In this document: positions 1 through 64,000 of the stretch, one piece after another
How the letters are laid out: each line of letters begins with the position of its first letter
Numbering within the stretch: the first letter of the stretch is position 1
Assembly: GCA_963971535.1 (NCBI GenBank)
Contig: OZ020594.1
Coordinates: forward strand, 115,541,127-115,605,126
Source of the DNA: Notolepis coatsorum
Lineage: Eukaryota > Chordata > Actinopteri > Aulopiformes > Paralepididae
Reading direction: 5' to 3'
DNA: 64,000 nucleotides
Translations under genes and position numbers: made by a program
The notes under the pieces: generated by a model
Seen by the model: only the letters and a program-made list of their open reading frames with translations
What the model was told of the DNA's origin: nothing
Database searches by the model: none

Positions 1-325
1 TGGAGATAGAATTAATCTGAATAGCTATCGACCAATATCCAAGCTATCCTGTCTTGGAAAGATCTGTTTATCTCAGATCACTATATTAAGCCCACATCAA
101 TCAATCAATCAATGTGAGTTTAGAGCAACAGCTACTACTCTAGTTGTAAATGGTATAGTATCTGACCTTGACTGAAGTAAACACTGTGCTGCCTGTTTTG
201 TAGATCTGTCAAAAGCATTTGACACAGTTCATCACTCTCTTCTATTGCAAAGGTTAATGAATGTTGGCTTTGACACATCTGCTTACAAATGGTTTCAGAG
301 CTATTTATCCAAAAGGTATATGTAG
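1..325 (+). pseudogene. Non-LTR retrotransposon reverse transcriptase fragment
   Basis: Reading the plus strand in changing frames gives pieces of a LINE reverse transcriptase: NLNSYRPISKLSCLGK near 15-65, then FRATATTLVVNGIVSD (about 115-165) and VDLSKAFDTVHHSLLLQRL (about 200-255). The last is RT block A, whose Asp is catalytic in the family. At least one stop and one gap break the frame. It is truncated by the window edge on the left and decays after about 325. The jockey/CR1/Rex group is likely; the exact clade cannot be told. No endonuclease or 3' tail is seen. Confidence 0.7.
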
Positions 326-1290
326 ACACCTGAATATGTCTAGCGATAATTCAATGTGCCTAACCTAATTCCCTTTACTCTACTGTGCCCACTGACCCCT
401 CTTGATCCTCCATATTCTAACATTGACAGTGAATAGTGGAGCATGCACTGGAGTGCCGCCGGGGGGAGCTGGTGTGACGTTGGGCAGGACAGACATCAGG
501 TGAAGAAGGATGGGCTAAAGGCGGAGCTCAGACAGCGGAGCACCCTCTTCGTCGGTTTTCCAGAGAAGGAAGAGGTCGCGTGGAGCAGGAGCTCCGGACA
601 TCAAGCACGCGGGATATAAACCCAGTTACGAGGCGGGTTATTAATATAATATACGCGATAGCTTAGCTTTCAGTTAATGCTAAAGAGACTTTGTGAACGA
701 AGAAGCAGACGAGCTACTGCCGAAGAGTGCGGTAGATATTGCACACGTTGAGTTTTAGTTAAAGTATAGGCGTCATGACAGGGGGTCGTCCCGACCCACA
801 GCTTAGCTTCAGTTAGGCCTAGGGCACAGTTTAGTCCGCGTGTCGCTTCACCTCTCCAGCTACTCCACTACTCAACGGACGTCACGGCACGGCACGCACC
901 TCCAGCAGTCACCTGCACCACGTCTATCCAGCCCCGCCGCCTGCTATCACGGGAGCTCTCGACGGCCATCACACCACACGGACGTTCGGTGGTGGGAGCA
1001 GGCCCGCTCTTGGTTAAGTACACTCAAGCCAGTTACCGTGAGCGCTCCGAGTGCTGGAACTTTATCGGTATACATTCTCTTTGTGCGGCACGGGCCCTTT
1101 AAGGGCGAAGAGAAGCAGTACTTTGAACCGACACTGGTAGCAGTGCTTAGGGGCGCCCCGACATTTATTATTTTGGGGAAGCCGGCTATAGATAGGACTT
1201 TTGTTTTCTCCCTCTCTGCCTGTGAAAACCTGTTTGAGGAAGTGTCGGGTTACACTGCACTACAACCATAGAGGGGGCGTTACTGCAGAT
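326..1290. other. Unassigned GC-rich stretch, no supported gene
   Basis: The longest open frame here (840-1271, plus) is proline/serine-rich, has no recognisable motif and no support. The stretch is GC-rich and could be a solo LTR or a 5' UTR of a retroelement, but I could find no matching direct repeat or TG...CA boundaries with a target duplication. I see nothing assignable. Confidence 0.3.
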
Positions 1291-1925
1291 CAATGCTATG
1301 TCGACGTCACAGAAACCGTCAAATCAGAACAGTTTAGTTGAGTGAGGGAAGATCTCATGAACTTGAGACTAGACTGATGAGTCAATATGGTAATTAGAGA
1401 CACAGACCCATTGATACTAACCTGTATTACTATAAAACCATGCTAAACACAGAAAAAAGGCATTTATAATGCATGTCCCCTTTAAATCAACTTTCCAGCC
1501 CCCTGTCAACTGTCAAATGATGTCAACTGTCAACCTGAATTAATATTCAGTATTCAATATGGTCTGATATTAACATTCAGTATATTGTCTGATTCAATAT
1601 TAACATTCAGTATTCAAGTACAACAGCTAGCTAGCCATTGTGGACACTCACCTTTCCACAGCAAAACGGTCGGCAAGGCACCTTGGTTGAGAAATGCAGG
1701 CTTCAATCTATGTGTTGTAGGATAGACAGTCTATCTATCCTGTCTCAAGATGCACAATGAGATCTTCTTCTTCTTCTTATTTGAATTTCCGGCAGTGTAG
1801 ACGCATCGTGGCGTATTACTGCCCTCCGCAATTCTTTTTATGGGCTCTTCTTCTTCTCCTTCTTCTCCTTCTTCACCGTCTTTTTCTCCTTCTACTGGAC
1901 CCCGATTGTTGAATATATATAGAAC

Positions 1926-2062
1926 ACAAATGTTCTAGAATGTCTATTATGACATCATACTGTGACATTACAAATGTTCTAGAATGTACTATTATGACAT
2001 CATACTGTGACATCACAAATGTTCTAGAATGTTCTATTATGACATCATACTGTGACATCACA
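1926..2062. repeat. Tandem repeat, three units of 44-45 bp
   Basis: Three units begin at 1926, 1970 and 2015, each starting ACAAATGTTCTAGAATGT and containing TTATGACATCATACTGTGAC. The units differ by a few bases. No coding meaning: the open frame on the minus strand simply repeats the unit. Confidence 0.85.
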
Positions 2063-2147
2063 CCGGAATATGTTTGAGGTCCATTTGAATAATATAAATA
2101 ATATGTATGGTAAGGCTGTCCCCGAAGCCTGTTTTTGGGATTCAAAC

Positions 2148-2335
2148 TTTGTTAGGGTTCTTCGAACGGATGTTCGAACCTTCGTTTTTAATAAAACAAA
2201 TTAAATATATATTTTTTTATTTTATTAAAATTTTTATTTTTTTTTTATCCTCAAACTAAATCCTCAATTTGAATAAAGTGATTCAAACTTCGTCAGGGTT
2301 TTTCGAACGGATGTTCGAACCTTCGTTTTTAATTT
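2148..2335. repeat. Direct repeat around an AT-rich core
   Basis: A block with CGAACGGATGTTCGAACC (itself partly palindromic, with paired TTCGAAC motifs) followed by TTCGTTTTTAAT occurs at about 2162-2192 and again at about 2304-2335. The core between them is almost pure A/T. It may be the ends of a small degraded transposon; the family is not recognised. Confidence 0.5.
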
Positions 2336-2649
2336 AATTTTGTTTATAATTAACACTGTTTTCGATCCTAAATACTATCATTTCCCCCCAATCATAACAG
2401 TCTAGTAGTACGTTTTGGTCCAATCCGGTTGGTTCTTCTGTGGGGGCGGTCCCCAATCGATCTCCTGTGTGGGGCTGGCTGCTGCAGCCCCCTCCTGTGT
2501 CTTCTCGTCCAGGGGGTATTCCACTTAAACATTTTACCAAGTCTCTAGTGTATTATGAATTTCTCTCTTCCAGTATTATCACAGTTTTTACTCTTGGCTT
2601 ATATTTTGATATCAAACAGTGATAAAGAATAACTTGTTTTGTGAATTAG

Positions 2650-3800
2650 TTTCCATGACTATCATCCTACCTGGAAGAGGTCAAGGTCCTGGCGGGATGG
2701 TGCCAGGAAAACAGCCTCTCCCTGAACGTCAGCAAAACAAAGGAGATGATTGTGGACTTCAGGAGGTCGGGGGTCAAGGACTACAGCCCCCTCAGCATCG
2801 ACGGGGCACCGGTTGAGAGAGTCAACAGCTTTAAGTACCTCGGAGCCTACATATCCGAGGACTTGACATGGACCACACACATTGACAGTGTTGTGAAGAA
2901 GGCACGACAACGCCTCTACTTCCTCAGGCGCCTAAGGAAGTTCCAAGTCAGCCAGAAGATCCTTAAGAACTTCTACTCATGTACAATAGAGAGCATCTTG
3001 ACCGGCAACATCACCTCCTGGTTTGGGAATAGCACTGCACAAGACCGAAGCAGACTACAAAGAGTGACACGTTTAGCCGAACGCACAATTGGAGGGGGGC
3101 TCCCCACCCTCCAGAACATTTACTACAAGCGTTGCAAGGGCAAGGCTAAGAGAATCATTAAAGACTCCAGTCACCCGAACAACTGCCTCTTTGAACTGCT
3201 GCGGTCAGGCAAGCGATACCGGAGTCTCAAGGCGAGCACAGAAAGACTCAGAAGAAGCTTCTATCCCCAGGCCATCAGGCTGCTAAACGAACAATGAATG
3301 AACACTACACAACAACAACCACCAAACGCACATAGCACACACATCCACACGCACACACTCACTTTAAACAAACACTGTAGCACCCACTCCACACACTTTA
3401 TAGCACACACCCACTTTAAACAAACACACTGTAGCACCCACTCCCCACACTTTATATTTATGGATGAAGGATTGCACTACAACTCGTACACCTTACTGTA
3501 AATTGTAACTAAAATTGTACCTCATCCCATTTCTGCTTTGCACTAGATAGTACTGTACATTAGTACACTGCATAGTATTGTGTATTGTATATTATATGGT
3601 AACTCAGAACATTGTACATATGTCTATACCGAACACTGTGACCTCATTTTCTTCTTCTAAATTCATGCTATATTATGTTATTATGTTATTTGATACTATC
3701 TTGTCTAGCACAGTCTCTGGAGCGTAACAGTAAGAAGCATTTTGTATGAAAGTATTCTGTACTTCTGTATGACAACTATTAAAGAACTTGAACTTGAATA
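2650..3800 (+). mobile_element. L2-type LINE, 5'-truncated copy (RT C-terminus and 3' UTR)
   Basis: The open part at 2746-3297 begins MIVDFRRSGVKDYSPLS and runs through FKYLGAYISEDLTWTTHIDS to QAIRLLNEQ, the C-terminal region after the RT palm in fish L2/Maui-type LINEs. Reading further upstream in frame gives WCQENSLSLNVSKTKEM at about 2695. Endonuclease and most of RT are missing, as usual for 5'-truncated LINE copies. The 3' UTR holds a partly duplicated CA-rich segment (3305-3450) and ends in an AACTTGAACTTGAA tail near 3783-3800. The same 3' end occurs at 8700-8919 and inside the palindrome at 18496-18747. Confidence 0.85.
2746..3297 (+). pseudogene. L2 LINE ORF2 C-terminal fragment, still open
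   Basis: 183 residues are open without a stop, ending at TGA 3295-3297. It has the conserved YLG block, the ESILTGNITSWFGN block and an Arg-rich C-terminus. It lacks the catalytic FADD box, so it can have no reverse transcriptase activity alone. It is homologous to the reading frames at 5143-5717 and 30245-32625 (minus). Confidence 0.8.
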
Positions 3801-5086
3801 CATTCTGCTCTTCACAAGTCTGGGCTGGGCTGGTCTGCCCTCTGCACCCAGTGGGGGGCTATCATCATATTAACATACAGTACTCAGTCACGAGTGGGGG
3901 TTGAGAATGGCTTATCTAAATACAGTTTCAACAACCGCTGGGGTTTCATCTGGGTTCAAAACAGTTCCTTAGAGCACCCCAGTGTATTGCATATGGTTTC
4001 TCTAATTATATACATGGATTATGAAATCCACGTCAATGTTACCACACCTTTATAAGGTATTTGTAGATAATGAACTAATCATGAACAAATCATTTATATA
4101 CATTCGTAAATTATTATTAAATCATTTATAACTATATTTGTATAACATTTACAAATTAGTTCTACATTATTTATAACTCATTATCAACATTGTTTGTACT
4201 TGATTTGTTCCTCATTAAATAATGTTGTTTAATGTGTAGTAACATGGATATGAAAAAACAACTATACTGTACCTCCATTTATTTGTTCATGTTTAACAAA
4301 TGATTTGTTAAGACATTCATAAAACATCTATAAATCATTTGCAGATGCTATTGTGTGCCCTAATCTGAAGTGAAGCCTATTCATCATTAACAAATGTCTA
4401 ATACAGTTAATTATTTGTTTACTTTTTCATCACCTGTTACAAATGTTGTAGACAGCTTTTGGATACACCCTTCTTTGTGACATCAAACAGTGACAGAATT
4501 AGGACTATAGATAAATGCAATTTTATTAACATATAAAATACATGTGCATGACATTTAACTTGGGGGGCACTAGGACCCAGGAGTACCCTGGACAGGGATT
4601 GACAGAGTATGTAAACGGAAGTCTCACGCGAGTGAGACTTGACTTCACGTTTGTTGCCGTCTGTTTGAAAGAAAGCACGGTATATTAGCAGAGCCAAGTT
4701 ATTCATGCTACCCCACGCTTTTATTAAGGTATGAGCAGGCTAAACACCTTTTTTGTTGGTAAATCTATTCCATCATTTCCGACCTCCAACTCTTGTTGTG
4801 TATACGTACTTGATGTGGTGGGCGCTAACGTTATATTTGAAGTATGTGTTTGTTCCTAATGTGTGCTCAGTATATTGCAATATGTGATGATGACACTACA
4901 CACAAGGGTAATAATTATTTGTATTTTCAGGCTGTATCTGCATTATATTAGATTGTAAAAAAACAGCCCCCGGTGGGCGGTCATTACTGGTTGTAACATA
5001 CCGTTGTATTCGTTTGGTACACAGCCATTCGGTACGGTACGGTACACACTGAAACGGTTCAGTACGGATATGTGTACCTTTACACC
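3801..5086. other. AT-rich non-genic sequence
   Basis: No gene is supported. The stretch at 4030-4440 is rich in ATTTATAA/AACAAAT words typical of degraded fish MITEs, but I could not pair its ends. The open frames at 4437-4706 and 4943-5134 (minus) show no motif. Confidence 0.3.
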
Positions 5087-5717
5087 CCTACTGTACACAC
5101 ATGACTGTGTGGCTAGGTTCAGCTCCAACTCCATAGTGAAGTTTGCGGACGGACGTGGTGGGCCTGATCTTTAAAAATGACGAGAAGGCCTACCGGGAGG
5201 ACGTTTATGTCCTGGCACTCTGGTGCCGGGATAACAGCCTACTCCTGAACATTGGTAAAACCAAGGAGCTGATCGTAGATTTTAGGAGAATACAGCAGGG
5301 GACACACACGCCACTGTGGATTAATGGGGCTATCGTGGACAGGGTGAGCAGTTTTAAGTACCTGGGAGTCCACATTACAGAGGACTTGACATGGACAACA
5401 CACACAGACACTGTGTTAAAAAAGGTGAAGCAGCGCCTCTACCACCTGAGACAACTCAGGACATTCAGAGTATCAGGGACGATACCCCACTCCTTCTATT
5501 TCGGGGCTGTGGAGAGCATCCTGACTGGGAACATCACTGCCTGGTTTGGCAACTGCACTGCCCAGGACAGGAAGGCTCTACAGAGAGTAGTGTGCTCAGC
5601 AGAGCGTACTACGGGTATTACACTACCAACCCTGCAGGACTTGTACAACAGGAGGTGCAAATCCAGAGCCTGCAAAATAATGAAGGACCCTCACCACCCC
5701 AACAATAGCCTGTTCTG
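5087..5717 (+). mobile_element. L2-type LINE, left part (split by DIRS-like element)
   Basis: The coding part has NSIVKFADD (the FADD box, with one indel right after it), then CRDNSLLLNIGKTKELIVDF, YLGVHITEDLTWTTHTD and ESILTGNITAWFGNC, ending PNNSLF at 5715. At that codon the sequence switches to the DIRS-like element. The same LINE resumes at 11244 with the next residues (KLLRSGKRLR), so this is one L2 copy with a 5.5 kb insertion. It is a different subfamily from the copy at 2650-3800 and close to the copy at 29823-32604. Confidence 0.9.
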
Positions 5718-5743
5718 TGTCGTATGGCTCTCGCTCGGCGTCA

Positions 5744-5902
5744 CTCTCTGCACTGTACCTCGCCTGTGCACGCGCACTGAATAAAAATTCCACAATGTAC
5801 CTTTACATCCCAATATTCGTCTGACCACACCCCTATCAGCTTACCTTCATAAGCAGGTGTGTGGCCACCTACTCGCCTCCTTCTTCGCTTTCACCACAAG
5901 GA
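5744..5902 (+). repeat. Left inverted terminal repeat of DIRS-like copy 1
   Basis: This is the reverse complement, with few differences, of 11041-11199. Shared landmarks are GTGCACGCGCACTGAATAAA, CAGCTTACCTTCATAAGCA and CTTTCACCACAAGG. The stretch outside it (5718-5753) is not matched in the right terminus but is complementary to the internal region at 10945-10980. GTGCACGCGCAC is itself nearly palindromic. Confidence 0.9.
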
Positions 5903-6020
5903 AGTGCCTTGGTAGATCCCCACTTGACGAGGTTGCTAGTTGAAGAAAGTTGAGACGTGTTTACATTGTGCTTATTTTTTTCTTCTCTCATAAATATTCA
6001 AGAGAAAAATCTAAGTAATA

Positions 6021-7675
6021 ATGTCTACCTCGGAGAGTCGTAGACCCACTCTTCACCAGCGGTTTTCCATTCCCGCCTCCGTCGTGCCTTCTGGTGCGGG
6101 GCTGTTGCCACTTTCGTGGTTGCCAGCCAAGCCCGGGAGACAGCCGATGGGTAGTTTGCCTCTCCGAGGAGCCGGTGCACCGGTGCCGTCGCCCCGGCGA
6201 TGGCCTGGTCCCGACTCTGGTTCCTCTGCTTCCGGGGAATCGTCCGTTCTTGAGCGGCCGGTTCCTTTGGTCCCGGAGGACTTTTCGCGTCTGCTCGTTC
6301 ACGTCGCAAGATGGTGTCCTGCAGACGCGAACGGCCTGGGTTTGGGGAATTGCTGGAGACCAGCGAGGATGCGTCGGTCTCTGCATGCCCTATGGAAACT
6401 GAGGATTACATGGTAGAGTCAGACGGATTTTTGTTTGAAGGCCCAGTGGAGGCGAGTATCCCACCCGTCCAGGTAACACTGGATGGGGGTGAAATGTCTC
6501 CTTGGGGCGCTTTGTTCGAGGATGTCGGGGAACCACCTCGGCCTCATCGGCAGGATGCCCTGCTATCAGCCACATCAGACTGTGGCTCCTCAACCGGTCG
6601 AAGCCTGCTGCATGTGAGGGATGCGGGTTCGGTGGAGGAAGGTCTGCAGGGGGAACTGCAGGCTTAGTTCCCCGAGCTCATGGCAGTAGCGGCCGCTGCA
6701 AACGGCGTGCCGCTGCCGCAGCCATTGCCTGCTCCTGCCCCCGATGATCTCATAGGTCATCTCTGGCAGCGTCGCCCGGTGAGAGGGGTGGACGTTGTCT
6801 ACCCATTTTTCCCCTCAATGGGGGCCTATGTTCGTCGGGGCCAGGTGGTGTCTCACATGGGCCTTACTCCCGCCTACGTACCAGTTACGCGGGTGGCGGG
6901 GTTGGTTGAAGGTATGAGAGAGGGTGTGCCATGGCTTGATAGGCCGATGGCCGCTCTCCTCTGTCCGGATGTGGTGTGGGAACCATTATGCAAGCCGGTT
7001 CTCCAAGGAAAATCGGCTAGGCGATTGGCGTATTGGAGTGACCAGTCGTTCGTCACGGGTACACAGTCGCTGGCTGCTGCGTCTAATGTCGCACAGCTGG
7101 CTAGATTTGTATCTGGGATAATGACGGGCGGCGCGGAGCTGACCGCGGTACAACATGATCAGCTCACCCAGGCGGCAGGAGCTGTCCTGCATCTGACTCA
7201 GGTGCAGGCCATAGCCGCTGGGAAAGCGCGCGCCCTGGCTACTCTGATCCAGCGCCACCTTTGGCTGGAGCAGGCCCGTGTGCCAGAGAAGAAGAGAGCC
7301 CCTCTTCTGACGGCACCCCTCTCCGATGCTGGACTGTTCGGGAAGGCCCTGCAGCTGATGACCTCAACATGCAGAGAGATGGCAGAGGAGAGATCCGTTC
7401 TCCAACCCCATTTTCCGCTTCCCGTCCTCGCCGGTGGAGTCAGAAGGCTTCCACGACGTCGAGCTACCTCCGCCGTGCCTACCACTGCCTCCGCCGCCAC
7501 TGCTGGCCCGTCAATGAAGGCCAGGAGGAGAGACGGTGCTACTGCTGCAGCCGGCCCATCTACGACCGGAGGAGACGGTAGGGATCGACGAGACCAGCAA
7601 CCGATTGCCTACCGTCCCTCCGGGGCTTCTCGGGGTGGCAAAGCCCGAGCGGCTCGAGGCAGCAGACGCCGCTAA
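6021..7675 (+). pseudogene. DIRS gag-like ORF, copy 1 (broken)
   Basis: This encodes the likely structural (gag-like) protein of the DIRS-like family. The start MSTSESRRPTLHQRFSIPAS matches the start in copy 2. Two lesions are visible by comparison. A deletion of about 11 bases near 6280 shifts the frame. A TAG at 6665-6667 falls where copy 2 has a sense Leu codon. Downstream, 6680-7675 is open for 331 residues with YPFFPSMGAYVRRG, VWEPLCKPVLQGKSARRLAY, a block around RHLWLEQARVPEKKRAPLL and SDAGLFGKALQLM, then a Ser/Ala/Arg-rich basic tail. The RHLWL...LLxAxLSDAGLFG block resembles the gag ORF of fish DIRS1-like elements as I know the family. No zinc knuckle is present. Confidence 0.7.
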
Positions 7676-7751
7676 AATACAGTGACTTTTTCCCCTGTGG
7701 TCCCCTCTGTACCCCTCCTCGGCCCTCTCATATAAATTTGTTGCCTAAATA

Positions 7752-7782
7752 AAAAGTCCCCTAAAAGGGGGACTGTATTTTT
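7752..7782 (+). other. Conserved hairpin after the gag-like ORF
   Basis: AGTCCCCTAAAAGGGGGACT folds into a short stem followed by a T-rich run (GTATTTTTTGGC). Copy 2 has the same stem at about 24858-24882 (minus) with another loop sequence and again a T-rich or GTTTTGG segment after it. A stem followed by Ts could be an RNA processing or end signal, but this is inference from conservation between only two copies. Confidence 0.5.
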
Positions 7783-7841
7783 TGGCTAAACAAACTGTGT
7801 TCTTCACCAAAACATATGATGAGGTTGCGAAATGTGAATCT

Positions 7842-7920
7842 GCATTTAAGGCCCATGGGGACATTAACGTGTGTTGTCGGGCCTTATAAATAAATTTGAT
7901 TTGATTTGATTTGATTCATT
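7842..7920 (+). mobile_element. Short retroposon 3' end with (GATTT)n tail, inserted in DIRS copy 1
   Basis: GGCCCATGGGGACATTAACG, TGTGTTGTCGGGCC and TATAAATAAATTTGATTTGA form the same 3' end seen at 40985-41060 (plus) and 36605-36680 (minus). Copy 2 of the DIRS-like element lacks it at the matching position, so it is a secondary insertion. Confidence 0.8.
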
Positions 7921-8699
7921 GTATACATTGAGGGATGAGTTACGTTCGTGTTATGAGATTAAGCAAGGTCTGCAGCATACACTCAGTTATAGAAAGGTTT
8001 CTATCTTGGCCTGACGCTCCACATGCAGGTAGAAGCTGGTTGTATGATCTGTTGCTTACACGCAAAGTAATGTTGATCCACAACACTGTTGTGTTAGTTG
8101 CAGTAATACTCGTATACACACGTTCCACGGCCTAGCCGTTATACTCTCTGTCAGTGTTTTTCTTTGTACAACATGGGATGCGGGTGTAGGATTCACACAC
8201 ACATACGACTTGGTTTTGTTGTAAAACCCTGTTCACAGTCTGTGGGTAGCGTGCATTGTATTAGCTTGTGCTATGCATTAGCATTCTACCAAAGGTCTCA
8301 TATGCTACAGTTGTTATTGTGTGTAGGGGGAAGGGTTTTTGTGAGGGGGTGCCGAATAAACCCCTCCTTCCCACTTGATTGGTCAAGGGGGTTTTCTCAT
8401 CTCCTGTTGGGCCAGTCAGAGCCAAGCCGTTCAACGCCTTGGCTGGGGAGGGGGGGGGGGGGAAGGGTTGTCCTGACGCGGCTCCTATTACAAACAGGAG
8501 TTGTGTGCAGGGTTTCCCCCCGTCATAGCATACGAGTACGTTGCTATGACGACGGCTTCCGTGAGTTAGATCTTTACGTAAGGTCTGTGGTGTCAAAGTG
8601 TCGGGTTAGAGCGTAGGGCTTACGGGTCTGCTACGCTCGATTTATGTGTAACTTGAGTCAGTTGGTCACGTGACTCGCAGTTGCCATGTCTTTTTCATG
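7921..8699 (+). other. DIRS-like copy 1, conserved non-coding part (first section)
   Basis: This aligns with copy 2 (about 24000-24800, minus strand) along its length. Shared words include AAGCAAGGTCTGCA, TTGATTGGTC and TTGGTCACGTGACTC. A run of 14 Gs at 8449-8462 corresponds to the C-run at 24244-24266, so a poly(G) tract is kept in both copies. The open frame at 8164-8616 has no homology I recognise and is not preserved in copy 2. Confidence 0.6.
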
Positions 8700-8919
8700 C
8701 TATGCATATGTTTGTCTCAAGGCTCTGTACCATTATTACTATCTAAAATGTAATAATTGTGGAATATTATTACTGTAATGAGCTGTATGTGTATGATCCA
8801 AGCGTCCTATGATCCTCATAGGAGCATAACAGAAAAAAGCATTCCATGTGAAGGTATTCTGTATCTTTGCATGTCAACTAATAAAGAAACTTGAAACTTG
8901 AACTTGAACTTGAACTTGC
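8700..8919 (+). mobile_element. L2-type LINE 3' tail inserted in DIRS copy 1
   Basis: GGTATTCTGTATCTTTGCAT followed by GTCAACTAATAAAGAAACTT and a (GAACTT)n tail matches the 3' end of the L2 at 2650-3800. Sequence on both sides (CATGTCTTTTTCATGC before, ACTCATGTGGGAAGG after) is joined in copy 2, showing the insertion. Confidence 0.8.
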
Positions 8920-10944
8920 TACGACTCATGTGGGAAGGCTTTCTGGGGAATTTCGGTCTAAACCCTCTAAGTAAGGGGTGACTGGATGTAAAAATATAAA
9001 TAGTTTTTACTCCCGGCTGTGCAGACTGGGATTCATGCTGTGGGTGCTTCCTTCTTTTTTATTAAAAAGAGTTGGGGTTAGGAAGCATCAAACCCCTCTT
9101 GTCGTTCCCCTGGGCGCCTTGGGGATTCAATGACAGGTCTAACTAGCCTGTTTATTGATGTGGTTGTGTCCCGACGCACGCATAGTGCTAGCTCGGGGTG
9201 TTCTGTTGAACATCAGGCGACTGACTGGCGCGCCTTGGTTGCTTGGGGTTAAAACAGCGTTTTTATAAAGCAACTGGGATGGAGGTTGTCAACGGATTCT
9301 CGTTCATATCTGGGGGATGATGACGGAATGGATCTGAACATATGTAGAGGGGTCTCACGCCCTGGGGGTGGGCCACCGGGCGTGGTTCGCACCGAACGGC
9401 TGGGTGGCGCCTTCTTTTCATGTTTTAAGATCAACACGCATATCTGCCCCTTCTCCTGGAGTAGGCATGTCGGCGTGGTTAGGGCACGGGACTGGTTCTG
9501 GTCACGCTGGTCCGGATCAGTTAAACCCGTTGTCCGCCGGGGATGCAGATCTGCTGTTCTGGTACCCTGAGGGACTTGGGCTTTTTTCAGGGGGAAAAAA
9601 TGCCAGGTCGGTCCGGGTGTCACAGGGTTAGGCGCTATGGAGACCCTTGTTGGGGATTTTGTACTCCGCACTGTCGTAATGGCTTACGGCCATGCCAACC
9701 TGTACACGCCCGATCTCGTCAGATCTCGGCCGCTACGCAGGTGGGTCCTGGTTAGTACTTGGTTGGGAGACCGCCTGGGAATACCAAGTACGGTGTGCTT
9801 GGGGCTGGTTCTCCATTATTTTCGCTCTTCTCTCACGCATGGCGAAGAGGGGCCTGTTGGGGTGGTCTTTGACCTCCTCGGGTGACCCTGTGCTTCCCGT
9901 ATCGCCGGGCCCAGTCCGAAGTAATGTTTCGTCGACCCGTAGGCCTGGGATAAGCCTGTTGGAAACTGAAACACTTGTCCTGCGGTAGTATGCCCGCAGG
10001 TATGTTTTGGAGTTTTTTCTTGAGGGGTTATAGGACCAACCACTGCATAGGGTAACGACAGGGTGGTTGGTTCTCTGGTGTGTTGGAGCAGAGTCAACTC
10101 CCGGGTTACCAGGTTGAGTGTGCCCCTGCACGTTCATGACATCTGCCAATCGTGTCAGCCTTCGCTGCCTCATACCCGCTGTTTTTTTTTTTTTTAACAG
10201 AGGCTTTGTCATGGTGATCAACAACGCCAGCATACGCCCCTTCCGCCGGGGCGGCTGTTTTCAGCTGACCCCTCTGGCGCCTGTCTCGTCTGCAGTGCTC
10301 CAGGCTCAGGTTACAGCCTGTTGCCTGGTTTCCCCGGTGCGCTGCCTGCTTCCGTTGGTAAACCTTTTTTGTGCTTACGGCCATGCTGACTGCCTGTGCT
10401 GCAGGGTCAGTGTGCCAGGCGGTGTGCTATTGGGGGGAAAGGGCCCGCTCTTGAGAGGGGCCTTATCCGAATACGCTGGCGATGTGGGGGGCGGTGTCAC
10501 TAAGTGACCACCTGGTGGGGTCTTGATGCCTGGCGTCATTGACCTCTCCGGGCCCCCGTTTTCCAGGGGATCCAGTCCCTTTGGTGGGTCTGGGTCTTCC
10601 TTCACGCTCCGCTGCTACGGCCTTGCCACAGGGTTGGGTTTGCTCTTTACCCCGTGATTTCTGGGGGCAGTAACGAGGTTGTTCCTTCCGTTCGTTCCCG
10701 GGTGGCATGCGGGTTGTGCGTGTGTGTAGTCGTGGGGTCAGGCCACGGTCTGCTCACCCTGTGCGTTGAGTTGCTTGAGTGCCTCTTCGCACGGTCGGGT
10801 CCGTCGCCCTCCCGGGAACCTCCAATAGGGGGGGTGCCCTCCATTAGGGGGGGTCGGGGGGGCTCGGTCCTCCCTGATCTGATGGTTGTGGGGGGCCTCA
10901 GCGGGGTGTATTTGTCGGCAGATGGCTCTCTCTTGGCCTCCCTT
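8920..10944 (+). other. DIRS-like copy 1, conserved non-coding part (second section)
   Basis: This is collinear with copy 2 (about 21760-23990 minus) but has no conserved long reading frame; no RT, RNase H, methyltransferase or recombinase motif is seen. It includes the 5S-like sequence and two further short TACGGCC(A/T)TGCC words near 10373 and 10613 that resemble the start of 5S. A run of 15 Ts at 10181-10195 stands where copy 2 has a tRNA-Leu-like insert nearby. Confidence 0.55.
9682..9800 (+). pseudogene. 5S rRNA-derived sequence within DIRS-like copy 1
   Basis: 119 bases start GCTTACGGCCATGCCAACCTG and keep the long 5S rRNA blocks GCCCGATCTCGTC, GATCTCGG, CTGGTTAGTACTTGG and GGGAGACCGCCTGGGAATAC, in order and at 5S spacing. 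The region of the internal Pol III promoter (A box, intermediate element, C box) is largely kept; the A box is altered (CGCTACGCAGG, vertebrate 5S has AGCTAAGCAGGG) and a few bases are missing after it. A TTTT run, a possible Pol III terminator, follows at about 9822. It lies in the non-coding 3' half of the element. Copy 2 carries the same at 22972-23089. It is not a normal 5S gene because helix I and loop changes are visible. Confidence 0.9.
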
Positions 10945-11003
10945 GTGCAGAGAGTGACGCCGAGCGAGAGCCATACGACACAGAGTAATGTGAGTAATGG
11001 TGA
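10945..11003 (+). repeat. Internal complementary region of DIRS-like copy 1
   Basis: Bases 10945-10983 are an exact reverse complement of the element's left outer end (5715-5753), 39 of 39 by eye. The next part (GTGAGTAATGGTGA, 10990-11003) is the reverse complement of TCACCATTACTCAC in the right outer end (about 11200-11213). Joining copies of both outer ends in one internal site is the DIRS1 arrangement used to complete both ends by circular intermediates. Confidence 0.85.
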
Positions 11004-11040
11004 CGCTCGGCGTCCGACGCCGCTGCAGCCCTTGATCTCA

Positions 11041-11199
11041 CCTTGTGGTGAAAGCTTGGGAAGGAGGCGAGTAGGTGGCCACACACATGCTTATGAAGGT
11101 AAGCTGATAGGGGTGTGGTCAGACGAATATTGGGATGTAAAGGTACATTGTGGAATTTTTATTCAGTGCGCGTGCACAGGCGAGGTACAGTGCAGAGAG
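11041..11199 (+). repeat. Right inverted terminal repeat of DIRS-like copy 1
   Basis: It mirrors 5744-5902. Beyond it a unique right extension runs to GTT 11241-11243 and contains CAGAACTTGGTTATAGTCAT. The counterpart of this extension is found inside copy 2's internal complementary region (21664-21705), which confirms the family structure. Confidence 0.9.
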
Positions 11200-11243
11200 T
11201 CACCATTACTCACAGAACTTGGTTATAGTCATAACCTATCGTT

Positions 11244-11370
11244 AAAGCTGCTGCGGTCAGGCAAGCGCCTCCGCATACATGCAGCAAGAACAGAGAGACT
11301 CAGACTCAGCTTTTTCCGACAGGCCATCAGAACACTTAACACTGATCTCTCCACACACAAGCACACATGA

Positions 11371-11403
<33 letters not shown>

Positions 11404-11690
11404 CTCTCTCACAAACACACTACAAAAAAGGTCACTTTAAAAAACACAACTGTATATTTGTATATTATTATATATAGTATAGTACTCTGTACTCATTAAC
11501 TTTAATTCTTAAGCTTAGCATTGTATAGTATTTTATCCGTATTACTTGTTATCATGTCTATTTTATTATCTATTCTATTTTATTATTCTATTTTTGCACA
11601 ATCAAGGCGGGCATGGCCACCTTCATTTCACTACATGTCTCGTGTATGTATGTGACGAATAAATCTCTTGAAAGAACCGTACTCCCGTTG
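11244..11690 (+). mobile_element. L2-type LINE, right part (after DIRS-like element)
   Basis: It continues the L2 of 5087-5717 with KLLRSGKRLR, TERLRLSF and QAIRTLNTDLSTHKHT, then stop at 11368-11370. The 3' UTR has a (CA)n stretch and an AT-rich part. It ends TTTCACTACATGTCTCGTG and GACGAATAAATCTCTTGAAA. The long open frame starting at 10654 is a chance fusion of DIRS sequence with this L2 end, not a gene. Confidence 0.85.
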
Positions 11691-12415
11691 TGTTTTTTCT
11701 TGAATCTTGAAATGGGACATACATTTTTTGTAACATATATTTTTACCTTATGTTATAGGATCCATTTAGTAGTAAATGGAAATTGAAATGGCTGGAAATT
11801 ACTGATGGGTAATTTCTTTTGGTGATATAATGCAAATCTTTTTTGCATTTCATGTGAGATTTAAAATAAAGTTAGATTTATTGGAATATGGAGATTTTTT
11901 TCAGATTCATCACAGTATTATGTCACCTTGAAAATTATGGTAATGAGAATCATGGAAAAACATTCATAGAAAGAATGAATGGGGATATATTTAGAAAGGT
12001 TTTGCCTAGTCTTTGCATGATTTATTTCAAGAATCTGTATGAACACTGAAGATGGATTTACCCTTTAGAGCCTTACCTCCTCCTTCATTCACAGATCCTT
12101 TAAGTCCTGGTGTTTTAATGCAGTCCACCAAGTAGACAGACAGCTCCTTTAGTTCCAGCTAAGAGAGGTGACTGCGAGATGCCATCTCCTCCACTGTACT
12201 GGAGATCAGTGGGGCTGTGGCCTAAAAACACCAGATAAAAAACAGTAACAATAAGAGTCTTGCAAAGTACAACGTTCACTTTCCCCAGAGTAATTGTAGA
12301 TTGACGGGTTTGGCTGAGTGTTTATTTTTTATTTTTATGTTAGACATGTCTTGTCAGTGGTACTTGATGGTGAGAATGTCACCTTAAAGGGATAGTTCAG
12401 AGTTGTGGACATCAA
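11691..12415. other. AT-rich non-genic sequence
   Basis: I see no coding region, repeat array or recognised transposon end in this stretch. Confidence 0.3.
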
Positions 12416-13290
12416 GTGGTGAAATTAAATAGTGGTGAAAAGAAAATCTGGATGAACCACAACCTTCTTCAACTCAACAGTACTAAAACTGAAATCCTTC
12501 TAATAGGCCCACTTCACCTTCTCCGTAAAAACCCTGACTGCTCCATATCCATCAACAACCACTCTATCCTCCCCTCCCCCACAGTGAAAAACTATTCTAG
12601 GGGTGCTCCAGTAGCACACCATGTTACCGCGCTGCGTCGCGGGACTCCGTGCTGCGTCACGGATCTGGTTGACTCCGAGTTCGATTCCCGGACTCGCCGT
12701 CATTTGCCGAATGTCTCCCCCTGCTCTCTCTCCCGTTTCACCCTACAACTGTCGGTCATGCTTGACCAGAAAAGCGATAAACGCTAAAAAATAAAGTTTA
12801 AAAAAAAAGGAAAACTATTCTATTTGACCCCAAACTATAATTCGAACCACACATCAATAACATCATCAAGATATGATACTTTCACCTCAGGAACATTTCC
12901 CGCATTAGGTTCCTGCCCTCATTTTCTCCCATCTAGAGATTATTGTAATGCATTGCTCAATGGATCAACATCTAAATCCCTCCATAAACTTCAACTAGTT
13001 CAGAACACCTCAGCCCGCATCACCCGCTGGCAAGTTCTCCCACATCACACCTGTCCTCTCCTCACTACACTGGCTCCCTGTTAAGTATAGGATTGACTTT
13101 AAGATCTGTCTTCTCACTTACAAAGCCCTCCACTCCCTAGCACCTGCCTACATCTACACCATCCTTCAATACTACACTCCCGCCCACTCACTCCGCTCAT
13201 CCAACTTAGCCCTTCTGAGCACATCACACTACTGCCTTAGTTAAGTCCACAGAAAACAAATCATTCTCCGACTCGGCTCCCCGAATGAAA
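12416..13290 (+). pseudogene. LINE RT C-terminal fragment, split by a SINE
   Basis: LLQLNSTKTEILLIG at about 12460 is the conserved block after the RT active site. After the SINE, decayed frames give YNALL-type and SSLHWLPVKYRIDFKICLLTYKAL (about 13060-13125), the C-terminal signature of fish CR1/Rex-like LINEs. Stops and frame changes are many. AACCAGAGTGCAAATGTAACAG at 13300 recurs at 62227, suggesting a shared 3' region. Confidence 0.75.
12600..12810 (+). mobile_element. tRNA-derived SINE with target-site duplication
   Basis: 211 bases are flanked by AAAACTATTCTA at 12588-12599 and 12811-12822, a 12 bp duplication. A Pol III B box GAGTTCGATTCCC lies at 12677-12689; the A box is less clear. 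The 3' part ends in an A-rich tail (AATAAAGTTTAAAAAAAAAG). It interrupts the LINE fragment at 12416-13290 and so is younger. Confidence 0.85.
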
Positions 13291-14046
13291 ATAAGTTCTA
13301 ACCAGAGTGCAAATGTAACAGATAAAGTATATATACAGATCAACTTGGGATTGGTCGCTCCCTGTTCAGGAGACTCAGGCGTATACAAGTCTATTGGATC
13401 ATGTCTCCAGCACCCCCACAGCCGTAGCTAAAACCACTTAATGTCAAGGCTCTCATCCACATTCATTCATTTTCTCCCCCGCTCTCTCCCCCGAGCTCAA
13501 TGTAACACTGAAGTGCAGTGGTCTATAGAGTGTAATGGCATGCCTTCACCTGGAGGGGGACTCTAGGCTAAGTCCGTTGACCCTTAACCTCTCACTATAA
13601 ATGAGACCCAGCCGTGTTGTGTGTGCTCTCTCCTGTACCCTGAAGATGATTAATAAACGTGCACAAACTACTAGTTGGTGTCTGTTGATTGAATGGGACT
13701 AAGCTAAGATACTACACTTATGTTGATCTGATAAACATATTACAAACAAATTGACAATGAATGTCTTTACAGCTACACACAGCTATCAGATGCAGCTTCC
13801 GGTATCGGGAGAAATGTAACATTATTGTGAAGAGAATTACGTCGCTGCAGATGCTAGCAGTTAGGTAAAGTACTACGAATGTAAAACATTTGGATTTTTT
13901 TATGATTAAGCTGTGATTGTACAACTTCAAGGCTCCTTTCGATCGCCGTGCTGCTGCAAGCTAGGAAGGAGCAATAAGAGGAAAACAATGTGAACATAAT
14001 TGTACTTACAGATGTTGTGGTGTCCACAGTCTGATCTGTTTCCACA
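13291..14046. other. Non-genic sequence with old repeat remnants
   Basis: Nothing coding is supported. GTCTATAGAGTGTAATGGC and a TGAAGATGATTAATAAACGTG polyadenylation-like signal near 13640 may be the end of a degraded LTR element, but no partner was found. Confidence 0.25.
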
Positions 14047-14172
14047 AGAAGAAGGTTTTGATCCAGATGTGAAGTCTTGGTCCAGTACAGTTCTGCCACA
14101 GAGACGTTAGAAGAAGGTTTTGATCCAGATGTGAAGTCTTGGTCAAGTACAGTTATGCCACAGAGACGTTAG
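14047..14172. repeat. Two-unit tandem duplication, 62 bp
   Basis: AGAAGAAGGTTTTGATCCAG starts at 14047 and again at 14109. The two 62 bp units differ by about two bases. Confidence 0.85.
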
Positions 14173-14421
14173 AAAGAGACTAGTTTAATTGTGTCCAACA
14201 TGTCTCTCTGGTCCGACTCACAACAAAGGTCTGGATCCTTGATCTGGTTCACACTCTGGTTAAAAGTCAGTAATGTTTGCACGGAGGAGTTGACAGTGAC
14301 CGATAACACATGTGTTGTGTTTAACTTGTCCTTGATAACGGGTTTGTACAGAGAAGCGAGTTAAAAGCTCCTCATTGTAAATAGTCTGGCTGTAGAAACG
14401 TTTGCTGCTAACAGTGATGCA

Positions 14422-14681
14422 CAGCCATCTTAGATGACATCACGCCCCTGGTAACTCGCTCCGGTCGCCCCGTAGGCTCCTCCCCTCAGCCATCTTAGAT
14501 GACGTCATGCCCCTGGTAACTCGCTCCGGTCTCCCCGTAGACTCCTCCCCTCAGCCATCTTAGATGACGTCACGCCCCTGGTAACTCGCTCCGGTCGCCC
14601 CGTAGACTCCTCCCCTCAGCCATCTTAGATGACGTCATGCCCCTGGTAACTGGCTCCGGTCGCCCCGTAGACTCCTACCCT
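14422..14681. repeat. Minisatellite, four units of 65 bp
   Basis: Units begin CAGCCATCTTAGATGAC at 14422, 14487, 14552 and 14617. Each contains a TGACGTCA-type (CRE-like) site with small changes and CTCGCTCCGGTCGCCCCGTA. Units are nearly identical, so the amplification is recent. Confidence 0.9.
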
Positions 14682-14699
14682 TGGTTGAATCACGACATC

Positions 14700-14962
14700 T
14701 GTGAGCTCAGACTTATTATTATCATTTAATTTTTTCTTGTTTAAACTGTGGATTGTTTGTTTCTTTGTATATGGTATTAATTATTATTTTATGTAAATTA
14801 GGTTGTACGCCGACAATCAAGTAATACTTGTTTAGTTTAGGAATAAGAAATTCTTCTTCCTGCTCCTTTTGCACATGGTATGGTATTTATGATTTTGTAT
14901 GAAAAACTATGATTGTATTGTTTCCATGTGGCAAATAAAACTCTGAATCTGAATCTGAAGTG
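14700..14962 (+). mobile_element. LINE 3' tail fragment with (GAATCT)n end
   Basis: TTTCCATGTGGCAAATAAAA followed by CTCTGAATCTGAATCTGAA is a polyadenylation-like signal and short tandem tail of the sort ending fish LINEs. No coding part is left. Confidence 0.5.
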
Positions 14963-15016
14963 TCGCAAAACAGAGGCAATGGAAATCTTCCAACCTCCAA
15001 GCATAGATATATATTT

Positions 15017-15114
15017 AAGCATTACATCACACGCAGGAGTGGTTTGTGAACAATAAACCATGCCTAGGGGTGGTTTATTTTTCACAAATCACGACTGCAA
15101 GTGGTGTAATGCTT
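15017..15114. repeat. Imperfect 98 bp inverted repeat (MITE-like hairpin)
   Basis: The ends AAGCATTACATCAC and GTGGTGTAATGCTT pair. Inside, GTGGTTTGTGAACAATAAACC pairs with the reverse complement of GGTTTATTTTTCACAAATCAC. The middle is CATGCCTAGG. Likely a tiny MITE or foldback unit. Confidence 0.65.
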
Positions 15115-15233
15115 TTATACAACTGCCACATTCATCCAACCTTATTGCTATACAATAAACACACATTAATCGAAGATTTATTGAAAAAACCATCCGCCAG
15201 AAAAAGTAGTTCCCACAACAACAAAAAAGACAA

Positions 15234-15570
15234 GTTGCCTCCATGTGGAAGCAGCTCGGAAGTGCATCCAACCAACTAACACATCCAACTGTGTGTTATT
15301 GGAATGATTGAGAGAAGTTGCCTCCATGTGGAAGCAGCTCGGAAGTGCATCCAACCAACTAACACATCCAACTGTGTGTTATTGGAATGATTGAGAGAAG
15401 TTGCCTCCATGTGGAAGCAGCTCGAAAGTGCATCCAACCAACTAACACATCCAACTGTGTGTTATTGGAATGATTGAGAGAAGTTGCCTCCATGTGTAAG
15501 CAGCTCGGAAGTGCATCCAACGGATCCAACAAACTAACACATCCAACTGTGTGTTATTGGAATGATTGAT
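15234..15570. repeat. Minisatellite, four units of 83 bp
   Basis: Units begin GTTGCCTCCATGTG at 15234, 15317, 15400 and 15483. The last unit has an extra CGGATCCAA. Open frames over it are by-products. Confidence 0.9.
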
Positions 15571-15705
15571 TGAACACTTTATTACCAGATGCAGAATGGG
15601 TACAATACAGTACGGCTCAATACACACAATTGTTAAGGGGATGCAGACCAGAGAAAGACTTTATGACATACAGTACCAGATTTACAATAAACCTACTTTA
15701 GAGGG
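15566..15705 (-). mobile_element. LINE 3' tail fragment (TCAA tail family)
   Basis: On the minus strand this reads GTCTTTCTCTGGTCTGCATC, CCCTTAACAATTGTGTGTAT, TGAGCCGTACTGTATTGTAC and CATTCTGCATCTGGTAATAA, then AGTGTTCAATCAATC. The same 3' end is found at 23714-23869, 44393-44456, 44570-44650 and 56670-56815. Confidence 0.75.
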
Positions 15706-15849
15706 CCTAAACTTAACCAGTTGGAAACCAGGCGTACAGTAATAAAATGTGCAATCAATCAATCAATCAATTCAATAGGCCATGCTCACTTAAAACAGCG
15801 CAGCACTCAGCTGCTTCTATGTCTCTCAGTCTTCCACCGTTTCAGACAG

Positions 15850-15981
<132 letters not shown>

Positions 15982-16496
15982 GCCAGACAGTGTACGCGAG
16001 TGAGTGAGCTCTGCAGTCAGGGGCAAGGAAGAAATTATTTAAAAAATAATCAATCAATCAATCCGCGATTTTTCTTTTGTTCCACAATGACTCATGACCC
16101 ATCAATTACATCATCCAACATTGTTTAAAGGACTAAGACATTCGCCGTGACAGAATCGCTTTATATTTAGTCGTTATGACGCTATCAACATATCCATTTG
16201 TTAAAGATTATTGTCCGCCATCTTGTTTTTTCCGAGAAATCCGCACGGCGGAGTGATGTGATTCGGTTGTGGGCGGGTCCTGGGACCAGGAGCGTGGATT
16301 GTGACAGATACATACGTGTAAATGGACTGTTTCAGCCAATCAGAATCGAGAAATTTGCATGCCGTTGTATAAATATTATATAAACATGCCTCCAAGTACA
16401 TCGTGTCTATCTCAAAGAGTTGTTTTTTGTAAACAAAGTTGCTGATGTAAGGGCAAACATCCCCCCCTCCTCTTCCCTCTCTGTCCATTGAGCAGT

Positions 16497-16641
16497 TTTT
16501 CGGCTGTCTCCCTGACAGACCTAACAGCCCCCTAGATATTGTACCCACATCCATGCTCAAGGAGGTTTTTAGTTCTGTTGGCCCTAGCTTAGTAACCATC
16601 ATCAACAAGTCACTAGTCTCTGGCTCTGTCCCAGTTTATTT
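16497..16641 (+). pseudogene. LINE reverse transcriptase fragment
   Basis: MLKEVFSSVGPSLVTIINKS and LVSGSVPVYFK (16553-16641) match the N-terminal RT region of fish LINEs (block before LKPxxRPISxL). The sequence is cut off at 16641, where other sequence begins. Confidence 0.7.
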
Positions 16642-16770
16642 TAAAGTAACGTTGCATTTGTTCGGTACACAGCGCATAGCCTACTTGACCAAAGGTCCCA
16701 ACCAAGGTCCCAATTCTCACAGAATACGGTATATACAGCATATATGTGTAGGTGTATAGGTATATACCAG

Positions 16771-16858
16771 TGGAGGCTGCTGACCAAATTTTTAGGTGAA
16801 GCACAAATGATTATATTATATTATATATTAAATAATATTTTTAAAACATCCCCCACTG
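16771..16858 (+). mobile_element. Repeat end shared with 42580-42665 (hAT-like CAGTGG terminus)
   Basis: CAGTGGAGGCTGCTGACCAA, ATTTTTAGGTGAAG and a (TTATA)n stretch occur nearly identically at both places. CAGTGG(C/A)GGCT is a common hAT terminal inverted repeat start in fish. The other terminus was not found. Confidence 0.5.
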
Positions 16859-16879
16859 TGTGTCAGTGGACACAGATGA

Positions 16880-17216
16880 AAACATATTAACATTAGGTGA
16901 CAGCGGACCTGACCAGATGAAAAGATATTAGGTGACAGCGCACCTGACCAGATGAAATCATATTAGGTGACAGCGCACCTGACCAGATGAAATCATATTA
17001 GGTGACAGCGCACCTGACCAGATCAAAACATATTAGGTGACAGCGCACCTGACCAGATGAAATCATATTAGGTGACAGCGCACCTGACCAGATGAAATCA
17101 TATTAGGTGACAGCGCACCTGACCAGATCAAAACATATTAGGTGACAGCGCACCTGATCAGATCAAAACATTTTAGGTGACAGCGCACCTGACCAGATCA
17201 AAACATATTAGGTGAA
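16880..17216. repeat. Minisatellite, about nine units of 35 bp
   Basis: The unit contains ATATTAGGTGACAGCGCACC and TGACCAGAT(G/C)AAA. There are no unique spacers, so this is a plain tandem array and not a CRISPR array. Confidence 0.9.
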
Positions 17217-17219
17217 GGT

Positions 17220-17590
17220 GACAAGGAAGCCACAGACTCATACCCCCCCGACACTCAACTAACCGCCTCGGACAGTCCTTCATACCAGTGGCCATCAGGC
17301 TCCACAACAGTGGGCAGCGACTGCTGCCAGACATCGACCTAGAACTAATAGGAACCCAAGTAGGACAATAACACTACCTTATGCATACTGCACCTTATGT
17401 GGATACTGTGATACTGTGAATAATGAATAATGTATATTTCAGTTAGTTAGATAGTAAATTTTATTGACCTATTTGTTTACACTGCTTGTGTTGTTTTCAC
17501 TACCTGTACCCCCCCCCCTTCCCCCATGCTGCTATGATGCCTGAATTTCCCCAAGGGGATCAATAAAGGAATATCTTATCTTATCTTAAA
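17220..17590 (+). mobile_element. LINE 3' end with (TCTTA)n tail
   Basis: SFIPVAIRLHNSGQRLLPDI can be read at about 17275-17335, the extreme C-terminus of a LINE ORF2. The 3' UTR ends AAGGGGATCAATAAAGGAAT and ATCTTATCTTATCTT. Confidence 0.75.
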
Positions 17591-18086
17591 AGGAAAGATG
17601 AAATTACCTACCTGGGTTCCATCCTATAGAGGCAAATCTTTCCTGTGACCAAATGGGATCCAATGTAATAAAACTAAGTCAACCAACGAACTAGATTCCT
17701 GTACCGGATCTCCTCTCTGGTAAACAAGAATACCTTGAAGACTCTAACAGGAGCACTCATTCAAGGGTACTACGACTATGCTTGCACCTCATGGTACCAA
17801 AGCACCTCAAAGGCACTATAAAACAAGATTACAAACATCACAAAACAAACTGGTCAGACTACTGCTTGACCTTACTCCTAAAACCCACCTCACCCCTGTC
17901 CACTTTGACAACCTAGGATGGCTTAGAGTAGACGACAGAGTACAGCAACTTGCAATGGGCCTGGTCTACAAGATACACTACACCACTAAGATACCCATGT
18001 GCATGTCGAAATACTTCCCAAAGGTCAGTGAATACCACGACCACAACACCAGAGGGAGTTCCACAAATCATGTTCAACCCAGATAA
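17591..18086 (+). pseudogene. LINE ORF2 C-terminal fragment (same family as 41050-41431)
   Basis: YLGSIL near 17605, then RFLYRISSLVNKNTLKTLTG in shifted frame. 17778-18086 gives DLTPKTHLTPVHFDNLGWLR and VYKIHYTTKIP. It is nearly identical in protein to the frame at 41050-41431, which keeps about 55 more C-terminal residues. Stops separate the segments. An A-rich run follows at 18100. Confidence 0.75.
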
Positions 18087-18495
18087 AATAATTTAAAAAG
18101 TAAAAAAAAAAAAAAAAAAAATTAATAAAAGAAAATAGTCATAACTTAGAAATGAGATTGCATAGGTCTATGAATCGATATCGCGATTCTGTTTCGATTA
18201 ATTGCCCAGCCCTACAGTGTGTACAGTAAGTTAGCTTGGTGATTATCATTGTGATGTAGGCTAAGCTGGCTAGCTACTGTTAGCATACAAGCACTGTAGC
18301 CTACTTACTTTTTCATCCACAACGTTTTTTCTGATCCAGATGCATAAGTCCACTTCTTCATGTTGCTCAGTTGCTGGTTTATACTTCGGTCCTAATGTTG
18401 GCGCAAAGTTTAATTTAGCCTGACTTGACTTGTTATAGCTGTACAGCTTACTAACTACTAAACAACAACTTTCTCATAGTCTCAACTTTCACATA

Positions 18496-18747
18496 GTCAA
18501 AACGGGTCCAGCTGCATGTCCGGAGGATAGGTTTATCTCGGGCCAATCTCAAGTTTCTCAAGTTTCTTTATTAGTTGTCATACAGAAGTACAGAATACTT
18601 TTATACAAAATGCTTCTTTACTGTATGTTACATTTAGTATAAAAGTATTCTGTACTTCTGTATGACAACTAATAAAGAAACTTGAGAAACTTGAGATTGG
18701 CCCGAGCTAAACCTATCCTCCGGACATGCAGCTGGACCCGTTTTGAC
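18496..18747. repeat. Near-perfect 252 bp palindrome (110 bp arms, 32 bp spacer)
   Basis: The left arm 18496-18605 and right arm 18638-18747 are reverse complements with a single mismatch by eye (GGTTTATCTCGGG against GGTTTAGCTCGGG). Each arm holds an L2-type LINE 3' end (GTATTCTGTACTTCTGTATG and ACAACTAATAAAGAAACTTG) plus about 50 bp of other sequence (GTCCAGCTGCATGTCCGGAG). Confidence 0.9.
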
Positions 18748-19059
18748 TTTGCAATGCAGCAATCTCTGATTGGATTTGCAAGGCTGCCAATCATATTCAA
18801 CCTCTGTGTATTGGATGTCAAGGGCTGTCAATCAATCAATCAATCCTCCATTCAATGGCAAGAGTTTAACTGCACAGACCGTGCTTAGATGAAGTTAATA
18901 GCCTATTTTGATTCGCTGTTATTTATTATTTATTTAACAATGGGTCACACCTGTGAAGTTTTCTTCACAAATAATTACTGCAGTGCAGGCCTGCTCAGAG
19001 TTGTCAATTTTTGAAGAAAAAAAAATTCACTGGCATTTTTTTTACAGAGGAAAACATTT

Positions 19060-19160
19060 ATAATAAAAAAAATAATAATAATAAAAAAATAATATATATA
19101 TATATAGTTTTATTTTTTTTATATATATATAGGTATATGTAAATTAATAATAATTATGAA
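19060..19160. repeat. AT-rich simple sequence
   Basis: Runs of (AATA)n and (TA)n. No other signal. Confidence 0.9.
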
Positions 19161-20159
19161 TTATGAGTGAATTTGTGTTTCACGTGTTGTCATAGAGAAA
19201 CCTCCACTGGTATATACAGTACTCGAGTTGTGAAAAAAAAAACAGGGGGGATGATCAAGGCTGCAGATCTCATGACAAGTTTGGGGGGGATGCAGAGTAG
19301 GGAGGTCCGGGGGCATCGTCCCCCGGTAGAACATTTGAATGATTTGAATACGCAAATGAAGCTTTTAGGAGTATTTCGAAACTATAATTACAGAGTGGGA
19401 GTAGATACACTACTTTTGATAGCACATATTATTGGGGGGGACAATTCATATTTTTCTGACGATTAGCTGACACAAATGCTAGCCTGGTTAAAGACATCCA
19501 AGTCCTCATGGTTTAGCTAGCTACGTTAGTTAACTATTGATAGATAACTTATTACATAATAATATGATATTGTAAGGAAGGGGCAGGACCAGATAAGCTT
19601 TGCTTCTTTCTGTCCCTTCTCAAACAAAACCATTTGTCTTGAGCTATGTTGATTATTGCTTCCATAGGAAGATATATTTAATTGTATTTGTATTTGTATT
19701 TTATTTCGTTTTAGTTTTTTTTGTTATTACAAATGTGTGTGTTTATGGTTGAAAATGTTAGAGATAAATAAAGATCAAATCAAATCTAACTGATGAAGTG
19801 ATCCCTCTTCTAACGAGAGAAAAACGTAGCTTAGCTTTAAACTCATTCATTGCTTATGTCTAAAATACAGTCTATGCAGCTATGCACAGTTCACGCAGGA
19901 GGCACATTTATTCCTAATAACATTATTTATTGTTAACTTTTGTCAGACACAGCCACAATTGAGAACATAATAACTCTCACGTAGCAAGTGAGAAAATTAA
20001 GAACAATTTCAGCAAATGTACTAAATATGTCAAACTTAAATGTAAAAATGTCACATACTGTTTGAACACAACAAAGCCACAGCCACTGGATTACAAGATT
20101 TACAGTGCAATGAAAATATACCTTTTTCTTTTTCAAATGACAGTGTAGCCAAGACACCA
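19161..20159. other. Non-genic; possible LINE 3' tail near 19750-19795
   Basis: AGAGATAAATAAAGATCAAA followed by TCAAATC could be a LINE polyadenylation signal with a short tandem tail. Otherwise I see no feature; the frames at 19167-19466 and 19933-20169 have no motif. Confidence 0.35.
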
Positions 20160-20470
20160 GGGCCCTCATTTATCAATTTTTCTTAGAAAATGTTCTATTT
20201 CCATACTTAAGCACAGAATTTAGAATGTGTGCACGCACACAAAAAACGGGATTTATCACACGTGCGTACACAGGTCCTACGCACACCTGTCATGATAAAT
20301 ATCACCTTGCTCTATACGCTGAGGCTCGTGCACACTTTCACGTATTTGCATACCAGAACCGCCCCGATTAACCATATACGGTAATGGAACACCCCCGTGA
20401 AATGTGGAAAAGTGGACTAACCCGAGCGAACTCTGAGAGACTTCACTGAGAGCGAGATTGATCACCGAGG
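20160..20470. mobile_element. Possible Harbinger-type DNA transposon end
   Basis: GGGCCCTCATTTATCAA at 20161 and GGGATTTATCACACGTGCGT with CGCACACCTGTCATGATAAA resemble the terminal and subterminal motifs of PIF/Harbinger elements in fish. I did not find the opposite terminus within the next kilobase, so it is partial or misassigned. Confidence 0.35.
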
Positions 20471-21469
20471 TCCAACCAACAAATTGAACGTATAATCTTC
20501 GGTGCGCCGGGAGCCAAGGATGTTGACTGACCCAGTCCTGCTACAGAACCAGCACATTGACAGAAATAAATGACAAGATGACCCGACATTAAGCACTGTA
20601 ATGACTAAAATTAAATCAATTTCAGCAGGCCAACTCTGCGCTCTACAATGCCTATTATGTGCGCTCGTCATGAGCCCGTGGTACTTCTGGTCAGAGTCAT
20701 TATGGCTTCAGTGGATAACCCTGATCTGCATTGTGATGTTTTAGATACCCCAGATATAACATTACAATTGAATTAAATGCAATTAAGCCTGAATGAGACT
20801 CCGGCCACCGGCACATTATCAGCCAAAATGCGCATCGCGGATTATCTGTACATTGACCGAGTGGAATCCCGTTCACATTACTGGATTTGTTTATTGATGG
20901 AGCAAACTGAGAGATTGTTCACAGAGGCGCTGCCGAACCAAGATATAATATGATGTGTATAATATAATGTGTGTAGAGGCATATGATACAATCTATTTTG
21001 TTGTTGGTATTGGGTAGCCTATATGAATTACATATAATAGCAGCCAACCTACATTATGCAACAGTAATTTGCGCATATAACACACAGCCCTGTGAAGCCT
21101 GCATACAGTAAACTAACTTGATCATTAATCTAGCTGTTGTATCTTTATTCTTTACGCTTATGAAAACATTAAATAATATGTATAGGCCGTCGCTTTAGCC
21201 TATATTCTCAAATGGCTATCCGAGTCCTCGATATCCTCGCGGACGGACCAGTATACCTTTATATCATATCATATTCATATTCATATCATACTTTACTCTA
21301 TCAGCCTACCAGCATGTAATACGTTCTTTGTTAGAATTCAACTCGTTATCATTTTGCGCATAGATTGCAGAAATACCGGAACGTTTTGATTTAGGCTTTG
21401 ACATTGTAAAACTAAATAAGTGAACTTCTGTAAGCAGAATACAAGTCATGATATCACCCTCACATCACA
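20471..21469. other. Non-genic; weak coding trace near 20700
   Basis: On the plus strand 20703-20925 reads MASVDNPDLHCDVLDTPDIT and, after a stop, MRIADYLYIDRVESRSHYW. Asp/Glu-rich start and plausible composition suggest an eroded ORF, but no family is recognised and stops interrupt it. Confidence 0.2.
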
Positions 21470-21625
21470 CTGCACTCCCTCGCGTACGTGCACGCGCACT
21501 GAATAAAATTCCACAAAATATACCTTTAATACCAGTATTAGTCTGACCACACCCCTCATCAGCTTACCTTCATAAGCAGGTGTGTGGTCACCTGCTCTCC
21601 TCCTACCCAAGCTTTCACCACAAGG
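21470..21625 (-). repeat. 3' inverted terminal repeat of DIRS-like copy 2
   Basis: Reverse complement of 26764-26925 with few differences: GTGCACGCGCACTGAATAAA, CAGCTTACCTTCATAAGCAG and CTTTCACCACAAGG are in both. It also matches copy 1's terminal repeats. Confidence 0.9.
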
Positions 21626-21663
21626 TGAGGTCAAGGGCTGCAGCGGCCGTCTGATGCCAAGCG

Positions 21664-21746
21664 TCACCCCTAACTAACAGAACTTGGTTATAGCCATAAC
21701 CTAACGTTCTGTTCCGTTAGGGGCTCTGCTTGGCATCACACTGCAC
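21664..21746 (-). repeat. Internal complementary region of DIRS-like copy 2
   Basis: 21706-21746 is the exact reverse complement of the element's 5' end 26916-26956, 41 of 41 including the GTT. The adjacent 21664-21705 carries CAGAACTTGGTTATAGCCAT and ATAACCTAAC. This is the counterpart of copy 1's right outer end at 11212-11240. The two halves meet at GTT, so both element ends are encoded side by side, as in DIRS1. Confidence 0.9.
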
Positions 21747-22495
21747 AAAGGGAGGCCAAGCGGAGCCGCTGGCTGACAAATACACCCCGCTGACAGCCCC
21801 CCACAACCATCAGAACAGGGAGGGCCGAGCCCCCCCGACCCCCCCTAATGGAGGGCATCCCCCCTATTAGGGGCTTCACGGGAGGGCGACGGACCCCGAC
21901 CGTGCGAAGAGGCACTCAAGCAACTCAACGCACAGGGTGAGCAGACCGTGGCTTGACCCCACGACTACACCCACGCACAACCCGCATGCCACCCGGGAAC
22001 GAACGTAGGAAACAACCTCGTTACTGCCCCCAGAATCACGGGCTCAAGGGCAAACCCAACCCCGTGGCAAGGCCGTAGCAGCGGAGCGCGAAGGAAGACC
22101 CAGACCCACCAAAAGGACTGGACTCCCTGGAATGGGGGCCCGGAGAAGTCCATGATGCCAGCATCAAGACCCCACCAGGTGGGCACCTAGTGACCCCGCC
22201 CCCCACATCACCAGCGTATTCGGACAAAGGCCCCTCAGCCGAGCGGGCCCTGTCCTCCCCAACAGTACACCGCCTGGAACACAGGCCCTGCAAAAAGCAG
22301 ACAGCATGGTCGTAACACACAGGAGTAAACCAACGGAAGCAGGCAGTGCACTGGGAAAAAGGACCAGGCAACAGGCCGTCAACCCAAGCCTGGAGACTGC
22401 GGACGAGGCAGGCGCCAGAAGGACAGCTGAACACAGCCGCCCCGGCGGAAGGGGCGTATGCTGGCGTTGTCGCATAACCAAGCCTTTAAACAGCA

Positions 22496-22602
22496 TGTCA
22501 GAAGTGGGATTCAACCCATGCCTCTAATCAGAGACCAGAAGCCCCATTGCCATGGAAGGTTCACCTTGAGTCTGGCTCCTTAGACCACTCGGCCATCCTG
22601 AC
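22496..22602 (-). pseudogene. tRNA-Leu(CAA)-derived sequence with intron, in DIRS copy 2
   Basis: Reading the minus strand, GTCAGGATGGCCGAGTGGTC gives the acceptor strand and D arm, CCAGACTCAAG holds anticodon CAA, and an intron of about 23 bases (GTGAACC...CAATGGGGC) follows at the canonical position 37/38. Then come TTCTGGTCTCTG, a variable arm, and the T arm and acceptor ending CCCACTTCTGACA. The T loop reads GGGTTGAATCCC, one base short of GGTTCGAATCC, so the B box is damaged. No CCA end is encoded. Copy 1 lacks the whole segment. A functional gene is unlikely; a former Pol III unit captured by the element is the simplest reading. Confidence 0.88.
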
Positions 22603-22971
22603 AGCTGCCCACAGAAAAGGCCCATACGATCGGCAGACGTCATGAACGTGCAGGGGCACCCTCAACCGGAGAACCGGGAGTTGACACTGCAGCAACACAC
22701 CAGAGAACCAACCACCTAGGCATTACCCCATGCAATGGTTGGTCCCATAACCCCTCAGGAAAGAAACCCCAAAACACACCTGCGGCACCGCCGCAGCCCG
22801 CGTTCTGGTTTCCAACAGGGCTATCCCGGGCCTACGGGTCAACGAACATTACCCCGGACCGGGCCCGGTGATACGGGGGGCACAGGGTCCCACGAGGAGG
22901 TTAAAACCACCCCAACAGGCCCCTCAGCGCCAAGCGCAAGAGAAGAGCGTAAAAATGGAAGACCAGCCCCA

Positions 22972-23089
22972 GCACCCCGCACTCTGTATTCCCAGGAGGT
23001 CACCCAACCAAGTACCAACCAAGACCAACCCGCACAGCGGCCGAGATCCGACGAGATCGGGCGCGTACAGGTCGGCACGGCCGTAAGCC
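22972..23089 (-). pseudogene. 5S rRNA-derived sequence within DIRS-like copy 2
   Basis: On the minus strand GGCTTACGGCCGTGCC leads into GCGCCCGATCTCGTCGGATC, TTGGTTGGTACTTGG and TCCTGGGAATAC. It sits at the position equivalent to 9682-9800 in copy 1, but more diverged (for example GGGTGACCTCCTGGG against GGGAGACCGCCTGGG). Presence in both copies shows that the 5S segment belongs to the family and was acquired before the copies separated. Confidence 0.88.
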
Positions 23090-23713
23090 ATTACGACAGT
23101 GCAGAATACAACGCACCTAACAAGGGTTCCATAACGCTCAACCCTGTGACACCCGGACCGACCTAGCATTTTTCCCCCTGAAAAAACCCCAAGTCCCTCA
23201 GGGTACCAGAACAGCAGATCTGCATCCCCAGCGGACAACAGGTGCAACTGATCTGGACCAGCGCGACCAGAACCAGTCCCGTGCCCTACTCACGCCGACC
23301 TGCCAACCCCAGGAGAAGGGGCAGATATGCGTGTTGATCCCAACATAAAAAGAAGGCGCCACCCAGACGTGTCGGTATGAACCGCGCCCGGTGGCCCACC
23401 CCTAGGGCGTGAGACCCTTCCCCATATGTCCAGACCCATTCCGTCATCATCCCCTGACATGAACGGGAACCCATCGACAACCACACAGGGTGTCGGAAGA
23501 GGAAAAAACCCCCATCCCAATTGCTTCATAAAAACGCTGTTTCACCCAAGCAATCAAGGCGCGCCAGTCAGCCAATGCCCCAAAAGCACATCCTGAGCTA
23601 GCACTATGTGTGCGTTTGGACATACCCACATCAACAATAGGCCGTTTAGACCACCATATTGAATCCCCAAGACGCCCAGGGAAACGACAAGAGGGGCAAG
23701 ATGCAATCAACTC

Positions 23714-23869
23714 CATGAATGAATGAATGAAAAAGTTTACCCAACAGACTGCAGAAAGGGTACAACCCAGTACGGCAATACACACAATAGGTTAAGGGGA
23801 GGCAGACCTGAGAAAGACGTTAGTCTTGTTTCCATCAGGGACCCTCATTTCCAATCCATCAGACACATT
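23714..23869 (-). mobile_element. LINE 3' tail inserted in DIRS-like copy 2
   Basis: It is flanked by CAACTC at 23708-23713 and 23870-23875. The minus-strand sequence ends in a (CATT)n tail. It is the same family as 15566-15705. The flanks join without gap in copy 1 near 9065-9090. Confidence 0.85.
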
Positions 23870-24235
23870 CAACTCTTTATAAAAATAAAGAAAAGGCATC
23901 ACCCGTATGACCCAACTGCACAGCTGGGAGTAAAAACCCTGTTTTTCACATGATTCCAATCCAGTCACTCTTTTTAATCAGAGTGTAAGACCAGACCCTC
24001 CCAGAAACACCTTCCCACATGAGACTAAGGTCAAGAAAAAGATATGTAAACTGTGAGTCACGTGACCAATTGACTCAAGTTTGACACATAAACCGGGCGC
24101 AGCAGAACTGTGAGCCCTACGCCCAACCTCGACATCTTTAAGACACCAGCTCATGGAAGGCGTCGCCATAGCAACACCGCTACAACGGGCGGGGAAAACC
24201 TACCGGATCCTGTCATGTAACAGGAGTCGGTAGAA

Positions 24236-24268
24236 TACCCCTTCCCCCCCCCCCCCCCCCCCCCCCTT
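24236..24268 (-). repeat. Poly(C) tract (poly(G) on element sense strand)
   Basis: A C-run of about 22 bases at the same place in the element as the G-run of copy 1 (8449-8462). Long G-runs next to GGGGAGG/GGAAGGG could form a G-quadruplex in element RNA; the length may be uncertain in assembly. Confidence 0.8.
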
Positions 24269-24974
24269 CCCCCTGGCTTGGCCCTGACTGGCTCAGCAGA
24301 AGAGATCAAAAATCCCCTAAACCAATCAAGTGGGAAAGGAGGGGTTTATTCGACACCCCCTCCCGAAAACACACCCTTTATCCCTACACACAGAAAAACA
24401 ACCGTAGCCATCTTGAAAAACCTCCGGTAGAAAGCAAAGCATAGCGAAGCTAATACAATGTCCGCTACACACAAAATGTGTAAAAGGTTTTACAACAAAA
24501 CACAAGTCGCCTGTGCGTGAATCCTATACCCGTTGCCTATGTCGTACATAGGAAAAAACGCTGATCGAGAGTAAACGGCTAGGCCGTGAAATGTGTGCGT
24601 ACGAGTATTACTGCAACTAAACAACACAGCATTGTGAAACACATATACTTAGTTAAAGCAATGGAATAACACCAGTTCTAACTGCATGTGGAGCATCAAG
24701 CTAAATAGAACCTATTACCGAGTGTACGTTGCAGACCTTGCTTAACCTCGTAACACAACACAACTCATCCCACAACGTAAAAAAGGGCAGATTCATATAT
24801 ACACAACCCCACCATATGATTTGTTTGAAGAAACACACAGTTTGTTCGGCCAAAACACAGTCCCCCTCCATCGGGGAACTTTTTTATTTAATAACTAAAT
24901 CGTGTCAAGGCACAAAATCATAGAGGGGCCGGGGAGGGTGTAGGAGAGGGGACACAGAGGGGAAAAAGTCACTC

Positions 24975-26648
24975 TTAACGGCGTCTGCCACCTCGCGCCG
25001 CTCGAGTCTTGCCACCCCGAGGAGCCCCGGAGGGACGGTAGGTTACAGTCTGCTGGACACGACGTTCCCTACCGTCTCCTCCGGTCTGGGCTGGGCCGGC
25101 GGTGGCCGAAGCGCCATGTCGTCCCCTGGCCCTCTTGGCAGGGCCAGCAGCGGCGGCGGAGGCAGTGGTAGCGGCGACGGAGACAGCTCGACGTCGCGGA
25201 AGCCTTCTGACTCCACCGGCAAGGACGGGAGGCGGAAAATGGGGTTGGAGAATGGACCTCTCCTCTGCCATCTCTCTGCATGTTGAGGTCATCAACCGCA
25301 GGGCCTTCCTGAACAGGCCAGCGTCGGAGAGGGCGGCCGTCAGAAGAGGAGCTCTCTTCTTCTCTGGCACACGGGCCTGCCCCAGCCAAAGGTGACGCTG
25401 GCCCAGGGTGGCCAGGGCGCACACTTTCCCCATGGCTATGGCCAGCACCTGGGAAAGGTGCAGGACAGCTCCCGCAGCCTGGGTGATCTGATCGCATTTC
25501 ACCTCGGTCAGATCCGTGCCGCCCGTCATTATCCCCGATACAAATCTAGCCAGGTGGGCGATGTTAGACGCCGCAGCCAGCGATTGTGTACCAGCGATAA
25601 ATGACTGGTCACCCCAATAAGCCAATCGCCTAGCCGATTTCCCCTGGAGGACCGGCTTGCATAGTGGTTCCCACACCATATCCGGACAGAGGAGCGCGGC
25701 CATCGGACTGTCAAGCCGAGGCACGCCCTCCCCCATACCTTTGACCAACCCCGCTACCCGCGTAACTGGTACGTAGGTAGGAGTTAGTCCCATGATGTTG
25801 GTCACCGCCTGACCCCGACGAACATAGGCCCCCATCGATGGGAAAAATGGGTAGACAACGTCCACCCCTCTCACTGGGGGACGCTGCCAGGGATGGCCTA
25901 TGAGGTCATCAGGGACAGGTGCAGGCAATGGCAGCGGCAGCGGCACGCCGTTTGCGGCGGCGGCTACCGCCATGAGCTTGGGAAACAAGGCCCACAGTTC
26001 CCCCTGCGAACCTTCCTCCACCGACCCCGCATCCCTCACATACAGCAGGCTGCGACTGGTCAAGGAGCCACAGTCTGATGTGGCCGACAGTAGGGCATCC
26101 TGCCGATGAGGCCAAGGTGGTTCCTCGACATCTTCGAACAGGGCACCCCATGGAGCCATTTCCCCCCCCTCCGGGGTCTCCTGAGGAGGGATACTCTCCT
26201 CCACGGGGCCCTCATACAAAAATCCGTCCGCCTCATCCATGAAGTCCTCAGTCTCCATTGGAAATCCCGAGCCGGACGCATCTTCGCTGGTCTCCAGCAG
26301 CTCCCCAAACCCAGGCCGTTCGCGTCTGCACGCCACCATCCTGCGACGCGAGCGAGCAGACGCGAAAAGTTTGCGTCGCAAATCCCCTGGCTCCAAAACA
26401 ACCCCCCGTTCACCAACGGGCGATTCCCCAGAACCAGAGGAACCAGAGTCGAGATCAGGCCATCGCCGGAGCGACGGCACCGAACCCTCGGCTCTTCGGT
26501 GAGGCAAACTATCCACCGGCAGTCTCCCGGGCTGGGTCGGCAACCACGAGAGTGGCAACAGCCCAGCACCGAGGCACACGACGGAGGCGGGAATGGAGAA
26601 CCGGTGGTGAAGAGTAGGTCTAGCGGGTCTACTCTCCGCGGAATACAT
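24975..26648 (-). CDS. DIRS-like gag protein, copy 2 (intact)
   Basis: An open frame of about 557 codons; start ATG at 26648-26646 (MYSAESRPARPTLHHRF) was chosen because copy 1 starts at the same point. The first third is Pro/Gly/Ser-rich and low in order. Residues about 90-200 hold CRRERPGFGELLETSEDA and acidic stretches. The central part has YPFFPSMGAYVRRGQ and WEPLCKPVLQGKSARRLAYW. A helical region then leads to RHLWLGQARVPEKKRAPLLT and SDAGLFRKALRLM. The tail is Arg/Ala-rich (GGKTRAARGGRRR), fit for nucleic-acid binding. This is the layout of DIRS1-type gag-like ORFs; no zinc knuckle and no enzyme motif are seen. It is the only protein of the element, so mobility would need an autonomous DIRS elsewhere. 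It is open despite divergence from copy 1, which hints at past selection. Confidence 0.7.
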   Translation of the reverse strand: MYSAESRPARPTLHHRFSIPASVVCLGAGLLPLSWLPTQPGRLPVDSLPHRRAEGSVPSLRRWPDLDSGSSGSGESPVGERGVVLEPGDLRRKLFASARSRRRMVACRRERPGFGELLETSEDASGSGFPMETEDFMDEADGFLYEGPVEESIPPQETPEGGEMAPWGALFEDVEEPPWPHRQDALLSATSDCGSLTSRSLLYVRDAGSVEEGSQGELWALFPKLMAVAAAANGVPLPLPLPAPVPDDLIGHPWQRPPVRGVDVVYPFFPSMGAYVRRGQAVTNIMGLTPTYVPVTRVAGLVKGMGEGVPRLDSPMAALLCPDMVWEPLCKPVLQGKSARRLAYWGDQSFIAGTQSLAAASNIAHLARFVSGIMTGGTDLTEVKCDQITQAAGAVLHLSQVLAIAMGKVCALATLGQRHLWLGQARVPEKKRAPLLTAALSDAGLFRKALRLMTSTCREMAEERSILQPHFPPPVLAGGVRRLPRRRAVSVAATTASAAAAGPAKRARGRHGASATAGPAQTGGDGRERRVQQTVTYRPSGAPRGGKTRAARGGRRR

Positions 26649-26763
26649 TATGACCCAACCTTTTCTTGTACAACAGATGTGAGAGAAGAAAAAATTAAGC
26701 ACAATGTAAACCAGTCACAACTCTTTTCAACTAACAACACGTCAAGTGGGGTACTACCGAGGC

Positions 26764-26925
26764 ACTTCCTTGTGGTGAAAGCGAGAAGGAGGAGAGCAGG
26801 TGACCACACACCTGCTTATGAAGGTAAGCTGATGAGGGGTGTGGTCAGACTAATACTGGTATTAAAGGTATATTTTGTGGAATTGTATTCAGTGCGCGTG
26901 CACGTACGCGAGGGAGTGCAGTGTG
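26764..26925 (-). repeat. 5' inverted terminal repeat of DIRS-like copy 2
   Basis: It mirrors 21470-21625. The outer 31 bases (26926-26956) form the unique 5' extension copied in the internal complementary region. Confidence 0.9.
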
Positions 26926-26957
26926 ATGCCAAGCAGAGCCCCTAACGGAACAGAACT

Positions 26958-27241
26958 ACAAATGATCAATTTCACATGAGCAAGACAAGAGAGTAGAGAC
27001 AAGCAACTTACTGAAACTAATGAGAGTGGTGAAACTGAGATCTGGCTGCAGTAGACATGCACAGCCTGGTTTGAGAGCAGTGGTTGAGATGCATAAAATA
27101 TCGAGCAGGTGGGAGTCAGTCTGGACTCTGGACCTCACGCGACTCTTGTTCAAGTTCATAACAGAGAATGTCTGCTCACAGATTATATGTAGAGCCAAAC
27201 AAGCTCAGCATTATCTTTGCAAATGTTCGCATTTCTGGGTA
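26958..27241 (-). pseudogene. hAT transposase C-terminal (dimerisation domain) remnant
   Basis: On the minus strand, YPEMRTFAKIMLSLFGSTY (27241-27185), then after a frame shift ICEQTFSVMNLNKSRVRSR and DSHLLDILCISTTALKPGC. This is the hAT C-terminal dimerisation domain signature (CEQxFSxMNxxKSRxRSRL...HL), closest to the ZBED5/GTF2IRD2-like group from memory of the family. Everything upstream of this domain is missing. DIRS-like copy 2 begins two bases past it, so the DIRS element probably inserted into the hAT element. Confidence 0.8.
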
Positions 27242-27344
27242 TTTACCTTTTATCCAGCTGTCGGTAAAAGTCAGAATCCGGCTCCTTGAACATTAGTGAA
27301 AAAACATTCTAATTTCTATCGCTCCTGGAAGCGGCGGCCCTCTT

Positions 27345-27495
27345 TGTCCTGTAAGGGTTTGGCTCATGTTGCTACACGGACATGTTTGTATGTTGCAAGG
27401 TACTTCCGGACTTACCTACCAGTAAATAGTCAACGTGATCACATGCTCTCTGTCTCTTATTATATGTGAACTAAAGGTACAAGGTTTACACAACA
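27345..27495 (+). repeat. 5' LTR of Mag-like gypsy element
   Basis: 151 bases, TG...CA. It differs from the 3' LTR at CTCATGTT/CTCGTGTT, GTAAATAGTC/GTAAAGAGTC and CTCTCTGTC/CTCTCCGTC. TTATTATATGTGAAC could serve as a TATA-like element. Confidence 0.95.
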
Positions 27496-27513
27496 TGGTG
27501 TCAGAAGTGGGAT
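27496..27513 (+). promoter_or_regulatory. Primer binding site for tRNA-Leu(CAA)
   Basis: TGGTGTCAGAAGTGGGAT directly abuts the 5' LTR. It is the complement of the 3' end of tRNA-Leu(CAA) (ATCCCACTTCTGACA plus CCA). The same tRNA type lies as a pseudogene in the DIRS-like element at 22496-22602. Confidence 0.85.
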
Positions 27514-27580
27514 CACTTAGTAAGAAGATGAACTATACAAAATAAAAAATTAAATAAAAAAAGAGAAAGACGACGACAGA

Positions 27581-28880
27581 ATGGCAGAAGAAGCAGCCCT
27601 GTTGCCGTCGCTGCCACAGTTGGCTCCGCCAGGCAGGTTCGACTTCAATAACATTAATGACTGGCCGAGATGGATGAAGCGATTTGAATGCTATAGAATA
27701 GCGTCTGGATTGGATAAACAGTCCGAAAAATTCTAGGTAAATGCCTTCATGTATGCGGCGGGAGATGACGCCGAAGACATATTAAGTGTTTTGCCGCTCA
27801 CAGAGGAACAGAAAAAGAAATACAAGGACGTCATGGATGCGTTCAACGCACATTGTGTCAGTAAGAGGAACGTCATATTTGAAAGAGCATGTTTCAACAG
27901 AAGGAACCAAGAACCGGGTGAGAATGTTGAATCCTTTATCACTGCTGTACACACACTGGCTGAACATTGTCAATTTGGAACCCTAAGAGAAGACTTGATA
28001 AGGGACAGGATTTTAGTAGGCATAAGAGATGCCAAGCTATCAGAAAACCTGCAAATGGATGCAGATTTAACTCTGGAAAAGGCAATGACTAAAGTGAAGC
28101 AGAGTGCAGCAATAAAGAAACAACAGCCCTGTTACAAAGATGAAAACAGGAATGTCCAGTCGTTGGTTTTCTTTTTAATCAAATCTTAATTTCCTTTATT
28201 TTCTATTAGTTACAATTTCTAGTTCAGTTCAGTTCTTTTCGTTCAGTTCAGTTCAGTTCAGTTCAAAGTCATTTTACATTCTGTGTGCTTGACGAGCCGC
28301 ACCACATATATCACGGCTGTTTCCAATACAGCAATCAATTCGGTCACATGCAATTCAGCACGGCTGCAGTGTTAGACACTGTGTTGGCAGGAGCTGTCCA
28401 CTCTTGAGTGGTGCTGAAAGACAAATGTGTTATTTTTGGTGGCAAACAAGCAGTGCACTTTCATTGTCATTAAAGTAAATAAAACAAATAAAACAAAACT
28501 TTATCACCAATTAACTATGTGTGTATATTATATTTTACTTTATGAGTCTGTAAAGAAAATGTATATTATCTATATAATAGTTGCAACAAGCCCGTCTTAA
28601 GAGGCACTGAGCAGCAGGCAGCTGCACAGGTGGAGGCCATAAAAAAAATAGATGGCAGAAAGCACAACAATACAGAACTGACACACAGTCTCCTGGATGT
28701 GGCAGATGTGGAAATGTAAAAAGACATATGTGGAAAGAATGCCCTGCCCGGGATGCTGAGTGTAGAGTGTGTCATAAAAAAGGACACTTTGCAAAGACAT
28801 GCAGAACAGGAAAAGGGGTCGATGACATCACACTGGCACACACAGAGACTTCTCAAGATGAAGAGGAGGACTTTGCGTTC
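27581..28880 (+). pseudogene. Mag-like gypsy gag, broken by stop and solo LTR
   Basis: ATG at 27581 begins MAEEAALLPSLPQLAPPGRF. A TAG at 27734-27736 interrupts after 51 residues, where the lineage usually has Gln. The frame continues with EDILSVLPLTEEQKKKY and NVESFITAVHTLAEHCQF to QQP at 28129. The solo LTR follows, then VLRGTEQQAAAQVEA resumes at 28594. The nucleocapsid has two knuckles, CGRCGNVKRHMWKEC and CRVCHKKGHFAKTC; a frame change near 28635 separates the first from the upstream part. Confidence 0.88.
28130..28588. mobile_element. Solo LTR, 459 bp, inserted in gypsy gag
   Basis: It starts TGTTACAAAG and ends GTTGCAACA, with AGCCC repeated at 28125-28129 and 28589-28593. No internal region is present, so it is a recombined solo LTR. 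It contains (TTCAG)n near 28220-28265 and AATAAAACAAATAAAACAAA near 28475. The family is not recognised. Confidence 0.88.
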
Positions 28881-29822
28881 CTGAACGTAGTAAACCTAGA
28901 GGAACCTGAAGATGAATGGCTGGAACTGTTAGAGCTGAATGGACAGGAGGCCATATTCAAGCTGGATACAGGGGCCCAGGTCACAGCGGTGCCGAGCAGC
29001 ATGCACTCAGTTGAAAAACATGGAAATCTACAGCCACCACAAAAAGTACTGTATGGACCAGGAAAATACAAGTTAAATACAAAAGGCTGCTTCAGTGGTG
29101 AGCTAACCATTAGAAAGAGAACAACAGGACAAATAATCTACGTTGTGGAAGAACTAACCAGGCCCCTCCTAGGCCTTCCTGCAATATAGGCGCTTGGACT
29201 CATAAAGCGGCTGCACACAGTCGCAGCCCAGCAAGAGGATGTCAAGGTTCAATACCCCAAAGTATTCTCAGGCTTAGGGAAGCTAAAGGAGCCCTACAAA
29301 ATTGAGCTAGAGCCCGATGCTGTCCCATACGCCCTGTCAACTCCACGTCGTGTGCCCTTGCCCCTGCGAGAGACAGTGAGAGCAGAACTGGAGAGCATGG
29401 AGAAGATGGGGGTGATTTCCAAAGTGACACGACCCACACCATGGTGCGCAGGCATAGTCGTGGTTCCCAAGCCGAAAGAAAAAATACGGCTGTGTGTAGA
29501 TATGACACCTTTGAACAAATATGTCAGAAGAGAGAGACTCATCCTCCCAGCGGTGGATGAGACACTTGCCATGATTCAAGGGGCGAAGATATTCACAAAG
29601 TTGGATGCTACTGCTGGCTTCTGGCAAATCCCGCTGTCAGAGGAAAGCAAGCTACTCACAACCTTCATCACCCCGTTCGGGCGGTATGCATTCAATCGCC
29701 TCCCGTTTGGGATTTCATCTGCCCCAGAGCATTTTCAACGTTGTATGTCACAGATGATAGAAGGCTGCACAGGTGTCCAGTGTCATGCTGATGACATACT
29801 GGTGTATGGAAAGGACATACAA
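28881..29822 (+). pseudogene. Mag-like gypsy protease and reverse transcriptase, N-terminal part
   Basis: The aspartic protease has KLDTGAQVTAVPS at about 28969-29007. TAG at 29187-29189 stops the frame between protease and RT. RT then reads MEKMGVISKVTRPTPWCAG, VVVPKPKEKIRLCVDMTPLN, KLDATAGFWQIPL (first catalytic Asp), FNRLPFGISSAPEHFQ and CHADDILVYGKDIQ (catalytic Asp pair, 29782-29822). At 29823 a reversed L2 LINE interrupts; RT resumes at 32605. Confidence 0.9.
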
Positions 29823-30643
29823 GTCAAGTCAAGTCAAGTCAAGTCAAGAGTTTTATTAGTCACGGCATACAAGTATACAATGAAATGCGGGTGGTCTTGC
29901 CCGCAACGATGTGCAATACAGTAGTAACAACATATAATAGAATCCAATAAAACAACATTGTGCAATAAACAGTAACATAGTATGGCATATCGGTATTTGT
30001 ACATAAGTTATTTACAGAGCATGGAGGACATGCTAGGTCCTGTGGTAGTGCATACACTGTTAGCTACGGATGAGGCACTGTGTCTTTCTGTACATTGCTA
30101 TTTTATACAGTCTCAGGTTATACTATACTGTTTTTTAAAGTGACCTTTCCTTAGTGTGGGCGTGTGCAGCATGAGTGTGTGCTTGCTCATGTTAAAGTGG
30201 CTGCTAGTGTGTGAGCGTGTACAGTGTGTGTATCGTATGTGTGCTCATGTGTGCTTGTGTGTGGAGTGATCAGTGTTCAAGGCTCTGATGGCCTGGGGGA
30301 AGAAGCTGAGCCGAAGCCTTTCTGTCCTAGTAGCTGGGGTTCGCAGGCGTCTGCCTGACCTCAGCAGGCAGAACAGGCTGTTGTTGGGGTGGTGTGGGTC
30401 TTTCATTATCCTGCAGGCTCTGGATTTGCACCTCTTGTTGTATAGAACCTGCAGGGGTGGTAGTGCAATACCCGCGGTACGCTCGGCTGAGCGCACCACT
30501 CTCTGTAGGGCCTTCTTGTCCTGTGCCGTGCTGTTTCCGTACCAGGCAGTGATGTTTCCAGTCAAGATGCTCTCTACAGCTCCGGAGTAGAAGTATCTTC
30601 CCAGATACTCAGAACTTCCTTAACTGTCTCAGGTGGTAGAGGC

Positions 30644-31921
<1,278 letters not shown>

Positions 31922-32604
31922 GTAGAGGCGCTGCTTCACCTTTTTTACGACTGAGTCTATGTGTGTTGACCATGTCAGATCCTCTGAGATGTGGACCCCC
32001 AGGTACTTAAAGCTGCTCACCCTGTCCACGGTAGCCCCGTTTATCCTCAGTGGTGTGTGTGTCTCCTGCTGTCTTCTCCTATAATCCACGATCAGCTCCT
32101 TGGTTTTACCAATGTTCAGGAGCAGGCTGTTGTCCTGGCACCAGCGTTCCAGTACCTCAACCTCCTCCCGGTAGGCCTTCTCGTCGTTGTCCGAGATCAG
32201 CCCCACCACCACTGTGTCGTCCGCAAACTTCACTATGGAGTTGGAGCTGAACTTGGCCACACAGTCGTGTGTGTATAGTGAATACAGCAGGGGCTCAGAA
32301 CACAGCCCTGGGGGGACCCGATGCTCAGGGTGATGGTGTTGGAGGTCTGACCCCCCACCCTGACCGCCTGGGGCCTTTCGCTCAGAAAGTCCAGTATCCA
32401 GGCGCTCAGAGCGGAGCTCAGACCCAGCTCGATCAGCTTGTCCACCAGTCTGGTGGGGACTATGGTGTTGAACGCTGAGCTGTAGTCAATGAACAACAGT
32501 CTCACATAGCCCCCCTTCTGGCGGTCAAGGTGAGAGAGGGTGCTGTGCAGTACCTGGGAGACCGCATCGTCAGTGGACCTGTTTGGCCTGTATGCAAACT
32601 GCAT

Positions 32605-33400
32605 GAGCATAATGAGAGATTGCACAGGGTCCTAAAGACACTGCAGGCAGAAGGCCTGACACTGAACAGTGAAAAATGTGAGTTTGCAAAAAACAGCATA
32701 ATGTTCCTGGGTCACCGCATCACAGCAGACGGGGTGGCCCCGGATCCAGTTAAGGTCAGAGCAATCTTGGAGATGCCTGAGCCTACCGACGTCAAAGGAG
32801 TGAAAAAACTGATGGGGATGGCCCAATATATAGGCAAGTTCTTACCTCATCTGGCCTCGTACACTCGCCCAATCAAAGACCTGTTGTGCGGGAAGAATGA
32901 ATGGGTCTTGGAGGCCCCACAAAAAGAAGCTTTTCAGAGACTGAAAGCAGAGTTAATTTCCCTGCAGGTGTTAGCCCTGTACTCACCTACAGCAGAGACG
33001 TGCGTATCGGCCGATGCCTCGTCCTACGGTATCGGAGGCGTTCTGACGCAACAACAGACAGATGGGATATGGAAGCCGGTCGTGTTCATCTCTAGGAGCC
33101 TGTCAAGCCCAGAGACAATTATGCCCAGATAGAAAAGGAGGCGTTGGCAGCCACATGGGCATGTGAGCGGTTGTCATCCTACCTTCTGGGGGTCAGATTC
33201 AGGTTGGAAACTGATCATAAGCCACTAGTGCCATTGCTGAGTAACAAAGCACTAGATGAGCTCCCACCCAGATTTCTGAGGTTTCAGCTGAGACTGATGA
33301 GATTCACATACGATATTGTACATGTGCCCGGTAAGTGCTTGTTAACAGCAGACACATTGTCGAGAGCTCCTGTCAAGCACACGTTCACACAAGAAGAAAT
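32605..33400 (+). pseudogene. Mag-like gypsy RT C-terminus and RNase H
   Basis: [35 protein letters not shown] and MAQYIGKFLPHLASYTRPI are the RT thumb/connection. RNase H shows SADASSYGIGGVLTQ and, after a one-base loss near 33118, YAQIEKEALAATWACERLSS and LETDHKPLVPLLSNK. The first frame ends at TAG 33130-33132 because of that frameshift. Confidence 0.88.
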
Positions 33401-34709
33401 GGACAGGGAAACAGAAGTCAAAGTGTTCGTGGATGCAGTTGTGCAAAGCCTCCCAGCCACGGAAGCTAGGCTGAGGAGCATACAGGAGAAACAGGGTGTT
33501 GACCCTGTCTGTGCAAAGCTCATCAGATACTGTAAGACAGGTTGGCCGGAGAAGCATGACCTCCCACCGGAGTTGGGGACATACTGGCCAGAAAGAGAGA
33601 ACCTCACACTGGCTGGTGAGCTACTGCTGCGTGGTCAGAGGATCGTAATTCCCCAATGCATCAGACAGGAGGTGCTTAATGACCTGCACGCTGGACATCA
33701 AGGAGTTGTCAAGTGCAGAGCAAGAGCACGCCAGTCAGTCTGGTGGCCCGGACTGTCGGTACACATCAATTAGCTGGTGGAAAAGTGTGACAACACATGT
33801 TCACAACACAGGGCAGAACGCAGAGAGCCCTTGGTCCCCACACCAGTGCAAGAAAGGCCCTGGCAGCGGGTCGCTACTGACTTGTTTTTCTGGGAGAAGA
33901 AGACTTATATGGTGATTGTGGACTTTTTCTCGCGATATATAGAAGTTGCCCATCTTAGCCGTCACGGGACCCCGCAGACCCTGGTTTCTGACAATGGGCC
34001 CCAATACAGTGGGTTACCCTTCCAGAGCTTTGCTGGTGAGTATGGTTTCACCCATGTGACTAGCAGTCCACGGTATCCGCAGGCAAATGGAGAGGCTGAG
34101 CGGGCTGTGGCTACAGTGAAGGGGCTGTGGAAAGGAGGAGGCAACAAGGCAAATGCGCTGTTGGCATACCGCGCCGCGCCCCTGGAGAGCGGTTATTCCC
34201 CTGCACAGCTCCTCATGGGGAGACAGATTCGCTCCAACATACCACAACTCCCAAAGACTCTACTCCCTCGCTGGCCAAACATCAGAGACTTCAGGAAGTC
34301 GGAGATGAAGGCAAAATAGGATCAACAACGTCGCTACAATCTGCGTCACGGAGCCCGTCCCTTACCTACGCTGCAGTGTGGCCAAAATGTGTGGCTCCCC
34401 AAAGAGAACAGAGGAGGGACTGTCATACAGCAGGCGACAACGCCCAGGTCATACATTGTACAGACGGACGAAGGACAGTTGAGAAGAAATCGTGCTCACC
34501 TGCGCACTCTTCAGCAACCTGCTCCACAGACAACACCTGAGGTACCTGAGCCAACTGTGGAACAAGGTAACTCAGAGACACACCCATACCAGCCAGCTCA
34601 AAGTGCCAGTGACATTAGAAATGACAGACATTCTGATAACACCAAAGTGCCCTATGTGACCTCCTCTGGCAGAGTGTCACGTCCTCCAGTTAGATTGGAT
34701 ATGTGAGAG
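33401..34709 (+). pseudogene. Mag-like gypsy integrase and C-terminal tail
   Basis: The zinc-binding region has LHAGHQGVVKCRARARQSVW and, past TAG 33771-33773, VEKCDNTCSQH. The catalytic core has ATDLFFW, LVSDNGPQYSGLPF and SPRYPQANGEAERAV (the D, D, E residues). Then AYRAAPLESGYSPAQLLMGR. A TAG at 34317-34319 precedes DQQRRYNLRHG and a Pro/Gln-rich tail open to 34706. Both stops fall where Gln is plausible. Confidence 0.9.
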
Positions 34710-35856
34710 ACTGGGGGGGGGGGGTTAATGACTGTTCATAAAAAAAAAAAAAAAAGAGAGAGGAAAGATGATGTGATTTGCTCATAATCTCAGTAAGAGA
34801 TGCAAGACAAGAGTCTTGTTGAGATTTATTGTTTGAAAATGTTATGCAAATATTGGATGCCTATTGTGGTGTAATACTTGAAAAAATTATGTTTTGTTAT
34901 TAACACTTTGATTGCCCAAGCTTAATTCCTTTTTACCTGCTTGAATGCCCAGGGCCACTTCAATGTTAACGTTAATATCGCGTAATCTATGTTTTAAATT
35001 ATTATGTGTCTAATCTGCCCGTCGCTTATCAAAGACTCATTTTCCAGTCAACATTGTCGTAGCAGATTGTTTTTTTACCGCTTCATTTCCGTTTTCTAGC
35101 ATTTTGAAAATCACTCGTTTTCACGAAAAAAATAAGACATTCCATGATAATCGCCTTTTACTGGAATATTCTAGAACGTTGTCATTGTTCAGCCTATTTA
35201 TGAATCGTTTTCAAATAAACGCTAGATTATCGATAGTATATGTGTGCGCATGCACACTTGTGCCACGAGTTGAACATCGATTCTCCTAGTTACTGACCGC
35301 TCGCACAGCCAAACAGCAATATCACATAATCACATAAAAGCTTATATCTCTGTGAAAACGAGTCTGATTATCCTAATACTGGTAACATAGATTCCTTACC
35401 TGAAATCAGATCGTATCCAAATAGATTATTCTAATTCCTGATCGCCATTCGGGAAAAAAAAATCTTTTTATTGATTCACCGTGTATACTGTAAAAACACA
35501 TAATCTCCGCTGCTCTGAGGCTCACTAGTGGAGCTGATCGACCCTGGCTGCGTGAGTGAGAAGTAAAATGTGGAGTCAGGGATTTTTTTTCTCATTCATT
35601 TTCATTGAGTTCAATCCAAAAGGGTGAATTACCATCTGGGAGACGATAGGGGGCGCTTTTTTCACATCTGAGTGCCTGGAGTGGTTGGATTTCCAACGAT
35701 AGACTTGGTTGATGAAATATGATTTCAGATCGCTAATAAAAAAAAAAGAGAAAATACGTGAATTCTCGTGAGTGGGCATTCAACCCGCGGGGGGTAAACC
35801 CGAGAAAACTCGTGATGGGCAATCAGAGTGTTAAGGGACTGGGAGATGTTTCTTAC
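34710..35856 (+). other. Gypsy element 3' non-coding region
   Basis: It starts with a G-run (about 34714-34725) and an A-run (34740-34756). There is no env-like frame and nothing coding. About 1.1 kb of untranslated sequence before the polypurine tract is unusual in length, so another old insertion may be hidden here. Confidence 0.5.
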
Positions 35857-35869
35857 TAAAAGGGGAAGA
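35857..35869 (+). promoter_or_regulatory. Polypurine tract of the gypsy element
   Basis: AAAAGGGGAAGA directly precedes the TG of the 3' LTR, the expected primer site for plus-strand synthesis. Confidence 0.85.
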
Positions 35870-36020
35870 TGTCCTGTAAGGGTTTGGCTCGTGTTGCTAC
35901 ACGGACATGTTTGTATGTTGCAAGGTACTTCCGGACTTACCTACCAGTAAAGAGTCAACGTGATCACATGCTCTCCGTCTCTTATTATATGTGAACTAAA
36001 GGTACAAGGTTTACACAACA
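35870..36020 (+). repeat. 3' LTR of Mag-like gypsy element
   Basis: 151 bases, TG...CA, matching 27345-27495 apart from about three substitutions; followed by the CTCTT duplication. Confidence 0.95.
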
Positions 36021-36025
36021 CTCTT

Positions 36026-36604
36026 CATCAACTTTTCTTTTTTTAGGTGCATTTGCCATGGCTATTATTGCAGGATACATGGCCTTGCTGATGAAATGAG
36101 TTGTATTCCAGTATTACGTGCGCAGTTGTACGGTTGGCACGCAGCATTCCTTGCCAGCATTCCGGACATAGTATGGGGGTCACATGGAGACAGCTATTGC
36201 TAGAGAAGGTGCTGCCACCCTGAGGTGAAGAAATAAATTGCAACTTGAACTTTTATGAATAATTCATTCTGGTTTGACGTGCTGGCAGGCAGGCGTACTT
36301 TGATGGGATGGGAAGGGGGGATGGCCGTTTTAGAAGAGGGGATGATATTGACCGTTTTTATGCCATCCCCCCTCAACTCGAGTACTGGGTATATAGAAGC
36401 ATTATATGCAGGTATATTCAGACATATATGGATATATGCAGTAAATATAAATATATTTGTATATATCCAGCACTATTGTACATGCTATCATACAGAGTTA
36501 TATGGGTAGACTATAGTATGAATATATAGAATTTTTTTGCAAATTTTATGGCTGTCTTTTTTTTACTGCAGTGAAGCACTTTGAGCTGCAATTCTTGTAT
36601 GAAA
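36026..36604. other. Non-genic AT-rich sequence
   Basis: TATATACAGACATATATGGA-type words recur near 62585-62650 (GGTATATACAGACATATGTG, CATTTGTGTACATGCTATCA), so an unnamed repeat is shared between the two places. No gene is visible. Confidence 0.4.
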
Positions 36605-37303
36605 GGTACTAAATCAAATCAAATCAAATTTATTTGTAAGGCCCGACAACACACGTTAATGTCCCCATGGGCCGTACACGTCTTCTTTAAACAAGTCAAG
36701 AAGAAACATCACAATAATTCAAGAACAAAACAAGGACACCATAAGGTCCAAACAATTTAAAATAAATGCAAAATAAATAAATGCAACACTCCCAGACATA
36801 CCCCATACGAAGGTAAGGAAAAACTCACTAAAACCTAGCAATAGGAAAAAATTAAACCTTAGAAGGGCCGTTCAAGGGGGGATCTCCCCTTCTTAGATGT
36901 CGGTGATAGTAGTGTTGCAATAAAACAGGCTGACAGTTGATAAGCATGCACTCATGTGTGTAGTGAAACACAGATGAGTGCATGCGATAGCAACTGAACA
37001 TTTTGAAAAATTAAAGATAGAGCTGATAGCGATAGCAACTGAACATTTTGAAAGATTAAAGATAGAGCTGATAGCGGATCTATTTGACGCAAAGAGGGTC
37101 GCGTCCACCCGGGACGTTCAACACTCTGGTCATCACTCCGAGACAGCCGGAGACAGGGAGCAGCGCAGAGAGGGTTGCATCCTCCCGGTCATCATCACGG
37201 GACGTCCAACACTCCGGTCATCACTACGAGACAGCCGGAGACAGGGGGGCACGCAGAGAGGGTCGCATCCTCCCGGTCTTCATCACGGGACGTCCAACAC
37301 TCC
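36605..37303 (-). mobile_element. Compact retroposon, copy A, with 5' tandem units
   Basis: On the minus strand it begins with tandem units of about 88 bp (GGAGTGTTGGACGTCCCGTG ... CCCCTGTCTCCGG, about three). It continues with a duplicated stretch (GCTATCAGCTCTATCTTTAA, TTTCAAAATGTTCAGTTGC) and a body with AAGGGGAGATCCCCCCTTGA. It ends GGACATTAACGTGTGTTGTC and a (ATTTG)n tail at 36605-36630. Copy B (40270-41062) has the same order in the other direction. No protein is encoded. Confidence 0.75.
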
Positions 37304-39450
37304 TGTTATGGTTTGTAACCGACCCCAATCGCACAACACAAGACAGGTATGAGAGTAAGCCAAGAACTGGGCATTTATTGAATAACAAAGAAAAACGGCA
37401 CTGTCCCTTTAAGGGAGAACACAAAATACTGGATAACAAGAAGGGAAAGGTACAGTGCCTTTAAGAGGCGAGCTGGCTAAGGGGAAGGCAAGGGAAGGCT
37501 AACGGAAACAGGGCCGGGGCAAGGGAAGGGGCAGGAACAGGGAGGACTAGGAGGACCGGACGGGAAGGACAAGGAGGACTAGAGAGGGGAGACAGGGACA
37601 GAGGCCCGCGGAGGCGGGCTGGGGACAGGGAGGACTGGGAGGACTAGAGTGGGGAAACAGGGACAGAGGCCCGCGGAGGCGGGCTGGGGAGAGGGAGAAC
37701 TGGGAGGACTAGAGTGGGGAAACAGGGACAGAGGCCTGCGGAGGCGGGCTGGGGAGAGGGAGGACTGGAAGGACTAGATAGGGAGGACTAGGAGGACAAG
37801 AGAAAAACAGGGTAAGGCCTTGGAACAGGGCGAGGGCTGGAGCTGCATACTGGGACAGAGAAAACAGGGTAAGGCCTTGGAACACAAGCATTAATGAATG
37901 TTGCTGCTCTGCAGCTTCTCCCGGGATGGTTAGTCTGGGGAAGCAGGTGGGTACATCAGAGCCGCTCTGCAGACTTCTCTCGGCAGATCTCCGAGGTGGG
38001 TAAACGGGACCGAGAGGGAGAGAGGGAGTGGGTTAGCTCAGAGTACAAAGGGGAACAGAGCAGGTGACAGGAGAGGTGACTTGTCCCAAAAACAGAGTAA
38101 TCCAAGTGACAGAATCTTCGGTGTAAATACACACTGTGAGTAAAGTCCCAAAATACAAATCCAAGTGAATAATATCTTCGGTGTGTAAACACACAGTGAG
38201 CGATGTTAAGGCCAAAATATTATCCCAATGAAACAATCCAAAAAGGCTGAACGCTGGGTGAGTGACTGTCTGATAAAAAGCAGGAAATCTTCAGTGTTAT
38301 ATAAACACACGAAAAACGGATAGGATCAAAGACAGTCATAAAAACTCACCCAGGCGCTGTGCGTAAAGAGCGTTGGAACAGAACGGAGCGAGCGCGTCGC
38401 CACTGGAAACGGGTGTCCAAGCGGAGGTCTGAGTGGTGCGCGACTGCTTGGAGTAAGCGCCGGTACGGAGGGCGCATCTGGCGCGGAGGTCTGAGTGGTG
38501 CGCGACTGCTTGGAGTACGCGCCGGTACGGAGGGCGCATCTGGCGCGGAGGTCTGAGTGGTGCGCGACTGCTTAGTGTACGCGCCGGTACGGAGGGCGCA
38601 TCTGGCACGGAGGTCTGAGTGGTGCGCGACTGCTTAGTGTACGCGCCGGTACGGAGGGCGCATCTGGCGCGGAGGTCTGAGGGGTGCGCGTCTTCTTGGA
38701 GTACGCGCCGGTACGGAGGACGCATCTGGAGTGCGTCTGAATGCGCGTCAGGAGTGAAGAGCGCGTCTGCGCGGAAGAGCGCGCCGGCTCGGAGAGACGC
38801 ATCCTCCCGTAGAGTATTAGGAAGCGATGCGCGTCAGGAGTGAAGAGCGAGTCTGCTGCGCGGAGGTCTGGATGCGCGCCTGGAGTGAAGAGCGCGTCTG
38901 CTGCGCGGAGGTCTGGATGCGCGTCTGGGCGTCTGCTGCGCTGAGGTCTGAAGTTGAACACTGGGATACCTCCCGTGGAAGTTTAGAGAGCGCAGTCCAG
39001 TGTCTCCCTCAGGCAACGGCGACAGGAGGCGAAGGCTGGAGCCCATCTCACGCCGGAGATGAAAACAGCATAAACAGACAGAGGACCTCCCGAAGGAGTC
39101 TTGGTGATAGAGAATATGATACGGAATGAACGGCACGACCCGACAAGGGACAGAGGGGAGAGCGAGGTACTTAAAGCCCACAGGGGAACTAATTAGAATG
39201 CACCACAGGTGCGTGAAGGTAATTGATACTTGAAACTAAAAGTGTGTGTTCGGCACCAGACCAATCAAACACATAATGACAGGTAGTCCAAGGGTGTGGT
39301 TGCTGAAGAGCAAACGAACGCGAGGGTGGGGGCTAGTGAGGTGAGGAGAATGCAATTGATTAACAGTAGGCTTAAAGGAACAGAGCGAGTAGGTGAGCAA
39401 CAGGCTTAAAGGAACAGAGCGAGTAGGTGAGCAGCGGACAAAACCTCACA
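37304..39450 (-). repeat. Long LTR (2147 bp) of a gypsy-type element
   Basis: On the minus strand it starts TGTGAGGTTTTGTCCGCTG at 39450 and ends GGTTACAAACCATAACA at 37304 (TG...CA). A polyadenylation signal (TTCAATAAATGCCC) lies near 37372-37382, close to the 3' end as expected. It holds a GGA-rich region with repeats (37500-37800), GGTGTAAATACACA/GGTGTGTAAACACACA pairs (38115-38200), and the 62 bp array at 38424-38735. A G-rich tract (39451-39470) beside the TG end looks like a polypurine tract. This marks it as a 3' LTR with internal sequence to its right. Confidence 0.7.
38424..38735. repeat. Tandem array in the LTR, five units of 62 bp
   Basis: GAGGTCTGAG starts at 38424, 38486, 38548, 38610 and 38672. 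Each unit has GGTGCGCGACTGCTT and CGCCGGTACGGAGGGCGCAT. A shorter related set (GCGGAGGTCTGGATGCGCG) follows at 38850-38950. In LTR U3 regions such arrays often act as enhancer repeats; that role is inference. Confidence 0.9.
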
Positions 39451-40150
39451 GTACCCCCCCCTCCACGGGAGCCACCCGGCGACCCAAAAATACAGACAGA
39501 GTGGCAGGGGACAAAACAAGGCAAAAAACAAAAAGTACTGGGCCAAGCCAGCAGGGGAAGCCACAAACAAAAGTGGGGCTAGCAAAAGAACAGGGTAGCT
39601 GAGGGGTAACTAGGGTAGCTGAGGGGTAACCATGGTAGCTGAGGGGCAACTGGAGGAGCTGAGGGGTAACCAGAGGAGCTGAGGGGCAACCAGAGGAGCT
39701 GAGGGGTAACTAGAGGAGCAGAGGGGTAACCATGGTAGCTGAGGGGTAACTAGAGGAGCTGAGGGGTAACCATGGTAGCTGAGGGGTAAGTAGGGTAGCT
39801 GAGGGGTAACTTGAGGAGCTGAGGGGTAACTACCAGGGCACTGGTAGCTACAGGGCCTATGCTAGCTGTAATGCAACATTAACAAAGAGGCTGCGCTAGC
39901 TGCCGGAGCTAGGCTAGCTGACAGGGCTGGAACAGGGGCACTGGAGAGGGGAACAGGGAAGGGACTAGCAGAGGGAAAGGGTAGCTGCCAGGGCACTGAT
40001 AGCTACAGGGCCTATGCTAGCTGTACTGCTACATCAACATAGAGGCTGCGCTAGCTGCCGGAGCTAGGCTAGCAGAGGGAAAGGGTAGCTGCCAGGGCAC
40101 TGATAGCTACAGGGCCTATGCTAGCTGTACTGCTACATTAACATAGAGGC
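39451..40150 (-). mobile_element. Internal remnant of the gypsy-type element
   Basis: Next to the LTR, the minus strand reads GGGTGGCTCCCGTGGAGGGG and then GTAC before TGTGAGG, the form fish gypsy elements show at the polypurine tract. Beyond 39595 the sequence is tandem repeat: about twelve 20 bp units of TAGCTGAGGGGTAAC type (39595-39835), and three copies of a block with GGGCCTATGCTAGCTGTA (39850-40150). No pol or 5' LTR remains. Confidence 0.55.
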
Positions 40151-40269
40151 TGCGCTAGCTGGACCCTTCATATATCTACTCCATTCACATATATGCCTAC
40201 CACTTGTATCTATTGCTATGTCCGCCTACTACAATCTCATGAGCTGTCTAACGCCTGTCCCGTCTCCCT

Positions 40270-41062
40270 GTCTTCCTATGACTTGCTGTCCTGGAGTGTT
40301 GACCGGAGTGTTGGACGTCCCGTGACGAAGGCCGGGAGATTGCGACCCCCTCTGCGTGCCCCCCTGTCTCCGGAGGTCTCGTAGTGGTGACCGGAGTGCC
40401 GGATGTCCCGCGATGATGTCGGGGAGTTCGCGACCCTCTCTGCGCCACCCCTATCTCCCTGTCTCCGGCTGTCCCTGAGCAACGACCGGAGTGTTGAATG
40501 TCCCGTGACTAAGACGGGGAGGACGTGACCCTCTTTGCGCCGCCCCTGTGCCTCAAATAGATCCGCTATCAACTCTATCTTTAATCTTTCAAAATGTTCA
40601 GTTGCTATCGCTATTAGCTCTATCTTTAATTTTTCAAAATGTACAGTTGCTATTGCATGCACTCATCTGTGTTTCACCACACACATGAGTGCATGCTTAC
40701 CAACTGTCCGTCTGCAACACTACTATCACCAACATCTAAGAAGGGAGATCCCCCCTTGAATGGCCCTTCTAAGGTTTCTCTCCTCCACACTGCCTGTGGA
40801 GCTTTTTTCCCTATTGTTAGGTTTTAGTGAGTTTTTCCTTACCTTCGCGTGGGGTATGTCTGGGAGTGCTTGCATTCTTTCATTTATTTGCATTCATCTA
40901 AAAAATGTTTGGACCTTATGGTGTTCTTGTTCTGTTCTTGACTTATTGTTATGTTGTCTTCTTGACTTGTTTAAAGAAGACCTGTACGGCCCATGGGGAC
41001 ATTAACGTGTGTTGTCGGGCCCTATAAATAAATTTGATTTGATTTGATTTGATTTGATTTGT
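40270..41062 (+). mobile_element. Compact retroposon, copy B, with 5' tandem units
   Basis: It mirrors copy A: tandem units GGAGTGTTGGACGTCCCGTG (about three) at 40290-40550, the CTATCTTTAATCTTTCAAAATG duplicate split by GCTATCGCTATTAGC, then GGGAGATCCCCCCTTGAATG. It goes on to CATGGGGACATTAACGTGTG and a (ATTTG)n tail ending about 41062. The 3' end is the same as the fragment at 7842-7920. Confidence 0.75.
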
Positions 41063-41431
41063 ACGAATGTCACCCCTGCCCACTTTGCCAACCTAGGATG
41101 GCTTAGAGTAGATGACAGAGTACAGCAACTTGCAATGGGCCTGGTCTACAAGATACACTACACGACCAAGGTACCCATGTACATGTCAAAATACTTCCCA
41201 AAGGTCAGTGAATACCATGATCACAACACCAGAGGGAGCTCCACAAATCATGTAAAACCCAGATTCGGCTCAAACAAGGGACTAAACACGTTTCGCAATT
41301 ATGCCACACCAATGTGGAACGCCCTACCCAAAGCTGTAAAGGAATGTGAATCACTACCCACTTTCAAAATCACTCTCAAAGAACACCTACGGGAGACTGC
41401 AATTCGAAACTGGCCCCTACAAATGTCTTAA
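41063..41431 (+). pseudogene. LINE ORF2 C-terminal fragment
   Basis: The frame 41054-41431 is open: ANLGWLRVDDRVQQLAMGLV, YKIHYTTKVPMYMSKYFPKV, HNTRGSSTNHVKPRFGSNKG and ATPMWNALPKAVKECESLPT FK. The GLxYKI...HxTR...F...MWNxLP pattern is the C-terminal tail of jockey/CR1-group LINE ORF2. It is a second copy of the sequence at 17778-18086 and keeps more of the C-terminus. Confidence 0.8.
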
Positions 41432-41629
41432 CCCAGTTGTACAGTAAAGACCAAGTATGGCCTTGTCAGTATTCCAATGTACAGTGCCCCCCCCTACCCA
41501 CCCCCCCCCCCCCCCCCCCCCCACCTCCAATGTACAGCCCCACCCAACCCCACCCCACCTACCCAACCTCCTCCAATGTACAGTTTCTATGTCAAATGTA
41601 TGTCAGTATTCCAATGTACAGTGTCCCCA

Positions 41630-42030
41630 CCAGGGGCGGAGCTAGGGGGTGGCTACCTGGGCTCAAGCCCCGGATGTATTCTGAAAAGCCCCGAATCTAT
41701 TTAAAAAAAAAAAAAAAAAAAAAATTACAATTCATCATTGTTACATGAAAATATGTTTGCACCAGATTTAGCAGAAGCTAATTTCCATCTGTGGTCTATC
41801 CAGCTGCTAACTGTATTTGAGTGAGTTGAGTCTTGGTGTTATGGTAGACTCAGACCTAAGCTTTAAATCACAATCAACAAGTTGACAAAAACGTAATTCT
41901 TCCACCTTAGAAACATAGCTAAAGTACGGCCATTTATAAATCAAAAGGACGCTGAAAACCAGATCCATGCCTTTATCTCAAGCCAACTCGACTACTGTAA
42001 TGCACTCCTTACCGGCCTCCCGAAAAAATA
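41630..42030 (+). mobile_element. hAT-like terminus and LINE RT fragment
   Basis: CAGGGGCGGAGCTAGGGGGT at 41631 and GGCTCAAGCCCCGGA are typical of CAGGGG-type hAT ends; a similar GCCCATCTGGGCTAAGCCCC lies reversed at 42445-42470, giving possible ends of an element of about 840 bp. Within it, 41820-42030 reads in broken frames as LGVMVDSDLSFKSQS and QIHAFISSQLDYCNALLTGL, a LINE RT C-terminal block. Confidence 0.55.
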
Positions 42031-42579
42031 CGATGATAACTATTTTATTGCAATGCACTATTGCATTATTTTATTCTATTTTACTAACTATTTTATTGCA
42101 CTGCACTATTTTACTTTGTATCAGTGAATCATAGACGCCTGGCCATAAGAGCATTCGGAGCATCTCTGCTCTCCCACTATTGAACTTGGGGGAGCAAAGG
42201 TATGATCTTGCTCCACCACTTTTTGATTATATGAAAAATATGATATACCCCCCCCCCCAATATATAAATCTAACCATAACTACGTTATGGTTAACTGAGT
42301 TTTATAGTGAAAAAAGCAGCTTTATTGGTCAAGATTGAAGGCTCTATATTGCAGGAAATTGCACGTACAGGTTCATTAAATTCAAAAAAAAATTGTCATA
42401 ACCACCCCTTGCCTGCCCAAAAAAAAAAAAAAAAAAAAAGGGGGGGCCCATCTGGGCTAAGCCCCGGATCTCCTACAATCCTAATGTTATTTTGCGTTTT
42501 TATTCATAACGTCATTTCGCGTGACAACACAGCACAGCTGTCAGAAACTGCACATTGAGGGGGTTTGAATCACTGTACA
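42031..42579. other. Non-genic sequence with poly(A), poly(C) and poly(G) runs
   Basis: A C-run at 42250, an A-run at 42419-42439 followed by Gs. No coding frame is supported. Confidence 0.3.
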
Positions 42580-42580
42580 T

Positions 42581-42670
42581 CAGTGGAGGCTGCTGACCAA
42601 ATTTTTAGGTGAAGCCCAAATTATTATATTATATTATATATTAAATTATATTTTTTAAACATCCCCAACG
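42581..42670 (+). mobile_element. Second copy of the CAGTGGAGGCT repeat end
   Basis: Nearly identical to 16771-16858 (CAGTGGAGGCTGCTGACCAA and the (TTATA)n stretch). Confidence 0.5.
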
Positions 42671-42863
42671 CTGCAACACCCCCATTCCTCCCAGGTGTCA
42701 GGCTCCTCATTCGCTTCCATTCATTTTGGGGACCATGCTTAAATATCGCACTTCTGAAGTATAAACAAACTATACTGCTGTGACGATTTCGAATATCTTA
42801 ACATGTATTTACCACCTTCCTCTGCACGAGGCCACAGATGGGTTTTATGTAACACAAGGACAA

Positions 42864-42906
42864 TGAATGAATGAATGAATGAATGAATGAATGAATGAAT
42901 GAATGA
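42864..42906. repeat. (GAAT)n tail of a minus-strand LINE end
   Basis: About ten GAAT units followed by AAAACTTTATTTAACAGATTG, which on the minus strand is a LINE 3' end of the CAATCTGTTAAATAAAG(TTTT) type with a (CATT)n tail. Confidence 0.75.
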
Positions 42907-43127
42907 AAACTTTATTTAACAGATTGCAACATATATCCACTCTTGAACAATGAAAAACTCCTTTTTCTTCTATTTACAAATAATTGTTGATTATTACTGT
43001 TACTGTATTGTTTGTCTTGTTTTATGTAAAAAAAGAGAAAATAAAAAAACATAAAATTCCAATTCAATGAACATCTACATGGTTATGAATATTTTGGCAG
43101 TACTGTAGTTTATAACTGAACGTCTAC

Positions 43128-43346
43128 CTTTGCACATAGTTCATGTCTGGGCAGATCTCTCTGTTTGTTAGCACAGCCAAAGCAGCGGTAGGCATGTGGC
43201 CAAACTCAAATAACGCTGTCAATGTGTCTATGGCCTTTTGTCCAACATCTCTATAGCGAATGGCATCTGCGACATGGAGATTATGATTGTGCCTATTCAC
43301 AATGCGAACTTGCAATGGGAAATGAGGGATGTGTGGGTCTTTACTC
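43128..43346 (-). CDS. Zinc-finger gene fragment, exon C
   Basis: Minus strand, bounded by an acceptor TTTCTTTTACAG|GAG (intron side 43347) and a donor CAAAG|GTAGAC (43127-43126). The phase fits exon B (two bases carried over): RSKDPHIPHFPLQVRIVNRH, NHNLHVADAIRYRDVGQKAI, DTLTALFEFGHMPTAALAVL, TNREICPDMNYVQR. The HNH spacing with upstream Cys pairs resembles the WRKY-GCM1/FLYWCH-type zinc finger before MULE transposases and SWIM-domain proteins in fish. Whether it is a host gene or a MULE remnant cannot be told. The reading frame is open throughout. Confidence 0.65.
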
Positions 43347-43452
43347 CTGTAAAAGAAATCAAAATCAACTTATCAATAAAAACTAGGCCCCAACTGTTAT
43401 GTCTATAAAAACAATTGAATTATAAGTATTGTATTGTATAGTTCAAACTCAC

Positions 43453-43568
43453 CGGGTCATTCCTCTATTTTTTAGTGTAACAGCCATGGTAGCTTGGCAG
43501 CCGGTGTTTTTGGATTTCTGCTTGCCTTGTCTCGCCCCGATCACCTTATGCTGGCACCTGTAACTTTT
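43453..43568 (-). CDS. Zinc-finger gene fragment, exon B
   Basis: 116 bp, minus strand, acceptor TTGTGCAG|AAAAG and donor GACCCG|GTGAGT. It reads KSYRCQHKVIGARQGKQKSK then NTGCQATMAVTLKNRGMTR. The two Cys (YRC, TGC) are the first zinc ligands; the His pair is in exon C. The introns are short (106 bp to exon C, 113 bp to exon A), usual for compact fish genes. Confidence 0.7.
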
Positions 43569-43681
43569 CTGCACAACATTTTGATTGAATGCAGTATGGG
43601 TTAGCAGTATGCCGTATGGGTGAAAGACACAAATGGTAGTCTAACAAATGACATAAGACGTTTTGACAACACAATTCTTAC

Positions 43682-43857
43682 CTTGAATAGGACACGGCCC
43701 CCCCCCCTGGTCGGGTAACGTCCACTCTCCATGTAACCCCGGATGACTCGTTCACCAACTCCACCCACTCGTTGGCCTGTTCCACAGTGCGGACATCCGT
43801 GTGTACTGTAGACACGAAACCAGTGTGGTTTCCTAATGGGGCCACCTCTTCTTCATA
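43682..43857 (-). CDS. Zinc-finger gene fragment, exon A (repeat-expanded 5' part)
   Basis: Minus strand, donor TATTCAAG|GTAAGA at 43681-43680. It reads EEVAPLGNHTGFVSTVHTDV, RTVEQANEWVELVNESSGVT, WRVDVTRPGG. A run of ten Gs at 43699-43708 puts the end out of phase with exon B; eight or eleven would restore it, so it is either an assembly length error or a true frameshift. The upstream boundary is unclear because a 52 bp array starts here; CTACAG|TATGAAG in the unit could be an acceptor. Confidence 0.55.
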
Positions 43858-44187
43858 CTGTAGACACGAAACCAGTGTGGTCTCCTAATGGGGCCACCTC
43901 TTCTTCATACTGTAGACACGAAACCAGTGTGGTCTCCTAATGGGGCCACCTCTTCTTCATACTGTAGACACGAAACCAGTGTGGTCTCCTAATGGGGCCA
44001 CCTCTTCTTCATACTGTAGACACGAAACCAGGGTGGTCTACTAATGGGGCCACCTCTTCTTCATACTGTAGACACGAAACCAGGGTGGTCTACTAATGGG
44101 GCCACCTCTTCTTCATACTGTAGACACGAAACCAGGGTGGTCTACTAATGGGGCCACCTCTTCTTCATACTGTAGACACGAAACAAG
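43804..44187. repeat. Minisatellite, seven 52 bp units plus a partial, over exon A
   Basis: TACTGTAGACACGAAACCAG starts at 43804, 43856, 43908, 43960, 44012, 44064, 44116 and 44168. Because 52 is not a multiple of three, the coding frame is open only in the unit next to exon A. The units contain the candidate acceptor (minus strand GTGTCTACAG). Confidence 0.93.
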
Positions 44188-44392
44188 ATACGTGACCGAA
44201 CTCGCACCAATTACGTCAAATAAAACTCCGCTGTGACCAAGTATCTGTTCGCGGGGAAAGATCAATGGAGAACTTTTTGTTCCTAAATCTACACCATTAT
44301 ATCTTTCACCCAGAGTGAAAATTGTGTAGTCCGGGGAGGTGGGAACAAGAATAGTTTTCTAGCCACTTCTCAGCCTTCACCATACGGCCTAT
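44188..44392. other. Unassigned sequence upstream of exon A
   Basis: No exon or promoter could be supported on the minus strand. Confidence 0.25.
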
Positions 44393-44650
44393 AAGGGGAT
44401 GCAGACCAGAGAAAGACTTTCGTCTTGTTTACATCAGGGTCCCCCATTTTCAATTCATAATGACAGTTCATGAAGTTTATCTTGGAATAATGATGGATAC
44501 GATAACATTATTTGAAGAAGCTCTTGGTACCCAAACTCCTGTATCCAATAATAATAATACACCTATCTGATAGACGGGACCCTGATGTAAACAAGACGAA
44601 AGTATTTTTCTGGTCTGCATCCCCTTAACAATGGTTTGTATTGAGCCTGG
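44393..44650. mobile_element. Inverted pair of LINE 3' tail pieces
   Basis: 44393-44456 (minus sense) and 44572-44650 (plus sense) both carry GGGACCCTGATGTAAACAAG, ACGAAAGT and TCTGGTCTGCATCCCCTT, in opposite orientation about 115 bp apart. Same family as 15566-15705. Confidence 0.75.
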
Positions 44651-45955
44651 TGGTTTCAGCTGTCCTGACTGTGATGGTTTCAGCTGTCCTGACTGTGATG
44701 GTTTCAGCTGTCCTGCATGACTGATGGTTTCAGCTGTCCTGACTGTGATGGTTTCAGCTGTCCTGACTGTGATGGTTTCAGCTGTCCTGACTGTGATGGT
44801 TTCAGCTGTCCTGCATGACTGATGGTTTCAGCTGTCCTGACTGTGATGGTTTCAGCTGTCCTGCATGACTGATGGTTTCAGCTGTCCTGACTGTGATGGT
44901 TTCAGCTGTCCTGACTGTGGTGGTTTCAGCTGTCCTGACTGTGATTGTTTCAGCTGTCCTGACTGTGATGGTTTCAGCTGTCCTGACTGATGGTTTCAGC
45001 TGTCCTGACTGTGGTGGTTTCAGCTGTCCTGACTGTGATGGTTTCAGCTGTCCTGACTGTGATGGTTTCAGCTGTCCTGATTGTGGTGGTTTCAGCTGTC
45101 CTGACTGTGGTGGTTTCAGCTGTCCTGACTGTGGTGGTTTCAGCTGTCCTGACTGTGGTGGTTTCAGCTGTCTGTCCTGACTGTGGTGGTTTCAGCTGTC
45201 CTGACTGTGATTGTTTCAGCTGTCCTGACTGTGATGGTTTCAGCTGTCCTGACTGATGGTTTCAGCTGTCCTGACTGTGGTGGTTTCAGCTGTCCTGACT
45301 GTGATGGTTTCAGCTGTCCTGACTGTGATGGTTTCAGCTGTCCTGATTGTGGTGGTTTCAGCTGTCCTGACTGTGGTGGTTTCAGCTGTCCTGACTGTGG
45401 TGGTTTCAGCTGTCCTGACTGTGGTGGTTTCAGCTGTCCTGACTGTGGTGGTTTCAGCTGTCTGTCCTGACTGTGGTGGTTTCATCTGTCCTGACTGTGA
45501 TGGTTTCAGCTGTCCTGACTGTGATGGTTTCAGCTGTCCTGACTGTGATGGTTTCAGCTGTCTGTCCTGACTGTGGTGGTTTCAGCTGTCTGTCCTGACT
45601 GTGGTGGTTTCAGCTGTCTGTCCTGACTGTGGTGGTTTCAGCTGTCTGTCCTGACTGTGGTGGTTTCAGCTGCTGTCCTGACTGTGGTGGTTTCAGCTGT
45701 CCTGACTGTGGTGGTTTCAGCTGTCCTGACTGTGATGGTTTCAGCTGTCTGTCCTGACTGTGATGGTTTTAGCTGTCTGTCCTGACTGTGATGGTTCCAG
45801 CTGTCTGTCCTGACTGTGGTGGTTTCAGATGTCCTGACTGTGGTGGTTTCAGCTGTCCTGACTGTGATGGTTTCAGCTGTCTGTCCTGACTGTGGTGGTT
45901 TCAGCTGCCCTGACTGTGATGGTTTCAGCTGTCCTGACTGTGGTGGGAAGTTCAT
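44645..45955. repeat. Minisatellite of about 1.3 kb, 24 bp unit
   Basis: Unit GATGGTTTCAGCTGTCCTGA plus CTGT, with T/G variants and frequent 4 bp CTGT insertions (28 bp units), over fifty units. A higher-order repeat is visible: about 44986-45180 is repeated at about 45252-45475. Each unit has CAGCTG (an E-box). The frames translate as GFSCPDCD octapeptides, an artefact of the unit. Confidence 0.95.
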
Positions 45956-46325
45956 TCCATCAACATGAAGGGAGGACAGAGAATAGCCTGCTTCGTTTCG
46001 ATGACGCTGTCACGTTTTAGATTCAAACGTGAAAGTTGTATACTATACTTAGAAATATAAGAGATGAAACACTTTTGAAGGTATTTATTATAAACAGTTT
46101 AACATAACAGCAAATTAGCAAGGTACAATTGAAATCTAGCGATTGTTACAACCGGCCGGTTGAGTATATTTAAAGGAAAGTATAAAAGTCAAGTCATGAC
46201 TTCCGGTTGTGTGATGTCCGGGTAGCAGCTTGAATCTCGAGTTCCTCAGAACCCCAGAGATAAACGACCCAACAAACAGATATTGTCAGCAACATTTAAC
46301 GAGTGAGACGGTAAGAAGTCTAAAG

Positions 46326-47348
46326 ATGAGCCCGACGAAACGAAAGGCTAAAAGAAATACCAAAACCGACTCTGGAAATGAGAAAGATGTCACAGATGAA
46401 CAGGCTCCTCAAACCAGCTCTTCCGACACTGACGAGGAAACAGAGAGAGAGGAATCCGCGATTCTAAAAGAATTAAAAGATCTAAGGAGAGAGAATAAAG
46501 AAGCACACAATGCCACTCAGTCTTCAGTGAGCAAACTTGAAACATCTATGTCGCAAGTAACTGAATGGATTGACAAAACAGAAGGTAGAATTACGGTAAT
46601 TGAAAAACAAATCACGAAACTGGATGATAGTGGAATGAGACACCAGAGGGCGCTCAAATACCTTGTAAAAAGAGATGCAGAAATTACTGCAACCTGTGAA
46701 GACTTGCAAAATAGACTCAGACGCAACAATATCCGGATCTACCAAGTCCCTGAAGATAGCGAGGACAAGGATACTAAAGAGTTTGTGAAGCAGCTATTGA
46801 CAACATCCCTGAAAATAACACCTGAACTTGAGTCTGAGATTAAGATAGAAAGAGCGCACAGATCACTGACGGCCAAACCGAAAGATTCTAGCGCCCCCCC
46901 GCGCTCTATCATTGTGCGCTTTCTAGATTTCAATATCAAAGAACAGGTGTTACAGCTCGCATGGGGACAATCCGTCACACTTCAAGGGAAAAGGATCTAT
47001 TTTGATCACGATTACTCCCCAGACCTGCAAAAGAAGAGGGGTCAGGTGCGTCACGTCATCAAACAGCTGAAGGAAAAAGGGATACGCGCTAATTGTCCAT
47101 ACCCGGCACGACTCAGGATGACAACAGAATCGGGAACGAAGGTGTTTGACTCGCTGGTGGATGCAATTCCCACACTAAAAGAACTGGGAATTCATGTCCA
47201 AATCGACGAAAGAGAGCAACTACAAAGAGAACTGACAAGGGACAGGTGGCGAACACAAAGAAGAGGGCGAGAGCAGCGAACGAAAGGAGCCATGACGTCA
47301 CTATCTGCCGCAGACCTAAGATCATTCATGGACGATAAAGATGAGTAA
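46326..47348 (+). CDS. L1 ORF1 protein (RNA-binding chaperone)
   Basis: 340 residues from ATG 46326 (MSPTKRKAKRNTKTDSGNEK); in-frame codons continue upstream to 46230 but without ATG. Residues about 1-40 are basic then acidic. About 45-135 form a coiled coil with heptad Leu/Ile (ILKELKDLRRENKE, VSKLETSMSQV, GRITVIEKQITKL). About 137-230 is the RRM-like domain starting RLRRNNIRIYQVPE. About 235-310 is the C-terminal domain (RSIIVRFLDFNIKEQVLQLA). This is the L1 ORF1p plan (trimeric RNA-binding protein of the L1 ribonucleoprotein), not the CCHC type of Tx1. The C-terminal tail is Arg/Gln-rich. Confidence 0.9.
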   Translation: MSPTKRKAKRNTKTDSGNEKDVTDEQAPQTSSSDTDEETEREESAILKELKDLRRENKEAHNATQSSVSKLETSMSQVTEWIDKTEGRITVIEKQITKLDDSGMRHQRALKYLVKRDAEITATCEDLQNRLRRNNIRIYQVPEDSEDKDTKEFVKQLLTTSLKITPELESEIKIERAHRSLTAKPKDSSAPPRSIIVRFLDFNIKEQVLQLAWGQSVTLQGKRIYFDHDYSPDLQKKRGQVRHVIKQLKEKGIRANCPYPARLRMTTESGTKVFDSLVDAIPTLKELGIHVQIDEREQLQRELTRDRWRTQRRGREQRTKGAMTSLSAADLRSFMDDKDE

Positions 47349-47849
47349 ACCAGTTAGATATAGTAATAGTAGACTAACGAAATGTTTACAATAAGTGTAA
47401 AACACAAGAAATAATGGACATGCTGCTGACTAATATGATTATCATTTACCCTGAGTATTAATTACCTGTTGGGAAAATTTAAATATATCAAATCTACTTT
47501 AATTTATATGTGGTTCTGAGGCCAGAGACTGAGCCATAGACGGATCACACTTAGCCTGTGTTATCAGGCAAAGGTTAACCCTATACGTTCGTGGTTAACT
47601 TCTCTGCACTTAGTGCAATATGCTCCCTGAGAGAGAAAGCTACACCTCTCTAGAACATCGGGAGATTATTTCATTTGTGATTTATGTAAGACAGCTTACT
47701 GGAAAATTGGAAGCCCTAGGTTTTCCCTTACAAGTGAATAGGGGACCATTTTGTTTTGTTTTTTATGTTGTATACTCTTTGACAAATGCCTCAAGCTCAT
47801 ATACTATGGAAGATAGATCTATGTTGTACATACGAAATACAATGACATT
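47349..47849 (+). other. L1 inter-ORF spacer
   Basis: About 500 bases between ORF1 and ORF2, longer than in mammalian L1. Stops in all three frames; ORF2 would need re-initiation or another entry mode. Confidence 0.7.
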
Positions 47850-50800
47850 ATGACAAGCCTTAAATGTATTAGTTACAATATAAATGGTCTTAACAACCCA
47901 ATAAAGAGGAAAAAACTTTTTGGACAACTTAAGAAAATGCAGTGCTCTATAGCATTCATTCAAGAAACGCATTTATCAATGAACGAACACCAGAAACTGA
48001 AGAGAGAATGGGTGGGCCAGGTGTATAGTGCGTCCTGTCAAACAGGGAAAAAGAGAGGAGTGGCTATTCTATTTAACAAATCAGTATACTTCACCAAAGA
48101 AAAGGAAATTGCAGATGACCAGGGCAGATATGTTATGGTCCTGGGGTCAATAGGAGGATCAATCATAACCTTTCTAAATATATATGCACCAAATGAAGAC
48201 TGCCCCAATTTCTTTAAAGGTATAGCCTCACTTTTGGCTGGTAACGCCAAAGGAATTATCCTTATGGCCGGTGATTTCAACTGTGTACTAAATCCAAAAG
48301 TAGACAAACTGCCTGTAGATTGTGGACCCATTTCAAAAAAATCTAGATCACTGAATGCAATGATAAAAGAATTTGGACTTATAGATGCATGGCGTTTCCA
48401 CCATCCTAGGCAGAAAGACTTTACCTTTAGGTCTGGGGTCCATGGTAGCTACTCTCGGATAGATTACTTCTGTATTTCCAAGCAAGATATTGACAAAGTT
48501 GAATCATGTATCATTGAACCAGCGACCATCTCAGATCATGGACCTCTAACTCTTCAACTTAACCTCAGTACCAATAAAATCTTTAAATATTGGAGGCTCA
48601 ATGTATCCATGCTGTCTGACTCTCACACACGGGAGAGGATAAGTGAAGAACTGAAGAGTTATTTTGACCTCAACAATAAGGGGGATGTCTCACCATCAAT
48701 TTTATGGGACGCGGCAAAGGCTGTAATGAGAGGTATAATTATCTCAATTTCAAGTGCACTAAAGAAACAGCGAAATGAAAAACAACAGAACCTAGAAAAT
48801 GAGTTAAAAATACTAGAAAGGAAACATAAACTGAACAGAGATGAGGAAGATTTAAAAGCTCTACTAACCTGCAAACAAAAACTAGATGACCTGATGACAT
48901 ACAAAGCGGAAGGAGCCCTTAGATTTGCTGGTAGGAATTACTATGAGATGGGAAATAGGGCAAGCAAGCTACTGTCATTCCAGCTCCACAAAATACAGTC
49001 AAGTCGGATAGTTCCAAAGATTAAACACCCCAGCACACACATGGAAGTAATGCAAACGCAAGAAATTGCTAATGCATTTGCAGATTACTATACCGACCTC
49101 TACAAAGCACAGCAATTGGAAAACAAGAAAGAAAAAATCAACAACTTCTTAGATAACCTTAAACTTTCTAAACTATCCCCAGATGAGGCGGATGAGCTAA
49201 CCTCCCCTATTACGGAGAAGGAGATAGGGGAAACTATTCAGATGCTTAAGAACAATAAATCACCAGGTACAGATGGGTTTTCAAATGAATTTTATAAACA
49301 TTTCACTGAACAATTAACACCAGTATTAAGTGTAGTTTATAACTATGCCCTATCTGAGAGAGATCCACCAGGAAGCTGGTCAGAAGCTATTGTCTCGGTA
49401 ATACATAAAGAAGGTAAAGACCCCACAAGATGTAGTTCCTATAGGCCCATAAGTCTCCTTTGCAACGATTTCAAGATATTGACATCTATACTTAAAAAAA
49501 GAATACAGAAACATATAATAAAACTGATACACCCAGACCAGACTGGCTTTATCACTGGTCGACAGGGTGCTAACAACATCAGAAGAACTTTAAATCTGCA
49601 AACAGTGGCTGGATCTCGAAAAGAACCATCAATGCTTCTCGGCTTAGATGCCGAGAAGGCATTTGATAGAGTTGATTGGCTGTACCTTGAACTAACATTG
49701 AAAGGTATGGGATTCAATAACACATTTATAGATTGGATAAAATGTTTATATAAAAATCCTAAGTCTAGAGTAAGGGTGAATGGTCACTGCTCTCACTTCT
49801 TTGAGATACAGAGAGGGACACGCCAAGGAGACGTTTTGTCTCCGTTACTATTCGCGATTGGCATAGAGCCACTAGCGGAGATGATTAGATCAAACCCTCA
49901 GATACAGGGAATAGATGACCAAAAAGGCATTACACACAAGATCTCGCTATTTGCTGATGACATTTTACTTTATATCAAAAACCCGTTAGAATCAATTCCA
50001 AACATAATGATGGATTTAAGAAATTACGGCGAACTGTCGGGTTATAAGATAAATGAGACCAAATCAGAAGCCATGATGATAGTGGGAACATGGCCAACAC
50101 ATCTGAATAGTATAGCACCCTTCCATTGGGCTAGAGACGGATTCAGGTATTTAGGAATCATTTTGACTCCCAGCAGCAATCAGTTATATCAAGCAAACTA
50201 CGAAAAGTTGATTGTACAAATCAAATCAGACATGGCCAGATGGGACATTTTACCTCTCTCCCTAGTGGGAAGAATAGAATCAATTCGAATGAATGTGCTA
50301 CCTAGACTTATTTTTCTCTTCCAGTCTCTACCTATACCAATACCTGCCACTACCTTTAAAATGTTAGATAAACTCCTATCCAAATTTATCTGGCAGAGGA
50401 AAAAACCTAGAGTAAGGCTTAAAACACTATGTTTGCCAAAGAACAAGGGTGGTCTTGGTCTACCAAACCTAAGAAACTACTACTGGGCAGCTCAATTACG
50501 CATACTTGTGCATTGGATACAAAAGGACCTAGATTCAGGATGGGTACAGATTGAGCAAAACTCAATTCCAAAGACCCCTCTCAGATCCATAATATTCCTG
50601 GGGAAAGCATACTGGAAAAAAATTAAGATTGGTAACAAATGGATTACAAATACATTAAAGGTATGGGAAAGTGTAAGGAAAAAGGGGGGAGGTCCACGAT
50701 CAATATCTAGGGCCATGCCAATAGCAGACAATACAGAATTCCGACCAGCTATGGAGGATGGGGGTTTTAAAAAATGGGCGGATTTGGGCCTGGTTACTAT

Positions 50801-51638
50801 CAATCAATTAATGGAAGGAGACTGTTTTAAATCGTTTGCACAGCTACAGCAATGTTTTGATCTACCTTCGAAAGACATGTTTAGATACTTTCAAATAAGA
50901 CACTATGTAATGACTCACAGTGAGTGGGAAGCAATTAAGAGACCACCAACAAATGTGGAGCGGTACTTTATTAACACAATAGAAAAAAACTTGATGGAAA
51001 GAAAGCAGATATCCAATATTTACAACATGTTACAACTAGACGATCCAGGAGACACCACCTATATTAAAGAAAAATGGGAGTTGGAAGCTAATGTGATCAT
51101 AGAAAATGAAGAATGGGAGGACAGCCATTCAAGCAATCATAAAATCACAAATAGTCCAATGTGGAAGGAGTTTGACTGGAAGGTCAAGGTCAGGTACTTT
51201 AGGACTCCTCAAGTTCTCTCCGGATTTGCTGGTGGGTCCTCACCACTATGTTGGAGAGGATGTGGATTGATCGGAGATCATACACATATTTTCTGGGACT
51301 GTCCAAGGGTGCAGACATTTTGGGTGAATATCAAAAATGAGATTAAAACCATTCTAGATCTTGACTTACCTCTGAATCCATCGTACTATATCTTGGGATG
51401 TATACCGAAAGGCACATACTATGGAGATACGTTATACATCTTGAGAGTGATACTGTTAATAGCAAGGAAAATGATAACTATGGCATGGCTACAAAATCAA
51501 CCACCGTCAATCAAACAATGGACCAAGAGACTGAGACAGATGTATACAATGGAAGAAATGACTGCACAATTGCAACTGAAAAAAGATATGTTTATGCAGA
51601 GATGGTCACATGTAACCTTGTACCTGGAGATACACTAG
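47850..51638 (+). CDS. L1 ORF2 protein: endonuclease and reverse transcriptase
   Basis: 1262 residues, no stop. The APE-type endonuclease covers 1-235: YNINGLNN (9-16), FIQETH (E39), MAGDFNC (about 139-145), SRIDYF (about 203) and SDHGPL (about 227). RT covers about 460-790: SSYRPISLLCNDFKIL (about 529), LGLDAEKAFDRVDW (about 598), GTRQGDVLSPLLFAIG (about 655) and LFADDILLY (about 700), with all three catalytic Asp present. A Cys/His motif CWRGCGLIGDHTHIFWDC (about 1134-1151) is near the C-terminus, as in L1. The protein nicks target DNA and primes cDNA from its own RNA (target-primed reverse transcription). The length is normal for the family. Confidence 0.96.
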   Translation: MTSLKCISYNINGLNNPIKRKKLFGQLKKMQCSIAFIQETHLSMNEHQKLKREWVGQVYSASCQTGKKRGVAILFNKSVYFTKEKEIADDQGRYVMVLGSIGGSIITFLNIYAPNEDCPNFFKGIASLLAGNAKGIILMAGDFNCVLNPKVDKLPVDCGPISKKSRSLNAMIKEFGLIDAWRFHHPRQKDFTFRSGVHGSYSRIDYFCISKQDIDKVESCIIEPATISDHGPLTLQLNLSTNKIFKYWRLNVSMLSDSHTRERISEELKSYFDLNNKGDVSPSILWDAAKAVMRGIIISISSALKKQRNEKQQNLENELKILERKHKLNRDEEDLKALLTCKQKLDDLMTYKAEGALRFAGRNYYEMGNRASKLLSFQLHKIQSSRIVPKIKHPSTHMEVMQTQEIANAFADYYTDLYKAQQLENKKEKINNFLDNLKLSKLSPDEADELTSPITEKEIGETIQMLKNNKSPGTDGFSNEFYKHFTEQLTPVLSVVYNYALSERDPPGSWSEAIVSVIHKEGKDPTRCSSYRPISLLCNDFKILTSILKKRIQKHIIKLIHPDQTGFITGRQGANNIRRTLNLQTVAGSRKEPSMLLGLDAEKAFDRVDWLYLELTLKGMGFNNTFIDWIKCLYKNPKSRVRVNGHCSHFFEIQRGTRQGDVLSPLLFAIGIEPLAEMIRSNPQIQGIDDQKGITHKISLFADDILLYIKNPLESIPNIMMDLRNYGELSGYKINETKSEAMMIVGTWPTHLNSIAPFHWARDGFRYLGIILTPSSNQLYQANYEKLIVQIKSDMARWDILPLSLVGRIESIRMNVLPRLIFLFQSLPIPIPATTFKMLDKLLSKFIWQRKKPRVRLKTLCLPKNKGGLGLPNLRNYYWAAQLRILVHWIQKDLDSGWVQIEQNSIPKTPLRSIIFLGKAYWKKIKIGNKWITNTLKVWESVRKKGGGPRSISRAMPIADNTEFRPAMEDGGFKKWADLGLVTINQLMEGDCFKSFAQLQQCFDLPSKDMFRYFQIRHYVMTHSEWEAIKRPPTNVERYFINTIEKNLMERKQISNIYNMLQLDDPGDTTYIKEKWELEANVIIENEEWEDSHSSNHKITNSPMWKEFDWKVKVRYFRTPQVLSGFAGGSSPLCWRGCGLIGDHTHIFWDCPRVQTFWVNIKNEIKTILDLDLPLNPSYYILGCIPKGTYYGDTLYILRVILLIARKMITMAWLQNQPPSIKQWTKRLRQMYTMEEMTAQLQLKKDMFMQRWSHVTLYLEIH

Positions 51639-52634
51639 CATGAGTCTGACGCCCTCTCTCTCTTTTTTTCTTTTTTTTGTTGTTCTTTTTTCTTTTTTTT
51701 TTCTTTTGCTAAATTTATTTTTCTATTTATTTTTTCGTTTCTTATCCTACAAAAAATCAAAAAAAAAATTGTAAAAATCCCTCCCCACTGGGTTGTTTAA
51801 GAGGCGTACTCGGATTATACAGCTTATTTTGATTATGCTGAATACTTTGAAAACAAATTGAATAAGAGGGAAGAGCCTGAGTAACAAATGTCATTGAATA
51901 TGTGAATCAAGTATATTATACTGTATGATTATTGCAATGTGATGTTCATTATGACACAAAATAAAAGAAAGTTCAAAAAAAAAAAAAAAGTCAAGTCATT
52001 GTGTCAGTCCAGCATGTTTCCTCCGTTCCAGTCTGTGTCCAGTCCAAGTCAAAGCAGAAGAAGTCGAAGTGAAGTGAAGTCAAAAAAGTCCCCCCTTCCC
52101 TGTGGGGGTGATCTTTTATTAGCGATCCCATAGTCCAGTGTGTATGTGGTCTCAGTCCTGCGTGCACGTTGTGTGTCTGTGTGTATTGCTCAGCCTGTAT
52201 GTCCGGCGTGCATGAGTGCATGTAGCGCGCGTTTACGTGTAAGTAGGTGCATGTGTGTATCTAGGATAACGATCTGTGATTTAATAGCGACTGGACTTCG
52301 TGACCACTGAATGACCCAGTCGTATTTCATTCGGCTTGTGGCATCCTGTTGAATTTATGTGATCGGCTAATCTGGTGGGTGAGCAAGGGTGTGTATGTGT
52401 GTGTGTAGGTTTGTGTGTGTGTGTGTAGGTTTGTGTGTGTGTGTGTGTGTGGGTTCGTGTGTGTGTGTGCTTGTGTGAGAGGAACGGTACCATGTACCAG
52501 GGGTCAGCCTGCAGGTCACTGATCTGTGAGTGGCCCTCTTGTCTGAGAGAGAGACGTAAACCAGCTTTATATAGTGTAGTGATGGGAGAATGTCTCCGCT
52601 TATAAAATTACATGATACGTGTCATATTTCATCA

Positions 52635-55215
52635 GTCCCCCCTCTCCCTACCCACAGGTAGGGAGAAAATGAAATAGAAGGGGGACCTCAAGCAAAATTA
52701 TCAACAAACAACCACATAATAAAAAATACACACCCAACCGGCCGACCCACAAGAGTCAATAGAGAAACGGCACAATCATCAACCTCTCTACTGGTTTCAT
52801 CAAACAGAGTCCTGCATGTGGCCAAAAAACCTCCCGAGACAAACGGCCCAGAATGTACGGCCAATAAAGAACACATGAATAATAACATGCTCAAATACCA
52901 TGACATAACTGGAGGATAAAAGGCACACATCGTCCCATAGTCTCGCTATTATGGTAACGGCCCTTGGCGCAGCTCACAGCACATCAGACTCACTGTGAGT
53001 TTGTCAAACATAACACAACACTGTACATCAACAGAACAGCGCATAATAAAACATAACGGTGTATATAAAAAAAAACATAACAGCCTATAATAAAACATAA
53101 TAGTGTATATCAAAACATAATAGTGTCGTAGGGCGCCAAAAGGCCCCCTAAAAAACAGAAAAATACAAAAGAAAACGAAACTTCACCGCCGCCCGACGTC
53201 CGCGACGGATCACAGCTCTACATATCAGACTTGTACGCAACCTTGTGGAGTGTGACCACATACAATGGGGGCCCAGAGGAGAGAGATGAATTGGTGCGGA
53301 TACAGAGAGATGAGAGAGAGAGAGTAGAATAGGAGACAGAACAGGCTAGAGGCCGATAACACGAGGCGTCTTCTCCCGGTACCAGGTACAGGAGAGTCCG
53401 TGACATCCGGTGAGGAGAGGCCAGGCACAGCCCCCCCCATTATCTGGATATCAACACGTGGCAACGGACAGCTCCACACTACCCGCACAGTCAGTGGGGG
53501 TTAAACGGGGGAGGAGGAGTAGAAGAAGGATGTCCTCCGAGACGACTGCCCCCCCCCCCCCGGTAGAGTCCAGAGTCTTATGACAGGAGGGATCGCAGGT
53601 GGGCAGATGACCCAGAGGGGAAGAGAGTGGAGCGAACCGTTTACAGAGGAATAAACAAAAACTCATTGCCATAACCTTACAGAGGAATAAAAACAACAAA
53701 AAAATAAAGTAGTCCACTCTAACATTAACCAGGATCTGTAAAATATGGAAATGATGCATGACACCCTCGCACAACGTACACCTTTGAAATATGGATAAGA
53801 CAGATCAGACAGCTCAGCATTATTCTGCACAATATCAATCACATCTCAAGACGGTCCAATTTTAGTTCAGTCACATTTTGCATAATTTCAATCAATTCAT
53901 ACTTTCTCACCTACTATTCCAATACTCTCATTCCAATTAATTATTTCAGCCCAGTAATTTATCCAGTTGTCGAGTCCAATTCAGTTGCTTATTCCACACC
54001 CCGCAGGCCACCAGGCAGAGAGCGCCGAACAACATTCCAGCCTCGTCAGTCAGCCATCACCCCCAGAGAACACTGCACCACACCGAATTCAGGCCGAAGT
54101 CCTGTTGCCGGCCCCTCCCCCTCAATTCGGCCCCAGCCCTACATTTTCAGGCGATCATCGAGCGACAGCCCGCGATATCGACCGGGGCTTCCAGAACCCA
54201 CCTCAAGGCAATTCCACCCCAAGATCAGTTCCGTCACCACCGGCAGAGGTATTTGGAGAGGAGAAGGGCCTCGGTACGGTTCTCATCATGACCACAGCGT
54301 CCCCAAGGAAGTGGACGACAGCTGACCGTTCCCCCATCGCATCCTCGGTCGCTCAGCCACTCCCCAGTCCGGCAGCCCGTGGAGGAAACAAAAGCACACA
54401 AAATACCACAGCTTACTCGACAACCACAAGCCGTTTACAATTTATCCAGACACTCTTCATGAGAAAACCCATTGACTGAAACTCATACAAAATGTAAAGA
54501 ACCACTTAACTCCAGGTTCCCAGTTCCGGCTCATCAGCGTCACCCTCCGTGCTTATTACACATATATTTCACAAATGAGAAGAAAAAAAACAACAAGAAA
54601 GGAGAAAAATCAGAAACACATATTCCAACATAACACATTGCATAAACCCAAATCAAACCCCAAACAAAACACACCGTCCTATATCAGTGCATTCACAACG
54701 CAGATCTAACCTATTGAGCATACAGTAGTCTACCGAGCATACAGTATTCCAATGAGTATATATATTCTAATGAGTATACAGTATTCTACCGAGTATATAT
54801 ATTCCAATGAGTATACAGTATTCTACTGAGTTATACAGCATTTTACAGACCAGGGGTATACACCAGCATGATTGATGGGTCACGGCCTCCCTAAAGGAGA
54901 GCAGGAAAAGGGGAGAAAAAGAAACACGCAACAACATCCAGTCTCCTACCATAATCATAGAAACATGCAGTAATCGAACCAAGCATACGCTTCACACCCA
55001 TACTCCAGGACACACATGTACCCCATGCACCCCCCAATAAACCATGACAAACAAAATTAGTTAATGTTTTAGTTGGAATCATAAACGCAGAACCATGCAC
55101 CCACAGACAGACATGCACTTAGTATCGTATTTAGGCAACCAAACACATTAGCGGCCTTCCTCCCTGTCTGCCATTACTTCCCCCTAGGCCTAGGAGAGAG
55201 AGAACACGAGAGAGA
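52635..55215 (-). other. LTR element internal region downstream of gag-like frame
   Basis: About 2.6 kb where an autonomous element would carry pol. On the minus strand I see no DTG protease, no (Y/F)xDD and no integrase. The plus-strand open frame 53967-54479 is Pro/Ser-rich and antisense to the element, so I do not accept it as a gene. C-runs (53551-53560) and short TA-rich repeats (54710-54845, TCTA(C/A)(T/C)GAGTATA) occur. Confidence 0.5.
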
Positions 55216-55824
55216 TTAATGGGGATCGCCCCCCTTGTGCTGAGCCGTCACACCTCTCAGCATACCTGATTCCCTGTGCCATCTCTTTCTCAAGGGGCAC
55301 CCAAGATACCAAGTACCAGGATTAGTACACAAAAAACAGCCTCGTGTCCCAGGTTTGGGGGGTGGGCAGGGACATTCCCTGAACCGATGACCAGGCATGC
55401 CACACGAGAAACAGAGTTCTATAGTCCTCTCAACCTCCCCCAGAAAACAGGAGCAGTCAGCCAGGAATGTCTCGGCCTCCGCTAGTCCCCGTTCAGCTCC
55501 CCGTTCAGCTCCAGACACAGCTCCGAAGTCGAAGGGTTCCGTCCCTTCCAAAACAGCTTCCAAAACAGCGGTGGCAGTCGCCACCCTAGTGGCCGCCTGA
55601 GTCGCGCACGCACTGAGCTCAACCTTTGCCGGTGCCGCTGCCGTCCAATGTCCTAAAACCCCTATCCTCTGCACCCTCCCAGCCCACCTTACAAATCTCG
55701 TACTGGCTTTGCGTTTTCCTTCGTCAGCGACCTCACCCAGCCAACGTGAATGCGTGGCCCCCAATACCTGGCCTACGCTACCCGGTTTACACGACCTCCA
55801 CTTCTGTATAATTCGTTCAGACAT
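55216..55824 (-). CDS. Gag-like protein with zinc knuckle of the LTR element
   Basis: 202 residues, minus strand. The N-terminal part is Ala/Arg-rich (MSERIIQKWRSCKPGSVGQV); an acidic/Ala middle (GAERGAERGLAEAETF) leads to CFSCGMPGHRFRECPCPPP, a canonical CCHC nucleocapsid knuckle (C-x2-C-x4-H-x4-C) that binds RNA. A second copy, CFLCTNPGTWYLGCP, has Trp where His is needed and is probably not zinc-binding. Capsid sequences upstream are not recognised, so it may be truncated or frameshifted at the N-terminus. The only coding trace of the element. Confidence 0.7.
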   Translation of the reverse strand: MSERIIQKWRSCKPGSVGQVLGATHSRWLGEVADEGKRKASTRFVRWAGRVQRIGVLGHWTAAAPAKVELSACATQAATRVATATAVLEAVLEGTEPFDFGAVSGAERGAERGLAEAETFLADCSCFLGEVERTIELCFSCGMPGHRFRECPCPPPKPGTRGCFLCTNPGTWYLGCPLRKRWHRESGMLRGVTAQHKGGDPH

Positions 55825-56296
55825 CTTCCTTGAAGAGGGATGGGAGAGACAAAGAAAGAGGGGAGAGAACAGTAAGAGGGAGAGAAGAATAGAACAGCGG
55901 CCTTCCCCGCCAACATTATTACCAAATCCAACACATTAAAATGACATCCACACAGAGATCCATAATAAAATGGCATACTTAAAACGACCCAGACTCAAAA
56001 CCTAAAAAGAGTAAAAAAGAAAAAACAACACAAAATCTACACCCCAAAAATTTAAATAACGTAAAATAAGGAGCAAATAGGGAGAGAGAATGAAGCGGAG
56101 TGTCGTGTGTGATGTGCGCGCAGTCAGCCCGTGCGTGTATCAGAGTCCGTGTGTTCATGTGTCAGTGTACGTGTGTGCGTGTCAGAGTGTGTGTGTGTAT
56201 GCGTGCCTGTGTTTGTAATAGGTTGTGTACGCGTGCAGACAACGTGTGTGTGAGTATTTATGGATTAAGACCTCTGAGTGCCCCGCTGTGCCAGTG

Positions 56297-56370
56297 AGAG
56301 AGAGAGAGAGAGAGGGAGAGAGAGGGAGAGAGAGAGAGGGAGAGAGAGGGAGAGAGAGGGAGAGAGAGGG
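56297..56370. repeat. (GA)n tract with GGGA variants
   Basis: GAGAGAGAGGGAGAGAGAGG repeats followed by a G-run of 12. The minus-strand SLSLPLSPSLSL frame is a by-product. Confidence 0.95.
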
Positions 56371-56669
56371 GGGGGGGGGGTGAAACCAGGACTCTGCAAG
56401 TATCCAAAGATTCATTTAAACTCGTGTAATTCTGCAGTCCAACAAGTCGAAAGTACTAATCTCTTTGGAGTGAAGCTGGACAGCACTCTGTCTTAATCTC
56501 AGTATTTTAATTATCGTCTTTATCTTTCTTAAAAATGGGAAGAGCAATCGGTATTCCCAGGAGACGTACTCATTGTCAGATAGAAGCGGTGACCTCTGTA
56601 AACTCCAGGTTGCCCCGAACTGGGCAGCACGGTTAGTACTGTACATGGGCTACTATAAAGCATACAAAA

Positions 56670-56815
56670 TATGTGGGAGACCCTGATGGGAACAAGACAA
56701 ACGCCCTTCTCAGGTCTGCATCCCCCCAACAATTGTACGTATTGAGCCGCACTGTATCGTACCCATTCCGCAATCCGTCAAATAAAGTTTTCATTCACTC
56801 ATCCATTCATTGGTC
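56670..56815 (+). mobile_element. LINE 3' tail inserted in the LTR element
   Basis: GAGACCCTGATGGGAACAAG, CTTCTCAGGTCTGCATCCCC, AACAATTGTACGTATTGAGC and a TCATTCACTCATCCATTCAT tail; same family as 15566-15705. Confidence 0.8.
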
Positions 56816-59582
56816 CACTTTTGTACTTCCGCCACCGTGCACGCACGTAATTTCATTCAACCCGATCTCACCATCATGCAATATGTGTCTGGTACCATCT
56901 CTAAAAAACAAAGAATCGCAATAATAATTACTGTTCCTGGTGGACCCCAGGAAGACTAATAAAAATCAAATAATGGGTCAAATTCCTATAATTATGATTC
57001 ACGGTCGCTCACTAATTCGCCGTTATATAGATAGCGAAACGCATGCTTTGTCTCGCATCGGAGCGTGGCGGCGCTGCAAGCACAAACCAAAACTTCACCT
57101 ATTTATCAAATGAAAAAACAAAACACCTCTGGTCCTCTTAATTTATAATAATCGCAGCATCCTTATCCCAATCCCAGTAACATAACGTTCTATGATTAGT
57201 GCAGTGACCGCTTGTCAATGTCACACACCCCCCATCCTGACAACGCGCCCGGCGCATATCGTTCCTCCCCGGGCCGGGTAATAAGACGTGGATGTCGGCT
57301 GAACCGAACGCAAGGGGCCCACATCGTCCGGGAGAAAACAACAGCCCGCAGTGGCCCTCTGTTGCCCCCGGCGCCGGCAGGAACATGCCTCGATCGAGCG
57401 CACGTTGCCCCAATAAAATAGGCGGCGCGTCCCAGTATTGTATGCTCTATATTCCAACATGTGCGTCTACATCAATGCAGTCCTGTGTGAATTATGTGCG
57501 TGGTCCTGCAACATTACACATCTACTATGTACCGCAAGCGGCACTAACAGTCCCCGCGCCTCGGACCAAAGAAATAATAATAATAAAAACAACAACATGA
57601 TGATTATGATGAATTGAAAACGGGGGACCCTGATGCAAACAAGACGAAAGTCCTACTCCCCCCTTTGTATGTCACGCAGTCCGCACACCGTGCGTGTAAC
57701 TATAATTATGTAATAACATATAATGCAGGACCTCTTTAGGGGGTCTTTAATCGGCATGCAACGAACTGGACCATGAGTCCGGAATTAAAGCTATTTTCAT
57801 GTCTTTCGTATATATTTTATTCCATGGAAGGTTACGTTTGTCGGAGCCAAACGAATGAACGATGAAAATGATATCTGTATCATACTTTATGGTCATCGCG
57901 CCTTGCGTTTATCAATAATACGTTTATTCATGCATATGTAATACGTGAAAACCCTGATTTAGGACGCAGCGGCTGGGAGCAAAAAACGCCCTCAGACACT
58001 CGCAGGTTTGCATTGAAAGCGAATAGCTGTAAATGCATAGGCCATATGTGTCCTCATAGATTTCCAGTTCCAGTGTTCCATTGTCCATTTTGCATGTATA
58101 ACCAGCTATTATATATTTAATCAGAATATTAGAATTCATTATAGAATGATGATCAGTGCGGCTGTACCCCACAATATGGTTAATCCGCATTAGAAAAGAT
58201 AAAGCTTGCTGGTTCAACAGCATCTATAAGTGTGGTAATAACGCAGATATTGAGTGTATAATATTTCTGTGAATATGCGCGTGGTGCACGCCTCTGTATC
58301 CAACCAAAATTAAAACGATTGCTTCCAGCCCACGAGTCGCGCGTCCGTGGTGGCTGGTGGGCCAGCAGTGCGCATGGCGGTGTTCAGAGTGGTCGCGACG
58401 AGAAGTCAGGTACCCACGCCTCCTATATAGCACAATACAATAATATAATACCCGCTCCTACAACTGCTTATATAGCATAACATAATAATATAATATAACA
58501 TAACACCGCCTATCGTTAATGAACTAGATACATCCATCTAATCGTCAACGCATAGTCTGAAACTGCAATGCGAAGAGGGTTCAATCGTTTCTGGTTCCAC
58601 AGACCTGCTCCCTCGCGCGGCCGCTGCGAAGGTTCAAAAGTCTGCTGAACCAGTACCCCTCCTCGCAGAGCAGGACATGGCCCCCCTACCACCAGTACAC
58701 TAATTTCAATATAATATACCATTCTCTACTACACAACACTCAGAATATAAGAATTCAACATTAAAATACGGGAATAAAATATCGGTATAACATAACTCAT
58801 ACGCTAACCACATTCATGGGTTCTTCGTAACTGACTAAGCTTATTCCTGGCCAGGATTGCAGCTGGCTGACGCAATCAAGAGACTAAATCAGGACAAATT
58901 AAGGCTGATCAACCATTAACCGTAAACTGTTCGTAATTCCCATGCACTTCAGCCCTACACAATCCCATGGTTTGTCCACTCAACCACTCCGGCCATACTC
59001 AAGCCCCTGTACACTGTGGCTCTAACTTAAACAAACAACCCTAACTTAAATAAAATGGGTCATTCTAACCTATGACAGTACTTATTGCCTTTCAGAGAAG
59101 GACTTATCATTCAACACAAACAACAACAGCAGAGGGGGGAAAAAAGGACAGAATATAAAACACACTGCTTTTCATCGAGCACATCCACACACAATCAAAC
59201 CCTCATTGCTCCAACCTAAACAAACAACCCTAACTTAAATAAATGGGTTGGTTCCAACCTAGTGTAGGAGAAAAAAAAAAAAAAGAGAGAGAGAGTGGTG
59301 AGTGGGAAAAAAATTAAATAAAAAAAGTTCTAGTTATAAATTGCACCTTGCAAATATCCATTTCAACAACACAATTCAATGGGTTTTACTTTTATTTTTA
59401 GCCACCTATTTACAAGACAATAATTGAGAATGCATCCACTCATAACGGCTGTTTTAACTATGCAGATTTCGACTTTTGCGTAACAGGCTTATCTTGCTTA
59501 CCTTTTTTGAAATGGATCCTCTGAGAGTGGATGTTCAGTCAATATTGCCCGTAAATAGCTAGGTCGGTAAGTCTGATTGAAT

Positions 59583-59602
59583 GCCCACCAGGAACGCCAA
59601 AT
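59583..59602 (-). promoter_or_regulatory. Primer binding site of the LTR element (tRNA-Asn-like)
   Basis: On the minus strand, three bases after the LTR end, TGGCGTTCCTGGTGGGC matches the complement of the tRNA-Asn 3' end (GCCCACC(C)AGGGACG plus CCA) except for one substitution and one missing base. Confidence 0.65.
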
Positions 59603-60427
59603 TGTCACGTTTTAGATTCAAACGTGAAAGTTGTATACTATACTTAGAAATATAAGAGATGAAACACTTTTGAAGGTATTTATTATAAACAGTTTAACAT
59701 AACAGCAAATTAGCAAGGTACAATTGAAATCTAGCGATTGTTACAACCGGCCGGTTGAGTATATTTAAAGGAAAGTATAAAAGTCAAGTCATTGTGTCAG
59801 TCCAGCATGTTTCCTCCGTTCCAGTCTGTGTCCAGTCCAAGTCAAAGCAGAAGAAGTCGAAGTGAAGTGAAGTCAAAAAAGTCCCCCCTTCCCTGTGGGG
59901 GTGATCTTTTATTAGCGATCCCATAGTCCAGTGTGTATGTGGTCTCAGTCCTGCGTGCACGTTGTGTGTCTGTGTGTATTGCTCAGCCTGTATGTCCGGC
60001 GTGCATGAGTGCATGTAGCGCGCGTTTACGTGTAAGTAGGTGCATGTGTGTATCTAGGATAACGATCTGTGATTTAATAGCGACTGGACTTCGTGACCAC
60101 TGAATGACCCAGTCGTATTTCATTCGGCTTGTGGCATCCTGTTGAATTTATGTGATCGGCTAATCTGGTGGGTGAGCAAGGGTGTGTATGTGTGTGTGTA
60201 GGTTTGTGTGTGTGTGTGTAGGTTTGTGTGTGTGTGTGTGTGTGGGTTCGTGTGTGTGTGTGCTTGTGTGAGAGGAACGGTACCATGTACCAGGGGTCAG
60301 CCTGCAGGTCACTGATCTGTGAGTGGCCCTCTTGTCTGAGAGAGAGACGTAAACCAGCTTTATATAGTGTAGTGATGGGAGAATGTCTCCGCTTATAAAA
60401 TTACATGATACGTGTCATATTTCATCA
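59603..60427 (-). repeat. 5' LTR of the non-autonomous LTR element
   Basis: 825 bases. On the minus strand a TATA box lies in CACTATATAAAGCTGG (about 60355-60370). The polyadenylation signal is in GCTAATAAAAGATCACC (about 59902-59918). This implies U3 of about 70 bases, a long R of about 440 with CA repeats, and U5 of about 300. The sequence is identical in the stretches compared to the split LTR at left. Confidence 0.92.
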
Positions 60428-60479
60428 ACGCCCAGGAACCCGAAGAGGAGTGGGTCTCAGGCAGCCAGAAGATGCAGAG

Positions 60480-61302
60480 TGTAGGGGTCTTGAGGGTGTG
60501 TAGTTAGAAGATGCAGAGTGTAGGGATCTTGAGGGTGTGTATAGTTAGAAGATGCAGAGCGTAGGGGTCTTGAGGGTGTGTAGTTAGAAGATGCAGAGTG
60601 TAGGGGTCTTGAGGGTGTGTAGTTAGAAGATGCAGAGTGTAGGGGTCTTGAGGGTGTGTAGTTAGAAGATGCAGAGTGTATGGGTCTTGAGGGTGTGTAG
60701 TTAGAAGATGCAGAGCGTAGGGATCTTCAAGATTCAAGATTCAAGATTGTTTATTGTCATATGCACAGTTAAAACGACAGTATGCCATACAATGACAATC
60801 TTACTTTGCTAGTCCACCCTTCACAAAAAAATCACACAGTACTTAACTTAAACATATTTAAATACAAGCGAGTGCTAGAAAATAAGATATAATAAAAATA
60901 GATACAACATATATATACAATACAACAAGGCACAGTGAGTTACAATTGCACGTTCCATGGAGGTGACAGTGGGTCATAGCAGCAGTTAAAAGTGTCTTTA
61001 GTGATTCATAGTTCATAGTAGAAGGTGTGTGTGGAGGGGGGGGGGCTAGGCATTCAAGAGTCTGATGGCCTCAAGATGGCCACATCTTGAGGGTGTGTAG
61101 TTAGAAGATGCAGAGTGTATGGGTCTTGAGGGTGTGTAGTTAGAAAATGCAGAGTGTAGGGGTCTTGAGGGTGTGTAGTTAGAAGATGCAGAGTGTAGGG
61201 GTCTTGAGGGTGTGTAGTTAGAAGATGCAGAGTGTAGGGGTCTTGAGGGTGTGTAGTTAGAAGATGCAGAGTGTAGGGGTCTTGAGGGTGTGTAGTTAGA
61301 GA
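60480..61302. repeat. Minisatellite with 39 bp unit, split by a LINE
   Basis: The unit contains GGGTGTGTAGTTAGAAGATG and CAGAGTGTAGGGGTCTTG. About six and a half units lie at 60480-60726 and about six at 61086-61302. The His/Thr/Pro-rich minus-strand frames are by-products. Confidence 0.95.
60727..61085 (-). mobile_element. LINE 3' end inserted in the 39 bp minisatellite
   Basis: On the minus strand the last codons AIRLLNA (about 61047-61067) are followed by a 3' UTR ending CATATGACAATAAACAATCT and a (TTGAATC)n tail at 60727-60745. The array unit resumes on the far side (CATCTTGAGGG), with ATCTT at both junctions. Confidence 0.85.
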
Positions 61303-62230
61303 CCATTGAATGGAGGTAGGAGGGTTTACTCTCAATGTACTGTAGCGTTAGCATATAGTTTCTAGAATCATTAGTCAACTCCTCACACTCCCAGCCTTCT
61401 GCTGGGTAATTCCATTAACCCTTTCACTACCACACTACCAAAGAGTTAACCCTTTCACAGCCACAATACAGAAGGCTAACCCTTAACCTGTTAACCTGAA
61501 AGGTTAACCTGTAGTGTGGTAGTGAAAGGGTTAAAGTTAAGCACCAATATTTACCGTGGGCCAACATAACCAACATAATCACCACCACTAAATGTCAGAT
61601 CGACTAAACAAATATCTTCTTCCAAAGATAAAGTCTTCTTCTACAGCTGTTATAAGAAATACATGTATATCTTTGTAAAGAGAATAGGCCATGGCCAGGG
61701 GAATATTTGTAAAGAGAATGTCCAGTACGCCTACTTGATTTTCTGGGAGAATTTGCAGTGTGTATTGTCACCCACTAGATGGCGGTGTTTAACAAAACAA
61801 GAATACGGGGCATCCGTTCTGCCACTCTGATTTACAGTAAATAGGACATATCTGGCCACATCTGGCTTGAAAAAAACCAGGTCCTTCAAGTCGAGGCCTT
61901 TATTGTTTCTAAGCAATATTATAAGAATGCTGCAGTATTCTGAGGTTACAGATTAAATAGATTTTCCTTAAATGGATTTTCTAGATGATGCAGAGCTGTT
62001 CCTGGTTAGACACCAGCAGGGAGTTGTAGGCAGGCAGAGCTTGTGTTCCGCTTTTGTTGTTTAAATGTAGGCCCACAGATTTTAGAGCATTTTCTGGGCA
62101 ATTCATTAGAATGACAATGCGATGTAAATGTATTTTCTGCCAGATTAGATTACATTAGATTAGATTCAAATGTATTATCATTATACAGCACGGTAGGCCT
62201 ACAGTACAACAAAAAGTTTGGCATCCAACC
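61303..62230. other. Non-genic sequence
   Basis: A short inverted repeat near 61413-61535 (TTAACCCTTTCACTACCACA against GTAGTGTGGTAGTGAAAGGG and TTAA) is the only structure seen; the frame at 61731-61916 has no motif. Confidence 0.4.
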
Positions 62231-62342
62231 AGAGTGCAAATGTAACAGTAAAGTGTATGAATGAATAATGGACTCTGTGAAGCGCTCTGGGTCTCATGAA
62301 GAGCGCTATATAAATCCAAGTCATTATTATTATTATTATTAG
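62231..62342 (+). mobile_element. LINE 3' end with (TTA)n tail
   Basis: GTGAAGCGCTCTGGGTCTCA, TGAAGAGCGCTATATAAATC and CAAGTCATTATTATTATT are the familiar 3' end of fish CR1/I-like LINEs (GCGCT...AGCGC stem, ATATAAAT, ATT tail). AACCAGAGTGCAAATGTAAC upstream matches 13300. Confidence 0.75.
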
Positions 62343-62693
62343 TAAAGTGCAATAGTAATATACACTGTACAGGTGATTAAACTGGGTATAAAATATATAA
62401 GGTAGTACTACTGTATAATAGTGCTAATCAGAGTTGTAGTATTAATATGTACATTGATACAGATATAAACACACTATGTTAGTAGTCATACTGGCCAGCA
62501 GAAAAACTAGTAGGAGTAGGTAAGGGATATGTACAGATATAGATATAGTATATACAGGTATGTAAAAAGGATTATATGCAGGTATATACAGACATATGTG
62601 GATAAATATATATACAGTAAATATAAATATATGTATACAGCATTTGTGTACATGCTATCATAGAGTTACAGTATATGGCTTATATGTAGGCAG

Positions 62694-62830
62694 GGCCGCC
62701 TCAAGGGGTGTGCGAGCAGTGCGGTCGCACAGGGCCTCGCGGGAAGGGGGGCCTCGCACAATTTTTTTTTTTTTTTTTTTTTCTTTTTTTTTGATGCCCC
62801 CCTTCCCGCGAGGCCCTTTTTCATCACAGA
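62694..62830. repeat. Hairpin repeat: GGGCCTCGCGGGAAGGGG inverted around a T-run
   Basis: GGGCCTCGCGGGAAGGGGGG (about 62731-62750) pairs with CCCCCCTTCCCGCGAGGCCC (about 62797-62816) around a 30 base T-rich loop. CAGGGCCGCC at 62692 is a common start of fish hAT-like or SINE-like repeats. Confidence 0.75.
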
Positions 62831-62842
62831 CCTAAAATCTAG

Positions 62843-63304
62843 TTTTGCTTATATGCTTATATATTTCACATTAGACACGTTTGTAGAATGTTCCTGGCTC
62901 TGCGGCTCTGCAGACATACTCACTATTGGAGCTCTGGGGCTCTGCACATACTATTGGTTTCAACTAAGGGAGGGGTTACATCATGTGTACGCCGGCGTGC
63001 GTCAGCTGCGTTTGACTATTTCGCGCGTGCAGCTTTGGAGGTTATGCTTAGTTATGCCAGGCAAAACGAAGAGGGCGGTCATTCGGCAGATGGACTGAAG
63101 ATGAAAGTTGTTGCATGTTAGACAGTTCAGTCAGGCTAGCCATCCCGGCTAAAGGCAGGGACAGCTAGTTAGCTTTAGCTACGTTATAATATTGAGTGCT
63201 AACGTCGGGATAGCCATGATGATGTCGGCTAGTAGCTAGCTTAGCTAAAGGCTAACTAGCGTTAGCTAACCTAGAGAGAGCGCGTGCAGCATTGTTATGC
63301 CAAG
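62843..63304. other. Sequence with a partial duplicate of the candidate exon
   Basis: CGCGCGTGCAGC, TTATGCCAGGCAAAACGAAG and GGCGGTCATTCGGCAGATGG (63020-63095) recur in altered form at 63280-63332. GTTAGCTAGC-type words are dense. No confirmed gene. Confidence 0.35.
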
Positions 63305-63378
63305 ATGAAGAGGACGGTCGTTCGGCAGATGAACTTCGTCAACTCCACGCGGTTGTCTCCATCCTCTTGGACGTTTGG
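63305..63378 (+). CDS. Candidate first exon (short basic N-terminus)
   Basis: ATG AAG AGG ACG GTC ... reads MKRTVVRQMNFVNSTRLSPS SWTF and then meets a strong donor, TTTG|GTGAGTTTTT, at 63378-63388. The similar upstream copy reads MPGKTKRAVIRQMD then stop. The start of a host gene or of a transposase is possible; no downstream exon is recognised before the window ends. Confidence 0.3.
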
Positions 63379-63388
63379 TGAGTTTTTA

Positions 63389-64000
63389 ATGCACTTTATT
63401 CTATTCCCGCCGTGGATCTCTCTCTCTCTCTCTCTCTCTCGGGAGCCAAACGGGCCGGCTAGGTAGTAGCTAACGGTGTGTGGCCTGGTGTCAGCACCTG
63501 GTGCGAGGGAGGTGAGCTTGGTGTTTCATTATGAGAATATCGCCATGCTCAAGTCGGCTATAGTCCGCGAGGGACTTGTTGCCGGCACCGCTATGGTAAA
63601 CACCACTCTGTAGTGGGACGTGTATTGCCTTATTTTTCCCTTCTCTCTTCGTATGAGAAGAGGAAAACACAGCGGCTGTCTGAAGTGTTGGCCTGTATTG
63701 CTTTTCTCACGTTGTACAGTTTTTCAGTGGTAGCCGCATAGCTTGCTTCTGCGTTAGCTAGTGGTTAGCGATAGCCGGGTTGAGCTAACTGTTAGCCAGT
63801 TAGCTGTTTAGCTACGACGTTAGCTGCTCGTTTTCGCTCGGCTGGGAACGTTAGCTTGATGCTATCAGTTAGCCTAGAGTTAGCTGTTAGCTTGTGCTAC
63901 GACCATTGACATTAGCCGTGAGAATAGCAGGCCCTGGCACTCTGACTACGACATCATCTTTGACAGAAGATGTAGTCGGGCCTGCACCATGACAAGGCTC
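63389..64000. other. Non-genic, dense in GTTAGCT words
   Basis: TTAGCTAGTGGTTAGCGATAG-type motifs repeat without a fixed period. A (CT)n run is at 63419-63440. A short stem, GACTACGACATC against GATGTAGTC, lies near 63944-63977. Confidence 0.4.

Follow-up and report, generated by a model that had tools for sequence, protein, structure and literature searches.

Two copies of a DIRS-type element in the window

The window, i.e., the whole 64,000-nt stretch of Notolepis coatsorum DNA analyzed here (contig label C29; genome size 3.42 Gb), held two divergent copies of a DIRS-type element, and their features are listed in Table 1. Copy 1 opened with GTTCTGTGTCG at 5712 and closed with CCTATCGTT at 11243. 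Its inverted repeats were detected at 5743-5901 and 11041-11200, and its internal complementary region retained the left half (10945-10984), while the right half was eroded (10989-11014). Copy 2 began with GTT at 26956 on the minus strand, and its right terminus was gone at about 21470, as judged by eye. The sequence-only reading had described the ends and the internal complementary region as shared by the two copies; this was found in copy 1, apart from its eroded right half, but the right terminus of copy 2 was missing. Part of the secondary insert of copy 1 also occurs elsewhere. Two probes from copy 1 gave 100% (rounded) matches at C29:115369243, 115550626 (in the window), and 115740423, and these matches, about 185 kb apart, are a segmental or assembly duplication.

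Table 1. Positions of the element features in the window
Feature	Position	Strand	Remark
DIRS-type element, copy 1	5712-11243	+	Inverted ends and GTT at each terminus
Left inverted terminal repeat	5712-5901	+	GTT junction first
gag coding region, copy 1	6021-7675	+	Frame-broken (ORFs 6021-6416, 6680-7675)
Additional stretch in copy 1	7847-7916		Missing from fetched gag-bearing copies spanning the site
Secondary insert in copy 1	8703-8916		Missing from fetched gag-bearing copies spanning the site
Non-coding block around the 5S	9150-10100	+	11-15% diverged vs. 26% in adjacent spacer; limits approximate, from L009
5S rRNA-derived stretch, copy 1	9682-9799	+	Rfam 5S_rRNA, 71.7 bits
Four-T run after the 5S	9819-9822	+	Pol III terminator-like
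Second conserved non-coding block	10450-10900	+	7% diverged; limits approximate, from L009
Internal complementary region, copy 1	10945-11014	+	Right half partly deleted
Right inverted terminal repeat	11041-11218	+	
Right extension	11219-11243	+	TTGGTTATAGTCATAACCTATCGTT, GTT junction last
Element copy 2	21470-26956	-	Divergent, without right terminus
5S rRNA-derived stretch, copy 2	22971-23088	-	Rfam 5S_rRNA, 58.6 bits
gag ORF, copy 2	24975-26702	-	Intact, 575 aa

Outside the window, 20 loci were fetched from the 40 listed matches of a probe containing the 5S, a selection that favors the 5S. Ten of them aligned to both element ends, and the rest were partial or one-ended. The structure was compared among nine copies (copy 1 and eight elsewhere) picked for possessing both ends. 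All nine had the inverted repeats, and eight had both internal complementary halves, with copy 1 showing the left half only at the threshold used. In the eight copies outside the window, the initial 180-190 nt recurred in inverted orientation near the right end, stopping 25 nt short of the terminus, and the region just before the right repeat was complementary to the left end and the right end. The two internal halves overlapped by three junction bases in most of these eight; in L017, for instance, the halves at 5767-5808 and 5806-5860 paired with both ends.

The insertion sites were examined in the fetched loci for which an end was displayed. GTT was present at 12 of 13 left ends (the exception was L010) and at 8 of 10 right ends, with GAT in L015 and a deviating end in L010. 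Copy 1 and L027 were inserted within LINE copies. Among the LINE paralogues spanning these junctions, four of five carried the uninterrupted site with a single GTT, and one had an altered base there. Two insertions, compared with five paralogous sites, showed integration at a trinucleotide and no additional target duplication.

The gag gene and the search for pol

Intact gag ORFs were found in L010, L017, L023, L027, and copy 2, and the gag of copy 2 was matched by 11 of the 20 loci. The gag gave no match at E 1 in Pfam and PDB, and none at E 0.001 in the protein collection among the 8000 best word-sharing candidates scored. The protein was recognized as a DIRS gag not through a Pfam model but by its likeness to the gag of L039, a pol-bearing DIRS found in this genome; the identity was 35-45% over both window copies and ten of the 20 loci, and 39-44% for copy 1. 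Between the gag of copy 2 and the four intact gags of the copy 1 lineage, dN/dS was 0.314-0.356 and dS was 0.32-0.345, and the substitutions by codon position between L009 and copy 2 numbered 120/70/57. Among the four closer gags themselves, dN/dS was 0.38-0.82 on few changes, and this was counted against our best explanation.

The pol-bearing DIRS was reached from a distant gag adjoining L027; 150 of 12715 candidates were scored and two members (L038 and L039) were fetched. L039 possessed gag, RT (Pfam RVT_1, 3.3e-24), inverted repeats, an internal complementary region, and a frame that we take to be recombinase-like from its motif residues, for which Pfam gave no match above the cut-off; the element looks partly decayed. 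L038 had RT and a longer recombinase-like frame, but also masked stretches. The RT/RNase H and recombinase frames of L038 and L039 had no match at E 0.01 in the 20 loci (L009-L028) or the window copies. The claim that the element carries only gag, without RT, RNase H, or recombinase, was in agreement with this comparison, as the frames of the same-genome DIRS matched only the gag part of the copies. For the methyltransferase, the Pfam Dam model had no match anywhere in the genome, and hence this search is of little weight for the element. The 18 genome matches of Pfam Phage_integrase were rejected as DIRS recombinases from eight loci read (L030-L037), which are presumably Crypton-type DNA transposons. 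This Crypton-like transposon had an open frame of 419 aa in 7 of the 18 listed places.

An autonomous DIRS partner had also been expected. A pol-bearing DIRS does exist in the same genome, but L039 is a different family from the 5S-bearing elements, as its gag identity of only 35-45% indicates. The right end scored 92 against L039 (best of 300 shuffles, 56) and the left end 49 (44 shuffled), and the two families had the GTT junction and the right-end motif in common. No 5S was found in L029, L038, or L039. No pol-bearing element with the own ends of the 5S family was found, so that mobilization in trans is a proposal, and this was counted against our best explanation. Two further elements were observed. 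A decayed relative with an L039-family gag (L029:21-833, L027:8559-9679) had no large open frame in the next 6 kb, and a separate retroelement beside copy 2 had gag-like and RT-like frames at 27749-29924, the only RT match being 29433-29903.

Six of the 20 loci (L020, L021, L022, L024, L026, and L028) lacked gag. They had the 5S-bearing 3' half in common with the other copies, as well as the left end in those loci that extend to it, and about 2.7 kb of unrelated interior. Interior identity was 95-98% in five of the loci, with 79-95% in L024, and no match to gag or pol was obtained. The idea that this subfamily was a hidden carrier of pol was rejected, as no pol match was found and the interior of L028 had no stop-free stretch of 150 aa. 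L014, L018, and L025 were too partial to be placed in either subfamily. Since the gag-bearing and gag-less subfamilies both carry them, the ends and the 5S half form a shared module. Copy 1 and its relatives are a real, well-bounded, gag-encoding, non-autonomous DIRS family. The DIRS-like nature proposed by the sequence-only reading was upheld by the GTT ends, inverted repeats, right extension, internal complementary region, and a gag related to that of a pol-bearing DIRS.

Position, origin, and constraint of the 5S

The internal site of the 5S stretch was the same in the two window copies and in all 20 loci of the 5S-containing probe. In L009, it was located at 3682-3799 of 5275 nt, i.e., 3.7 kb into a 5.3-kb element. 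The first reading had placed it at the same site in the two copies, and this held; its position in copy 1 was 9682-9799, and the coordinates given for copy 2 were off by one (22971-23088). To lessen the selection for the 5S, a second sample was drawn from the 40 listed gag-probe matches; it consisted of 20 that had no counterpart among the matches of the first probe, for which 700 bases were taken at the expected 5S site. The 5S was found in ten of these, nine of them above the Rfam 5S_rRNA gathering score of 38, with the shortened L047 below it. In L061, a deletion of about 1.1 kb had removed the 5S. L059, about 1 kb short ahead of the site, may have lost the 5S and was counted as uninformative, as were L054 and L063, which end before the site, and L045, L046, L048, L052, L057, and L058, which had no element sequence there. 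A clean loss of the 5S alone, with the flanks joined exactly around the gap, was not seen among the 20 stretches. The 5S in L062 (271-389, 79.1 bits) did not have the one-base deletion that the other aligned copies share, and this locus may be an early branch.

The host 5S genes gave 47 scored matches, of which five were read. They opened with GCTTACGG or close variants, and CCAACCTG was common to the host 5S and the element. Copy 1 matched the host 5S gene L041 at 102/119 positions and copy 2 at 92/119. The flanks of the element 5S agreed with those of the host 5S at 7-11/30 and 8-9/29 positions, which is near chance, and the homology ended at both mature 5S ends. Ten bases derived relative to the host were common to both lineages in an alignment fitted to the 5S model, and the pattern recurred in a second alignment of 15 element copies. 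These common derived bases and the limits of the homology make a single gain the most likely origin of the 5S, with a piece of the size of the RNA entering before the two lineages diverged.

The divergence between L009 and copy 2 alternated along the element. It was 15.0% in gag, with codon periodicity, and 25.8% in the following spacer; 11.2% in the block up to the 5S, 13.7% in the 5S, and 14.7% in the following 300 nt; and 24.3% in a further spacer and 7.2% in the block ahead of the internal complementary region. Coding content in the non-coding half was rejected, as no clear codon periodicity was seen. The block holding the 5S was less diverged than the spacer (117/930 vs. 308/1196, P 2e-14), and so was the 5S (16/117 vs. 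308/1196, P 0.003), which was no more conserved than the rest of the block (16/117 vs. 101/813, P 0.66).

The base pairs of the 5S were compared with simulation. Copy 2 kept 29/34 pairs (P 0.012), copy 1 28/34 (P 0.28), and L022 27/34 (P 0.45). An earlier model-fitted alignment, with 30/34 in copy 2 (0 of 5000 simulations) and P 0.28 in copy 1, was set aside because it leans towards structure. The stability of the arm gave P 0.01-0.19 in five related sequences, and L022 was borderline in arm stability with non-significant pairs. Pair retention and arm stability favor an RNA structure in copy 2 and were not significant in copy 1. The folding energies of four element 5S sequences were not clearly lower than those of shuffles (z -0.15 to -1.46), whereas that of the host 5S was (-3.2). 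Helix I pairs were broken in both lineages, and the helix II-III arm was still foldable.

Mechanism, alternatives, and known systems

The explanation that we hold with good confidence is a non-autonomous DIRS family with its own gag, pol provided in trans, a single ancient 5S capture, and a constrained non-coding block. Such an element would keep the DIRS cis structures and gag without a recognizable RT/RNase H or tyrosine recombinase, which would be supplied by the pol-bearing DIRS of the same genome. From the anatomy and the empty sites, its cDNA would form a circle by means of the internal complementary region and then enter GTT sites by recombination. One mature 5S rRNA copy would have been captured early in the non-coding half, most simply by template switching of RT onto 5S rRNA, which is proposed because the homology reaches both RNA ends and extends no further. 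The 5S would since have been carried inside the constrained block, in gag-bearing and gag-less subfamilies alike. A different origin, by decay of an autonomous DIRS that lost pol and has no selected life of its own, would account for the missing pol, but it is very unlikely, as the layout recurs in copies mostly more than 90% identical to copy 1, five gag ORFs are intact, and the gag-less interiors are closely alike. Still less probable, and hardly the source, are separate insertions of a SINE3-type 5S into individual DIRS copies. Vertebrates have 5S-headed SINEs, as mentioned in parts of PMC5753468, but the aligned copies agreed in 5S position and derived bases, and neither a flanking direct repeat nor a SINE body past the 5S was seen by eye. 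The 5S as an ancestral, fixed part of the element, as first read, was therefore retained.

What the 5S does for the element is a more tentative matter. It could be a passive passenger, captured once and kept through the need for neighboring cis-acting sequence. This is a reasonable but doubtful possibility: the 5S and the remainder of its block have diverged to a similar extent and helix I of the 5S is broken in both lineages, but the divergence of the 5S is half that of the spacer and it was never lost cleanly on its own in the gag-probe sample. As the helix II-III arm can still fold although helix I is decaying, a role at the RNA level may be considered, and the role that we prefer is that the element RNA might recruit 5S-binding proteins for export or packaging. 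That a mature 5S captured by template switching is kept as a working RNA module, mimicking 5S rRNA so as to use the host proteins that handle it, in a gag-making parasite of other DIRS elements, is put forward as a conjecture that is somewhat unlikely to hold in full. Rather less likely is an active Pol III promoter, at which TFIIIA/TFIIIC would start a short RNA ending at the T-run, the RNA or the open chromatin benefiting the element. At the positions that we take to be the 5S control boxes, copy 1 was as the host 5S at 17/18 positions of box C and 6/6 of IE, and at least four T followed about 16-20 nt downstream in 21 of 22 copies, though the run varied (T4, T5, T7). On the other hand, box A agreed at only 11/15 positions in copy 1 and 10/15 in copy 2, and box C at 15/18 and IE at 5/6 in copy 2; with these mismatches, the control boxes were not spared. 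L023 was without a near T-run, and an RNA stopping at the T-run cannot be the genomic RNA. Since it is internal with the T-run downstream, the 5S is badly placed for driving the genomic RNA and is unlikely to be its promoter.

Should the 5S arm have a function, the family would be a mobile element mimicking 5S rRNA at the RNA level. The split of gag from pol in DIRS also offers a natural system for sorting cis-acting from trans-acting functions. Moreover, 5S-like loci such as these score above the cut-off of Rfam and can cause errors in 5S annotation.

A DIRS with 5S, or a comparable non-autonomous DIRS, was not found in the open-access full text searched, and the survey of Xenopus DIRS (PMC9210276) has no occurrence of "5S rRNA" or "5S rDNA". 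We could not find a description of the combination of a gag-only DIRS family with a near-complete 5S in the open-access literature searched. Plant TR-GAG and LARD elements are of LTR type; they encode no protein other than gag, or have a long interior that is conserved and non-coding, and depend on pol acting in trans. The present family is like them in these features, pol in trans being our reading here, but it is of the tyrosine-recombinase type and has a 5S, which they have not. SINE3 and other 5S SINEs depend on LINEs and bear the 5S at their 5' head. They share with the present family a 5S-derived sequence within a mobile element; here, the 5S did not head an independently inserted unit, and by eye it had neither a LINE-derived tail nor its own target duplication. 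Both names appear in the parts of PMC5753468 and PMC10886601 drawn on here.

Among fish DIRS1-like elements, GaDIRS1 and GaDIRS2 from stickleback have GTT/GTT and TnDIRS1a has GTT/GAT, and passages of PMC3266345 give GTT junctions for the stickleback and pufferfish elements. As far as these passages go, the present family resembles them in the GTT junction, AAC circular junction, inverted repeats, right extension, internal complementary region, and gag. It differs from them in that no RT/RNase H or recombinase was found and in having a 5S and a long non-coding half.

Cassandra, a plant TRIM, is according to passages of PMC10853983 likewise a non-autonomous retrotransposon with a captured 5S. 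Kojima (2024, PMC10886601) gives its length as 565-860 bp and describes an LTR element whose LTRs contain the 5S and which is transcribed from the Pol III promoter of this 5S. Unlike the present family, it is below 1 kb, of LTR type, without gag, and from plants, with the 5S in the terminal repeats (PMC10853983 and PMC10886601, in part). The sequence-only proposal of a Cassandra counterpart could not be kept as worded, as the 5S here is internal, in a 5.3-kb element rather than in the LTRs of a short one, and at least four T lie downstream in 21 of 22 copies. Kojima attributes, in the portion used, the shortness of Pol III-driven TRIMs to weak Pol III processivity (PMC10886601), and this model does not accommodate an internal 5S in an element of 5.3 kb. 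The nemertean TRIM Ajax, described in the same portion, measures 421-434 bp and is an LTR element whose LTR contains the promoter part of the 5S and nothing more of it (PMC10886601). The present family is like Ajax in being an animal non-autonomous element with 5S-derived sequence, and unlike it in being of DIRS type with a full-length, internal 5S-derived stretch. SINEs and a few short LTR elements are known to have captured small RNA genes, and here such a gene lies in a recombinase-type retrotransposon, where it is not placed as a promoter.
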